Assembly: GCA_030524585.1 (NCBI GenBank)
Contig: JAUNGJ010000016.1
Span: forward strand, 1-50,843
Origin: Eubacteriales bacterium
Lineage (GTDB): Bacteria > Bacillota > Clostridia > Lachnospirales > Lachnospiraceae
Direction: 5' to 3'
DNA length: 50,843 bases
This document shows, one piece after another, positions 1 to 50,843 of the stretch (position 1 is the stretch's first letter; each line of letters begins with the position of its first letter). Below the pieces are notes generated by a model. It did not search any database. It saw only the letters and a list, made by a program, of their open reading frames with translations, and was not told the origin of the DNA. A program made the position numbers and the translations under genes.

Positions 1-2
1 TA

Positions 3-812
3 GAAAAAGGAGTAAAGGGAGTCTATGTAAATGGATCTTCCGGAGAATGCATTTACCAGAGTGTAGAGGACAAAAAGATTATTCTGGAAAATGTAATGAA
101 AGCAGCAGAAGGTAAGCTTACCGTAATCGCCCATGTGGCATGTAACAATACAAAAGACAGTATGGAGCTTGCGCGCCATGCAGAGAGCCTCGGGGTAGAT
201 GCCATCGCTGCGATTCCTCCGATTTACTTCCACCTGCCGGAACATGCGATTGCCCAGTACTGGAATGATATCAGCTCTGCCGCACCGAATACGGATTTTG
301 TAATCTATAACATCCCTCAGCTCGCAGGAGTTGCGCTTACAATGAGTCTGTTTGCTGAGATGAGAAAGAATCCGAATGTGATCGGCGTGAAAAATTCCTC
401 AATGCCGGTTCAGGATATTCAGATGTTCAAGGCAGAGGCGGGCGAAGACTATATCATCTTTAACGGACCGGACGAGCAGTTCATCAGCGGACGCGTGATT
501 GGTGCCGAGGGTGCAATCGGCGGAACTTATGGTGCTATGCCTGAATTGTTCCTCAAGATGGATGAATATGTAAGAGGAAATGAGTTAGATAAGGCAAGAG
601 AAATTCAGTATGCGGTTGATGCGATCATCTACAAAATGTGCTCTGCTCATGGAAATATGTATGCAGTGATCAAGGAGATCCTTAAGATCAATGAAGGATT
701 AGAGCTTGGCGGAGTAAGAAAGCCACTGTCTTCCTTAATAGATGCTGATATGGCCGTTGTAGAAGAAGCAGCTAAAATGATTCGTGATGCAAAAGAGAAA
801 TATCTGGGATAG
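3..812 (+). CDS. nanA: N-acetylneuraminate lyase, 5' truncated by window edge
   Basis: Class I aldolase of the DHDPS/NAL family, which splits N-acetylneuraminate into N-acetylmannosamine and pyruvate in the cytoplasm. The frame is open from base 3, so the true start lies before the window. The GSSGE pyruvate-carboxylate motif is read near bases 36-50. The Schiff-base lysine sits in IGVKNSS (codon about 390) and the partner tyrosine in VIYNIPQ (about 306). The sequence continues to the usual C-terminus, so only about 20-30 residues are missing. It lies 27 bp ahead of an SSS symporter and a YhcH protein, a typical nan operon. The neighbours support a lyase for sialic acid over another member of the DHDPS family. 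Confidence 0.9.
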   Translation, partial: EKGVKGVYVNGSSGECIYQSVEDKKIILENVMKAAEGKLTVIAHVACNNTKDSMELARHAESLGVDAIAAIPPIYFHLPEHAIAQYWNDISSAAPNTDFVIYNIPQLAGVALTMSLFAEMRKNPNVIGVKNSSMPVQDIQMFKAEAGEDYIIFNGPDEQFISGRVIGAEGAIGGTYGAMPELFLKMDEYVRGNELDKAREIQYAVDAIIYKMCSAHGNMYAVIKEILKINEGLELGGVRKPLSSLIDADMAVVEEAAKMIRDAKEKYLG

Positions 813-839
813 TAGAATAGAAAACAGGAGGAAAAAGGA

Positions 840-2345
840 ATGCAGGGATTTACAGTCATTGATCTGGTTATCTTGATCGTATATCTGGCAGCAGTATTGT
901 TTGCCGGTCTTCATTTCGCGAAGAAGGAAATGAAGGGAAAAGAATATTTTAAGGGAGACGGAACCGTACCGTGGTGGGTAACCTCCGTATCCATATTTGC
1001 AACTTTATTAAGTCCGATTTCATTTTTGTCACTGGCAGGAAACTCCTATGCGGGAACCTGGATCATGTGGTTTGCACAGCTGGGTATGCTGCTTGCCATT
1101 CCACTTACCATTAAGTTTTTCCTTCCAATTTACAGTAAGCTGGATATTGATACGGCCTACCATTATCTGGAGCTGAGATTTGGAAGCAAGGGACTCCGTG
1201 TACTGGGAGCGGTGATGTTCATTATCTATCAGGTGGGACGTATGTCTATTATCATGTATCTGCCATGTATGGTACTTGGAAGCTTAACCGGAATCAGTGT
1301 CAATGTGCTGATTATCATCATGGGTGTGATTGCAATCATTTATTCCTACACAGGAGGATTGAAATCCGTACTTTGGACAGACTTTATTCAGGGCTCCGTA
1401 CTTCTGATCGGCGTTACCTTTGCGCTGGTATTCCTTCTGGTACACATTGACGGAGGAATTGGTGCGATCTTTACAGCATTTGCGGCCGAACACAAATTCC
1501 TGGCAGTTGACCAGCCGATTTTTGACCCGAATATTTTAAGAGACAGCGTATTCATTATGATTGTAGGCGCAGGTTTTAACACCATGGGCTCCTATGTATC
1601 CAGCCAGGATATTGTACAGCGTTTTACCACAACGACTGATACCAAGAAACTGAATAAGATGATGCTGACAAACGGCGCGCTTTCTATCTTTATTGCAACC
1701 GTATTCTACCTGATCGGTACAGGATTGTATGTATTTTATCAGCAGAATGCACTGCCGCCGGCAGCAGCACAGGATCAGATTTTTGCATCCTACATCGCAT
1801 TTGAGCTTCCGGTAGGTATTACAGGTCTTCTTCTGGCAGCGATTTATGCAGCGTCACAGTCCACTCTGTCTACAGGGCTGAACTCGGTAGCGGCAAGCTG
1901 GACGCTGGATATTCAGGCACGTCTGACCAAGAAAGAGTTAAGCTTTGAGAAACAGACAAAGATTGGACAGTATGTATCCCTGATCGTAGGTATCTTCTCT
2001 ATTATCGTGTCCATGGTACTTGCAAACGGCGGAGTAAAATCAGCATACGAGTGGTTTAACGGATTCATGGGATTGGTACTTGGTATCCTGATTGGAACCT
2101 TCATCCTTGGCGCATTTACAAAGGTGGCAAATACATTCGGCGCTACCTTGGCATTCATCGCAGCATCTGCTGTTATGGTATACATTAAGTATGGTGTGCC
2201 GGCAGGAACCGTATCCATCTGGTCATACTCACTGATCTCGATTGCAGTATCACTGGTAGTAGGTATCCCGGCAAGTATCATCTGGAGAAAGGTGAAAGGA
2301 GATACCTCTGTACCGGCGCCAAATACAACGGTTTATAAAAATTAG
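840..2345 (+). CDS. Sodium:solute symporter (SSS family), probable sialic acid transporter
   Basis: 501-aa integral membrane protein with about 13 hydrophobic segments. The SSS signature region around residues 37-70 (GTVPWWVTSVSIFATLLSPI, then SFLSLAGNSYAG) is typical of sodium-coupled symporters. The ATG follows an AGGAGG site, 27 bp after nanA. Membership of the SSS family is clear. The substrate is inferred: SSS-type SiaT proteins carry sialic acid in other bacteria, and here the gene sits between a NanA lyase and a YhcH/NanQ-type protein. No TRAP, SAT or MFS sialic acid transporter is visible in the window. Confidence 0.85.
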   Translation: MQGFTVIDLVILIVYLAAVLFAGLHFAKKEMKGKEYFKGDGTVPWWVTSVSIFATLLSPISFLSLAGNSYAGTWIMWFAQLGMLLAIPLTIKFFLPIYSKLDIDTAYHYLELRFGSKGLRVLGAVMFIIYQVGRMSIIMYLPCMVLGSLTGISVNVLIIIMGVIAIIYSYTGGLKSVLWTDFIQGSVLLIGVTFALVFLLVHIDGGIGAIFTAFAAEHKFLAVDQPIFDPNILRDSVFIMIVGAGFNTMGSYVSSQDIVQRFTTTTDTKKLNKMMLTNGALSIFIATVFYLIGTGLYVFYQQNALPPAAAQDQIFASYIAFELPVGITGLLLAAIYAASQSTLSTGLNSVAASWTLDIQARLTKKELSFEKQTKIGQYVSLIVGIFSIIVSMVLANGGVKSAYEWFNGFMGLVLGILIGTFILGAFTKVANTFGATLAFIAASAVMVYIKYGVPAGTVSIWSYSLISIAVSLVVGIPASIIWRKVKGDTSVPAPNTTVYKN

Positions 2346-2362
2346 TGCGGAGGGAATGCAGT

Positions 2363-2815
2363 ATGATATTCGGAAATGTAAATAATCTGGAGGAATATCC
2401 GTTTTTGGAAGAGCAGGTAAAGGAATGCTTTACATATGCGAAAGAGCATAAGCTTGTGGAATATGAAAAGGGAAGCCATGAGATCGATGGTGACAGATTG
2501 TTTGTAAATATTGTGGAATATGAGACGGTAAAAGCAGAAGAACGCTTCTGGGAAGCACATAAACAATATCTGGATGTCCACCTCATGCTGGATGGCACAG
2601 AGCAGATCGACTTAAACTTTATTCAGAATATGGAGCTTAAAGAATTTGTGCCGCAGGATGATTTCCTTCCGATGGACGGAGAAAAGAACAGCTCTGTTAT
2701 TTTAAGAAATGGTGATTTCCTTATCTGTTATCCAAGTGACGGACACCGTACGGCGGTAGCAGTGGGAGAATCCCAGAAGATTAAGAAAGCTATTTTTAAA
2801 GTGCGTATCCCTTAA
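2363..2815 (+). CDS. YhcH/YjgK/YiaL (DUF386) family protein, probable sialic acid anomerase
   Basis: 150-aa cupin-like protein of the YhcH/EbgC family. Members occur in nan operons and some (NanQ) speed up anomer conversion of sialic acid. The conserved block WEAHKQYLDVHLML and the C-terminal GDFLICYPSDGHRT give the metal-binding His/Glu positions of the family. The frame is open from a GTG at 2345 that overlaps the upstream stop. The ATG at 2363 is preferred because a GGAGGGA site lies 8 bp before it. It is the last gene of the nanA-SSS unit and is followed directly by a hairpin. Confidence 0.85.
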   Translation: MIFGNVNNLEEYPFLEEQVKECFTYAKEHKLVEYEKGSHEIDGDRLFVNIVEYETVKAEERFWEAHKQYLDVHLMLDGTEQIDLNFIQNMELKEFVPQDDFLPMDGEKNSSVILRNGDFLICYPSDGHRTAVAVGESQKIKKAIFKVRIP

Positions 2816-2820
2816 CGTGT

Positions 2821-2858
2821 AAAGAGGCAAAACGGAAGAGGTTCCGCTTTGCCTCTTT
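2821..2858 (+). terminator. Terminator-like hairpin after the nanA unit
   Basis: Long stem: AAAGAGGCAAA-CGGAA pairs with TTCCG-CTTTGCCTCTTT around a short loop, 5 bp after the YhcH stop. The run of T after the stem is short, so termination may be partial. A fresh promoter follows at 2880-2908. Confidence 0.6.
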
Positions 2859-2879
2859 CTGCTGTCTGTGGGACAGAGA

Positions 2880-2908
2880 TTGCGGAAGCTGTGATATTAT
2901 ACTATAAT
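2880..2908 (+). promoter_or_regulatory. Putative promoter of the nanK-rpiR-nagA unit
   Basis: A perfect -10 TATAAT (2903-2908) is preceded at 17 bp by TTGCGG (2880-2885), a weak -35. It lies just after the hairpin and 24 bp before the kinase start. A weak -35 fits regulation, possibly by the RpiR-type regulator of this unit, but no operator is obvious. Confidence 0.5.
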
Positions 2909-2931
2909 GAAGAAAGGCAGGGCTGTATGTG

Positions 2932-3822
2932 ATGAAAAAGTATGTAAGTATAGATATAGGCGGTACAGCGATAAAGTATGGATTAATAGCGGAGAATGGA
3001 GAAATAATTAGCCGCAGTGAGAGAAAAACTGAGAGTTATAAAGGCGGCCCGTCCATTCTGAAAAAGGCAGTTGAGATTACCCAAAATTTTTGTAAAACGG
3101 AAGAAATCAGTGGGATATGTATATCGACTGCCGGAATGGTAGATACCATAAAAGGAGAGATTTTTCATTCTGCGCCCCTGATTCCGAACTACACAGGGAT
3201 TAATTTCAAGGAGACGCTGGAAGCGAAATTTCATGTTCCCTGTGAAGTGGAAAATGATGTGAACTGCGCAGGGCTTGCGGAATATGTGTCAGGAGCTGCG
3301 AGGGGTAGTAAGGTGTCGCTGATGCTGACTGTCGGAACCGGCATCGGAGGCAGTATTATACAGGATGGCAGGGTGTTTAGGGGATTCAGTAACAGTGCCT
3401 GTGAAGTGGGCTATATGCATATGCTGGGAAGTGATTTTCAGACTCTGGGCGCTGCAAGTATTCTCACGAGAAAGGTAGCAGAGTGGAAGAATGAGCGGGC
3501 GGAGATCTGGAACGGCTATCATATTTTTGAGGAAGCGAAAAAGGGAGACGAGCTCTGTATCCGGGCCATTGATGAGATGTGCGATGTATTGGGACTTGGA
3601 ATTGCCAATATCTGTTATGTAATCAATCCGGAGGTTGTGGTGCTTGGCGGCGGTATTATGGCCCAGGAAGAATTTTTGAAGAAACGAATCGGGAATGCAG
3701 TGGAAAAATACCTGATTCCAAGTATTTCTTCTCAGACGAGAATCGCATTTGCCAGACACAGAAATGACGCGGGAATGCTGGGAGCCTTCTATCATTTTCA
3801 GCAGAATCACAAAATGAAGTAA
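2932..3822 (+). CDS. nanK: ROK family kinase, probable N-acetylmannosamine kinase
   Basis: 296-aa sugar kinase. The N-terminal phosphate loop is SIDIGGTAIKYG (residues 6-17). The catalytic Asp is D109 in ENDVNCAG, and the glycine-rich TVGTGIGG follows. A C-terminal VVLGGGIM binds adenosine. The Zn-binding cysteine cluster seen in many ROK kinases (CxCGxxGCxE) is not present; the same region reads MHMLGSDFQTLGAAS. GTG at 2929 and ATG at 2932 are both possible starts; ATG is chosen for spacing to AGAAAGGCAGGG. The context (NanA, RpiR, NagA) suggests N-acetylmannosamine phosphorylation to ManNAc-6-P. No NanE epimerase is seen in the window. Confidence 0.8.
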   Translation: MKKYVSIDIGGTAIKYGLIAENGEIISRSERKTESYKGGPSILKKAVEITQNFCKTEEISGICISTAGMVDTIKGEIFHSAPLIPNYTGINFKETLEAKFHVPCEVENDVNCAGLAEYVSGAARGSKVSLMLTVGTGIGGSIIQDGRVFRGFSNSACEVGYMHMLGSDFQTLGAASILTRKVAEWKNERAEIWNGYHIFEEAKKGDELCIRAIDEMCDVLGLGIANICYVINPEVVVLGGGIMAQEEFLKKRIGNAVEKYLIPSISSQTRIAFARHRNDAGMLGAFYHFQQNHKMK

Positions 3823-3864
3823 TGCTGCATCGAGTGGATATCAAGAGATAAGGAATGGTAGAGA

Positions 3865-4704
3865 ATGGAGTATTATGTGAAATCAGTAGTGCCGATGATA
3901 GAATCGAACTACGATAACTTTACAACAGTAGAGAAGAATATTGCGGATTTTTTCATACGGAACCGGAAAAAGGTTGATTTCTCTGCAAAGGCGATTGCGG
4001 AACGGCTGTATGTGTCGGAGGCGTCTCTGCCGCGGTTTGCAAAGAAATGCGGTTACAGAGGATACCGGGAATTTGTCTATCAGTATGAAGAAACCTTTGT
4101 AGAAAAAGAAGAGTCTATGACCGGCAATACAAGAATGATTCTGAATGCATACCAGGAACTTCTGAACAAGACCTATAGTCTGATGGATGAAGCGCAGATT
4201 GCCCGGATCAGCCGGTATCTGAATCAGGCGGAACGGGTTTTTGTGTGTGGCAGGGGAAGCTCTGGCTTTGCGGCAGAGGAGATGGAACACCGGTTCATGA
4301 GAATCGGTGTGGATATCGATTCCATTCAGGATTCCGATCTTATGAGAATGCAGGCAGTGTTTCAGGATCGGAGAAGTCTGGTATTTGGAATCAGCGTCAG
4401 TGGGGAAACGGAATCCGTATTGTATCTGCTGCGGGAAGCGAACAGAAGAGGAGCAAAGACGGTACTTTTAACGGCAAAAAACAGAGGAATATTTGATCAG
4501 TTCTGTGATGAGGTAGTGCTTTTTCCATCGCTTAAGCATCTGAATCACGGAAATGTCATCTCTCCCCAATTTCCGATTTTAGTTATGCTGGATATTATTT
4601 ACTCCAGTTATGTTGAGCAGGATAAATTCGCAAAAGAGGTTCTTCACGACAATACACTGCGGGCATTGGGAGAGGGACAGAAAAGAAGTCATAACGTAGA
4701 ATAA
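3865..4704 (+). CDS. MurR/RpiR family regulator with SIS domain
   Basis: 279-aa transcription factor. The N-terminal HTH_6 domain (about residues 12-90) includes the recognition region YVSEASLPRFAKKCGYRGYREF. The C-terminal SIS phosphosugar-binding domain (about 110-245) shows VFVCGRGSSGFAAEEMEHRF and GISVSGETESVLYLLREA. It lies 42 bp after the kinase and 22 bp before nagA, so it is probably the local sensor of an amino-sugar phosphate that controls the nan/nag genes. The ligand is inferred from context. Confidence 0.88.
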   Translation: MEYYVKSVVPMIESNYDNFTTVEKNIADFFIRNRKKVDFSAKAIAERLYVSEASLPRFAKKCGYRGYREFVYQYEETFVEKEESMTGNTRMILNAYQELLNKTYSLMDEAQIARISRYLNQAERVFVCGRGSSGFAAEEMEHRFMRIGVDIDSIQDSDLMRMQAVFQDRRSLVFGISVSGETESVLYLLREANRRGAKTVLLTAKNRGIFDQFCDEVVLFPSLKHLNHGNVISPQFPILVMLDIIYSSYVEQDKFAKEVLHDNTLRALGEGQKRSHNVE

Positions 4705-4726
4705 TGACGCGAGAAGGAGGAAAGCC

Positions 4727-5875
4727 ATGATTATTAGAAATGTAAAAGTATTTACGGAAGATAAAAGGTTTGAAGAGGGTGAAGTTGTTATTACGGACGG
4801 AGTCTTTGCTGAAAAGGCAGAGTGCGAAGAAGAAGTGATTGATGGGGAGGGCTGTTATGCAATTCCTGGACTCATCGATCTTCATTTCCACGGATGCAGG
4901 GGCTATGATTTTTGCGATGGCACAGAGAAGGCCATCGAAGAGATTGCAAAATATGAAGCATCCATTGGTGTAACAGCGATTGCTCCTGCGACAATGACCC
5001 TTCCGGTAGAGGAACTTACACATATTTTGTCAGTGGCAGCTTCCTATAGGAAAACAGCAGAAAAAGAGACCCCGTTGGCAGCTGATTTGATTGGTATCAA
5101 TATGGAAGGGCCCTTTATCAGTATTGAGAAAAAGGGAGCGCAGGATGAGAGAAATATTATCACCTGTAATGCGGAAATCTGCCAGCAGTTCCTGGATGCT
5201 TCGGAGGGCCTGGTAAAATTTGTTGGAATTGCGCCTGAGAGAAATGAAAATTTCCTGAAATTCATCGATCAGATGAAGGATAAGGTTCATATAGCACTTG
5301 CACATACGAATGCAGATTACGATACGGCGAAGGCTGCCTTTGATGCAGGAGCGGATCATGCAGTACATCTCTACAATGCCATGCCGGCATTTACCCACCG
5401 TACACCGGGAGTGGTAGGAGCAGTATCTGACAGCTCCCATGTGAATGCGGAGCTGATCTGTGACGGGGTTCATATCCACCCTGCGGTTGTTCGGGCAACA
5501 TTTAAGATGATGGGGGAGGACCGGATGATTCTGATCAGCGACAGTATGCGTGCTACAGGAATGCCAGACGGGCGCTACACATTGGGAGGTCTGGATGTGG
5601 ATGTGGTTGGAAATCATGCGACCCTTGCTTCTAATGGAGCATTGGCCGGCTCGGCAACCAACCTGATGGATTGTATGAGAATAGCAGTAAAGAAGATGGG
5701 ACTCTCCCTTGAGACCGCAGTGGCGTGTGCCACGATGAATCCGGCCAAAGCGCTGGGGGCATATGAGAAGTATGGTTCCATCACACCGGGAAAGAAGGGT
5801 AATGTGGTGCTGCTGGATAAAGAGCTGAATTTGAAATTGGTAGTAAAAGACGGTGTTGTAGTCAGGAACGTATAA
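4727..5875 (+). CDS. nagA: N-acetylglucosamine-6-phosphate deacetylase
   Basis: 382-aa amidohydrolase that removes acetate from GlcNAc-6-P to give GlcN-6-P. Motifs are in the expected order: HFHG (H53, H55), metal ligand E127 in NMEGPF, H193 in LAHTNADY, H214 in HLYNAMPAFTHR, and catalytic D272 in ISDSMRATGMPDG. The length is normal for the family. The ATG follows GAAGGAGG. It completes the pathway from sialic acid to amino-sugar phosphate if an epimerase (NanE) is encoded elsewhere. Last gene of the unit; a terminator follows about 80 bp later. Confidence 0.93.
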   Translation: MIIRNVKVFTEDKRFEEGEVVITDGVFAEKAECEEEVIDGEGCYAIPGLIDLHFHGCRGYDFCDGTEKAIEEIAKYEASIGVTAIAPATMTLPVEELTHILSVAASYRKTAEKETPLAADLIGINMEGPFISIEKKGAQDERNIITCNAEICQQFLDASEGLVKFVGIAPERNENFLKFIDQMKDKVHIALAHTNADYDTAKAAFDAGADHAVHLYNAMPAFTHRTPGVVGAVSDSSHVNAELICDGVHIHPAVVRATFKMMGEDRMILISDSMRATGMPDGRYTLGGLDVDVVGNHATLASNGALAGSATNLMDCMRIAVKKMGLSLETAVACATMNPAKALGAYEKYGSITPGKKGNVVLLDKELNLKLVVKDGVVVRNV

Positions 5876-5955
5876 TACGCTGTATTCGTCCGACATATCA
5901 TATAATGCATATGCTTTGCACAATAATGTAAAATTCAATAAGATATAAATGAGAG

Positions 5956-5992
5956 TAAAGTACGAAATGAATGTTTCGTGCTTTATTTTTTT
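5956..5992 (+). terminator. Intrinsic terminator after nagA
   Basis: A 12-bp stem (TAAAGTACGAAA with TTTCGTGCTTTA, one G-T pair), a 6-nt loop, and a run of T at 5985-5992. It closes the sialic acid / amino-sugar block. Confidence 0.85.
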
Positions 5993-6133
5993 ATGCCATG
6001 GGAAATGAGGCTGAGGATGGCATGAGAAAGTCTGGTATTTCATTTGTACATTTTAGATGGTTTTTTGGCGATAATAAACTATGAATCAATTGGTTATTCA
6101 AAAAGAAATTACTGATTATAAGGAGGTTTATCT

Positions 6134-6973
6134 ATGGAAAACAGAATAGTGAGAACACAGATAATAGCATTTAAAAATATACTTGTTGAGGAAGAAAAAA
6201 GCACTGCTACTATACAGAAATATCTTCGGGATGTTGAAGCGTTTTATGAATTTGCCGGGAAGGAAAAGGTGACCAAGGATACGGCGGTTCGCTATAAGAA
6301 CTACCTGATGGAGAATTATAAGCCTTCCAGTGTCAATTCCATGCTGGCTGCAATTAATCGATTTTTTAAAGAAATGGGATGGAATGACTGCACGGTTAAG
6401 TCGTTGAAGATCCAGCGGCAGGCATTTCGCTCCAAAGAACGTGAGCTGTCTAAAGCAGAATATTTTCGTCTGCTAAAAGTGGCAAAGCAGATAAATAATA
6501 TACGGCTATATCTGCTTATGCAAACTCTCTGCGCCACTGGCATCCGTGTAAGTGAGCTGCAGTTTATTACAGTAAAGGCAGTTAAGAGGGGACGGGCTAC
6601 TGTTTCTCTGAAGGGAAAGACACGTACTGTTTTGCTTCCGGCAGACCTCTGTCGGAAACTGAAACAATATGCAAGAAAACGGGATATAGAGAGGGGAAGT
6701 ATATTTGTGACAAAAAGTGGCAGACCTATGGATCGGAGTAATATTCTTCATGAGATGAAAGCCTTATGTGAGAGGGCAAAAGTGGATCGTAATAAAGTGT
6801 TTCCTCATAACCTGCGGCATCTGTTTGCCTGCCTTTTCTATCAGACAGAAAAAGACCTGAGCCGTCTGGCAGATCTGCTGGGACATTCTAATGTGAATAC
6901 AACAAGAATTTATACCTGCGTCAGCGGAGCTGAGCAGATACGGAAAATAGAACAGCTAGGGTTGGTGATGTAG
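6134..6973 (+). CDS. Tyrosine recombinase / site-specific integrase
   Basis: 279-aa tyrosine recombinase of the short Xer-like kind. An N-terminal SAM-like core-binding domain (about 5-90) precedes the catalytic domain. All catalytic positions are present: R138 (ATGIRVSEL), K162 (KGKTR), H225-x-x-R228 (HNLRHLF), H251 (LGHSNVNTT) and nucleophile Y260 (TRIYT). It is preceded by AAGGAGG. Only 10 bp after its stop lies the first of two inverted 25-bp sites, each made of 9-bp arms around a 6-bp centre. No excisionase, phage or conjugation genes are nearby, so a local DNA invertase is more likely than a prophage integrase. Confidence 0.9.
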   Translation: MENRIVRTQIIAFKNILVEEEKSTATIQKYLRDVEAFYEFAGKEKVTKDTAVRYKNYLMENYKPSSVNSMLAAINRFFKEMGWNDCTVKSLKIQRQAFRSKERELSKAEYFRLLKVAKQINNIRLYLLMQTLCATGIRVSELQFITVKAVKRGRATVSLKGKTRTVLLPADLCRKLKQYARKRDIERGSIFVTKSGRPMDRSNILHEMKALCERAKVDRNKVFPHNLRHLFACLFYQTEKDLSRLADLLGHSNVNTTRIYTCVSGAEQIRKIEQLGLVM

Positions 6974-6983
6974 GAAAGCAAAA

Positions 6984-7008
6984 ACCGCATAACATTCATT
7001 ATGCGGTA
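6984..7008. repeat. Left inverted repeat, putative recombination site
   Basis: 25-bp element matching the reverse complement of 7174-7198 at 24 of 25 positions. Internally it is ACCGCATAA - CATTCA - TTATGCGGT: perfect 9-bp arms around a 6-bp asymmetric centre, the geometry of a tyrosine recombinase core site. It begins 10 bp after the recombinase stop. The hairpin has no T-run, so it is not a convincing terminator. Confidence 0.8.
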
Positions 7009-7108
7009 TCACACACCAGGCCAGTGATTACTTTATTGCCGGTTTCAGTATAAAAACAGCAAAATAATAGAAAAGAATAGTGATTTTGAGCAACCTTTTT
7101 CACAAGAA

Positions 7109-7137
7109 TTGAATTTACCAGCTGCCTGGGATATAAT
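7109..7137 (+). promoter_or_regulatory. Promoter inside the putative invertible segment
   Basis: TTGAAT (7109-7114), a 17-bp spacer, and perfect TATAAT (7132-7137). In the present orientation it points to the zinc-ribbon gene at 7221 (ON state). After inversion between the flanking repeats it would point into the 3' end of the recombinase instead. The right repeat lies in the 5' leader of the transcript. Confidence 0.7.
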
Positions 7138-7173
7138 AAATTGAAGCAATCAAATATGTATTTTCATTTTTCG

Positions 7174-7198
7174 TACCGCATAATGAATGTTATGTGGT
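7174..7198. repeat. Right inverted repeat, putative recombination site
   Basis: Partner of 6984-7008 in inverted orientation, with one mismatch (T at 7195). Internally ACCGCATAA - TGAATG - TTATGTGGT. The arms are symmetric, so only the 6-bp centre (TGAATG versus CATTCA on the left) gives direction. The centres are reverse complements, as needed for inversion and not excision. Confidence 0.8.
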
Positions 7199-7220
7199 AT
7201 AGAAATGTATCAGGTGGCAA

Positions 7221-8336
7221 ATGAAACAATCTTTGTACGATTTTTGTATAGAAAATAACAAAAGTGATTTACTGCAGCAGTGGGATGGTATGGCAAACGG
7301 AGAAATGACTCCTAAAACGATTACCTATGGAAGCGGCAGAAAGGCCTGGTGGCGCTGTGAAAGGGGACACACCTGGCAGGCGGTTATTAACAGTCGAAGT
7401 AATGGATGTGGGTGCCCGGTCTGTGCCGGGAAGGTTGCTCTGGATGGAGAGAATGATCTGAAAACAGAGATGTCAGAGCTTGCGAAGCAGTGGCATCCGG
7501 TTAAAAATATGCCGCTCACTCCAAGTCAGATCACAAAGGGAAGTCATCGGCTGATTTGGTGGCGCTGCGAAAAAGGGCATGAATGGAGAGCCAGTGTCAA
7601 ATCCCGGGCGGAAGGAAGTGGATGTCCAATCTGCGCAGGGCGGAAATTGCTTGTGGGAGAGAATGATCTGGTAACTGTATGCCCGGATCTGGCGACGCAG
7701 TGGCATTCCGAAAAAAATGGTACTTTAAAGCCGGAAATGGTTTTGGCAACGACGGCGCGCCGGGTTTGGTGGCGCTGTGATAAGGGGCATGAATGGCAGG
7801 CGAGAGTAAAGGATCGTATGAACGGTAACGGCTGTCCGGTATGCTGTGGCCAAAAAGCAGTCGCAGGGGTAAATGATCTGGAGAGCAGTTATCCCCTGAT
7901 TGCTGTACAGTGGCATCCGATCAAAAATGGAAAAAGAATGCCCCGGGACATTACTGCTTCCAGTAATAGACGGGTCTGGTGGCAGTGCGGCCTCGGACAT
8001 GAGTGGAAGGCCAGCGTGTGCACCCGCACCAGAGAGCAGACCGGATGCCCATACTGCGCGAACCGGAAAGTGCTTGCTGGCTTTAATGATCTGGCAACTC
8101 TGAATCCCCGGGCTGCCAAAGAATGGCATCCGACGTTAAACGGTTCTCTGACGCCGGAGCAGGTAACGATAGGAAGCAGAAAGAAGGTGTGGTGGATCTG
8201 TTCAGAGGGGCATGTGTGGAAAACAGCAGTTTATGCCAGAACCAGAGAAAAAAGCACTGGCTGTCCGGTCTGTGCCGGTAATGTGAGTCGAAAAAGACTT
8301 GACTTTTCCGGGCATAGTATATATCCTAATATTTAA
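7221..8336 (+). CDS. Five-repeat zinc-ribbon (DUF4379-like) protein
   Basis: 371-aa protein made of five tandem units of about 65 residues. Each reads roughly W-x3-N-x4-P...V/I-W-W-x-C-x2-GH-x-W-x-A...R...GCP-x-C-x-G. The C-x2-GH...CP-x-C spacing is a treble-clef or zinc-ribbon metal site. The repeats sit at about residues 43-85, 110-150, 177-215, 243-285 and 310-352. There is no signal peptide or membrane segment. This matches the probable zinc-ribbon family DUF4379 (PF14311), which has no firm function and is sometimes fused to nucleases; no nuclease domain is seen here. Expression appears to depend on the invertible promoter upstream. It ends 20 bp before the TPP riboswitch region. Confidence 0.8.
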   Translation: MKQSLYDFCIENNKSDLLQQWDGMANGEMTPKTITYGSGRKAWWRCERGHTWQAVINSRSNGCGCPVCAGKVALDGENDLKTEMSELAKQWHPVKNMPLTPSQITKGSHRLIWWRCEKGHEWRASVKSRAEGSGCPICAGRKLLVGENDLVTVCPDLATQWHSEKNGTLKPEMVLATTARRVWWRCDKGHEWQARVKDRMNGNGCPVCCGQKAVAGVNDLESSYPLIAVQWHPIKNGKRMPRDITASSNRRVWWQCGLGHEWKASVCTRTREQTGCPYCANRKVLAGFNDLATLNPRAAKEWHPTLNGSLTPEQVTIGSRKKVWWICSEGHVWKTAVYARTREKSTGCPVCAGNVSRKRLDFSGHSIYPNI

Positions 8337-8355
8337 AGAAAGTAAATAAGATTGA

Positions 8356-8446
8356 TAACAAGGGGAGCTTATTTGATAGGCTGAGAGGAAGTTTGAGACT
8401 TCGACCCATAACCTGATTTGGATAATGCCAACGTAGGGATGCGTTA
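8356..8446 (+). promoter_or_regulatory. TPP riboswitch (THI element)
   Basis: The conserved parts appear in order: GGGGAGC (about 8362), GGCTGAGAGG (8379-8388), ACCTGATTTGGATAATGCCA (8411-8430), then ACGTAGGGA. Base pairing of the flanks (TAAC with GTTA) closes P1. A short GGC-TTTAG-GCC stem with a T-run (about 8454-8475) may be the expression platform. It lies upstream of thiT, so thiamine pyrophosphate should shut off thiamine uptake. Confidence 0.93.
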
Positions 8447-8501
8447 GAGATTGGCTTTAGGCCCTTTTTGTTTTCAATCGGAGACAGGGAGGGTATTTAT
8501 T

Positions 8502-9167
8502 ATGTTTGATTTTCTGGTTAATGTGGAAGGCGGACTTACCACTGCAGGATATGCAGTATGTGTGACTGTCGGAATTGCATTGTTTGCTGTGGCACTGTTT
8601 TTTGCCGGAAAGAGTTCTAAGAAAAAGAAGACAAGCACGAGGCAGCTTGTATACTGTGCAGTTGCAATTGCTCTGGCGTTTGTAACTTCTTATATGAAGG
8701 TTCTGACATTGCCGTGGGGAGGTTCGGTGACACTGTGCAGTATGCTGTTTATTGTGCTGGTGGCAAACTGGTATGGGGTACAGACAGGAATTTTGGTAGG
8801 ACTTTCCTATGGACTTCTTCAATTTATTCAGGAGCCGTTTGTATTATCTTTCTTTCAGGTGTGCTGCGATTATGTGCTGGCGTTCGCAGCATTGGGAATT
8901 GCAGGTTTTTTTGCAAAGAGTAAGCATGGTTTGCTAAAAGGATATATTGCGGCAGTGTTCGCCAGAGGTGTATTTCATTCTCTTGGAGGGTATCTGTATT
9001 GGATGGATTATATGCCGGAGAGCTTCCCACAGTCGTTAAAGAGTATCTATCCGATTGCATATAACTACAGTTATCTGCTTGCAGAGGCAGTAATTACAAT
9101 CATTATCATATCGGTACCTGCTGTGGCAAAAGGACTTAGAAGAGTAAAGCAGACTGCGCTGAATTAA
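8502..9167 (+). CDS. thiT: Energy-coupled thiamine transporter ThiT (ECF S component)
   Basis: 221-aa membrane protein with an extra N-terminal hydrophobic helix (about residues 12-35) and then the six-helix ThiT fold. Family motifs include [19 protein letters not shown] and, near the C-terminus, [12 protein letters not shown] followed by an aromatic stretch typical of thiamine binding. It would use the shared ECF energising module (EcfAA'T) encoded elsewhere. A longer frame from a TTG at 8451 would run into the riboswitch expression platform; the ATG at 8502 after CAGGGAGGG is chosen. The TPP riboswitch supports the call independently. Confidence 0.92.
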
Positions 9168-9182
9168 CAGCGCGGTTTTTTA
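9154..9182 (+). terminator. Intrinsic terminator overlapping the end of thiT
   Basis: An 8-bp stem CTGCGCTG / CAGCGCGG with the loop AATTAA that holds the thiT stop codon, followed by at least six T. Confidence 0.88.
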
Positions 9183-9232
9183 TTGGAAACTTTGGTTATA
9201 CTATCCCTACTAAATTAAGTGGAGGGAAAAAG

Positions 9233-11233
9233 ATGTCAAATCATTTGAGTAATGAGAAATCACCATATCTGCTTCAGCACAAGGACAATCCGGTAGATTG
9301 GTATCCCTGGTGCAGAGAAGCCTTTGAAAAATCAGCAAGAGAAGACAGGCCGATATTCTTAAGTATCGGCTATTCTACGTGTCACTGGTGTCATGTGATG
9401 GCTCATGAGTCCTTTGAAGATAGAGAGGTTGCCCAAATATTGAACCGGGAATATATCTGTATTAAAGTGGATCGGGAGGAACGGCCGGATGTTGATTCAG
9501 TGTATATGTCGGTATGTCAGGCGGTTACAGGGGCAGGGGGATGGCCTCTTACCGTTATTATGACCCCGGAGCAGAAACCGTTTTTTGTAGGGACATATTT
9601 CCCCAAATACCGTCGGTATGGACAGGCAGGGCTTATTGAGATGCTTGAGATGATAGCGGATATGTGGAAAAACAGCCGTGAGGAGCTTCTGGCTTCAGGA
9701 GAAGAAATTACGGCAGTAATTAGGCAGAACAGAATAAATAGGAATAAGGAGCCGGAAAAGGAGATTCTGCGCAAAGCTTATGAGCTGTTTCAGAGACAGT
9801 TCGATGCTGTATGGGGAGGTTTTGGATTAGCACCGAAATTCCCTGCACCACACAATCTGCTGTTTCTGATGAGATATGCAGTTTCAGAAAACGTACCGGA
9901 TGCCATGAAGATGGCAGAGATCACCCTGGATGCTATGGGCAAAGGCGGTATGTATGATCAGATTGGCGGAGGCTTTTCCCGGTATTCTACGGATGACAGA
10001 TGGCTGGTACCTCATTTTGAGAAAATGCTGTATGATAATGCGCTTTTGACTCTTGCATATCTGAATGCATATCAGATTACCGGAAAGAAAGAGTATGCAC
10101 ATATTGCAAGGTGTACGGCAGATTATATTCTGGGGGAGCTTAAAGATGAAAAAGGTGGTTTTTACTGTGGACAGGATGCGGACAGTGAGGGAGAGGAAGG
10201 GAAGTATTATGTATTTACGCCGGAAGAAATAAAGAGGGTTCTTGGAGAAAGGGATGGGGCTGAGTTCTGTGCTCTTTATGGGATAACGGAGGATGGAAAT
10301 TTTGAAGGGAAAAGTATTCCTAATCGTATTGGACAAAAGCTGTCTGGCTGGAATGCAGATGATTGGCGTATTAAGAAATTATACCAATACAGGCTTACAC
10401 GTACCAGGCTCCACAAAGACGATAAAATATTGCTGTCCTGGAATGGATGGGCAATAATAGCGCTTATCCGGACAGGACAGATTCTCGAAGAGGGGCGCTG
10501 TTATGAGGCGGCCTTCAGGGCACAGCATTTTATAGAAGAGTATATGACGGATCAGGACAACCGCCTGTATCTTCGATTTCGGGATGGTGAAGCAGCGCAT
10601 ATGGGGCAGCTTGATGATTATGCAGTCTATGTTCTTGCGCTTCTGGAATTATATTAGGGAACGCTGAAGATAAAGTATTTACAGAAGGCGATTCAATATG
10701 CGAAGCAGATGCAGACATTGTTTGAGGATAAGGAGGGAGGATATTATCTGACTTCGTCTGACGGGGAGAAGCTGATTGTCCGGCCGAAGGAAATTTATGA
10801 TGGGGCGATTCCGTCGGGAAATTCTGTGGCAGGTCTGGTTCTTCTTACACTTGCTGCTTTAACTGGGGAAGAAACATGGCAGGAAGCAGCGGACAGGCAG
10901 TTTCGGTTTTTGGCAGGTGTGGCAGAAGATTATCCAGTGGGACACAGTTTTGCTATGTATGCATTTGCGGAGGCTTTTTATCCACATAAAGAGCTGCTAT
11001 GTGCCATAAGAGGAGAATTACCGGAGGAATTAACAGAATATTTGAGAAAAACGCCAGGCTATGGATTAAATATTCTGGTAAAGACGTCGGATAATGAGAA
11101 GGAATTAGCAGAGTGTGCTCCTTATACGAAGGATTACCCACTTCCGGAAAGGGGAGCAGTGTATTATCTGTGTGAGAATGGCACATGCAGAACACCTGTA
11201 ACGGAATTTGGTGAGTTGGGGCTTAAATTTTAG
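9233..11233 (+). pseudogene. DUF255 / thioredoxin-like protein (YyaL/SPATA20 family), in-frame TAG
   Basis: Two parts of one 666-codon reading frame separated by a single TAG at 10655-10657 (codon 475). The first part has the family start [20 protein letters not shown], the thioredoxin-like CHWC motif (C50, C53), and the six-hairpin glycosidase-like region. The second part resumes at once in the same frame (GTLKIKYLQKAIQYAKQM) and runs to a normal C-terminus. A glutamate codon (GAG to TAG) is the simplest origin. It could be a recent nonsense mutation, a sequencing error or readthrough. No RBS marks a restart; the nearest ATG is at 10709. The family function is not settled. Confidence 0.85.
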
Positions 11234-11235
11234 TT

Positions 11236-11901
11236 TTACGCCCAGAGGAAGTTTTCTTTTCCCGCGCCCAGTTCAAAATGGTACTTCACAATTCCCAAAT
11301 CCATTTTTGTGTGGAAACCAATTCCAGGTTTTGCTGATACTTTGCCATCTGAGCAGGTCAGATAGAATTTCTGCTGATTCATTGCCGTAGGGGCAAGTAA
11401 GGCGGCTTTTACCCCGCTTTTGAACCATTTGGGGCTGTCAGCATTAATATTGCTGACTTTTTTTGCAGGTTTGGATTTGTGCTTCACACCCTGCGTTTTC
11501 CCATAACCGAGAGCGATAACAACAGCTAGTTTTTCACCCGAACCAACTTTAAATGCCCCTGGAATTTTGCTGTAAGTTAATGCAACCCAGCAGGTGTTCA
11601 GCCCCAGCTGTTGGGCCAGCAGAACAATTCGTTCCCCATAGTATCCACATTTCTCATCCAGATCTTTTGTGTTTCTGCCAACCAGAGCAAGATAATTGGT
11701 TACGCCGCTGAACTTGCCGTAATGCGCCATAAAGCCTTCAAATGCTCTCGGTTCATCTGTTACGAGCTGAATGTGTAAATTCCCTTCTCTATTGCAGGCC
11801 GCAATTTCTGTCCGCAGGGCAGATAAAGTCTTTTCCTCAATTGGTTTGTCGGCATATTGACGTACGCTGTGCCGATTCTGAATTGCTTCTAAGTGCTCCA
11901 T
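11236..11901 (-). CDS. Nitroreductase family protein
   Basis: 221-aa FMN-dependent oxidoreductase. The N-terminus EAIQNRHSVRQYADKPI is the FMN-phosphate binding RxSxR-type motif of nitroreductases. The central GERIVLLAQQLGLNTCW and VALGYGK-like (VIALGYGKTQG) segments are also typical, as is the C-terminal APTAMNQQKFYL. The physiological substrate is unknown. It is convergent with the broken DUF255 gene (2-bp gap) and divergent from a GNAT gene. A TATAAT on the minus strand at 11954-11959 could be its -10. Confidence 0.85.
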   Translation of the reverse strand: MEHLEAIQNRHSVRQYADKPIEEKTLSALRTEIAACNREGNLHIQLVTDEPRAFEGFMAHYGKFSGVTNYLALVGRNTKDLDEKCGYYGERIVLLAQQLGLNTCWVALTYSKIPGAFKVGSGEKLAVVIALGYGKTQGVKHKSKPAKKVSNINADSPKWFKSGVKAALLAPTAMNQQKFYLTCSDGKVSAKPGIGFHTKMDLGIVKYHFELGAGKENFLWA

Positions 11902-11986
11902 TTATATATCCTCCATGAATTTGATATTGATAGTTTTGTAAACTTTCCAAATTATTATATCAGATACTGCCTAAAAAAGATACCAG

Positions 11987-12015
11987 TTGATGCTGGCGTG
12001 AAATCATACTATAAT
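11987..12015 (+). promoter_or_regulatory. Promoter of the GNAT gene
   Basis: TTGATG (11987-11992), a 17-bp spacer, and TATAAT (12010-12015). It supports a leader of about 58 nt to the ATG at 12080 and argues against the TTG start at 12029. Confidence 0.7.
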
Positions 12016-12079
12016 CATAAGGATAGTTTTGGACTACATGGAGATATTTCATAAAGCTTTACATAGGAGAGATCTTAAA

Positions 12080-12688
12080 ATGGGAAAGGAAGAGATATTG
12101 ATCCGCGCTGCGACAACGTATGATGCGGAGAAAATTTTAGAAATTTATGCACCATATGTGAGGAAAACGGCGATTACATTTGAATATGATGTGCCGGAGC
12201 CTGAAGATTTTCGGGATAGAATGCGAGATATTCTGAAGAAATATCCATATATTGTTGCGGAAAGAAATGGGGAAATTCTTGGCTTTGCGTATACCAGTAC
12301 ATTTAAAGGAAGAGCTGCTTATGATTGGGCGGCAGAAACGTCAATTTATGTAAAAGAAAGTAAAAGGAAAACTGGGATTGGCAAAAGACTTTACAATGTA
12401 TTGGAGGGTATTTCAAAAACCCAGAATATCCTCAATCTGAACGCATGCATCGCCTATCCGGAAACGGAAGATGAGTATCTGACGAAAAACAGCGTACACT
12501 TTCATGAACACTTGGGATATCAGGAGGTTGGGGTATTTCACAAATGCGGCTATAAATTTGGCATTTGGTACAATATGATGTGGATGGAGAAACTGATCGG
12601 AGAGCACAGCGATAATCCGCATGCCGTTATTCCTTTTCCAGAATTGGAGGCAGAAACACTGCGCAGATTGGGAATGAGTGCGTTATGA
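12080..12688 (+). CDS. GNAT acetyltransferase, phosphinothricin acetyltransferase-like
   Basis: 202-aa acetyltransferase. It begins IRAATTYDAEKILEIYAPYV, followed by the PAT-family TAITFEYDVPEPEDFRDRM and GFAYTSTFKGRAAYDWAAE. The acetyl-CoA loop is KRKTGIGKRLY. FHEHLGYQEVGVFHKCGYKF matches the PAT/bar type C-terminal part. The ATG at 12080 has AGGAGA 10 bp upstream; the frame continues upstream to a TTG at 12029 without a good RBS. Such proteins acetylate amines of amino acids such as methionine sulfoximine; the true substrate here is unknown. Confidence 0.82.
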   Translation: MGKEEILIRAATTYDAEKILEIYAPYVRKTAITFEYDVPEPEDFRDRMRDILKKYPYIVAERNGEILGFAYTSTFKGRAAYDWAAETSIYVKESKRKTGIGKRLYNVLEGISKTQNILNLNACIAYPETEDEYLTKNSVHFHEHLGYQEVGVFHKCGYKFGIWYNMMWMEKLIGEHSDNPHAVIPFPELEAETLRRLGMSAL

Positions 12689-12781
12689 TTTTTCTTTATT
12701 ATAATCTGTTATGTTACAAAGGATTATGATAGGATAAAGGAGAGATGTAGGAAATATATTTTGTAATCAGGGAGCTGTGAT

Positions 12782-14167
12782 GTGAGTATGAAAATTACAA
12801 ATGAGGAAGTAAGTACAAAAGAAATATTTGAGACAAAACCGGTTCCTTCGGCATTGGCAAAAATGGCGGTTCCTACCATTGTGAGTCAGTTAATTACATT
12901 GATCTATAATATTGCGGACACATGGTTTATTGGACAGACCAATAATCCCTATATGGTGGCGGCGTCCTCCCTGGTATTGACGATTTTTTTGATGATAACA
13001 GCGATCGCCAATCTGTTTGGCGTGGGCGGAGGAAGCCTGGTTGTAAGATTGCTTGGAAGCAAAGATGAGGAGGAGGCCCAAAAGGTTGCTTCCCTTAGTC
13101 TTGTAATGGCGGCGGGGAGTGCATTGGCATTTTCAATATTGTGTTTCATCTTTATGAACCCATTACTCCGTATGCTTGGAGCAAGCGATAATACCATTGG
13201 CTATGCGAGACAATATCTGATTTTTGTAGTTGTGATCGGCGGTCTGCCGACAGTGCTTGCAAATACAATGAGTGCAATGGTACGAAATATCGGCTATTCC
13301 AGAGAGGCCGGATTCGGACTGGGAATGGGCGGAGTATTGAACGTAGTTCTTGATCCGGTTTTTATGTTTGTCATTTTTCCCGATGGCTATCAGGTGGCGG
13401 GCGCAGCCGTTGCGACGATGCTGTCCAATGTAATCACACTGGGGTATTTTGTCCTGGTCTACCGGAGGCTAAAAGGGAAGACCGTGCTTTTGCTGCCGCG
13501 AAGTATTGAAAGAATCCGCCGGGAGTCTTTGGGTTCTTTATTTTCCGTAGGCATTCCGGCGGCAATGAGCCTGCTGCTTTTTGATCTGACTAATATTGTG
13601 ATCAACAGGCTTATGGCAGGTCATGGAGATATTGAGCTTGCGGCAATAGGAATCGTGCTGAAGGTGGAGCGTCTTCCGCTGAATATTGGCATTGGAATCT
13701 GTCTGGGAATGACGCCTTTGGTTGCATATAATTATGCATCTCAGAACCATAAAAGAATGAAAGAGTTTTTTGCGGCCGCACGCCGTGCCGGCCTGATAGT
13801 TTCTGTTCTCTGTGTAATTTTTTACCGGGTATTTGCACCCTATATTATGCAGGCGTTTATTTCTGATGCGGATACGGTGAGATACGGAACAGAATTTTTG
13901 CAGTCACGCTGTTTCGCAACGCCATTTATGTTTTTGAGCTTTCACATGGTGCACTTTATGCAGGCGGTTGACAGAGGGAAAATATCTTTTGAGTTGGCGG
14001 TCATCAGGCAGATATGTCTGAATATTCCCATTTTATTCCTGATGAATGCTTTATTTGGGGTGGGAGGAATTGTATGGACGCAGTTGATAGCAGATGCTGT
14101 CAATGTGATAATTTCTTATGTTATTTATGGATTCAAAATAACAGAGATAACGAGTGGATTAAAATAA
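12782..14167 (+). CDS. MATE family efflux transporter
   Basis: 461-aa membrane protein with about 12 helices in two homologous halves, the MATE (NorM/DinF-like) fold. The start region KPVPSALAKMAVPTIVSQLI, then LIYNIADTWFIGQ, is diagnostic, as is the second-half NIGIGICLGMTPLVAYNYAS. It probably exports a drug or toxic metabolite in exchange for Na+ or H+. A GTG start at 12782 is taken because GGAG lies 7 bp before it; an ATG at 12788 is the alternative. The next two genes follow closely (45 and 27 bp) and may be co-transcribed. Confidence 0.9.
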   Translation: MSMKITNEEVSTKEIFETKPVPSALAKMAVPTIVSQLITLIYNIADTWFIGQTNNPYMVAASSLVLTIFLMITAIANLFGVGGGSLVVRLLGSKDEEEAQKVASLSLVMAAGSALAFSILCFIFMNPLLRMLGASDNTIGYARQYLIFVVVIGGLPTVLANTMSAMVRNIGYSREAGFGLGMGGVLNVVLDPVFMFVIFPDGYQVAGAAVATMLSNVITLGYFVLVYRRLKGKTVLLLPRSIERIRRESLGSLFSVGIPAAMSLLLFDLTNIVINRLMAGHGDIELAAIGIVLKVERLPLNIGIGICLGMTPLVAYNYASQNHKRMKEFFAAARRAGLIVSVLCVIFYRVFAPYIMQAFISDADTVRYGTEFLQSRCFATPFMFLSFHMVHFMQAVDRGKISFELAVIRQICLNIPILFLMNALFGVGGIVWTQLIADAVNVIISYVIYGFKITEITSGLK

Positions 14168-14212
14168 ATAATATGGAGGCAAAACGATGAACAGGCAAAG
14201 GAGGATTTTAAG

Positions 14213-14608
14213 ATGGCAGTTTCAAACATTAAGGTAACTTTTTCCAGTAATATTCAGAAGGTTTGGGAGACGGTGACATCACTTGAAGAGTATTCCTGGC
14301 GAAGTGATCTGAGTAGGATCGAGATCAGAGACGAGAATCAGTTTGTCGAATATACAAAAGAAGGATATGCTACGTCTTTTACGATCACGGCAACAGAGCC
14401 ATGCAGACGCTGGGAGTTTGATATGGAAAATGAAAATATGAAGGGTCACTGGACGGGTATTTTCACAGAAATGGACGGGAAAACAGAAGTAGATTTTACC
14501 GAGGAGGTTACCGCAAAGAAGGTAATGATGAAGCCTTTTGTTAAAGCATATCTAAAGAAACAGCAGGCAGCGTATGTTCGTGATCTGACAAAGGCATTGG
14601 AGGGCTGA
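14213..14608 (+). CDS. SRPBCC (START-like) family protein
   Basis: 131-aa protein with the SRPBCC pattern: an initial strand NIKVTFSSNIQKVWETVTSL, a YSWRSDLSRIEI stretch, central strands (WEFDMENENMKGHWTGIF), TEVDFTEEV, and a long C-terminal helix. The fold binds small hydrophobic ligands in a cavity. No catalytic function can be read. A strong AGGAGG precedes the ATG. It lies between a MATE exporter and an EFR1 protein in the same direction, so they may form one unit. Confidence 0.75.
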   Translation: MAVSNIKVTFSSNIQKVWETVTSLEEYSWRSDLSRIEIRDENQFVEYTKEGYATSFTITATEPCRRWEFDMENENMKGHWTGIFTEMDGKTEVDFTEEVTAKKVMMKPFVKAYLKKQQAAYVRDLTKALEG

Positions 14609-14635
14609 TTTTTTAATAAATGAAGGAGCTTAGAA

Positions 14636-15400
14636 ATGAAGTTTTATGAGATGATATTCAGCCCTACAGGCGGCACAAAAAGGGTGGCAGATATACTGGC
14701 GAAGGGATGGCAGAAAGAATTTGTGCCTGTTGATCTGACAGATTGCGGAAAGGATTATTCAGGTTATACATTTGCTGAGGACGACGTCTGTCTTGTGGCA
14801 GTTCCCTCTTACGGCGGCAGAGTGCCGGAGCCGGCCGTTTTACGGTTAAAGGAGTTGAAGGGGAACGGGGCAAGAGCGATTTTAGTGGTTGTGTATGGCA
14901 ACCGGGCTTATGAGGATACGATGCTGGAATTATATGATGCGGTTACGGAGGCCGGATTTGTGCCCGCGGCAGGAGTAGCCGCAATTGCGGAGCATTCGAT
15001 TATGCGGCAGTTTGCGTCCGGAAGACCGGATGCCGGGGATGAGCAAGTACTTACTGGATATGCGGGAATACTTCGCGAAAAAGTAGAGGAAGGAAAGATC
15101 CTTCAACGGGCAGATGTACCGGGGAATGAACCTTATCGGGAATTTGGCGGCGCCATGAAGCCGGTGGGAAATAAATCCTGTACAGGGTGTGGAATCTGTG
15201 TAAAATCCTGTCCGGTGGGAGCAATTCCAAAGGATATGCCCAGAAAAACAGATGCAGAGAAATGTATTTCCTGCATGCGCTGTGTAGCGGTCTGTCCAGG
15301 TAAGGCACGAAAAGTAAGCAGAGTGCTCCTTTTTGCAGCAGGTAAGAAATTAAAGAAAGCATGTGGGGAAAGAAAGGAAAATGAATTATTCGTAGATTGA
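14636..15400 (+). CDS. EFR1 family flavodoxin-ferredoxin fusion
   Basis: 254-aa redox protein. The flavodoxin-like N-terminal domain starts FSPTGGTKRVADIL (FMN phosphate loop, residues 8-21). The C-terminal part carries two 4Fe-4S motifs: CTGCGICVKSCPVGAI and CISCMRCVAVCPGKA (about residues 182-222). Such EFR1 proteins (EFR for ferredoxin) move electrons at low potential in anaerobes; partners are rarely known. The gene is 27 bp after the SRPBCC gene. Confidence 0.88.
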   Translation: MKFYEMIFSPTGGTKRVADILAKGWQKEFVPVDLTDCGKDYSGYTFAEDDVCLVAVPSYGGRVPEPAVLRLKELKGNGARAILVVVYGNRAYEDTMLELYDAVTEAGFVPAAGVAAIAEHSIMRQFASGRPDAGDEQVLTGYAGILREKVEEGKILQRADVPGNEPYREFGGAMKPVGNKSCTGCGICVKSCPVGAIPKDMPRKTDAEKCISCMRCVAVCPGKARKVSRVLLFAAGKKLKKACGERKENELFVD

Positions 15401-15443
15401 ATGGAATAATGAATATAAAAGTTTGTAAACGAATCGAAAGTGG

Positions 15444-15472
15444 TTGAACAAGTATTGAAAAAAATATATAAT
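15444..15472 (+). promoter_or_regulatory. Probable mgtE promoter with a long leader
   Basis: TTGAAC (15444-15449), a 17-bp spacer, and TATAAT (15467-15472). Transcription would start near 15479, giving a 5' leader of about 330 nt before mgtE. Confidence 0.65.
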
Positions 15473-15809
15473 ATTTTTAAGTTATAAGAATATAGAAAAG
15501 GCAGGTGAATGGAATGGACGGCTGTGATAATTATGGGCGAAGTAGATGTACAGAACGGGAATTGTGCAAAGATACGGAGCGCGGAAGAACTCATCCGTCG
15601 ATTCCATTTTGATTTTTTCTTTTATCTTTTCTTTCACATTTCTCATTCTGTCAGTCGAATCAGACTTCTATTTTCAACAGTCATGTTTTGAAGTACAGGG
15701 GTTTCTGTGTGAAATTATGTTTCACATTTCTTTTTCGTGTACAATTTTATAGCTTTCATAGAAAAAGGGAAACTTCCGGAAGCTAAGATGGGACAAGGAG
15801 GTAGGAAAA
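15473..15809 (+). other. Long leader of mgtE, no known riboswitch recognised
   Basis: The stretch between the promoter and the GTG of mgtE has a purine-rich half (15500-15600) and a very pyrimidine-rich tract (15611-15665). A CTTCCGGAAG palindrome lies shortly before the RBS (about 15773-15782). I looked for the M-box (ykoK) sequence elements usual for mgtE and did not find them. Short frames inside have no convincing RBS. It may hold another Mg2+-responsive element. Confidence 0.4.
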
Positions 15810-17249
15810 GTGGAGAAAAAGGTATTAAATACGGCGGCAGGAACAGACAGCAGAGGGGTAGCTTCAAAGCCGGATTATGAAAGAGAAATTATAAATATTA
15901 TCAGAAGTAATGCTTCTCCGAGGGTTATGAGAGAACGTTTGGAGGATTATCACGAGAATGATATTGCCAATGTTCTGCCGGAGCTGAGTGTCGGAGAACG
16001 AAAGAAACTGTATCGCATCTTAGATGTAGAAATGCTTTCGGGAGTGCTGGAGTATCCAGAGGAGGAGGAAGTCAGGACATATCTGGATGAGATGGATTTA
16101 AAAAAGGCTTCAGTTACCATGGCTCATATGGAGACCGATGCTGCAGTTGAGGTCCTCCGTGAAATGGATAGGACAAAGAAGTCTCTGCTGATTGAACTGA
16201 TGGATGAGGACGTCAGAAGGAATCTTTCTTTAATTGCTTCTTTTGATGAGGATGAAATCGGAAGCAGGATGACGACCAATTATATTGTGATCCGGGAAAA
16301 TATCTCCGTGAAACAGGCCATGACCGAGCTGATCGATCAGGCGCCAAAGAACGATAATATCTATACATTATTTGTTGTAGATGAAATGGGAGCATTTTAC
16401 GGTGCGATTGATTTAAAGGAGCTGATTATTGCAAGAAAGGATACCGACCTGGACAGTCTGATCATGCCTTCCTATCCATATGTATATGGGCATGAAACGA
16501 TTGACGATTGTATTGAAAAACTGAAAAGCTATTCGGAAAATTCGATTCCTGTTTTGGACAATAATAATAACCTGCTTGGTGTAATCACATCCCAGAATAT
16601 CATTCAGGTAGTAGATGACGAGATGGGAGAGGATTATGCGAAGTTAGCAGGTTTGACTGCCGAGGAAGATTTGAAGGAACCCTTGAAGGAAAGCATGAGA
16701 AAACGTCTGCCCTGGCTGTGTGTGCTGCTGATTCTGGGGCTGTTAGTATCCTCTGTGGTAGGAGCGTTTGAAAAAGTAGTGTCCCAGCTGACATTGATTA
16801 TGTGTTTTCAATCTTTGATTCTTGATATGGCAGGAAATGTAGGAACCCAGTCTCTGGCGGTTACCATCCGGGTGTTAATGGATGAATCCATGACCGCCGG
16901 TCAAAAGCTTGGACTGGTGGCCAAGGAGATGAGGGTGGGATTCTTCAACGGCTTGATACTTGGCGCCATGTCGTTTGTCTTCATTGGAATCTATATCTGT
17001 GTATGGAAAGGGAAAGGAATCCTGTTTTCCTATGCGGTATCAGGGTGCATCGGGCTGTCGCTTTTACTGGCAATGCTGGCGTCCAGTGCGGTGGGGACGC
17101 TGATTCCGCTGTTTTTCAAAAAAATCAATATTGACCCGGCAGTTGCGTCCGGTCCGCTGATCACAACGGTAAATGATCTGGTGGCAGTGGTATCTTACTA
17201 TGGCCTGAGCTGGATCCTGCTTCTTAGAGTTATGCACCTGGCAGGATAG
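15810..17249 (+). CDS. mgtE: MgtE family magnesium transporter
   Basis: 479-aa Mg2+ channel. It has a cytoplasmic N domain of MgtE type (about residues 25-140), two CBS domains (about 145-275, including the ENSIPVLDNNNNLLGVI strand), a connecting helix, then five membrane helices. The pore signature LILDMAGNVGTQSLAVTIR lies at about residues 335-355. The N and CBS domains gate the pore according to internal Mg2+. The start is GTG, with AAGGAGG 9 bp upstream. A small terminator overlaps the stop. Confidence 0.93.
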   Translation: MEKKVLNTAAGTDSRGVASKPDYEREIINIIRSNASPRVMRERLEDYHENDIANVLPELSVGERKKLYRILDVEMLSGVLEYPEEEEVRTYLDEMDLKKASVTMAHMETDAAVEVLREMDRTKKSLLIELMDEDVRRNLSLIASFDEDEIGSRMTTNYIVIRENISVKQAMTELIDQAPKNDNIYTLFVVDEMGAFYGAIDLKELIIARKDTDLDSLIMPSYPYVYGHETIDDCIEKLKSYSENSIPVLDNNNNLLGVITSQNIIQVVDDEMGEDYAKLAGLTAEEDLKEPLKESMRKRLPWLCVLLILGLLVSSVVGAFEKVVSQLTLIMCFQSLILDMAGNVGTQSLAVTIRVLMDESMTAGQKLGLVAKEMRVGFFNGLILGAMSFVFIGIYICVWKGKGILFSYAVSGCIGLSLLLAMLASSAVGTLIPLFFKKINIDPAVASGPLITTVNDLVAVVSYYGLSWILLLRVMHLAG

Positions 17250-17262
17250 TGGTCCTGTTTTT
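17242..17262 (+). terminator. Short intrinsic terminator at the end of mgtE
   Basis: CAGGA - TAGTGG - TCCTG followed by five T. The stem is only 5 bp but well placed, with a strong promoter 12 bp later. Confidence 0.55.
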
Positions 17263-17273
17263 ATGGTATGCTC

Positions 17274-17302
17274 TTGACAAAGGAACAATTTTAAGATAAT
17301 AT
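17274..17302 (+). promoter_or_regulatory. Promoter of the first TetR gene
   Basis: Consensus TTGACA (17274-17279), a 17-bp spacer, and TAATAT (17297-17302), directly followed by the dyad at 17305-17326. Confidence 0.72.
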
Positions 17303-17304
17303 GA

Positions 17305-17326
17305 AACGGTGTTATGAAACACTGTT
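17305..17326. promoter_or_regulatory. Putative TetR operator (autoregulation)
   Basis: Inverted repeat AACGGTGTT - ATGA - AACACTGTT, 8 of 9 arm positions paired, covering the expected transcription start of the TetR gene. This is typical for an autorepressor site. Confidence 0.6.
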
Positions 17327-17345
17327 ATTGATAGGAGGATGCTTC

Positions 17346-17984
17346 ATGGCAAAACAGATTGAAGGAGTATATGAACGTATTTTGGAATGTGCGAAGAAGG
17401 AATTTATGGAGAAGGGATATATGGACGCTTCTCTTCGTATCATTGCCGCTAATGCAAATACAAGTACAAATTCCATCTATGTACGGTTTGGAGACAAGGA
17501 GGGTCTTTTTGAGGCTATCGTGAAGCCGGTGGCGGATGGCTTAATGGAGCTGTTTGGCGATATTCAGGAAACCTTTCACGGATTCGACGCAGAGGTACAG
17601 AAGGAGCAGATGAATGAGTACAGTTTCCGGGAGATGGAGAAGTTTTTGGATTATATCTACGCATATTTCGATGAATTTCGCCTTTTGCTGGATGCTTCTT
17701 ACGGAACAAAATTCCAGAATTTTGTAGATGAGCTTGCCCGGATTGAGGTAGAGTATACTTACAAATATCTGGAAGCGATCGGATGCTCCGAAATCAAAGA
17801 TGGTTCGATTACTGAAGAAATTCTGCATCTTGTGATGACGGCATACTTTGAGGGCGTCTTTGAGGTGGTGCGCCATGGGATGGACCGTCAGACGGCAGGA
17901 AAGTATATTAGTCTTCTGGAGCATTATCATGCGGCAGGCTTTGATGCAATCTTTGCTATGGAGATGCAGGAGCCTGGCAGATGA
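17346..17984 (+). CDS. TetR/AcrR family regulator (ABC pair 1)
   Basis: 212-aa regulator. The N-terminal HTH shows ILECAKKEFMEKGYMDASLR and the recognition helix NTSTNSIYVRFGDKEGLF. The ligand domain includes FDEFRLLLDASYGTKFQNF and a C-terminal FEGVFEVVRHGMDRQTA. These segments also occur, diverged, in the TetR genes at 25245 and 26041, so the three are paralogues. The ATG at 17346 follows AGGAGG; an upstream start at 17301 would lie in the operator. It lies 114 bp before ABC pair 1 in the same direction and is presumably its local regulator. Confidence 0.88.
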   Translation: MAKQIEGVYERILECAKKEFMEKGYMDASLRIIAANANTSTNSIYVRFGDKEGLFEAIVKPVADGLMELFGDIQETFHGFDAEVQKEQMNEYSFREMEKFLDYIYAYFDEFRLLLDASYGTKFQNFVDELARIEVEYTYKYLEAIGCSEIKDGSITEEILHLVMTAYFEGVFEVVRHGMDRQTAGKYISLLEHYHAAGFDAIFAMEMQEPGR

Positions 17985-18015
17985 TCCCAATATATCAAAT
18001 AGCAGTGAGCGTATT

Positions 18016-18049
18016 CGGCTGTAGTTTTCAGGTTCTGAAAAAGCAGCCG
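18016..18049. repeat. Nested hairpin between TetR and ABC pair 1
   Basis: Outer stem CGGCTG/CAGCCG, inner perfect 7-bp stem TTTTCAG/CTGAAAA with the loop GTT. It is followed by A-rich DNA, not T, on the plus strand, so it is not a plain terminator. It could stabilise or process a tetR-ABC transcript. Confidence 0.45.
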
Positions 18050-18065
18050 AAAAAATAATGGAATG

Positions 18066-18081
18066 GTTAGCCATAGCTAAC
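18066..18081. promoter_or_regulatory. Shared operator-like palindrome, copy A
   Basis: GTTAGC-CATA-GCTAAC, a perfect 16-bp palindrome ending 17 bp before the ABC start and close to its RBS. It follows the GTTAG-N6-CTAAC pattern also found at 25192, 26691 and 38218. Confidence 0.7.
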
Positions 18082-18098
18082 TTGCAAGGAGGGATTTT

Positions 18099-19844
18099 AT
18101 GCAGCAAAAAAGTCCAATGCTTCGATTGTGGGAGCTTGGAGAAAATGAACATGGCGGACTGGTTCGGGCGATGATTTCAGCGGCTGTCGGCGTATTGGGA
18201 GGTATGATCCCGTATTATGCGGCGGCACAGATGATTATTGCGCTGCTTGAGAGTAACCGGGAATGGTCAGCATATCTTATGTGGTGCGGGGTGGCGGCGG
18301 CAGGATATATCCTTCGCAGCTGTCTGTATGCGGCTGCCCTTTCCATGTCTCATAAGGCAACCTTTTCCATCCTGAAGGAAGTCCGGGAACGGGTACTGGA
18401 TAAACTTCCGAAAATGCCGCTGGGGACGATCATGGATACCTCCAGCGGGAAAATGAAGCAGATTATTGTGGATCAGATTGAAAGTATGGAGACGCCTCTT
18501 GCGCATTTGCTGCCGGAAATGACATCCAATATTTTAGCTCCGGTCTGCATTCTGATCTATCTGTTTATTCTGGATTGGCGGATGGCGCTTTTGTCACTGG
18601 TTTCCATTCCGGTGGGAATGCTGTTTATGATGGCTGTGATGAAGGATTATGGTGTGAAATATGAAGGCTCTGTCAAGACGACGCAGGCTATGAATTCTGC
18701 AATCGTAGAGTATATCGGAGGAATAGAGGTGATTAAGGCCTATAATCAGGGAAAAAATTCCTATGCAAAGTTCTCGGACAGAGTGATTGCCAACGCTTCT
18801 TATTTCTATCACTGGATGAAAAGCTGTCAATTTCCAACCTCCATTTCCAAGGCGATCTTCCCGACCACACTGATTACGGTTCTGCCGGTGGGATGGCTGA
18901 TGTATCATTCCGGCAGTCTCAGCGCGGGAACCTTTATTACTACGGTGATTTTGTCGCTGGGAATTACCGGCCCTCTTATGGCCGCCATGAATTTTGTGGA
19001 CAGTCTGGCGCGGGTAGGAACCATTGTTGGTTCGGTAGATGAGATCCTGGAAGGCGAAGAGCAGTATCATGGAAACGAAAGAGTGAAATTTGGAGGGATG
19101 GATATTGCCCTGGAAGGGGTTTCCTTTGGGTATCACAAAGACAAGGAAATCCTGCACGGTATAGATCTAAAGATTCCTGCCGGTACGATGACGGCGCTTG
19201 TCGGCCCGTCCGGAAGCGGGAAATCCACGATCGCCAAGCTGATCGCAGGCTTCTGGGATGTGACAGAAGGACGGATCACCATGGGCGGGTATGACTTGCG
19301 GGAGATTCCGCTGGAGCAGTTATACGACCAGGTGGCATTCGTATCCCAGGACAATTATCTGTTTGACGAATCGATTCGGGATAATATCCGGATGGGGCGG
19401 ATCTCCGCCACGGATGCAGAAGTGGAGGCTGCTGCAAAAGCGGCCGGCTGTGATGAATTTATCCGGGGACTGGAAGATGGATATGATACGAAGGTCGGAG
19501 CAGGAGGCGCGCATCTGTCCGGCGGAGAACGGCAGAGAATTTCGATTGCACGGGCAATGCTGAAGGATGCGCCCATCGTTATGCTGGATGAGGCAACTGC
19601 CTATATAGACCCGGAGAATGAAGCGCAGATCCAGAAAGCGGTAGCCCGGCTGATTCGGGGAAAAACGGTTCTGGTCATTGCCCACCGGCTTTCTACAATT
19701 ACAGATGCCGACCAGATCGTGCTGGTAGCGGATGGAAAAGTGGAAGCGGTTGGAACCCATGAAGGGCTTCTGGGAAGCAGTCCGCTGTATCGGGCGATGT
19801 GGAATGCGCATATCGGAGCAAAGGACGGTGATACATTATGCTAG
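18099..19844 (+). CDS. ABC half-transporter, pair 1 subunit A (TMD-NBD)
   Basis: 581-aa type IV (exporter-fold) half-transporter. Six membrane helices (about residues 20-310) are followed by an ATPase domain. Walker A GPSGSGKS starts at about residue 369, signature LSGGERQR at about 473, Walker B VMLDEAT, D-loop IDPENE and H-loop IAHRL follow. The first gene of the pair; it overlaps the next gene by 7 bp, so the two should form a heterodimer. A GTTAG-N6-CTAAC palindrome lies just upstream and a TetR gene before that. The closest relative in the window is the protein at 26741. The substrate is unknown. YbtPQ/IrtAB-type importers share this fold, so direction cannot be assumed. Confidence 0.88.
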   Translation: MQQKSPMLRLWELGENEHGGLVRAMISAAVGVLGGMIPYYAAAQMIIALLESNREWSAYLMWCGVAAAGYILRSCLYAAALSMSHKATFSILKEVRERVLDKLPKMPLGTIMDTSSGKMKQIIVDQIESMETPLAHLLPEMTSNILAPVCILIYLFILDWRMALLSLVSIPVGMLFMMAVMKDYGVKYEGSVKTTQAMNSAIVEYIGGIEVIKAYNQGKNSYAKFSDRVIANASYFYHWMKSCQFPTSISKAIFPTTLITVLPVGWLMYHSGSLSAGTFITTVILSLGITGPLMAAMNFVDSLARVGTIVGSVDEILEGEEQYHGNERVKFGGMDIALEGVSFGYHKDKEILHGIDLKIPAGTMTALVGPSGSGKSTIAKLIAGFWDVTEGRITMGGYDLREIPLEQLYDQVAFVSQDNYLFDESIRDNIRMGRISATDAEVEAAAKAAGCDEFIRGLEDGYDTKVGAGGAHLSGGERQRISIARAMLKDAPIVMLDEATAYIDPENEAQIQKAVARLIRGKTVLVIAHRLSTITDADQIVLVADGKVEAVGTHEGLLGSSPLYRAMWNAHIGAKDGDTLC

Positions 19845-21577
19845 ATGCATTGAAGAAAATATGGCAGTTTGCCGGTGAAGAGCAGAGAAACATCAACAAA
19901 TCCATTGCAGTAAGTTTCTTATATGCTGTTTTTCATATGTTCCAGATCAGTGCAATTTATTTTGTGATCCTGGCGTTGACAAGTCAGGATGGGACTAATC
20001 GTGCGGCATGGATCGCCCTGGGATTTTTAGTTGCCAGCATTCTCGGCAGGGCGGTCGCCAATTATTTTTCCCAGCTTCAGCAGACCCATGCGGGGTATTT
20101 TATGGCTGCAAATAAGCGGGTAGAAATTGGAAATAAGCTGAAAAGTGTGCCGATGGGATACTTTAACGATCATAATCTGGGAGAGATTACCGGCGTAGCC
20201 ACTACAGTTCTGGATGAGGTGGAAAATACGGCGCCGATGGTGTTAGTAGGGATGCTGGGCGGATTTATCAACGCGGTTGTTTTTACGATTATGGTACTGA
20301 TTTTTGACTGGCGCATCGGATTGATTGTAATTGCCGGTACGATTCTGTACCTGATGATTACCTCGGCCATGGAGAAAAAGTCGGCGGCGCTTGCGCCAAG
20401 ACGCCAGAAGTCGGCAACCCGAATGGTAGCCGCCGTGCTGGAACAGGTTCAGGGGATGAGTGTAATCAAATCCTTTAATCTTACCGGAAAGGGCGATCAG
20501 AAGGTTCGTGATGCACTGGAAGAAAACCGGAAAAGTAATCTGGCTGTGGAGCAGCTCTTCACACCTTACAATATTGCCCAGGGTCTGACGCTGCACCTTT
20601 TTAGTATCATCATGATCCTGACCTCCATTGCCTTTTATCTTCAGGGGACAATGAGGCTGGAAAATACGTTAATGACAATTGTTATTTCATTTCTCATATT
20701 TGCGCAGATTGAATCTGCCGGAAGCAGTATGGCAATTCTCCGTATTGTGGACAGCGCGATTGAGCGGGCAAATCAGACGGATGCGATTCCTCAGATGGAT
20801 GAAGGCGGCAGAGAAGTAAGACCCCGGAAGCATGACATTGTTTTTGAAAATGTACGGTTTTCCTATGGCAGAAAGGAAATTTTGCATGGAATTTCCGCAA
20901 ATCTGCCTGACAGAACGACGACGGCAGTCATCGGGCCGAGCGGTTCCGGAAAAACGACGCTTTGCAATCTGATTGCCCGTTTCTGGGATGTAGACAGCGG
21001 AAGTGTTAAAATCGGCGGAACAGATGTGAAGGAATACACGCTGGAGTCTCTGACGGATCAGATTAGTATGGTGTTCCAGAATGTGTATCTTTTTGCAGAT
21101 ACCATTGAGAATAATATTAAGTTTGGAAGACCGGACGCCACCCATGAGGAGGTTGTGGCTGCCGCAAAGAAGGCCTGCTGTGATGATTTTATCGAAGCGC
21201 TCCCGGAAGGATATCATACGGTGATCGGCGAGGGCGGAGCTTCTCTTTCCGGCGGAGAGAAGCAGAGGATCAGTATTGCAAGGGCGATGCTGAAGGACGC
21301 GCCGATCGTCATTCTTGACGAGGCTACGGCAAACGTGGATCCGGAAAATGAGGACCGTCTGCAGAAAGCAATCGAAGAATTGACCAGGAATAAGACGATC
21401 ATCATGATCGCCCACCGTCTGAAAACCGTGCGGAATGCAGACCAGATCCTGGTAGTGGATGAGGGACGGATCGTGCAGAGGGGAACCCATCAGGAGCTGA
21501 TCAGAGAAGAAGGTATCTATTCCAGATTTATAAGGAACCGTAAGGAAGCGATTGGCTGGAAGCTTTCAGAACCATAA
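19838..21577 (+). CDS. ABC half-transporter, pair 1 subunit B (TMD-NBD)
   Basis: 579-aa partner of the preceding gene, with six N-terminal membrane helices and a C-terminal ATPase domain: GPSGSGKTTLCNLIARFWDV, LSGGEKQR, VILDEATANVDPENE, IAHRLKTVRNADQIL. The catalytic Glu and signature are canonical in both partners, so neither ATP site looks degenerate. It is most similar in the window to the protein at 28501; both share DATHEEVV-type and CCDDFIEALPEGY-type segments. A hairpin terminator follows 9 bp later. Confidence 0.88.
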   Translation: MLDALKKIWQFAGEEQRNINKSIAVSFLYAVFHMFQISAIYFVILALTSQDGTNRAAWIALGFLVASILGRAVANYFSQLQQTHAGYFMAANKRVEIGNKLKSVPMGYFNDHNLGEITGVATTVLDEVENTAPMVLVGMLGGFINAVVFTIMVLIFDWRIGLIVIAGTILYLMITSAMEKKSAALAPRRQKSATRMVAAVLEQVQGMSVIKSFNLTGKGDQKVRDALEENRKSNLAVEQLFTPYNIAQGLTLHLFSIIMILTSIAFYLQGTMRLENTLMTIVISFLIFAQIESAGSSMAILRIVDSAIERANQTDAIPQMDEGGREVRPRKHDIVFENVRFSYGRKEILHGISANLPDRTTTAVIGPSGSGKTTLCNLIARFWDVDSGSVKIGGTDVKEYTLESLTDQISMVFQNVYLFADTIENNIKFGRPDATHEEVVAAAKKACCDDFIEALPEGYHTVIGEGGASLSGGEKQRISIARAMLKDAPIVILDEATANVDPENEDRLQKAIEELTRNKTIIMIAHRLKTVRNADQILVVDEGRIVQRGTHQELIREEGIYSRFIRNRKEAIGWKLSEP

Positions 21578-21585
21578 AAAGGATA

Positions 21586-21616
21586 TGCCGCCCTGGAGAT
21601 ACAGGACGGCACATTT
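21586..21616. terminator. Bidirectional terminator between ABC pairs 1 and 2
   Basis: Stem TGCCG-C-CCTG / CAGG-A-CGGCA with a 6-nt loop (21586-21611). T-rich DNA lies on the plus side (CATTTTCT), and a T-run lies on the minus side (five A at 21576-21580 on plus). It serves two convergent operons. Confidence 0.65.
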
Positions 21617-21667
21617 TCTATGCATCAGGATGGGAGGGCGCCGGTGACGCGTCTTCTGCATCTGGTA

Positions 21668-23425
21668 TTAAACTGCCGTTTTCTGACGCTGGTTCCATCC
21701 GCGGCTGTTTTGGCGGGTTGTGATGAAGTTTTTGTAAATTCCTTCGGTCTTTATCAGCTCATCGTGGGTTCCCCGCTGCCTGATCTGTCCGTCGGCAATA
21801 ACCAGAATCTGGTCCGCATGGCGGATCGTATTCAGTCTGTGGGCGATAACGAGCAGAGTCTTGCCCTGGCAGAGTTCGCCGATGGCTTCCTGAATATAGC
21901 TTTCATTATCTGCGTCTACGCTGGCAGTTGCTTCATCCAGAATAATGATCGGTGCATTCTTTAAAATGCAGCGGGCAATGGAAATACGTTGCTTCTCACC
22001 GCCGGAAAGAGTCTCGCCGCCTTCGCCGATTATTGTATCGAAGCCCTCGGGCAGATCCATAATAAAATCATAGCATCGGGCTTTTTTGGCCGCTTCTATC
22101 ACTTCATCTCTGCCTGCATCCGGACGTCCCATACTGATATTATTGTAGATGGTATCCTGGAACAGATATACCCGCTGGAATACCATGCTGATGTGATCCA
22201 TCAGTTCAGACAGCGGAATATCACGGATGTCCCTGCCGCGTACCAGTATCTGGCCGGATTTTACATCCCAGAATCTTGCAAGGAGACTCGCGATGGTAGA
22301 TTTGCCGCCGCCGGAGGGCCCTGCCAGGGCAAGCATCTGATTGGCTTTCAACGAGAAGGAAATATTATGCAAAACCTCCTTATCGCCGTAGGCAAAGCCA
22401 ACCTGCCGGAATTCTACTTCCGGCAACGTACCGGCTTCCGGAAGGGTATCCTTCCCGGAGTCGGAAAGCTCGGTTTCTTTGAATACTTCTTCGATCCGGT
22501 CCAGACAACTGTTCATGACAGTCAGACGCGTACTTTGACTATACAGCGCTTTCAAAGGTCCGAACAAATCGAATACAAAGAGCATGACTCCTGTCAGGTA
22601 GGGAACGCTCAGTGCAGATTTGTCAGTCAGGAACAGGGATAATGCAATAATTACTGCGGAGCCAAGTCCGTAAATGAGATTCAGCCTCCGCTGCCAGGGG
22701 GCATGATTCTCTTCAAAAGCCAGGCTGACGCGACAGCTTTCCCGGAAATTATCGGACAGCTCTTTGGATTTTTCGCCCAGCAGGTTATAGGTTTTTGTAA
22801 TGCCAATACCTTCAATGTAATCCAGCACGGCTTCCGTGAGGTTTTCGCTCTGTGCCATACGAAGATCAGAGTCTTTCATACTTTCCTGCTTCATTCCACG
22901 GGCTGTAAGAAGAACGGCCAGTGATACAAGGACTGCAGCAAATCCCAGCCACAGATTGAGAATGAACAGAAATACCAGCATGATCGCCTGAGCGAAGAGA
23001 TAGCTCATCATATCGGCAATGACGGTCATACAGTTTTCTTCAATAAATACCATGTCTGTGGAGAGCACGGAACTGATTTTTCCAATGTTTCCCTCCGTAA
23101 AATATCCCATTGGCATTTTTCGGAGGTGTTTTCCAAGCTCCATTCGCTTATCTGCAAATACCATAAACCCGGCGGCAGATTGTAACCGGTCGGAGATATT
23201 CTGGAATACTACCTGCAGCAATACGCAGGCGACCATCGCCGCTCCGGTCAGGAGGCAGAGCCTTCCGTCAGCAGTTCCCTCATAAAAGGCGGCAAGGACA
23301 AAGAAAGCAAGTCCGATCGGAGCCTTTGACAGGAGGGATTTTAAGAAGGAGAATACAAAGGCCAGTTGAATGCGGCCTTTATATGGTCCGGAAACCGTCA
23401 GAATTCGTTTCATAAGTGCGATCAT
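21668..23425 (-). CDS. ABC half-transporter, pair 2 subunit B (TMD-NBD)
   Basis: 585-aa half-transporter and second gene of the minus-strand pair; its ATG overlaps the stop of 23422-25173 by 4 bp. Membrane domain about residues 15-300. ATPase: GPSGGGKSTIASLLARFWDV, LSGGEKQR, IIILDEATASVDADNE, IAHRLNTIRHADQIL. The D-loop reads DADNE, where most paralogues here have DPENE. Family and pairing are clear; the substrate is unknown. Confidence 0.88.
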   Translation of the reverse strand: MIALMKRILTVSGPYKGRIQLAFVFSFLKSLLSKAPIGLAFFVLAAFYEGTADGRLCLLTGAAMVACVLLQVVFQNISDRLQSAAGFMVFADKRMELGKHLRKMPMGYFTEGNIGKISSVLSTDMVFIEENCMTVIADMMSYLFAQAIMLVFLFILNLWLGFAAVLVSLAVLLTARGMKQESMKDSDLRMAQSENLTEAVLDYIEGIGITKTYNLLGEKSKELSDNFRESCRVSLAFEENHAPWQRRLNLIYGLGSAVIIALSLFLTDKSALSVPYLTGVMLFVFDLFGPLKALYSQSTRLTVMNSCLDRIEEVFKETELSDSGKDTLPEAGTLPEVEFRQVGFAYGDKEVLHNISFSLKANQMLALAGPSGGGKSTIASLLARFWDVKSGQILVRGRDIRDIPLSELMDHISMVFQRVYLFQDTIYNNISMGRPDAGRDEVIEAAKKARCYDFIMDLPEGFDTIIGEGGETLSGGEKQRISIARCILKNAPIIILDEATASVDADNESYIQEAIGELCQGKTLLVIAHRLNTIRHADQILVIADGQIRQRGTHDELIKTEGIYKNFITTRQNSRGWNQRQKTAV

Positions 23426-25173
23426 GATTCAGTCACTCCTTTCTCTAAAGACACGCCCCATCTGGCGCTGCCCTCAGCAGCCTGCCACAGCTTCCGGTAT
23501 GTCTGGCAGCGGGACAGAAGTGTTTCGTGGGTTCCGGCGTCTGCCAGATTTCCATTTTCCAGGACACAGATCTGATCCGCATTTACAATAGAATGCAGAC
23601 GATGGGCAATGACGATCACGGTTTTGCCATGGATCATCTCGGCGATGGCTTCATTCATTTTTTCCTCGTTTTCAGGATCCATGAAGGCCGTCGCTTCATC
23701 CAGCACTACGATCGGTGCATTTTTCAAAATGGCGCGTGCAAGAGAAATCCGCTGCCGTTCACCTCCGGAGAGCTGCTTCCCGCCATCCCCGGCCATGGTA
23801 TGTATTCCGTGGTCGAGACGAGCGAGAAATTCATTGCATTGTGCTTTCTTTGCTGCTTCCAGAACCTCTTCGTCCGAGGCCTCCGGTTTTCCCAGACGAA
23901 TATTTTCCAGAAGGCTCATGTTGAACAAAAACTGTTCCTGAGATACGTAAGAGATCTCGTTGTTGAGAGCTTCCAGGCTCATCTGTTGAAGCCTTTGGCC
24001 GCCGATTTTTATTGCCCCTTCCGACACATCGTAGAAATGAACCAGAAGCTTTGCCAGTGTGGATTTGCCGCTGCCGGATTCTCCAACCAGAGCAGTAAGG
24101 CTTCCTTCCGGAATTTGCATGGATATGCCGTGGAGCACTTCATCCTCCTTGTAAGAAAAATGGACATTTTCAAAGGAAATACTGTGGTCTGTCCCGGTAA
24201 AGGAATCAGCTGACTGTATCAGCGGGGGCGCACTGAGCATTTGCTCTAAGGTGTCTATTTTATAATTAATCTGCGGCAGCGTAGACATGAAGCCTAATGA
24301 ACGCAGCAGCGGCGCGCCGATTCCAAAGGACATACACAGTACCAGTACCAAATCGGGCAAGGTGGAATATCCCTTCAGGACAAACCACGCGCCCAGGGGG
24401 AGGGTAAAGAGCGACACACATGGAAGGATACTGTTATACAGAGCCATCCAGGGCCAGCATACCTTATACCAGGCCAGTGTAAAATCCCGATAGTTCCTGA
24501 CGTCGCCTTCAAACCGGTGATAGGATTCTCCGTCCCGGTTAAATACTTTCACAACCTCCATCCCGTTGATATATTCCACAATAGTGTTGTTCATTTTCTG
24601 TGCGGAGGCATAGTAGTCTCCCATTTTACTCATACCGCTCTGATACATTGCCATCATGGCAACAATGCCGAGAGGAAGAGAACACAGAGAAAGAAGCGCC
24701 AGCTTCCAATCGGCGAAGAACATGGCGACAAAGACGAATACCGGTACTGCCAGATTGGCAATGCCCTCAGGCAATGCATGGGCCAGCAGCAGTTCGATCG
24801 ATTCGATGTCGTCGATGAACAGTTTTTTCAAAGAGCCGATTCCTTTTTCCTGTATGGTTCCCAAAGGCTGCTGCTCCAATTTTCCCTGCAGGGAAATTCG
24901 GAGATTTTTGAGGGTGTGATAGGCCGACTCATGGGAAAGAGACAGGCCCTTTACATAGAAAACCGCATAAAGAATCAGGCAAACAGCAATTAAAACAATC
25001 CTCCACAGCGCATCTTCTGCGGACAAATTTCCGTGAGTAAGCAGCGGGGTGATCAATTGGTAAACAAACAGATAGGGAAGGACGCTCATGGCAACGCCAA
25101 GAAGCATAACGGCGACAGCCTGGTAAGTGACCTTGCGGTATTCCCCTGCATACTCTAATACCTTTTTAAACAA
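23422..25173 (-). CDS. ABC half-transporter, pair 2 subunit A (TMD-NBD)
   Basis: 583-aa half-transporter and first gene of pair 2. Six membrane helices, then ATPase motifs GESGSGKSTLAKLLVHFYDV, LSGGERQRISLARAIL, VVLDEATAFMDPENE, IAHRLHSIVNADQI. RBS AGGAGG precedes the ATG at 25173. Upstream on the same strand lie the palindrome GGTTAG-N6-CTAACC (25192-25209) and a TetR gene 71 bp away, the same layout as pairs 1 and 3. Confidence 0.88.
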   Translation of the reverse strand: MFKKVLEYAGEYRKVTYQAVAVMLLGVAMSVLPYLFVYQLITPLLTHGNLSAEDALWRIVLIAVCLILYAVFYVKGLSLSHESAYHTLKNLRISLQGKLEQQPLGTIQEKGIGSLKKLFIDDIESIELLLAHALPEGIANLAVPVFVFVAMFFADWKLALLSLCSLPLGIVAMMAMYQSGMSKMGDYYASAQKMNNTIVEYINGMEVVKVFNRDGESYHRFEGDVRNYRDFTLAWYKVCWPWMALYNSILPCVSLFTLPLGAWFVLKGYSTLPDLVLVLCMSFGIGAPLLRSLGFMSTLPQINYKIDTLEQMLSAPPLIQSADSFTGTDHSISFENVHFSYKEDEVLHGISMQIPEGSLTALVGESGSGKSTLAKLLVHFYDVSEGAIKIGGQRLQQMSLEALNNEISYVSQEQFLFNMSLLENIRLGKPEASDEEVLEAAKKAQCNEFLARLDHGIHTMAGDGGKQLSGGERQRISLARAILKNAPIVVLDEATAFMDPENEEKMNEAIAEMIHGKTVIVIAHRLHSIVNADQICVLENGNLADAGTHETLLSRCQTYRKLWQAAEGSARWGVSLEKGVTES

Positions 25174-25191
25174 ATGAATTCCTCCTTTTCT

Positions 25192-25209
25192 GGTTAGACA
25201 ATACTAACC
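25192..25209. promoter_or_regulatory. Shared operator-like palindrome, copy B
   Basis: GGTTAG-ACAATA-CTAACC, perfect 6-bp arms, 18 bp upstream of the first gene of pair 2 (minus strand). Same pattern and spacing as copies A, C and D. Confidence 0.7.
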
Positions 25210-25244
25210 GCGAGCGAAAATAGATGTCCCTCGGGGAAGGGACA

Positions 25245-25865
25245 TTAAGGAGCCGTAAAACCAAGCACACGATACCAGTTAAACAAATCGCAGACCAGCT
25301 TACAGTGTTCTTCAATTTGTTCCCAGGTAAAATCATGGATAAACGGTTCATAAATGGTGGCCCAGAAGGCGGACAACAGAATATGAAGCTCTTCTTTGGA
25401 AATATCTTTGAGCGTCAGCTCCCGGCGCCGGGCTTCCAGATAGTAATCATAGGTGGCCTGCGTCATGGACTCTACCCAGTCGTGCTGAAAATTTGAGTAG
25501 GAAGTTCCTTCCGCGCATTTGAGCAGCAATACAAAGCCGTCGTGCCGTTCATAGAGATACTGGAACCACCACATCATATAGTCCTCGTCCATATCCCAGG
25601 CCGTGATCAGGGCTTCATCGGAAAGCTGACTCAATTCGGCGGAGACTTTTTCGTCCTTTACGGCATTCAGGTCTGCTACCGTATCTGCCACAACCGCGCA
25701 AAATAGATCGTTCTTTCCCCGGTAACGCTTATACAGAGCGCCGGTCGTCACCTGCGCCTGATCGCAAATTGTCTTGAGCGAAGCTTTTTCAAATCCGCGG
25801 GTCAGAAATTCCTGTCTGGCGCTTTCTAAAATCCTCGGATCGATCGAACGGTCTGCTTTTGCCAT
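25245..25865 (-). CDS. TetR/AcrR family regulator (ABC pair 2)
   Basis: 206-aa regulator. HTH region ILESARQEFLTRGFEKASLK with recognition helix VTTGALYKRYRGKNDLF. The ligand domain contains HDGFVLLLKCAEGTSYSNF, homologous to the same segment in the other two TetR proteins. The frame is open further upstream (to 25982), but the ATG at 25865 has AGGAGGTG before it and is preferred. It lies upstream of ABC pair 2 on the same strand, and divergent from the TetR gene at 26041. Confidence 0.87.
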   Translation of the reverse strand: MAKADRSIDPRILESARQEFLTRGFEKASLKTICDQAQVTTGALYKRYRGKNDLFCAVVADTVADLNAVKDEKVSAELSQLSDEALITAWDMDEDYMMWWFQYLYERHDGFVLLLKCAEGTSYSNFQHDWVESMTQATYDYYLEARRRELTLKDISKEELHILLSAFWATIYEPFIHDFTWEQIEEHCKLVCDLFNWYRVLGFTAP

Positions 25866-25887
25866 AGAAACACCTCCTAATAATTTG

Positions 25888-25908
25888 ATTATCGATAATT
25901 CGATTATC
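25888..25908. promoter_or_regulatory. Putative TetR operator, minus-strand gene
   Basis: Two overlapping palindromes: ATTATCGATAAT (25888-25899) and GATAAT-TCG-ATTATC (25894-25908), directly upstream of the RBS of the TetR gene at 25865. The core TTATCGATAA resembles the operator of the divergent TetR gene (25994-26022). Confidence 0.6.
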
Positions 25909-25966
25909 AGTTTAACAGAAAGAACAGAGAGAGTCAATATGGAAGATTGAAAAATTATATTTGCTA

Positions 25967-25995
25967 TTGACATTCGTAGCATTGAGATATAAAAT
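25967..25995 (+). promoter_or_regulatory. Promoter of the TetR gene at 26041
   Basis: TTGACA (25967-25972), a 17-bp spacer, and TAAAAT (25990-25995). The operator at 25994-26022 overlaps its -10 and start point. Confidence 0.75.
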
Positions 25996-26022
25996 AACCT
26001 TGTTATCGGATAACTATGTTAT
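25994..26022. promoter_or_regulatory. Putative TetR operator, nested dyad
   Basis: ATAAC-CTT-GTTATC-G-GATAAC-TAT-GTTAT: a perfect nested inverted repeat of 29 bp centred on 26008 that covers the -10 and start of the promoter. Strong candidate for autorepression. Confidence 0.7.
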
Positions 26023-26040
26023 TTTTAAAAAGGAGAAATT

Positions 26041-26661
26041 ATGAGACCGGTGAATGAAAAACTGGCTTCCGATCTTCTGGAAGCAGGAAAACAGGCCTTT
26101 CTGGAATTTGGATTCCAGGGAGCTTCTCTGCGTAATATCGCGGCCTCTCTCGGTGTGACGACCGGTTCCATCTACCGGTATTACAGTGATAAAGAGTCAT
26201 TGTTTGAGGCTCTGGTGGAGAAGCCGGCCAGAGAACTGGAAGAGCGGTATCGCGAAATTCAACAGGAATTTGCACGTCTTCCGGTGGAAAGCCAGCTGGA
26301 AGGGCTGCCTGAGGTGTCAGATGACGGACAGATGTGGATGATGGAGCATATCTATGATCATTTTGATGCTTTTAAATTGATTGTCTGCTGTGGGGCCGGA
26401 ACAAAGTATGAGCATTTTATTGATACCCTGGTTGAGATTGAATGCAATGCCAGCAGAAATCTGATTGAGAACATGACGGAGGCAGGATATGAACTGAAGC
26501 CAATTGATGATGAACTGATCCATATTGTGGCCAGCGCTCTTTTTAACGGGATGTTTGAGACCATCCGGCATGATATGTCCAGGGAGAAAGCATTTGCACA
26601 TATGGATGGGCTGAAGGAGTTTTATTCTGCCGGCTGGTTTAAGATTTTGGGGATCTCATGA
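26041..26661 (+). CDS. TetR/AcrR family regulator (ABC pair 3)
   Basis: 206-aa regulator. HTH: LLEAGKQAFLEFGFQGASLR, recognition helix VTTGSIYRYYSDKESLF. The ligand domain shows FDAFKLIVCCGAGTKYEHF and ALFNGMFETIRHDMSREKA, which align with the TetR at 17346 (FDEFRLLLDASYGTKFQNF, FEGVFEVVRHGMD). ATG with AGGAG 7 bp upstream. ABC pair 3 follows 79 bp later. Confidence 0.88.
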   Translation: MRPVNEKLASDLLEAGKQAFLEFGFQGASLRNIAASLGVTTGSIYRYYSDKESLFEALVEKPARELEERYREIQQEFARLPVESQLEGLPEVSDDGQMWMMEHIYDHFDAFKLIVCCGAGTKYEHFIDTLVEIECNASRNLIENMTEAGYELKPIDDELIHIVASALFNGMFETIRHDMSREKAFAHMDGLKEFYSAGWFKILGIS

Positions 26662-26690
26662 CAGGGAGTTCCTCATATCTTTTGCCCGGA

Positions 26691-26708
26691 GGTTAGCTGT
26701 TTCTAACC
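26691..26708. promoter_or_regulatory. Shared operator-like palindrome, copy C
   Basis: GGTTAG-CTGTTT-CTAACC, perfect 6-bp arms, 32 bp upstream of the first gene of ABC pair 3. Same pattern as copies A, B and D. Confidence 0.7.
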
Positions 26709-26740
26709 AAAGTTTTCTAAAAAAAGGAGATGATATATTT

Positions 26741-28486
26741 ATGAAGGAAAGTAAGACAAAATCACCGTTTGCAAAACTGTGGGACTGGGCGGAGGCATAT
26801 CACGGAGGATTTTATGGCTCGGTTCTTCTGGCGGTACTCGGCGTGGCGTGCAATATGCTTGCGTATTTTGGGGTCGCCGCTATGATTCGGATTCTGCTCT
26901 TGGGAGGAGGCTTTGAGGAATGCGTTTTCTGGTGTGGCGTCATGCTTGCAGGGTACATAGGAAAATCCCTGTTTTCGACCTGGTCAACTGCTATGTCCCA
27001 CACGGCTACTTATCATACCTTGCGCAAGCTGCGGGAAAGTCTGCTTGCAAAGCTATCCCGAATGCCGATGGGAACGATTCTGGACACACCTTCCGGTCAG
27101 TTAAAAACGACAATTGTAGACCGGGTAGAGGGGATGGAGCCGACCCTTGCCCATCTGATACCGGAGATGACTTCCAATGTTCTGGTGCCGATAGCCATTG
27201 CGGTCTATATTTTTGTGCTGGACTGGAGGATGGGACTGGCAAGTCTTATTACTACGGTTGTTGGGCTGATCGTAGCGTCTCAGAGCGGAAAAACCTATGC
27301 CGTACGCTGGAAAGGGGCTGTGGAGACGGGACGCCGTATGGCGAATGCGATCGTAGAATATGTGGGAGGAATACAGGTAGTAAAGGCGTTTAGCCAGAGT
27401 GCAGGTTCTTATAAGAAATATTCAGGAGCTGTGGAAGATAATGCCCAGTATTACGTGGACTGGATGGCAGATAATCAGAAATATATGGCTACGATGCAGA
27501 CCGTTACCCCGGCTGTCTTACTGCCGGTTCTTCCCACCGGGCTTATGCTCTGGACAGCAGGAAGCCTGAGCGCGGCTCATTTCCTTACGATCGTAGTTCT
27601 TTCGCTGGGACTTACCGGACCGCTGCTTGCGGCCATGTCCTTTGTAGATGAGCTTGCCGTAGTTGGCACTAATGTGGGGGAAATTTCCGGTATTCTGGAT
27701 GCGCCGGAGCTTGTGCGGCCCAAAAACGATGCGGTGTTTAAGGGAAATAGAATACAATTGAAGCAGGTTACGTTCTCCTATGGGCCGGAAAACGAAGAGA
27801 TTCTTCACGGAATTGACCTGGATATAGAGCCGGGAGAGGTGACGGCCTTAGTAGGGCCTTCCGGCTCCGGAAAGTCTACGATAGCCAGATTGATTGCAGG
27901 GTTCTGGGATGTAACAGGCGGCGCGATCACACTGGGAGACTGCGATTTAAGGGAAATTCCTTTCGACCAGCTGAACCGTAAGATCGCATATGTATCTCAG
28001 GATAATTATCTGTTCGACCGGACTGTGCGGGAGAATATCCGTATGGGACGGCTTTCGGCAACGGATGAAGAGGTGGAGGAAGTTGCCAGAGCAGCAGGCT
28101 GTGACGCGTTTATCCGCGGTCTGGATGATGGATATGATACCATTTGCGGCGAAGGCGGGGGACATCTTTCCGGAGGGGAAAAACAACGCCTGTCGATTGC
28201 CCGGGCAATGCTGAAGGATGCGCCGGTAGTCATTCTGGACGAGGCGACGGCAAGCATCGATCCGGAAAATGAGGCGATGATCCAGCGCTCGATTTCCGCC
28301 CTGACAAAGGGAAAGACGTTAATTGTCATTGCACATCGTCTGTCCACAGTTTCGGAAGCGGATAAGATTGTGGTGGTAGAGCATGGACGGATCGCCGGGC
28401 AGGGTACACAGAAAGAGCTGCTTGAGAATTGTCCGCTGTATCGGCAGATGTGGCAGGCATATCTGGGTACTCAGGATCATATTTGA
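26741..28486 (+). CDS. ABC half-transporter, pair 3 subunit A (TMD-NBD)
   Basis: 581-aa half-transporter. The membrane domain starts after KLWDWAEAYHGGFYGSVLLA. ATPase motifs: GPSGSGKSTIARLIAGFWDV, LSGGEKQRLSIARAML, VVILDEATASIDPENE, IAHRLSTVSEADKIV. Its length (581) and many segments match the pair 1 subunit A (for example VSQDNYLFD and ENIRMGR), so the two pairs look like an old duplication. The partner gene starts 14 bp later. Confidence 0.88.
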   Translation: MKESKTKSPFAKLWDWAEAYHGGFYGSVLLAVLGVACNMLAYFGVAAMIRILLLGGGFEECVFWCGVMLAGYIGKSLFSTWSTAMSHTATYHTLRKLRESLLAKLSRMPMGTILDTPSGQLKTTIVDRVEGMEPTLAHLIPEMTSNVLVPIAIAVYIFVLDWRMGLASLITTVVGLIVASQSGKTYAVRWKGAVETGRRMANAIVEYVGGIQVVKAFSQSAGSYKKYSGAVEDNAQYYVDWMADNQKYMATMQTVTPAVLLPVLPTGLMLWTAGSLSAAHFLTIVVLSLGLTGPLLAAMSFVDELAVVGTNVGEISGILDAPELVRPKNDAVFKGNRIQLKQVTFSYGPENEEILHGIDLDIEPGEVTALVGPSGSGKSTIARLIAGFWDVTGGAITLGDCDLREIPFDQLNRKIAYVSQDNYLFDRTVRENIRMGRLSATDEEVEEVARAAGCDAFIRGLDDGYDTICGEGGGHLSGGEKQRLSIARAMLKDAPVVILDEATASIDPENEAMIQRSISALTKGKTLIVIAHRLSTVSEADKIVVVEHGRIAGQGTQKELLENCPLYRQMWQAYLGTQDHI

Positions 28487-28500
28487 GAGGAGGAAGCGCA

Positions 28501-30228
28501 ATGTTTGGAATTTTGAAAAAAATCTATGCTTTTGCAGGCAGCAGGAGAAGACTGCTGGTAAAATCCATGTTGATAGCATTTCTGGGAGCGGTCTTTTCCG
28601 CATTTCAGTTTGGGGCCCTGATGCTGACGCTGGATATGGTTGTTTCGGGCGTGGAGGGCAATGTCTGGCTGGTTGTCGGGATTATGCTGTTGTCCATAAT
28701 CGGAAAGGCGATCTGCTCCTATCACTCTACGAATATGGAAACAGAGACCGGATATTTTATGGTAGCGGAAAAGCGCGTGCACATTGGCGACCGTCTCCGG
28801 TATATTCCTATGGGATATTTTAATGAGAACAGTCTTGGAAATATTACTGCCGTAGTAACCACAACTCTGGGAGATGTGGAAAATAACGCAGCCAGATGTC
28901 TGGTTATGGTGATCGGAGGCTTCCTGAATACCCTCGCATTATGCCTGGCTCTGACGATTACCGATTGGCGGTTCGGCCTGCTTGCGATTGCAGGAATTTT
29001 GTGTTATCTGTTTGTTACGGAGATGGCCCAGCGGGGGATGGCAAGAACCGGCCCGGAAAGGCAGCACGCCCAGGAGGAACTGGTGCAGGCCGTTTTAGAG
29101 TATATTCAGGGAATGGGTGTTGTGAAGTCCTATGGGCTGGAAAAGGATAACCATCAGACCGTAAGAAAAACGGTGGATGCAAGCTGCGAACGGGCGCTGG
29201 CCCTGGAGCACTCCGTTGTTCCCTGGTCGGCAGCAAGGCAATTGACAGTTCGGGTGTTCAGCGTACTGATCGCCCTTTGCGGGCTGATCTTTTTTTCGGC
29301 GGGTACATTGCCTCTTTCCCGTTGCCTTCTGATGCTGATCGTGTCCTTTCTGCTGTATCAGGAGCTGGAAAGTGCAGGAAATATGTCGGATAATCTGCAG
29401 ATGCTGGGGGCTTCTATTGACAAGGCCAATTCCATTGATGATACGCCGGTCATGGATATTGAGGGGCAGGAAATCGCTCCGGCACATAAGGATATCCGGT
29501 TTGAGGACGTTACCTTTTCCTATGGCGGGCGTAAGGTGTTGGACGGCGTCAGCTTTACGATCCCGGAGAAGACAACCACGGCTGTCGTAGGACCGTCCGG
29601 AGGCGGAAAAACAACGCTGTGCAACCTGATTGCCCGATTCTGGGATGTAGATGGCGGACGTATTACGGTTGGAGGCCATGACGTGAAGGAATACAAGCTG
29701 GACAGTTTGATGAAGAATATTTCTATGGTATTTCAAAATGTGTATTTGTTTAACGATACGATTGAGAACAATATAAAATTCGGTAAGCCGGAAGCAACCC
29801 ATGACCAGGTTGTAGAGGCCGCAAGACGGGCCTGCTGTGATGAATTTATTCAGGCATTGCCGGATGGATATGATACAATGTTGGGAGAGGGCGGCGGAAC
29901 GCTGTCCGGCGGAGAGAAACAGAGAATTTCCATTGCCCGGGCAATTCTAAAGGATGCGCCGGTAATTATTCTGGACGAGGCAACCGCCAGCGTGGATCCG
30001 GAAAATGAGGCGGAGCTTCAGGCGGCCATCGATGCGCTGACGCATGATAAGACGATCATTATGATTGCCCATCGGTTGAAGACGGTGCGGAATGCGAATC
30101 AGATTCTGGTGCTGGATGGCGGAAAGGTCGTACAGCGGGGAACCCATGAAGAATTAATGAAGACGAAGGGCATTTACGCAGACTTTATTGGTATGCGTAA
30201 AGAGGCGGTCAGCTGGAAGCTGTCATAG
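28501..30228 (+). CDS. ABC half-transporter, pair 3 subunit B (TMD-NBD)
   Basis: 575-aa partner of the preceding gene. The start is ATG at 28501 after GAGGAGG; a longer frame from 28429 would overlap the upstream gene without an RBS. Six membrane helices, then GPSGGGKTTLCNLIARFWDV, LSGGEKQR, IIILDEATASVDPENE-type motif (read as VIILDEATASVDPENE) and IAHRLKTVRNANQIL. It is closest to 19838-21577 in the window. Last gene of the unit; a perfect 10-bp hairpin follows 18 bp after the stop. Confidence 0.88.
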   Translation: MFGILKKIYAFAGSRRRLLVKSMLIAFLGAVFSAFQFGALMLTLDMVVSGVEGNVWLVVGIMLLSIIGKAICSYHSTNMETETGYFMVAEKRVHIGDRLRYIPMGYFNENSLGNITAVVTTTLGDVENNAARCLVMVIGGFLNTLALCLALTITDWRFGLLAIAGILCYLFVTEMAQRGMARTGPERQHAQEELVQAVLEYIQGMGVVKSYGLEKDNHQTVRKTVDASCERALALEHSVVPWSAARQLTVRVFSVLIALCGLIFFSAGTLPLSRCLLMLIVSFLLYQELESAGNMSDNLQMLGASIDKANSIDDTPVMDIEGQEIAPAHKDIRFEDVTFSYGGRKVLDGVSFTIPEKTTTAVVGPSGGGKTTLCNLIARFWDVDGGRITVGGHDVKEYKLDSLMKNISMVFQNVYLFNDTIENNIKFGKPEATHDQVVEAARRACCDEFIQALPDGYDTMLGEGGGTLSGGEKQRISIARAILKDAPVIILDEATASVDPENEAELQAAIDALTHDKTIIMIAHRLKTVRNANQILVLDGGKVVQRGTHEELMKTKGIYADFIGMRKEAVSWKLS

Positions 30229-30246
30229 GAAGGAGAATTCTGCAGG

Positions 30247-30270
30247 AAGCTGCTGCTATTGCAGCAGCTT
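30247..30270 (+). terminator. Hairpin after ABC pair 3
   Basis: A perfect 10-bp stem AAGCTGCTGC / GCAGCAGCTT with the loop TATT. There is no T-run after it, so it may act as an mRNA 3' end stabiliser or weak terminator. Confidence 0.5.
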
Positions 30271-30301
30271 GCACTAATATATGCCCCAAACAAAATGATT
30301 A

Positions 30302-30330
30302 TTGACATTGGGATAGTTGCAGGCTAATAT
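30302..30330 (+). promoter_or_regulatory. Strong promoter of a structured leader
   Basis: TTGACA (30302-30307), a 17-bp spacer, and TAATAT (30325-30330). It would start RNA near 30337, about 420 nt before the ABC-2 ATPase gene. The RNA would pass a tiny ORF and several hairpins. Confidence 0.7.
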
Positions 30331-30357
30331 AGAACTAGATTTTGAGAAAGGTCAGGT

Positions 30358-30399
30358 ATGTGGATGTTAATTGTTTCTGTAATGACAAAAAACAACTAA
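30358..30399 (+). CDS. Possible 13-aa leader peptide (MWMLIVSVMTKNN)
   Basis: A tiny ORF with AAAGG 6 nt before its ATG, about 20 nt after the predicted transcript start. It ends 11 nt before a nested stem. This placement fits ribosome-mediated attenuation, where stalling on the leader alters the downstream folding. It is too short to judge coding by sequence alone. Confidence 0.35.
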   Translation: MWMLIVSVMTKNN

Positions 30400-30410
30400 A
30401 TTTTATAAGA

Positions 30411-30448
30411 GGGTAAGCACTGAATGTAGTGCTTTGTTTATGTTACCC
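30411..30448 (+). promoter_or_regulatory. Nested stem downstream of the tiny ORF
   Basis: Outer arms GGGTAA (30411-30416) and TTACCC (30443-30448) enclose the hairpin AAGCACT-GAATGT-AGTGCTT. Four T follow. It may be a terminator or the switchable part of an attenuator. Confidence 0.45.
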
Positions 30449-30542
30449 TTTTGGCATTATGGAATGCTGGTTGTTTCTGCCTTACAGAATACTGCATACA
30501 CCGGGAATAATTGTCTTATTATGATGGATAAGAAAGCGGGAA

Positions 30543-30571
30543 AAGTATGACTGTGGTAGTCATGCTTTTTT
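30543..30571 (+). terminator. Intrinsic terminator within the leader
   Basis: A 10-bp stem AAGTATGACT / AGTCATGCTT (one G-T pair), the loop GTGGT, and a run of six T. It would end a short RNA of about 235 nt started at the 30302-30330 promoter unless overridden. Confidence 0.75.
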
Positions 30572-30581
30572 ATTTCTGTGA

Positions 30582-30622
30582 GCAATGAGCTGTTTTTTCA
30601 GAACATTGCGATTTTCTTTTAT
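30582..30622 (+). terminator. Weak hairpin within the leader
   Basis: GCAATG (30582-30587) pairs with CATTGC (30604-30609), with an inner CTG/CAG around a T-rich loop, then a T-rich tail. Third hairpin in the series. Confidence 0.35.
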
Positions 30623-30667
30623 TTGGGAGATTTGGCTTCGCTTCATCATCTAAGGATATATGAATCA

Positions 30668-30710
30668 GTGGTTTCAGTCTATGTATGATAGGCAGAAACC
30701 ACGTTTTTTT
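30668..30710 (+). terminator. Strong intrinsic terminator just before the ABC-2 operon
   Basis: A perfect 8-bp stem GTGGTTTC / GAAACCAC, an inner GTCTAT/ATAGGC stem, and seven T (30704-30710). It sits 50 bp before the ATPase start, so either a promoter follows it or it is a regulated attenuator. Confidence 0.78.
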
Positions 30711-30720
30711 ATGCTTTTTA

Positions 30721-30737
30721 ACTGTTCAGTGAACAGT
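30721..30737. promoter_or_regulatory. 17-bp palindromic operator upstream of the ABC-2 operon
   Basis: ACTGTTCA-G-TGAACAGT, a perfect 8-1-8 palindrome between the terminator and the RBS of the ABC-2 ATPase. It looks like a TetR- or MarR-type operator, but no regulator gene is adjacent and the sequence differs from the other operators here. Confidence 0.6.
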
Positions 30738-30759
30738 ATTTAAACCGGAGGTTTTGAAG

Positions 30760-31731
30760 ATGAAGATTATTGAGACAGAAAATTTAACAAAAAAATATAA
30801 GCGATACAAAAAGCAGGAGGGCCTGGCCGGAAGTATCAAGGGCCTGTTTCACAGAGAATATGAAGAAAAAATTGCGGTAGATGATTTTGATATTCATGTG
30901 AATGAGGGGGAGTTTGTGGGTCTGATCGGGCCGAATGGGGCAGGTAAAACAACACTGGTGAAGATGCTGACCGGTATCATTGCCCCGACAGGCGGCAGGA
31001 TACAGGTTATGGGATTTTATCCGAACAAATTGGAGAACGCATTTAAACAGCAGTATGCGGTAGTTATGGGGCAAAAAAGTCAGTTGTTTTTTGAACTGAC
31101 GGCGGAGGATACATTGAGGCTGTTTAAAGAAATCTATCGTATCCCGGAAGACGAGTATAAGAGAAATAAAGCGTTTTTTGCGGATTTGTTCCAGGTACAG
31201 GAGCTTATGAATGTACAGGTAAGAACCTTATCTCTGGGAGAAAGGATGAAGCTGGAACTGATGGCCTCATTGCTTCATAATCCGAAAATATTGTTTCTGG
31301 ATGAGCCGACCATTGGACTGGACGCTGTGGCAAGTAAGCAGATCCGGACTTTCTTAAAAGATGTGAATGAATCAAGAGGAACAACGATTTTGCTTACTTC
31401 GCATTATATGGAGGATATTAAGGTGTTGTGTAAACGTTCCATAGTAGTGAATCACGGCAGAAAAATATATGACGGCGATACGGATCTGTTATTTGAGCGA
31501 TATCAAAAAAGCAAGAGAATGACGATATACTTTGAGCACAGCGCAGAACCTGATGTACCGGAATATTGCAGAGTACTAGAAAAAACAGATGACAAACTGG
31601 TGCTTGAAACATCAAAACAGAATGTAGAAAAAGTTCTGGAATCTTATATCGGTCATTATCCAATTCGGGATATTGGAATTGAGGACGAAGACATAGGTTC
31701 TGTCGTAGAGCGTATCTATAAGGGGGTATAG
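30760..31731 (+). CDS. ABC-2 type exporter, ATP-binding protein
   Basis: 323-aa ATPase without a membrane domain. Walker A GPNGAGKTT, signature LSLGERMKLEL, Walker B ILFLDEPTIGLD, H-loop LTSHYMEDI. The C-terminal extension is of the type in drug/antibiotic ABC-2 exporters. ATG at 30760 after CGGAGG; a TTG two codons upstream is rejected. It forms a three-gene operon with two permeases (4-bp gap, then a 4-bp overlap). The substrate is unknown. Confidence 0.9.
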   Translation: MKIIETENLTKKYKRYKKQEGLAGSIKGLFHREYEEKIAVDDFDIHVNEGEFVGLIGPNGAGKTTLVKMLTGIIAPTGGRIQVMGFYPNKLENAFKQQYAVVMGQKSQLFFELTAEDTLRLFKEIYRIPEDEYKRNKAFFADLFQVQELMNVQVRTLSLGERMKLELMASLLHNPKILFLDEPTIGLDAVASKQIRTFLKDVNESRGTTILLTSHYMEDIKVLCKRSIVVNHGRKIYDGDTDLLFERYQKSKRMTIYFEHSAEPDVPEYCRVLEKTDDKLVLETSKQNVEKVLESYIGHYPIRDIGIEDEDIGSVVERIYKGV

Positions 31732-31734
31732 GAT

Positions 31735-32529
31735 ATGAAGAAATATTTGGAAATTGCCAGGGCGTACATGAAAGCACAGCTGATCTGGAGGGCGGATACC
31801 TTTGTTGACGTGATTCTGGCGGTGGCGAAGATACTGTTTGCATGGATTTTATGGAGTATTCTGTTTGAAGAAAAAGAGCAGATAGCAGGGCTTGGCTTTC
31901 AGTCCATGATTTCTTACTACATGATAAGTTCTTATCTATTTCAGCTTGAAAAATCTGCTGAAATCAGTCAGCAGATGACCAGCATGCTGAGAAATGGTAC
32001 TTTTTCAAAATACATGGTAATACCAGTACAGACACAGGGATATTTTGTGGCAATGGAAGCCGGGAAGATTGCATTTTCGGCAGGCATCGGTTTTTTGGCA
32101 ACGGTTCTGTGGTCTTATTTGTTCCGGGTTCCATTTGTGCAGACATCTGATTTAAAGATACTGTTATGCGGAATTATTATGGTTGTTTTAGGACTGTTGT
32201 TTATGGCTCTGCTCAATTATTTTCTTGGGATTTTGACTTTGAAATTTGAGGAGATCAGTACCTTCCTCATGATAAAGGACAACTTTTCAGCATTTGTGAC
32301 CGGGGCGGTGATTCCGCTTGCACTTTTACCGGAAGAATTGACAGCGGGTATGAGATTTTTGCCTTTCTATTATGTCACATATCTCCCAAGTATGCTGTTT
32401 ATTGGGAAATGTGAGGATGAAGCGATCACGGGCTTATTCGTTTTAAGCGTGTGGTGCATTGTCTTTCTCGTTTTAAATCAGGCAGCTTATGAACATTATC
32501 GAATCAAATATGATGGAGCAGGCATATGA
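31735..32529 (+). CDS. ABC-2 family permease (first)
   Basis: 264-aa membrane protein with about six helices, of the ABC2_membrane_6-like group. Segments such as LIWRADTFVDVILAVAKILF and GTFSKYMVIPVQTQGYF are typical of these paired permeases. It overlaps the next permease by 4 bp and should form a heterodimeric channel with it, driven by the preceding ATPase. Confidence 0.82.
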   Translation: MKKYLEIARAYMKAQLIWRADTFVDVILAVAKILFAWILWSILFEEKEQIAGLGFQSMISYYMISSYLFQLEKSAEISQQMTSMLRNGTFSKYMVIPVQTQGYFVAMEAGKIAFSAGIGFLATVLWSYLFRVPFVQTSDLKILLCGIIMVVLGLLFMALLNYFLGILTLKFEEISTFLMIKDNFSAFVTGAVIPLALLPEELTAGMRFLPFYYVTYLPSMLFIGKCEDEAITGLFVLSVWCIVFLVLNQAAYEHYRIKYDGAGI

Positions 32530-33317
32530 AAAATAATTTTAAATTTATAAAAGAACTAATCAAGTTAAGACTTTCCCACATCATGACATTCCGTTTGGGA
32601 TTCTTCGGTCCGTTTTTTATTAACACCAGTTATTTTCTGGTTCAGCTTTTTGCTTTTGAAGCGATTTACGGACATGTAGATAATATCCGGGGATGGGGCC
32701 ATGGGGAAATCCTTATTTTTATTGGAACTTTTTCCCTGATTGATTCCATAAACATGGTAATTTGCTTTTTCGGGGTGATATCCATACCTGAGAAAATACA
32801 AACAGGGGAATTGGATCTATATCTGACAAAACCAGTGAATCCACTGTTGCGGATTACCTTTGAAAAAGTAGATCCAGGCGCCGTACCGCTGCTGCTATTC
32901 AGTACATGTATCATTGGATATGGTGTGAAAGAAAGCGGAATGCATCTTTCATATGCGAATATCATGGGATATTTGGTTATGGTTCTTCTGATGACGATAC
33001 TATTTTACGATATGGAGCTTTTGTTACGGTGTTTTGCCTTTTTTGTGTTCTCGGTAAACAATCTGATGAAAATAGAGAATACAGCCATGGATCTGTGCAT
33101 GAAAATACCGGGGATTGCTTTTGATGGGATCTATAGATTCATTTTTTATTGTATATTGCCATATGGAGTGATCGCGACGCTGCCAACGCAGGTGTTGATA
33201 GGGGCGCTGTCGGCAAAAGGATTGATTTTTGGGGCGGTAATCGTGTGCATTTTTACGTTTATTGCACGATCTTTTTGGACATATGGAGTACACAGATATG
33301 AAAGCGCAAGCAGTTGA
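32526..33317 (+). CDS. ABC-2 family permease (second)
   Basis: 263-aa membrane protein of the same family (PF06182-like). The diagnostic TGELDLYLTKPVNPLLRI is at about residues 97-114, with about six helices and a conserved ILPYGVIATLP near the C-terminus. Last gene of the ABC-2 unit. Confidence 0.85.
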   Translation: MKNNFKFIKELIKLRLSHIMTFRLGFFGPFFINTSYFLVQLFAFEAIYGHVDNIRGWGHGEILIFIGTFSLIDSINMVICFFGVISIPEKIQTGELDLYLTKPVNPLLRITFEKVDPGAVPLLLFSTCIIGYGVKESGMHLSYANIMGYLVMVLLMTILFYDMELLLRCFAFFVFSVNNLMKIENTAMDLCMKIPGIAFDGIYRFIFYCILPYGVIATLPTQVLIGALSAKGLIFGAVIVCIFTFIARSFWTYGVHRYESASS

Positions 33318-33342
33318 TAAGTTGTTGGAATAGGTGGGGTAG

Positions 33343-33829
33343 AATAGAAAAATACAATTAATTCTTTTTGGCGGGCAAGAGGCGTTAAAAAGAGCTGCAA
33401 AACAGTTGGGATATTATCAAAAATCAGAACATTGGGATATGCAATTTGATTTTGATGATGTATTGGATTATCCGCTGCCAGAAGGTTTTCATTTTGTGAA
33501 ACCGAAGAAGTATGATAGGGACAAGATATTTGTTAGAGATAGCACCACATGCAACATCGGAACTGGCAGTTACAATTGCTGATAATAAAGAAGAGTATGC
33601 TTGTTATGCAGGGATGTGGTGGACCCTCGAAAACAAACTGGCGTATATGGAACCGCTTTGCACAATTCTGGAATATCGACACAGAGGACTTGCTTTGGCA
33701 GCTCTGTCTGAATTGTATCGAAGAACGAAGATATTGGGTGCAACACATATGACGGGCGGCGAGAATGAATTTTGTAAGAAAATTGGCTACAAACCGGCAG
33801 TAAAATGGACATATTGGCAGAAAAGATAA
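33343..33829 (+). pseudogene. Decayed GNAT acetyltransferase gene
   Basis: Two adjoining frames carry parts of one protein. The first, from 33343 (no start codon; it follows a stop), reads LILFGGQEALKRAAKQLGYY and later YPLPEGFHFVKPKKYDR, then stops near 33580. A second frame from about 33512 reads YLLEIAPHATSELAVTIAD, CYAGMWWTLENKLAYMEPLC, a YRHRGLALAALSELYRR acetyl-CoA loop and ATHMTGGENEFCKKIGYKPA. The N-terminus, and about 30 residues at the junction, are missing compared with this GNAT family. It is a remnant, not an active gene. Confidence 0.7.
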
Positions 33830-33852
33830 AAATGGATGCAGGCAGGATAGAA

Positions 33853-33996
33853 ATGGCTTATAATAAAAAGCAGGGAAAGCTGGAACTAAAAATAGGAACA
33901 TATATCAAAGGCGTTATGGCTCCTGATGGTGAGGAGCCGGATGTAAGCCCATTATGGTTCCCGATTTATGGCAGCCTGATAGAGAAATTGAGATAA
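33853..33996 (+). CDS. Small unrecognised ORF (47 aa)
   Basis: ATG at 33853 with AGGA upstream; the product is hydrophilic, ending DVSPLWFPIYGSLIEKLR. I do not recognise it. It may be a fragment of a gene lost together with the neighbouring GNAT remnant. Listed at low confidence. Confidence 0.25.
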   Translation: MAYNKKQGKLELKIGTYIKGVMAPDGEEPDVSPLWFPIYGSLIEKLR

Positions 33997-34075
33997 TAAT
34001 ATATGGAAAATTTGCAAAGTGTTAAAAATTTTTTGAGAATGATAGATTTTAGATTTATGAGTTGGGGGGATAAGA

Positions 34076-34516
34076 ATGATTCGTGAAGCGAAACAGGAAG
34101 ATTTGCTGGAAATGTTGAATTTATATTTGTATTTGCATGAAGAGAATGTTCCGGAACAATCTGAACATTTGTCTGTTACATGGAATCAAATTATAGCAGA
34201 TAAAAATCATCATCTTATTGTGAATGTTATTGAAGGAAAGATCGTTTCTTCGTGTGTTTGTGTAATTATTCCAAATTTGACCAGAAAGGTGCGCCCGTAT
34301 GCTTTTGTAGAAAATGTTGTCACTCATACGGATTATAGACGACATGGTTATGCCACTGAATGCTTAAATTATGCGAAAACTATAGCTAAAAAGAATAAAT
34401 GTTATAAGATGATGCTGCTTACAGGTTCAAAGGAACAAAAAACTTTAGAGTTTTATAAAAATGCAGGATATAACTGCACGGATAAAACTGCATTTATTCA
34501 ATGGTTAGATATGTAA
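34076..34516 (+). CDS. GNAT family N-acetyltransferase
   Basis: 146-aa single-domain acetyltransferase. It starts MIREAKQEDLLEMLNLYLYL. The acetyl-CoA loop is YRRHGYATECLNYA (about residues 88-101), and the C-terminal TLEFYKNAGY is typical. RBS GGGGGGA. The base composition appears AT-rich compared with the ABC pairs on either side. The substrate is unknown. Confidence 0.85.
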   Translation: MIREAKQEDLLEMLNLYLYLHEENVPEQSEHLSVTWNQIIADKNHHLIVNVIEGKIVSSCVCVIIPNLTRKVRPYAFVENVVTHTDYRRHGYATECLNYAKTIAKKNKCYKMMLLTGSKEQKTLEFYKNAGYNCTDKTAFIQWLDM

Positions 34517-34611
34517 GATAAAATGGCAGAGGAAATCTTCAGAAGGTGCCGGATAAGGTTTTTCAGGGAGAAAAGGACCAGAAAACGATAGGGATTTTAA
34601 AGAAAAATCAG

Positions 34612-34655
34612 CCTGGAATCGTGTGGTGGTAAAGCAAAGACCACATGATTCCGGG
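34612..34655 (-). terminator. Terminator of ABC pair 4 (minus strand)
   Basis: A long stem of about 15 bp (CTGGAATCGTGTGGT pairs with ACCACATGATTCCGG) around a 12-nt loop. On the minus strand it is followed by a T-rich run, so it ends the pair 4 transcript. Confidence 0.75.
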
Positions 34656-34674
34656 CTATATGCATATTAAGGTA

Positions 34675-36384
34675 TTAAGCGGAAAGCTGTTTTTCAGCGT
34701 TCCACATCGCGGCATACTTTCCATCTATTGCCAGCAGCTCTTCGTGGGTGCCGGACTCGGCGATCCGGCCGTCGTTTACCACCAGAATCTGATCGGCATT
34801 TTTTACGATGGACAGTGTGTGGGCGATCATAATCACGGTTTTTCTGGCTTTCAACAGGTTGGAGATCGCCTGTTTCACGGCAAGCTCATTTTCAATATCC
34901 AGAGATGCGGTGGCTTCATCCAAAAGCAGGACCGGACTGTTTTTTAAAATGGCCCGGGCGATGGATAGGCGCTGCCGTTCGCCGCCGGAGAGAAGATTAC
35001 CGTTCTCGCCGATGGGGGTGTCGTAGCCCTTTTCCAGCCTGCGGATAAAGCCGTCGCAATTTGCTTCCCGGCAGGCGGCTTCGATTTCGGCATCCGAAGC
35101 ATCTGGTCTTGCGTGTCGGATATTTTCCCGGATGGTATCGTCAAATAAGAATACGTCCTGGTCTACCATAGAAATCTGTTCCAGTACCTTTTCGGCGGCA
35201 AATCCGCCTATGGATGTTTTCCCGATAGAAATGGAGCCGCCAACCGGTTCATAGTATTTGGCGATCAGGTTCAGGATGGTGGATTTCCCGGAACCGGAAT
35301 CTCCTACAATGGCAGTCAGCTTCTGATCTTCGGCATGGAAGGTCACATCTTTCAGCACAGGCTCATTCGGAACATAGGAAAAGCAGACATGGTCAAAGGC
35401 TATATCATGAGAGTGGGAGGAAATCTCCTGATACACTCCCTGCTCTTCCGGTTCTTCAACGATCTTCTGAATGTTTCTCTTGGAGATCAGGAGATTTTTG
35501 TAGCTGAAAAGATCAATGGCGATATTAGCAAAGAGCTTGGCCAGCAGCATAGGCATGATACTGGTCATCAGGTAATCGATAGGCGCCAGTGTGCCGTTAA
35601 ACAAGGGATCTGCAGCCAACAGCATGATAAAAGGAACTGCCAGCCAGTCAATAATGGCAAAGGTAAATCCTACCGGGATTCCCCTGGCTTCATATTCGTA
35701 GCATACATTGCTGAAATCCCGCATGACATTCGTAGTTGCCTTGTTTTTGACGCCGCCCATATTATAAGTGCGCAGTGTCTGAATCCCGGACACATACTCC
35801 ACAATACTGCTGACACTCTCCGCACAGATCCGGTTCTTGGCATTGCCGTATTTTTTGACGATTCGGAAAGACAGCCACATATTCGGTATAAACAGAAGAC
35901 TGATCACCAAAAGACACAGTCCTGCCGGCAGATATAACCGGCATACAAATAAGATCAGCATCAGGGAAAGGGTAATATTTTTGATCAGATTTCCGGTCTT
36001 GTGAGTTAGAATCTGTTCGTAGCTTGCCACATCGCTGGTCATGGTATTTACGTATTGTCCTACTTGTCCTTCGGTAAAGCGGGACAGGGGAATTTTCTTA
36101 AATTTATCTCCCAGGTACAGACGGATATTCCTGGAGACAGCGGCGCCGCCAATCTGGTTTTGGGTGTAGCCGATCCCGTAGGAGATCACGCGCAGAAGGA
36201 AAATTCCGGCCAGCGCAAGGGTAAGCAGCCGGATACGTCCGGCGGTAACCGTACCTTCGATCAGCATTTTTATTAACAAATAAAGAGAAAGATAAGTGCA
36301 GCCGGATAGTATGCCTTCCAGTACCGTCAGTACGGTTCCTATGGCAAAACGGGCGTTTTTCTGAAATGGGTTCCTGCTATTCAC
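34675..36384 (-). CDS. ABC half-transporter, pair 4 subunit B (TMD-NBD)
   Basis: 569-aa half-transporter. Membrane domain about residues 15-300. ATPase: GDSGSGKSTILNLIAKYYEP, LSGGERQRLSIARAIL, LLLDEATASLDIENE, IAHTLSIVKNADQI. Second gene of a minus-strand pair, overlapping the first by 8 bp. Pair 4 is more diverged than pairs 1 and 3 (D-loop DIENE, H-loop AHTL), but the motifs remain intact. Confidence 0.88.
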   Translation of the reverse strand: MNSRNPFQKNARFAIGTVLTVLEGILSGCTYLSLYLLIKMLIEGTVTAGRIRLLTLALAGIFLLRVISYGIGYTQNQIGGAAVSRNIRLYLGDKFKKIPLSRFTEGQVGQYVNTMTSDVASYEQILTHKTGNLIKNITLSLMLILFVCRLYLPAGLCLLVISLLFIPNMWLSFRIVKKYGNAKNRICAESVSSIVEYVSGIQTLRTYNMGGVKNKATTNVMRDFSNVCYEYEARGIPVGFTFAIIDWLAVPFIMLLAADPLFNGTLAPIDYLMTSIMPMLLAKLFANIAIDLFSYKNLLISKRNIQKIVEEPEEQGVYQEISSHSHDIAFDHVCFSYVPNEPVLKDVTFHAEDQKLTAIVGDSGSGKSTILNLIAKYYEPVGGSISIGKTSIGGFAAEKVLEQISMVDQDVFLFDDTIRENIRHARPDASDAEIEAACREANCDGFIRRLEKGYDTPIGENGNLLSGGERQRLSIARAILKNSPVLLLDEATASLDIENELAVKQAISNLLKARKTVIMIAHTLSIVKNADQILVVNDGRIAESGTHEELLAIDGKYAAMWNAEKQLSA

Positions 36385-38140
36385 TGTGATCAGCTCCTTT
36401 CATGGAATAAGTCAGATTTCTTGCTTCATTGTAATCCCTCCAGGCATTCCGGTAATATGCATTGGACGCTAATACCTGTTCGTGGGTTCCCAGACAGGTG
36501 ATCGTGCGACGTTCTACGACGGCTACCTTATCGCACATTTTGACGGCTCCGAGTCTGTGGGCTACAAGGATGACAGTTTTTCCCTCGCACAGATGCCGGA
36601 TCGCACGGTCGATCTCTACCTGATTTTCCGGATCGGCAGCGCTGGTGGCTTCATCCAGAATCAGAACGGGCGCATTTTTTAAGATCGCCCTGGCAATGGC
36701 AATGCGCTGTTTCTCGCCTCCGGAGAACCGGGAGCCAAAGCTTCCTACCTTTGTGTCATACCCTTCCGGAAGAGACATGATAAAATCATCGATCTGTGCT
36801 TTCTTAGCGGCTTCCCGCACCTGCTCTGGCGTTGCGTCCGTTCCCATGCGGATATTCTCGATGACGCTGTCTCTGGTTAAGAAGGTCTTCTGGAATACAA
36901 TCGAAACATTCGCAAGCAGTTCATCGTAATTGATATCCTTTACATTTTTTCCGCCGATGAGAACTTCACCTTCACTGGCGTCATAAAACCGTGAGATTAA
37001 CTGGATGACCGTGCTTTTTCCGGCGCCGGATGCGCCTACGACGGCAAGCTTTTCACCGGTCTCGATGCGAAGATTACAATTCTGAAGGACATCCGTCTGT
37101 CCATCGTAGGAAAAACGGACATTTTTTAACTCTATATCATACGTTTCCGGAAATTTGCCGTCGCCCTCATAGACGGGCAGATCCAGGATCTGTTTCGCTT
37201 TTTTGACGCCGTTCAGAGATTGGGAAAATTCCGTAGCCAGCTGTTGTAGTGGGAGGAGCTCCAGCAGATACAGAGAGCCCACATATGCAAACAGCAGAAA
37301 GATGCTGGCGGTAATGGAACCGCGCAGGAACAGCATTCCGCCGATCGGTACGATCAGGAGCATTCCGCATTCCAGAATAATGATAAATGCGGCATAGGGC
37401 GGCGCGGTTTTTCTTGAGACTTCATTCCATATGTCATTTTCCTCTTTAATGGCGCCGGAGAACTTTTGAAAAGAGGTACTTCCCATGTTATAAGCCTTGA
37501 TTAGCTTCATTCCGCTGATGTATTCGATGATGACCGAGTTGAAATTGGCGAGGGAGGTACTGACCCTTGTCATGATCCCTGACATATATTTAAACACAAA
37601 GCACATGATGATCACTGCTATCGGCAGAGGAACCAGGGAGAGCAGGGCCAGAGGGAGGTTCATTGTCGCCAGATAAATGAAAATGACGATGGGCCCTGTC
37701 AAATAGGTGACAAGCTCCGGGATATTGTGTGCAAGGCAAAGCTCCAGCTTCTCAATATCTTCATTGAGAACCGTTTTGATGTCGCCGGAGCGGCGCTCGT
37801 CAATGGCGCCTAACGGTACTTTGGCCAAATGCTCCGTAATCATACACCGAACCCGGAACAGTGCGCCGTAAGCGCCCTTGTGAGAGAGCACACCGGAGAA
37901 GGCTAATAATATGTTTTTCAGGATGACCGTAACCGCGATGAAAACAGCGTTTTGTACGATCACTTCTTTTGTGCAGGTTCCCGAAAGGACAGCCTCCATT
38001 AACCGGTAGATTCCGATATAAGAGCCGATGGTGAGCGATCCGCTGAGGAAAGCGCAGGTGACGGATGCAATGAGATAGTTCCTGTCTTTACCCGCCCAGG
38101 TGAGAAGCAGCCTGACGGGGTTTGTCTTTTTTTGTTTCAT
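36377..38140 (-). CDS. ABC half-transporter, pair 4 subunit A (TMD-NBD)
   Basis: 587-aa half-transporter and first gene of pair 4. It has N-terminal membrane helices and ATPase motifs GASGAGKSTVIQLISRFYDA, FSGGEKQRIAIARAIL, LILDEATSAADPENQ, VAHRLGAVKMCDKV. Divergent from the AraC tandem at 38342; the intergenic region holds the GTTAG-N6-CTAAC palindrome. No TetR gene is attached to this pair, so the AraC proteins are the likely local regulators. Confidence 0.88.
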   Translation of the reverse strand: MKQKKTNPVRLLLTWAGKDRNYLIASVTCAFLSGSLTIGSYIGIYRLMEAVLSGTCTKEVIVQNAVFIAVTVILKNILLAFSGVLSHKGAYGALFRVRCMITEHLAKVPLGAIDERRSGDIKTVLNEDIEKLELCLAHNIPELVTYLTGPIVIFIYLATMNLPLALLSLVPLPIAVIIMCFVFKYMSGIMTRVSTSLANFNSVIIEYISGMKLIKAYNMGSTSFQKFSGAIKEENDIWNEVSRKTAPPYAAFIIILECGMLLIVPIGGMLFLRGSITASIFLLFAYVGSLYLLELLPLQQLATEFSQSLNGVKKAKQILDLPVYEGDGKFPETYDIELKNVRFSYDGQTDVLQNCNLRIETGEKLAVVGASGAGKSTVIQLISRFYDASEGEVLIGGKNVKDINYDELLANVSIVFQKTFLTRDSVIENIRMGTDATPEQVREAAKKAQIDDFIMSLPEGYDTKVGSFGSRFSGGEKQRIAIARAILKNAPVLILDEATSAADPENQVEIDRAIRHLCEGKTVILVAHRLGAVKMCDKVAVVERRTITCLGTHEQVLASNAYYRNAWRDYNEARNLTYSMKGADHSE

Positions 38141-38217
38141 TCCGATACCTCCATATATTGTTTTACCACCTGAAAATCATACAGATTGATTTTTCATGTA
38201 AGGCATGATATTATTTA

Positions 38218-38233
38218 GTTAGTCAATTCTAAC
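38218..38233. promoter_or_regulatory. Shared operator-like palindrome, copy D
   Basis: GTTAG-TCAATT-CTAAC, extended on one side to TTAGTTAG. It lies in the divergent region between ABC pair 4 (start 38140, minus) and the AraC tandem (38342, plus). Same arms and 6-bp spacing as copies A-C. Confidence 0.65.
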
Positions 38234-38341
38234 CATTGAAAATACTATAATATTCCTGATCATTTCCGTCAATGCAGAGGGCGGCATTGCGTCTGATCTG
38301 TATGAAACTGCGACGGATTTGTATAGAGAGAAGGTGAGAGT

Positions 38342-39439
38342 GTGGAGAAAGCAGATATGGGAAATACAAGCATTAGTATTGAGGGAACCATGGGGAGCGC
38401 CCATATCAGTATGGATGAGATTATGGATCATGTAAATATGGGTGCGGATGTGATGGATATTTTTAAGGAAGAGATCTTAAAGTTTGGGTTCCGGGAGGAG
38501 GCGGATCATGGGGCGTATGCGCCTATGGGGCATTTGTTCCGATGCCAGAATCAGCAGGCAGAAGGATATTACTGGATATATGGACAGAAGGATTTATTCA
38601 ACATTAAGATTCATGACTTCTATTTCCGGGAGGAAGCTTTTATGAGTTTCCAGTGGTATGAATGTCTGTCAATTACATATTATGAGTCTTTATCCGGAGA
38701 GGAGATTATGCCTTACCGCCGCCTGACGGCCGGGTGTGTGAAGGCGTTTATCGGCGGGGAGAAGCCCTATCAGGCAGTTTTTCATAAGAATATTCCCATC
38801 CGTTCCATCGGAATCGAGATTCTGCCGGCATATTATAAAAAGTATCTGAACGAAGCCTATCCGAATGAATATACGAATCCCTACAAAGCATTCTGCAGTA
38901 TTGACCAGACCAGTGATTTTCCGGAAATGGCTGCGCTGCTTAAGCAGGTGCGGGATTACAGAGGCACTGGCATGGCGGCCCAGCTGTTCTATGAAGGAAA
39001 GGTCTCAGAGGCAGTATCCCTTGTGGTGGAATATAACAGGAAACGGTCATTGGAGAAAGTATCCGCGGTATCGGAACAGGATCGGTATCTGATTGAAAAT
39101 GCTGCCGCGTATATTAACGATCATTTTAACCGGAATATATCTGTGGAGCATTTGGCGCGTATTTCCTGTATGGGAACCACGAAATTTAAGACGGTATTTA
39201 AGAGGGTGTACGGGTGCACGATTACTGAGTATATAAAAGGACGCCGCATGAGCCATGCGGAGAATCTTCTGGCTTCTACCAATTTCAGTATTGATCAGGT
39301 TGCCGAGGCTGTGGGGTACGGTAATTCCGGAAGGTTTGCCGGGATATTCCGGGAGAGTACCGGACTTTTGCCGTCAGAATACCGGAGAATGGCGAAACGA
39401 AAGGAGGCAGGAGGTGCAGAAGATGGATTTTTACTGTGA
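38342..39439 (+). CDS. AraC family regulator, first of tandem
   Basis: 365-aa regulator. The N-terminal effector domain (about residues 1-250) is of the PchR-like kind; the C-terminal AraC HTH has NISVEHLARISCMGTTKFKT and the second helix pair FSIDQVAEAVGYGNSGRFAG, then GLLPSEYRR. GTG start at 38342 with AAGGTGAGA 3-4 bp upstream; ATG at 38357 is an alternative. It overlaps the next AraC gene by 17 bp. Together they lie between ABC pairs 4 and 5. PchR/YbtA relatives control siderophore genes; that is an analogy only. Confidence 0.85.
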   Translation: MEKADMGNTSISIEGTMGSAHISMDEIMDHVNMGADVMDIFKEEILKFGFREEADHGAYAPMGHLFRCQNQQAEGYYWIYGQKDLFNIKIHDFYFREEAFMSFQWYECLSITYYESLSGEEIMPYRRLTAGCVKAFIGGEKPYQAVFHKNIPIRSIGIEILPAYYKKYLNEAYPNEYTNPYKAFCSIDQTSDFPEMAALLKQVRDYRGTGMAAQLFYEGKVSEAVSLVVEYNRKRSLEKVSAVSEQDRYLIENAAAYINDHFNRNISVEHLARISCMGTTKFKTVFKRVYGCTITEYIKGRRMSHAENLLASTNFSIDQVAEAVGYGNSGRFAGIFRESTGLLPSEYRRMAKRKEAGGAEDGFLL

Positions 39440-40367
39440 GCAGGCCATTCCCATTATGGAGGGAGAGAAGTGCAGCATTTATCAGTTCCGAAATGAAACC
39501 GGCGAGGGAACCATTACGGTATATAATGTCTTTCCCGGTGTGATCCTGGCATACAATGACTTTCATATGCGGTACTATGATTCCCGGTTTCAGCCCGGCA
39601 GGGAGGTGTTCTGTATTGATCACTGCCGGGAGGGAAGGCTTGAGTATACGGCGAAAAACGAGGCATATTCCTATGTGGAGGCAGGGGATTTAAAACTGGA
39701 CCGCCGGCTGACCCACACGGGAATGTTTGAGATGCCCCTTTGCCACTATCACGGGGCAATGGTTTCCTTTGACATGGAGAGCGCCTGCCGGTCTCTTCCT
39801 CAGGAAATTAAGGACTTTCCCGTTGATCTGAGAAAAATCCGGGATAAATTCTGCCGGGATATTTACCCGGCGGTTATCCATGAACCATGCTCCATTGAGC
39901 ATATTTTCGGCGAGCTGTATGCTGTGCCGGAGAAGATCAAAATGCCGTATTTTAAGGTTAAGATTCTGGAACTTCTGCTATATCTGGAAGCCCTGGAATT
40001 GCCGGAGCATACGGAAGAAAAACCTTATTTCTATAAGACGCAGGTGGAGAAGGTCAAGGCGATTCAAAGATTCCTGACAGAGCATATGGATGAAAATTTT
40101 ACCCAGGAGGAGCTTGCGGAGCGTTTTGGGATTTCCCTGACGCCGATGAAGCGCTGCTTTAAATCGGTGTTTGGAACGACGATTGGAAACTGGCTGTTAG
40201 AATACCGGATGAACAGGGCTGCTGTTTTGCTTGGAACCAGACGGGATCTAAGCGTAATGGAGATCGCAGGGCTTGTAGGGTATGACAGCCCCAGCAAATT
40301 CGCCATGGCATTTCGCCGGGTCATGGGACTGTCGCCAACGGAATACCGGGGACGTATCCGCCCATAA
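39423..40367 (+). CDS. AraC family regulator, second of tandem
   Basis: 314-aa regulator. The N-terminal sensing region shows YNVFPGVILAYNDFHMRYYD and GREVFCIDHCREGRLEYTA. The C-terminal HTH has FTQEELAERFGISLTPMKRC and DLSVMEIAGLVGYDSPSKFA, ending GLSPTEYRGR. The start at ATG 39423 follows AGGAGGTG; a longer frame from 39255 has no RBS. It lies 110 bp before ABC pair 5 in the same direction and is the likely activator of that pair. The layout resembles PchR/YbtA-type regulators next to siderophore ABC genes. Confidence 0.86.
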   Translation: MDFYCEQAIPIMEGEKCSIYQFRNETGEGTITVYNVFPGVILAYNDFHMRYYDSRFQPGREVFCIDHCREGRLEYTAKNEAYSYVEAGDLKLDRRLTHTGMFEMPLCHYHGAMVSFDMESACRSLPQEIKDFPVDLRKIRDKFCRDIYPAVIHEPCSIEHIFGELYAVPEKIKMPYFKVKILELLLYLEALELPEHTEEKPYFYKTQVEKVKAIQRFLTEHMDENFTQEELAERFGISLTPMKRCFKSVFGTTIGNWLLEYRMNRAAVLLGTRRDLSVMEIAGLVGYDSPSKFAMAFRRVMGLSPTEYRGRIRP

Positions 40368-40432
40368 AGTTTTTTGAGCTGTTCGGGACCGAGTGGTCGG
40401 CACGGAGCGGAAAAAGTAAGAAAAACACTCTA

Positions 40433-40461
40433 TCATGTAGAAGTGCAAACAAGTTACATGA
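40433..40461. promoter_or_regulatory. Inverted repeat upstream of ABC pair 5
   Basis: TCATGTA (40433-40439) and TACATGA (40455-40461), perfect 7-bp arms 15 bp apart, just before the RBS of pair 5. A TATCAT at 40431 could be the -10, without a good -35, as expected for an AraC-activated promoter. The shared GTTAG-N6-CTAAC palindrome is absent here. Confidence 0.4.
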
Positions 40462-40477
40462 AAGGAGAGTTTTTATT

Positions 40478-42265
40478 ATGCATGCAAAATCAGAAAAGGA
40501 AAGCTGGATTTCCTGCCTGCTTTCTTATGCCGATGGCAGCAGAGGGAAGCTGACGCTGTCCGTTATACTGTCTGTTATCAGTGTTGCCGCCGGATTGGTT
40601 CCTTATTATTGCGTCTTTCGCATGATCGACGCCTTCGCCGGGAACCACTTGTCGGTTCGGGACATTGGATTCTGGTGCGGAACAGGACTTGCGGCTTACG
40701 TAGTCAAGGTTGTGTTCTTCGGATTGTCCACGGGTCTTTCCCATCATACGGCCTATCATATTCTGGAGAACCTGAGACTTCGGGTAGCAGACCGTTTTCT
40801 ACATGCATCCCTGGGAGAGGTGACTTCCCATTCTATCGGAGAGATCAAAAATCTGATGGTGGATAAGATTGAGGACATTGAACCGCCGCTAGCGCATATG
40901 ATTCCGGAGGGGGCCGGACATCTGGGGCTTCCACTGATCAGTTTGCTTTCCCTTGCAGTTATTGACTGGCGGGTGGCGCTGGCTTCTCTTATAACGGTTC
41001 CCTTTTCCATGATCTGTATGGTACTGACCTTCCAGATCAGCGGCAGGAACTTTGACAAATATAATGAATCCAACGCGTATATGAACAGCATTATTGTGGA
41101 GTACATCGAGGGCATTGAAGTGATCAAAGCCTTTGGCCGGTCCGGCGTATCTTATGAGAAATACGCAAAGGCAATTACGGATTATAAGACGTTTATTGTC
41201 AAATGGATGTCTTCGACCTGGGTAACCATGAAGCTTGCCATGGCGCTGTTTCCCTCGACGCTTATGGGAACGCTGCCCGCGTGTCTGCTGCTTTGTGCAG
41301 GTGGTTCCATTACCGCCGCGCAGGCAGCGCTGTGCGTCATGCTGTCCATGTCCATGGTCGGCTCCCTTGCCCGGCTGGAATCTTTTGCAAACAGCCTAAA
41401 GGGCGCACAGCTGACCGTGGAGGCGCTGCAGGAATATCTGGATATGCCTGCCCTTCCGGAACCGGAGAAACGGGCCGTGCCGGAAGGATTTGAAGTGAGA
41501 CTTCAGGATGTACATTTTTCCTATACGGGAAAGGTGCAGGATGAAGTGCTTCACGGTATCGACCTGAAACTTCCGCAGGGAAGCTTCACGGCGCTGGTGG
41601 GGCCTTCCGGAGGCGGTAAGTCAACCGTGGCGAAGCTGATTTCAAGATTCTGGGACGTGACCGGAGGAGAGATCACCATTGGCGGTGTGAATATCAAAGA
41701 TATGCCGCTTTTGCAGTTGTCCGACCTTGTCAGTTTCGTATCTCAGGATAACTTTCTCTTTGGCTGTTCTCTTATGGAGAATATTCGTCTCGGCAATCCG
41801 AAGGCCAGTGATGAAGAGGTGATCGCGGCGGCGGAAGCGGCACAGTGTGCGGAATTTATTGAAAAATTACCGCAGGGCTATGATACGCCGGCGGGAGAAG
41901 CGGGAAAACGTCTTTCCGGCGGAGAAAAACAGCGGATCGCCATCGCCCGTATGATCCTAAAAAATGCGCCCATCGTAATTCTGGATGAAGCCACCGCATT
42001 TACCGACCCCGAGAATGAAGAAAAAATTCAGCACAGTATTGCGGCGCTGACGAAGGGAAAAACACTATTAGTTATTGCCCACAGGCTTTCCACCATCCGA
42101 CAGGCGGATAATATTGTGGTGCTGAAAAATGGGGCGATCGCTGCCCAGGGGAAGCAGGAAGAGCTTCTGGAAAACTGTCAGCTGTACCGGCAGATGTGGA
42201 ACGCACATATTGGCGCCAGGGACTGGGCGGTTTCATCGGCGGGAAAGGAGGAGACTTATGTTTAA
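40478..42265 (+). CDS. ABC half-transporter, pair 5 subunit A (TMD-NBD)
   Basis: 595-aa half-transporter. Six membrane helices follow SYADGSRGKLTLSVILSVIS. ATPase: GPSGGGKSTVAKLISRFWDV, LSGGEKQRIAIARMIL, IVILDEATAFTDPENE, IAHRLSTIRQADNIV. AAAGGAGAG precedes the ATG. The partner gene overlaps by 8 bp. It lies directly downstream of two AraC regulators. The substrate is unknown. Confidence 0.88.
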   Translation: MHAKSEKESWISCLLSYADGSRGKLTLSVILSVISVAAGLVPYYCVFRMIDAFAGNHLSVRDIGFWCGTGLAAYVVKVVFFGLSTGLSHHTAYHILENLRLRVADRFLHASLGEVTSHSIGEIKNLMVDKIEDIEPPLAHMIPEGAGHLGLPLISLLSLAVIDWRVALASLITVPFSMICMVLTFQISGRNFDKYNESNAYMNSIIVEYIEGIEVIKAFGRSGVSYEKYAKAITDYKTFIVKWMSSTWVTMKLAMALFPSTLMGTLPACLLLCAGGSITAAQAALCVMLSMSMVGSLARLESFANSLKGAQLTVEALQEYLDMPALPEPEKRAVPEGFEVRLQDVHFSYTGKVQDEVLHGIDLKLPQGSFTALVGPSGGGKSTVAKLISRFWDVTGGEITIGGVNIKDMPLLQLSDLVSFVSQDNFLFGCSLMENIRLGNPKASDEEVIAAAEAAQCAEFIEKLPQGYDTPAGEAGKRLSGGEKQRIAIARMILKNAPIVILDEATAFTDPENEEKIQHSIAALTKGKTLLVIAHRLSTIRQADNIVVLKNGAIAAQGKQEELLENCQLYRQMWNAHIGARDWAVSSAGKEETYV

Positions 42266-44000
42266 AACGATAAAAAGAATCATAAACTGGTGCGGAGAGT
42301 TTAAAGGAAAGCTGTATATCGGGTTTGTTTTTTCATTTTTCTCTACATGGTTTGCCGCGCTGCCGATTATGGTGGCTGCTTACACGGTGGGTATGCTGAT
42401 CGAAGAAGCCCGGGGAGGAGCGGCATTTGACAGAAAGTGGATCGGATACAGTTTTGTCAGCATTGTTGTGCTGGTATTTCTGCGGTTCCTGTTTGATTAT
42501 ATGCGGGCAAAATATCAGGAGACGATCAGCTATGAGCTGGTAACGAGAGACCGGCTTGCCATTGGTGAGGCTCTAAAAAGAGTGTCTCTCGGTTATTTTG
42601 GTCAGGTCAATACCGGAAATATCCTGAATTCGATTACAACAGGACTTCATACGCTGGAAAATATGGGAATGCGGATGATCGATACCTTTATCGGCGGCTA
42701 TCTGAATTTTCTGGTAATTTTTCTGTGTCTCCTTTACATCAGTCCCAAAGCGTCATTGATTGCTGTAGCAGGCGCCGGTATTTCTTTTCTGTTTCTGCTG
42801 CTGGTGTCAAAACACAGTATCTCTTATGCGCCGGTTGCTTCTAAGGCGGGGCGGGATCTGACGGCTGCCACGCTGGAATATGCCAGAGGACTTCCGGTGG
42901 TAAAATCCTTTGGACAGGGCGGGGCGTCTATGGCGGCAATGTCCGGGGCATGCCGGGACAGCCGTGATATCTGCCTGAAAATTGAATGGGGCTATACTCC
43001 CGCCAATTGTATGCATCTGCTGGCGTTGAAAGCTGCATCGATTGCACTGGCCGGATGCGCCTGCTATCTGGGACTGGCCGGTGAGCTGTCGTTGCCTATG
43101 ATGCTGATGTTTGCATTTTTCTCTTTTGGTATTTTTGCAGGATTGGAGCCCATCAGCGACAGCGCCCACGTGCTGGGGGTGATGGATCAGTTAGAAGCAT
43201 TAAAAGCCAGCAATTATATTGACCAGGAAGGAAGAGATATTCCGCTGAAGCGTTATGATATCCGGTTTTCCCATGTGGATTTCGGATATGATGAAAGAAC
43301 GGTCCTGAAAGATGTGAGCTTTCACATACAGGAGAAGACCTCCACGGCCATCGTTGGCCCCTCCGGCAGCGGTAAGACAACGATCTGCAGTCTGATTGCC
43401 AGATTTTACGATGTTAATAGGGGAGAAATCCGGATTGGAGGACATGATTTGCGGGAATTTACCTGTGACAGTCTGCTGAAGAATATCTCAATGGTATTCC
43501 AGAATGTATATCTGTTTCATGATACGGTGCGGAACAATATCTGTTTCGGAAGGCCGGATGCAACGGAAGCAGATATGATCGAGGCGGCGAAAAAAGCCTG
43601 CTGTCATGAATTTATTATGGCCTTGCCGGAGGGCTATGATACGGTCATCGGGGAAGGGGGAAGCAGCCTTTCCGGAGGGGAAAAGCAGCGGATATCCATT
43701 GCCAGAGCAATCCTTAAGGATGCACCGATTGTAATTCTGGATGAGGCAACCGCAAGTATTGACCCGGAAAATGAACATCTGATTCAAAATGCGATTTCTT
43801 CTCTTACCCGGGGGAAAACGATCATCACCATCGCCCACCGGATCGCTACGATAGAGAATGCAGATCAGATTCTTGTGGTCGACGAAGGCAGGATCGTTCA
43901 GAAGGGAACCCATCAGGAGCTGATAAAGGAGGAAGGACGTTACCGGCGTTTTGTGGAGACCAGAGAGCGTGCGGAAGGATGGAAGATAGCAGGAAGATAA
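42258..44000 (+). CDS. ABC half-transporter, pair 5 subunit B (TMD-NBD)
   Basis: 580-aa partner of the preceding gene. ATG at 42258 after AAAGGAGGAG; the frame extends upstream to 42129 inside the previous gene and is not used. Membrane domain about residues 15-310. ATPase: GPSGSGKTTICSLIARFYDV, LSGGEKQRISIARAIL, IVILDEATASIDPENE, IAHRIATIENADQIL. Last gene of pair 5; a terminator follows. Confidence 0.88.
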   Translation: MFKTIKRIINWCGEFKGKLYIGFVFSFFSTWFAALPIMVAAYTVGMLIEEARGGAAFDRKWIGYSFVSIVVLVFLRFLFDYMRAKYQETISYELVTRDRLAIGEALKRVSLGYFGQVNTGNILNSITTGLHTLENMGMRMIDTFIGGYLNFLVIFLCLLYISPKASLIAVAGAGISFLFLLLVSKHSISYAPVASKAGRDLTAATLEYARGLPVVKSFGQGGASMAAMSGACRDSRDICLKIEWGYTPANCMHLLALKAASIALAGCACYLGLAGELSLPMMLMFAFFSFGIFAGLEPISDSAHVLGVMDQLEALKASNYIDQEGRDIPLKRYDIRFSHVDFGYDERTVLKDVSFHIQEKTSTAIVGPSGSGKTTICSLIARFYDVNRGEIRIGGHDLREFTCDSLLKNISMVFQNVYLFHDTVRNNICFGRPDATEADMIEAAKKACCHEFIMALPEGYDTVIGEGGSSLSGGEKQRISIARAILKDAPIVILDEATASIDPENEHLIQNAISSLTRGKTIITIAHRIATIENADQILVVDEGRIVQKGTHQELIKEEGRYRRFVETRERAEGWKIAGR

Positions 44001-44025
44001 AAATACACAGCGATAGCGTAACAGA

Positions 44026-44059
44026 AATGCCCCTGACTTCTGGTGAAGCCGGGGGCATT
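44026..44059. terminator. Terminator between ABC pair 5 and cstA
   Basis: An 8-bp stem AATGCCCC / GGGGCATT with an inner CTTC-TGGT-GAAG hairpin, shared by two convergent genes. The T-runs are modest on both sides. Confidence 0.65.
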
Positions 44060-44087
44060 ATCTTTACTTGATCTGAATTATTCAGAT

Positions 44088-45821
44088 TTATGCGTTTTTC
44101 TTCTGTCCTGTCAATGTCTTGATTCCGTCGATTGCAAGGATTACTGCAAGTACGATTAACAGTGCTGCGATAACGGCACGAACTACGCACCATGTCACAC
44201 CTGCACCGCCGGCTGAGATTCCTGCAAAGTTTGTCTTCAATGTGAAGCACAGAGATGTAATGGTTACAATAAGCATGAATGCCATTGGGATGAAGAACAT
44301 CTTGTTGTTTCTGCCCATTTTGCCAAGCCATGTAGCAACGCCCATAAGTCCCAGTGCTGCAAGGAGCTGGTTTGCTGCTCCGAACAGCGGCCAGATATTG
44401 GCATATCCGGTAAGACCAAGGCCGATACCGAGAACCACGGTGATAACAGTAGCTACCAGTGGATTGGTCAGAACTTTCTTATAACCGGTTGCGTCTGCAA
44501 GTGTTTCGCCTGGCTCAAGCCAGAATTCCTGGAACATATAACGTGCAAGACGTGTTGCAGTATCCAGAGAGGTCAGACAGAATGCAGATACGGTAAGTAC
44601 CAACAGAGAGTAAGCTACGCTCTCGGTTCCTGCAAGTCCCGGAATAGAGCTTACCATTCTGGAAATACCGGAAGCGAATACAACGGTAGGAGTTACGGTC
44701 TGTCCTGCAGCGTACTCGTTCCATACATATCCGACTGCGCACAGTGAGATGATTGCCAGCGCACATTCAATCAGCATACCGCCGTATGCAATTGGGCGGG
44801 CATCTCTTTCATTATCCAGCTGTTTAGCTGTTGTACCGGAACCAACCAGTGAGTGGAAACCGGAAATTGCTCCGCAGGCAATCGTTACGAATAATGCAGG
44901 GAACAGATAGCCAAGGGAGCTTCCTGTCGGAGCCAGCGTATCCTTGAAGCCTGTAAATGCCGGGATATCCATAGTAGCGCCAGTTGCAATACCTCCGCCG
45001 ATGATGCCGACTAATGCAACGATCATCATGAAGTAAAGCAGGAAGGAGCTTAAGTAATCACGCGGCTGAAGCAGAATCCATACAGGTGTTACGGATGCAA
45101 TTGTGATATAGATACCAACAATAATCATCCAGGTTGTGTTGCTTAAGTAAATCGGATGCCAGTTCAGGCCGATTACCATACAGATAACAATTGCGATAAC
45201 GCCCAGGATAGTAGAAACTCCAAGGCTTGCATTTCTTCTGTAAACAAGAAAACCAAATGCGATCGCAATAAGGATAAACAGGATAGAGATCATTGCTGTT
45301 GTTGCATTGGAAGCACTTGCTGCCAAATCTACTGCACCGCTCTCATCGTATGTAGCCATAAATGTGTTTGCAACGATAGATGCAAAAGCAGCTACAACCA
45401 GGATCAGGGTCAGGTAGGAGAAGATAATAAATAACTTCTTTGCCTTTGTACCCATTGATGATGCGATAACCTCACCGATGGACTGTCCCTTATTTCGAAT
45501 AGATGCAAATAATGCGCCAAAGTCATGGACTGCACCGAAGAAAATACCACCGATCAGAATCCACAGAAGTACCGGCACCCAGCCAAATACCGCTGCCTGA
45601 ATCGGTCCATTGATCGGGCCTGCTCCTGCGATGGATGAAAAGTGGTGTCCCATAAGAACCGGAGCCTTTGCCGGAACATAATCCACACCGTCTTCCTCTG
45701 TGTGGGAAGGTGTTTCTTTTGATGGATCGACACCCCACTGACCTGCAAGCCATTTACCATATGTAACATAAGCAATGGCAAGGATCGCAATGCCGATGAT
45801 CAATACTGCAATACTGTTCAT
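44088..45821 (-). CDS. cstA: Carbon starvation protein CstA family transporter
   Basis: 577-aa membrane protein with many helices. The CstA signature is at the N-terminus: YVPAKAPVLMGHHFSSIAGA then GPINGPIQAAVFGWVPVLLW, followed by GAVHDFGALFASIRNKGQSI. CstA proteins take up pyruvate (E. coli) or peptides. The ATG has GAGGAGG upstream. An unrecognised gene lies 47 bp upstream on the same strand, so the two are probably one unit with the operator at 46411-46430. Confidence 0.92.
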   Translation of the reverse strand: MNSIAVLIIGIAILAIAYVTYGKWLAGQWGVDPSKETPSHTEEDGVDYVPAKAPVLMGHHFSSIAGAGPINGPIQAAVFGWVPVLLWILIGGIFFGAVHDFGALFASIRNKGQSIGEVIASSMGTKAKKLFIIFSYLTLILVVAAFASIVANTFMATYDESGAVDLAASASNATTAMISILFILIAIAFGFLVYRRNASLGVSTILGVIAIVICMVIGLNWHPIYLSNTTWMIIVGIYITIASVTPVWILLQPRDYLSSFLLYFMMIVALVGIIGGGIATGATMDIPAFTGFKDTLAPTGSSLGYLFPALFVTIACGAISGFHSLVGSGTTAKQLDNERDARPIAYGGMLIECALAIISLCAVGYVWNEYAAGQTVTPTVVFASGISRMVSSIPGLAGTESVAYSLLVLTVSAFCLTSLDTATRLARYMFQEFWLEPGETLADATGYKKVLTNPLVATVITVVLGIGLGLTGYANIWPLFGAANQLLAALGLMGVATWLGKMGRNNKMFFIPMAFMLIVTITSLCFTLKTNFAGISAGGAGVTWCVVRAVIAALLIVLAVILAIDGIKTLTGQKKNA

Positions 45822-45868
45822 TGTTTCATTCCTCCTCTTTCTCTTTAGATGTTTCTATGCTAACAAGG

Positions 45869-46393
45869 TCAGATGATTCCGGCCTTGGTGTAGCCTTTTA
45901 CCAGGTCTTTAGCCGCTGCATTGCCGAAGATCTTCCGATTCTTCAGATCAAATACCAGAAGCCGCACTTCGCTGTAGCCGCGAATGCTGAAACGGTAGTT
46001 CTTCACAAAATGATACTTTTTAAATTGCTTCTTTACATCCTCCGGCACGCCGTTTTCACAGATGAAAATTCCGGTCATAAAGGTATACATGTGGTCCTTA
46101 TCCGGACAGCTTTTTCCGCCGCGTACCAGCTCCGGCTCAATATACTCTACAACATGCCTGTGAAAGGTCTCTAAATCTTTACTGCTTAAATTATCCAGAT
46201 AACGAAAAAACGTATGCTCGAAACAATTCGCCCGCCAAAGCTCAGCCTTTTTGATTAGGACATACTTGGCACTGGTTACATTGAAACTTGCATACGCGTC
46301 ATAGACATCCCCGTTGATATCGAAGGGCTTCGCTATATCGTAACTGGATTGATAAGAATCAAGCAGCTGCTCTAATAGTTCTGTTCCTGTCAT
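45869..46393 (-). CDS. Unrecognised 174-aa protein upstream of cstA
   Basis: Soluble, mixed charge, no signal peptide or clear motif. It starts MTGTELLEQLLDSYQSSYDI and has AYASFNVTSAKYVLIKKAEL, then a C-terminal strand-rich part (RFSIRGYSEVRLLVFDLKNR). I cannot assign it to a family. The ATG at 46393 is preferred to one at 46417, which lies in the operator. Same strand as cstA, 47 bp upstream; it may modulate or accompany the transporter. Confidence 0.75.
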   Translation of the reverse strand: MTGTELLEQLLDSYQSSYDIAKPFDINGDVYDAYASFNVTSAKYVLIKKAELWRANCFEHTFFRYLDNLSSKDLETFHRHVVEYIEPELVRGGKSCPDKDHMYTFMTGIFICENGVPEDVKKQFKKYHFVKNYRFSIRGYSEVRLLVFDLKNRKIFGNAAAKDLVKGYTKAGII

Positions 46394-46410
46394 ATATAAT
46401 TGTCTCCCTC

Positions 46411-46430
46411 TTATCACATTAGAGTGATAA
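46411..46430. promoter_or_regulatory. Operator-like palindrome of the cstA unit
   Basis: TTATCAC-ATTAGA-GTGATAA, perfect 7-bp arms. It lies between the minus-strand promoter (46450-46478) and the start of the 174-aa gene, a good position for a repressor. Confidence 0.6.
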
Positions 46431-46449
46431 AATAAAAAAATACTCTCTT

Positions 46450-46478
46450 ATATTACTACCATAGAAACCAAAATGCAA
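46450..46478 (-). promoter_or_regulatory. Promoter of the 174-aa gene and cstA
   Basis: Reading the minus strand: TTGCAT (46478-46473), a 17-bp spacer, TAATAT (46455-46450). The palindrome at 46411-46430 would fall about 20 bp downstream of the -10. Confidence 0.65.
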
Positions 46479-46656
46479 GTGTTTTGGAGCGCACTCTGTA
46501 AATTTCTTAAAATTTTCTTAAATATCATGATAAAATAATTTTAAAGGATGTGTATTCTAAGTTACAGTTATGGTATACTTATCGAAACAGAAATGCCCGG
46601 CATGGTATGTTTACTGAGTGTGACCATGAAAGGGAAATGTATCAGGAGGGATTTTA

Positions 46657-47538
46657 GTGGGAAAACCGTTACATGAAATCAATCGATATGATGATGCGGC
46701 ATTTCCAGTGGGGATGTATATTGTTACAAAGAATAAGATTGTTCCGGAGGGGAGAGGCCATATGGATCTTCACTGGCATGAGGAACTGCAGTTTACCCTT
46801 GTGACGAACGGTTCGGTTTCCATGCAGGTGGACGGTAAGATGTATACTCTGGAAGAAGGGCAGGCGATCTTTATCAATCGGAATCTTCTGCATATTACCA
46901 GTAAACTGCCGGAGGATGGAAGATATATCAGTATTAATTTTCCGGATAAGCTCCTTGGATTCTTTGTGGGCAGCCGTATGGAGAGAGATTATGTAATGCC
47001 CTATACCAACAATTATTGTTTTCCGGCGATTGTTTTTAAGGAAGAAGTTTTATGGCAGAAGAAGATTCTGGACGAGCTGTGGAAGCTGGAGGACATCCTT
47101 CTCGAAAGAGAAGCGGCGTATGAGTATAAAGTATCCCAGAAGCTGGTTACGATCTGGCTTCAGCTGATTACCAATGCGGGAGATCAACTGAAGAATCCTT
47201 CCAGGGGCTATATCCGCAAACAGGAGCGTATGCAGAAAATGCTGTCCTTCATACATGGGAACTATATGAATAACATCCTTTTGAGAGATATTGCGGCGGA
47301 AGCAAATGTCAGTGAGGGAGAGTGCTGCCGCTGCTTTAAGGAGCTGATCCGGGAGAGCCCGAATCAGTACCTGCTGGGGTATCGGATCTCCCGGGCGATG
47401 GAGATGCTGAGCCGGACGGAGCTGTCCGTCACAGAGATTGCGCTGCAGTGCGGATTCAACGACACCAGCCACTTTATCCAGTATTTTAAGAAAAAGGTGA
47501 ATAAGACGCCCAATGAATTTCGCAGTGAAAAATGTTAG
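46657..47538 (+). CDS. AraC family regulator with cupin domain
   Basis: 293-aa regulator. The N-terminal cupin (about residues 25-90) has GHMDLHWHEELQFTLVTNGS and LEEGQAIFINRNLLHIT. The C-terminal AraC HTH has NILLRDIAAEANVSEGECCR and ELSVTEIALQCGFNDTSHFI. GTG start after CAGGAGGG. It lies 115 bp before the glycyl radical enzyme in the same direction and is the likely substrate-sensing activator of that unit, while diverging from cstA. Confidence 0.87.
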   Translation: MGKPLHEINRYDDAAFPVGMYIVTKNKIVPEGRGHMDLHWHEELQFTLVTNGSVSMQVDGKMYTLEEGQAIFINRNLLHITSKLPEDGRYISINFPDKLLGFFVGSRMERDYVMPYTNNYCFPAIVFKEEVLWQKKILDELWKLEDILLEREAAYEYKVSQKLVTIWLQLITNAGDQLKNPSRGYIRKQERMQKMLSFIHGNYMNNILLRDIAAEANVSEGECCRCFKELIRESPNQYLLGYRISRAMEMLSRTELSVTEIALQCGFNDTSHFIQYFKKKVNKTPNEFRSEKC

Positions 47539-47653
47539 GATTGTTATAGTTTTGGTTAAAAGATTTATAGCCTGAAAGAGCGCCTATTGTTAAACTAATG
47601 TCAATAAGAAGAATCGATGAAAAAGAGATAAGAAATTGACAGGAGGTTTTACA

Positions 47654-50044
47654 ATGGGCGCTAATTTTATGGATCGAATTCAGTTTATGAAAGACCGTGT
47701 GGTGAATACCGTTCCGGAAATGGATCTGGAAAATGCACGTATCATGACGGAAAGTTTTAAAGAGACTATCGGGGAACCGCTCTGTATTCAGAAAGCAAAG
47801 GCATTTCGAAGACAGTGCCGCGAGAAAACGGTCCGGATATGGGATCGGGAATTGATCGTAGGATGTTCCGGAAGCAAGATGCGGGGAGGGATTCTCTGCG
47901 TTGATACATGCTGGAGTATTTTGGATGATGAGATTGATACCATCAATGACCGCAAATACGATCCTTTTAAGCTTCGTGATGAAGACAAAAAGATGTTTTT
48001 GGAAGAAATCAAGCCGTTTTGGCAGGGAAGATCTACTTATGAAGCATGGTTAAAACAGATTCCGGAGGACTGCCGTGACCTCCGGGATACGGGACAGGTA
48101 TATATTAACAGAAAAGCGGTGCGCGGATGGGGAGAGACAACGGCCGGCTACCGCCAGATTATCGGGGAAGGGATTGAAAGCATTTGTGAGACCATCCGCA
48201 AGAAAAAGGCAACCCTTGATGCAACAGTGCCCGGCGACATTGAGAAAGAAAATTACCTGAATGCACTTCTGATCAGTGCGGAAGGAATCTGTGATCTGGC
48301 AGAAAGATATGCAGTGGAAGCAGAGCGTCTTGCATCAGAAGAATCAGATGAGGTAAGAAAGCAGGAACTTCTGGATATTGCAGAGACCTGTCATCATGTT
48401 CCCAGATATCCGGCCCGCTCCTTCCGGGAGGCTTTGCAGTCACTGTATATTTATCAGATCTGCATTTTTATGGAGCAGAATGCGGCAAGCTACAATCCTG
48501 GCCGTATGGATCAGTATCTGTATCCGTATTATAAGGCGGACATTGAAAAAGGCGTCCTGACAGAAGAAGAGGCACAGGAGCTTCTGAATTGTCTGTGGAT
48601 TAAGTTCTCAGAGCCCTGCCTGTTTCAGGATGCTGTTACGGCAGAGTTTGCGGCCGGCTACCCAATGTTTCAGAATGTCTGTGTCGGAGGGGTGACAACC
48701 ACTGGCCTGGATGCGGTAAATGATTTGTCTTATCTGATTCTTCAGGCGACGATGGACGTACAGCTGTATCAGCCGTCTCTGTCCGTGCGGTATTCGCTGG
48801 CAAAGAATCCGAATAAATTTCTGCGTAAAGTTGTGGAGCTGATTCGCCTTGGCACGGGATTTCCGGCATTTCACAATGACGATGTTGGGATTCGAATGCT
48901 GATGAATAAGGGGATACCGCTCCGCGAGGCATTGGACTGGAACCCCTGCGGATGTGTTGAGACAAATCTGGAGGGAAGGCTTCGCCAGTATACAGCGCTT
49001 GCAGATATCAACCTGGGCGGTATGATTGAGTTTGTAATGACAAACGGTGTAAATCGCAAGAGCGGAAGAAAGGTTTCCGTAGAGACCGGGGATCCGACAG
49101 GCTTCAAGACCTATGAGGAATTTAAGGAGGCAGTCAAAGAGCAGCTGCGCTATGCAGTATGTGCGGTAGTAAAAGGCAGCCATGTAATCGATAATGTATG
49201 TATGGACCGGGTAGTACCGGCGCTGTCTCTTTCCTTCCGGGAGTGTATTGAGAATTGCAGTGATTATGCATGGGGCGGCGCGAAATACAATGCGGGTAAC
49301 GGCATCATCCTGATTGGCGTTGCGGATCTGATTAATAGTATGGCGGCAGTCAAGACGCTTGTCTATGATGAGAAGAAGATCACAATGCAGCAGCTTGTAG
49401 AGGCGCTGGATGATGATTTCAAAGGGCATGAGTTTATTCAGCAGCTGTGTAAGGATGCGCCCAAATATGGAAACGATGATGATGCGGTTGATGATATTAT
49501 CGGAGAAATGTATACGTTTATTGCTGATGAGATTGAAAGCTATAAGAGTAAATTCGGGACCATGACGCCGGGCATTCTTCCGGTCTCCGGAAATACTCCG
49601 TTTGGTCTTGAGGTAGGAGAGCTTCCGCACGGAAGAAATGCATGGCAGCCGTTAGCAGACGGCGTATCACCGACGGGAGGAACGGATACACAGGGACCGG
49701 GAGCAGTATTAAAATCTGTTTCCAAGATTCCTCATGACCGATTTGTCCAGGGAACCCTTCTGAATATGAAGGTTGAGCCGGAGATGCTGAATAGTGAAAA
49801 TGGAATTCAGCAGATGATGGCATTGTTAAAGAGTATGTGCTCACTGGGCGTATTCCATGTACAGTTTAATGTGATCAACAGAGAGACGCTTATTGCGGCT
49901 CAGGAGAATCCGAAAGATTACCGCGGACTTCTGGTGCGGGTGGCCGGATATACGGCATATTTTACTGAGCTTGGAAGAGATGTCCAGAATGAGATTATTG
50001 GGAGAACAGAGCAGAAATCATTATATGGATGCAGCTGCGGCTAA
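47654..50044 (+). CDS. Glycyl radical enzyme (PFL-like), substrate unassigned
   Basis: 796-aa glycyl radical enzyme. The radical glycine is G765 in RVAGYTAYF, near the C-terminus as expected. The active-site loop is WNPCGCVETNLEGR, with thiyl C434 and base E436 (C-x-E), plus an extra C432. The C-terminus ends in YGCSCG. By ungapped spacing the position 12 after E436, an Asp in glycerol dehydratase, is Ala448. The His of the GH..Y motif appears to be Trp (GWGETTAGYRQIIGEGI). So a diol-type dehydratase is unlikely; a C-C or C-X lyase or decarboxylase is possible. ATG at 47654 after AGGAGG. It is paired with its activase 19 bp later. Confidence 0.88.
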   Translation: MGANFMDRIQFMKDRVVNTVPEMDLENARIMTESFKETIGEPLCIQKAKAFRRQCREKTVRIWDRELIVGCSGSKMRGGILCVDTCWSILDDEIDTINDRKYDPFKLRDEDKKMFLEEIKPFWQGRSTYEAWLKQIPEDCRDLRDTGQVYINRKAVRGWGETTAGYRQIIGEGIESICETIRKKKATLDATVPGDIEKENYLNALLISAEGICDLAERYAVEAERLASEESDEVRKQELLDIAETCHHVPRYPARSFREALQSLYIYQICIFMEQNAASYNPGRMDQYLYPYYKADIEKGVLTEEEAQELLNCLWIKFSEPCLFQDAVTAEFAAGYPMFQNVCVGGVTTTGLDAVNDLSYLILQATMDVQLYQPSLSVRYSLAKNPNKFLRKVVELIRLGTGFPAFHNDDVGIRMLMNKGIPLREALDWNPCGCVETNLEGRLRQYTALADINLGGMIEFVMTNGVNRKSGRKVSVETGDPTGFKTYEEFKEAVKEQLRYAVCAVVKGSHVIDNVCMDRVVPALSLSFRECIENCSDYAWGGAKYNAGNGIILIGVADLINSMAAVKTLVYDEKKITMQQLVEALDDDFKGHEFIQQLCKDAPKYGNDDDAVDDIIGEMYTFIADEIESYKSKFGTMTPGILPVSGNTPFGLEVGELPHGRNAWQPLADGVSPTGGTDTQGPGAVLKSVSKIPHDRFVQGTLLNMKVEPEMLNSENGIQQMMALLKSMCSLGVFHVQFNVINRETLIAAQENPKDYRGLLVRVAGYTAYFTELGRDVQNEIIGRTEQKSLYGCSCG

Positions 50045-50063
50045 TGAAACCGGAGGGATGGGA

Positions 50064-50843
50064 ATGAACGAGCTGAAAGGAAAGGTTTTGCGAATCGAGA
50101 AAACTTCGATCCATGATGGAGAAGGGTTAAGAACGGTTGTGTTTTTGAAGGGATGCCCTTTGAAATGTAAGTGGTGTTCCACGCCGGAATCTCAGTATCG
50201 TTATTCCCATTGCGCAACCGGATATGGAAAAGAGATGACCGTATCAGAGGTTGTAAAAGAAGTGTGCAAGGATGCGATCTTTTTCTTTCATTCCGGAGGA
50301 GGCGTGACCATCAGCGGCGGCGAAGTGCTGATGCAGAGTGAATTTGCGGCGGAAATATTGAAAGAGTGCAGAATGGAGGGAATGCAGACGGCAATTGAGA
50401 CGAGTCTGTACGGAGACTATGATACAAAGATTCGTCCCCTGCTTCCGCATATTCAGACAATGTATATAGACTTCAAGGTATATGACGAGGAGAAACACAG
50501 GTTCTATACGGGTGTGTCCAATGATTTGATAAAGAATAATTTGCAGAGACTTCAGGAAGAGTTTCGGGGATATATCCATATCCGTATCCCTACCGTGCCG
50601 GAAGTGAATATGGATACGGAAAATGCCCGGAAGACGGCAGAGTTTTTAAAGCCGCTCCCGAAGATCAAAGACATCGAACTTCTTCCATATCATAAGCTGG
50701 GGACGGATACATACCGAAAAATGGATGTGAAATATGAACTGCCGGAGGTTCAGACTCCTGAAATGGCGGAGATGCGGAGAATGGCGGAGACGATAAAAGA
50801 AGCAGATCCGGACAGAATAGTAAAGATCAAAGGGGAATTGTTT
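50064..50843 (+). CDS. Glycyl radical enzyme activase (radical SAM), 3' end beyond window
   Basis: First 260 codons of a radical SAM protein; the frame is open to the window end. The 4Fe-4S SAM motif is CPLKCKWC (C-x3-C-x2-C), followed by GGGVTISGGEVLMQ and later segments of the PflA/GRE-activase fold. It would form the glycyl radical on the enzyme at 47654. Unlike most activases of non-PFL glycyl radical enzymes, it has no Cys-rich ferredoxin insert after the SAM motif; the next Cys residues are isolated. ATG at 50064, after CGGAGGG. Confidence 0.9.
   Translation, partial: MNELKGKVLRIEKTSIHDGEGLRTVVFLKGCPLKCKWCSTPESQYRYSHCATGYGKEMTVSEVVKEVCKDAIFFFHSGGGVTISGGEVLMQSEFAAEILKECRMEGMQTAIETSLYGDYDTKIRPLLPHIQTMYIDFKVYDEEKHRFYTGVSNDLIKNNLQRLQEEFRGYIHIRIPTVPEVNMDTENARKTAEFLKPLPKIKDIELLPYHKLGTDTYRKMDVKYELPEVQTPEMAEMRRMAETIKEADPDRIVKIKGELF

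Follow-up and report, generated by a model that had tools for sequence, protein, structure and literature searches.

A putative invertible promoter between a tyrosine recombinase gene and a DUF4379 zinc-finger gene in a Lachnospiraceae bacterium

Known inversion switches

Invertons linked to recombinase genes have already been seen in sequencing reads of Clostridia, as described in two studies (PMC11892184; PMC5903667), and the switch reported here is therefore a further case of a known kind. The less expected part is its target, a gene encoding a DUF4379 protein. The switch lies in a contig of 50,843 nucleotides (JAUNGJ010000016.1, assembly GCA_030524585.1), the whole of which is referred to here as the window. 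In the hCom2 survey, 32 of the 33 members of inverton group 139 are from Clostridia and nearly all lie beside a gene of invertase group 35, a tyrosine-type recombinase/integrase; the coordinates of the two members quoted in its text give interiors of 205 and 227 bp, and both members change orientation in the sequencing data (PMC11892184). The family to which the window belongs resembles this group in being found mostly in Clostridia, in its adjoining tyrosine recombinase, and in its short segment, and is likely identical with it. The main text of the survey does not contain the word "zinc" and names no DUF4379 or zinc-finger targets (PMC11892184).

In C. difficile, the cwpV and flagellar switches are those of RecV, a Xer-type tyrosine recombinase (PMC2784873, PMC5903667). 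The cwpV switch, in which imperfect 21-bp inverted repeats flank 195 bp, represents phase variation in Clostridia, as the window would, but its published description proposes a terminator in the transcript and a promoter outside the segment, whereas the window has a promoter-like sequence inside (PMC2784873). Moreover, recV does not lie close to cwpV, whereas the recombinase gene of the window adjoins its sites (PMC2784873, PMC5903667). Invertible promoters also drive the surface polysaccharide operons of Bacteroides fragilis, where FinA and Tsr19 have been described, and Tsr19, which acts on the LC promoter, is a tyrosine recombinase and hence of the same enzyme type as that of the window (PMC3090145). 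The Bacteroides capsule switches differ in belonging to another phylum and in having UpxY and UpxZ, not DUF4379, as regulators; genes for these two open most capsule operons of Bacteroides, and their products promote their own operon or repress others (PMC7315117).

The literature searched contained no description of a DUF4379 gene controlled by an invertible promoter. Judged from their listing, none of the publications naming DUF4379 concerned phase variation, and those joining treble clef with phase variation were unrelated. We found no literature joining zinc-ribbon domain proteins with invertons; invertible promoter and (tyrosine) recombinase with Lachnospiraceae; or phase variation, invertible promoters, and tyrosine recombinase with Firmicutes. 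Among the matches listed, no title joined capsule switching with Lachnospiraceae.

Anatomy of the recombination sites

A repeat search of the window returned an inverted pair at 6984-7008 and 7174-7198, 25 nt long and 96% complementary, with 165 nt between the arms; in register, the pair reads as 24-bp sites, each consisting of a 9-bp arm, a 6-bp core, and a second 9-bp arm (Table 1). This agrees with the first-pass annotation, which had recognized two 25-bp inverted repeats with 9-bp arms and 6-bp centres starting 10 bp past the recombinase gene; the stop of that open reading frame (6134-6973) is indeed 10 bp from the left site. The distance of about 185 bp given there between the repeats fits that from core centre to core centre, but not the interior, which measures 167 bp. 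Its centres, CATTCA and TGAATG, are reverse complements as stated, and the left and right cores are thus identical once read on the same strand, while the arms differ at 1 position. When positions 6900-7260 were searched against the 2.8-Mb assembly at an E value of ≤0.001, no site copies were found elsewhere; all matches fell on that region or on its two sites.

Table 1. Coordinates of the features of the putative switch in the window
Feature	Position	Strand	Description
Tyrosine recombinase	6134..6973	+	279 aa, Phage_integrase PF00589 and N-terminal SAM-like PF02899; intact ORF
Intrinsic-terminator-like hairpin	6974..7007	-	Left site and U-run, for leftward transcripts; predicted
Left recombination site	6984..7007	.	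ACCGCATAA-CATTCA-TTATGCGGT
Invertible segment interior (putative)	7008..7174	.	167 bp; inverted homologue in L190
Sigma-70-like promoter	7109..7137	+	TTGAAT-17-TATAAT; -10 end 37 nt from inner edge of right site
Right recombination site, inverted	7175..7198	.	ACCGCATAA-TGAATG-TTATGTGGT; 1 arm mismatch versus left
Target gene, DUF4379 (PF14311)	7221..8336	+	371 aa, five-repeat treble-clef zinc finger, N-terminal SLYDFC...LLQQW

The recombinase and its family

Residues R138, K160/K162, H225, R228, H251, and Y260, which we take to be the catalytic set of the window recombinase, are invariant in 15 aligned recombinases (that of the window and 14 homologues). The best curated matches and the best solved-structure matches (profile of A1) are to the Xer family proteins XerA, XerC, and XerD, whose curated cut-offs are missed by far (149.2 versus 220, 117.4 versus 335.15, and 126.9 versus 329.6 bits, respectively). 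The sites of the window form a private inverted pair and differ in this from a chromosomal dif site.

Relatives of the recombinase were drawn from a protein search of 61 genomes, its own included (21 of the 22 matches outside its own genome were used), and from a scan of GTDB species genomes, of which the best 80 of at least 586 relatives, mostly Clostridia by title, were kept. This yielded 101 loci besides the window; 7 with less than 250 bp downstream were dropped, and 95 including the window were tested. An inverted-repeat pair scoring ≥17 was present downstream of the recombinase in 74 of these 95 loci, compared with 2 of 93 upstream regions (those with more than 250 bp there) and none of 95 downstream regions after one mononucleotide shuffle each. 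A dyad search added five pairs (L028, L032, L018, L073, and L021), all with identical cores, and L012, whose sites stand about 1.7 kb apart through an insertion, was also counted, bringing the total to 80 of 95 loci (74 + 5 + 1). The first-pass annotation had held that repeats not conserved beside recombinase homologues would refute its interpretation; they are kept in these 80 loci. By the same criteria, no pair was found in 15 of 95 loci (L015, L016, L023, L025, L033, L042, L060, L066, L071, L079, L081, L087, L089, L095, and L099), four of which are remote (29-34% identity), while L033 is cut by a contig end and L066 has a weak pair with a matching core that was left out of the count.

Within the 74 pairs, 1 of 409 bp was mismatched in the cores and 118 of 1332 bp in the arms, figures to be read with the bias toward matched centres that comes from seeding the pairs on exact matches. 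The same 74 loci have 63 distinct cores. Arms with GCATAA were found in 10 of the 12 loci whose recombinase is at least 57% identical to that of the window and in 1 of 66 below this value, the cut having been picked after the ranking was seen. The arm type follows the recombinase, and most cores are private to their locus; the core/arm pattern is what would be left by a recombinase that reads the arms and needs core identity.

Several loci depart from the simple arrangement. A strong inverted pair (score, 23) is located upstream of the recombinase in L071, which has none downstream; the sole other upstream match of the control, in L007 (score, 17), accompanies a downstream pair. L072 has three sites with one and the same core, one on the left and two on the right (4843, 5073, and 5135), from which two segment lengths could invert. 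The sister genomes G010 and G007 are about 99.5% identical in the region of L108 and L109, apart from an insertion of about 1.7 kb in G010 that separates the two recombination sites (L108, 3458-5424, versus L109).

Orientation of the segment

The assembly of the window contains the segment in a single orientation, and it is for this reason that we infer, rather than observe, flipping of this copy. The 26 pairs of homologous segments compared, which are not independent because members recur among them, had the same orientation in 16 cases and were inverted in 10; one of the latter, L040/L059, matched in both orientations. The closest locus among the matches listed is on contig C73 of genome G170, where the recombinase is 78% identical and the promoter end of the segment is inverted with respect to it. 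Positions 7132-7198 of the window match G170 positions 7145-7081 at 75%, and the -35/-10 region aligns once the G170 sequence is reverse-complemented, giving an inverted TTGCTT-17-TATAAT there. The comparison with related genomes that had been proposed as a check therefore finds both orientations among homologues, including G170. In 9 of the 101 loci the contig ends no more than 400 nt past the recombinase match, compared with 3 of 101 on its upstream side, and the contig of L044 stops precisely with the final base of its site. Reads of mixed orientation could account for such downstream ends.

The single orientation and the arm mismatch of the right site would also fit a decayed or locked inverton, with sites and recombinase intact in sequence, no flipping, and an effectively constitutive promoter. 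We consider this unlikely, because the presumed catalytic residues are all present, arm mismatches are common in the family (the 118 in 74 pairs), and the closest relative among the matches listed has the opposite orientation.

Promoter and terminator

The TTGAAT-17-TATAAT promoter that had been reported to point at the zinc-finger gene is present on the plus strand. In the deposited assembly it faces the DUF4379 gene, and the earlier designation "ON" is therefore correct for this assembly. Between positions 5800 and 8600 there are 10 promoter-like sites, versus 5.4 (standard deviation, 2.5) in shuffles, and the score of the window promoter is matched by 9% of shuffled segments, which alone is not significant; taken by itself, this sequence would be weak evidence for a switch. 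Across the family, a promoter score of ≥11.5 was reached in 40 of 79 segments versus 0.8% of 790 dinucleotide shuffles. Strong family promoters (score, ≥10.5) end 30 to 75 nt from the site edge in 52 of 60 cases, with a median of 36.5 nt, compared with 37 nt in the window. At the family level, the sequences thus point to a promoter inside the segment. Thirteen of the 60 strong promoters aim at the target and 47 back toward the recombinase, and a looser count of direction in 76 segments gave 20 toward the target, 53 toward the recombinase, and 3 ties.

The left site with its U-run folds at -12.4 kcal/mol (z, -5.1) and scores as a terminator on the minus strand. When a run was defined as A or T at 5 or more of 8 positions beyond a site, the left site had an A-run on its outer side in 34 of 74 loci and a T-run in 1; the right site had a T-run there in 4 of 74 and an A-run in 14. 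Together with the palindrome of the left site, the A-run would make a terminator for transcripts running leftward, which may keep the recombinase gene from being transcribed antisense in the OFF state.

That the sites form hairpins also bears on control by transcription termination with a segment that does not carry the promoter, for which the cwpV switch of C. difficile is a described precedent in Clostridia (PMC2784873). Such control is very improbable here, since promoter-like sites are enriched in the family segments, where they keep a similar spacing from the edge of the site, and since 34 of 74 loci have a U-run outside the left site, on the far side from the gene, versus 4 of 74 with one on the gene side. 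It is hardly credible that the palindromes serve as terminators in both directions or as binding sites, with the recombinase being a mobile-element integrase that has its target elsewhere: the energy and minus-strand score of the left-site hairpin would fit, but a terminator has no need of a partner 190 bp off whose core is inverted and identical, the cores match within loci and mostly differ among them, the site pair goes with the recombinase gene in 80 of 95 loci, and the genome has no other site copy at an E value of ≤0.001.

From the anatomy of the sites, their family-wide conservation, the core/arm pattern, and the opposite orientation seen in homologues, we estimate a probability of roughly 90% that the region is a site-specific DNA-inversion switch (inverton) flipped by the recombinase encoded at 6134-6973, and the invertible-promoter interpretation of the first-pass annotation is supported. 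The adjacent enzyme, presumably the one acting here, would bind the 9-bp arms of both sites, and strand cutting and exchange across the 6-bp core would flip the 167-bp segment. In the assembled orientation, the promoter, if functional, would drive transcription to the right, across the right site and into the DUF4379 gene (ON). In the flipped orientation it would read leftward (OFF), and the left site with its U-run would act as a terminator at which the transcript stops just short of antisense entry into the recombinase gene.

The DUF4379 protein and its neighborhood

The product of the target gene matches DUF4379 in five stretches with 331.9 bits versus a gathering cut-off of 24.5, and a signal peptide is absent as judged by eye. 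Its structure model is a locally confident treble-clef array (pLDDT, 90.2; pTM, 0.57). Mitoribosomal entries, to judge by their titles mostly from trypanosomatids, make up all seven PDB matches at an E value of ≤0.001, and the model also resembles viral endonuclease or zinc-finger proteins; because of these resemblances, nucleic-acid binding by the protein is likely. UpxY is kin to NusG and acts on transcript elongation. The treble-clef array of the model thus differs from the NusG-like UpxY, and no NusG was among the 50 PDB matches listed.

The gene stands alone before a TPP riboswitch and thiT and heads no capsule operon. A promoter-like site (8299-8327) lies in its end, directly followed by the riboswitch (8351-8458) and then by the thiamine transporter gene; a search of Rfam over 5800-9300 gave the TPP riboswitch and nothing else. 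No own-genus orthologues of the DUF4379 gene were found in 10 other genomes at an E value of ≤1e-40. The amidohydrolase and thiT genes that flank the region are not adjacent in G010 (1855517 versus 1321804) or in G007 (2816506 versus 248134), and therefore no empty site could be read. DUF4379 is scarce, being found in 18 of 299 family, 14 of 391 class, and 12 of 397 family genomes, the last with another query and all with differing cut-offs. A defence role for DUF4379 was dropped, the PADLOC match being single and weak (14.1 bits; E value, 0.0054).

Targets of the switch family

By eye, the genes after the switch are diverse, encoding large signal-peptide-like, signal peptidase-like, TetR-like, and TIR-like proteins, among others. 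The TIR-like protein is downstream of the switch in L102, possibly a case of phase-variable defence. A DUF4379 gene follows the switch in the window and in L045, L062, L066, L072, and L100, that of L062 being cut by a contig end and that of L066 apparently having an interrupted reading frame; a gene for a large signal-peptide-like protein comes after it in L045 (past a 76-aa open reading frame), L100, and L072. In G170 the switch heads genes for signal peptidase-, adhesin-, pilin-, and sortase-like proteins (by eye), and the last gene, about 7.7 kb downstream of the switch, encodes a DUF4379 protein 75% identical to that of the window. The window may be a stripped version of this arrangement, or G170 an expanded one.

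The N terminus of the DUF4379 protein goes with the presence of repeats. In 12 of 13 N-complete genes with an SLxx[YF]C start, a set partly drawn from the recombinase loci and including 8 genes from a single genome, G315, the 1.8 kb upstream of the gene contains an inverted repeat of ≥15 bp; the remaining gene is the last of a pilus-like operon headed by an inverton. Among 21 genes without this start, L066 and L157 were set aside; they have upstream repeats of 15 and 34 bp, respectively, and by eye a variant start (in another frame stretch in L066 and with G for S in L157). The other 19 have no upstream repeat of more than 12 bp, and three of them (L110, L113, and L122) have a similar SLxxWC start.

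In G315, which belongs to a different genus within the family, DUF4379 genes on contigs C2, C9, C16, C20, C21, C27, C36, C42, and C73 (L155-L161, L186, L187, and L192-L195) lie behind a different site family, TTTCGCAGAT-N7-ATCTGCGAAA. A search with this pattern at ≤3 mismatches returned 20 sites in 10 pairs, and a reversed control pattern returned 0 at the same limit. Nine pairs precede DUF4379 genes, two of these being cut by contig ends, and the tenth flanks an integrase-like gene. The arms are common to the pairs and the cores mostly private, with two cores each found in two loci (C27/C42 and C2/C21). In six of the seven segments scored, the promoter points away from the gene (OFF); in the seventh, L156, it points to its gene (ON), and this segment aligns inverted to the other six. 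One DUF4379 locus of G315 has a tyrosine integrase gene inside its invertible segment (L157/L192, 16008-17171), and another, recognized by eye, lies inside a related site pair on C62 (L188, 202-1359); both are candidate trans-acting invertases.

In G315, polysaccharide genes lie downstream of the DUF4379 gene in all four loci whose downstream sequence is readable. Nineteen chosen open reading frames downstream of these loci were run against Pfam, and one of the proteins had no match; bacterial sugar transferases and flippase-type proteins were represented in every locus, glycosyltransferases in three of the four, and polymerase-type families in two. In G775 (L246 and L247), two short DUF4379 genes (MNAVEYC and MNLIEYC) head polysaccharide-like operons by eye and have divergent integrase-like genes upstream, and no inverted repeat of more than 12 bp was found upstream of either DUF4379 gene. 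G775 is in this respect a partial exception to a general reading of DUF4379. By eye, the two loci share an imperfect inverted repeat, with a GGCGCGTT-CTCGTCT-like motif, between the DUF4379 and integrase-like genes.

We tentatively suggest, as a possibility that we would not yet favor, that the short DUF4379 proteins (SLxx[YF]C...LxxQW) of Clostridia form a new class of operon-linked regulators acting on surface layers that can be switched, whose genes lead or close inverton-controlled capsule, adhesin, and pilus operons. They might play a part like that of UpxY/UpxZ, to which their gene position offers an apparent parallel, binding nucleic acid and promoting their own operon or silencing others; the solitary copy of the window could then act in trans.

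Implications

If the switch of the window flips, expression of its zinc-finger array would be heterogeneous within a clonal population. The recombinase family provides a set of invertons, mostly from Clostridia, with readable site specificity. If DUF4379 proteins do regulate switchable capsule or pilus operons, a domain of unknown function would gain a testable role, and Clostridia would gain a counterpart of the capsule-switching system of Bacteroides.
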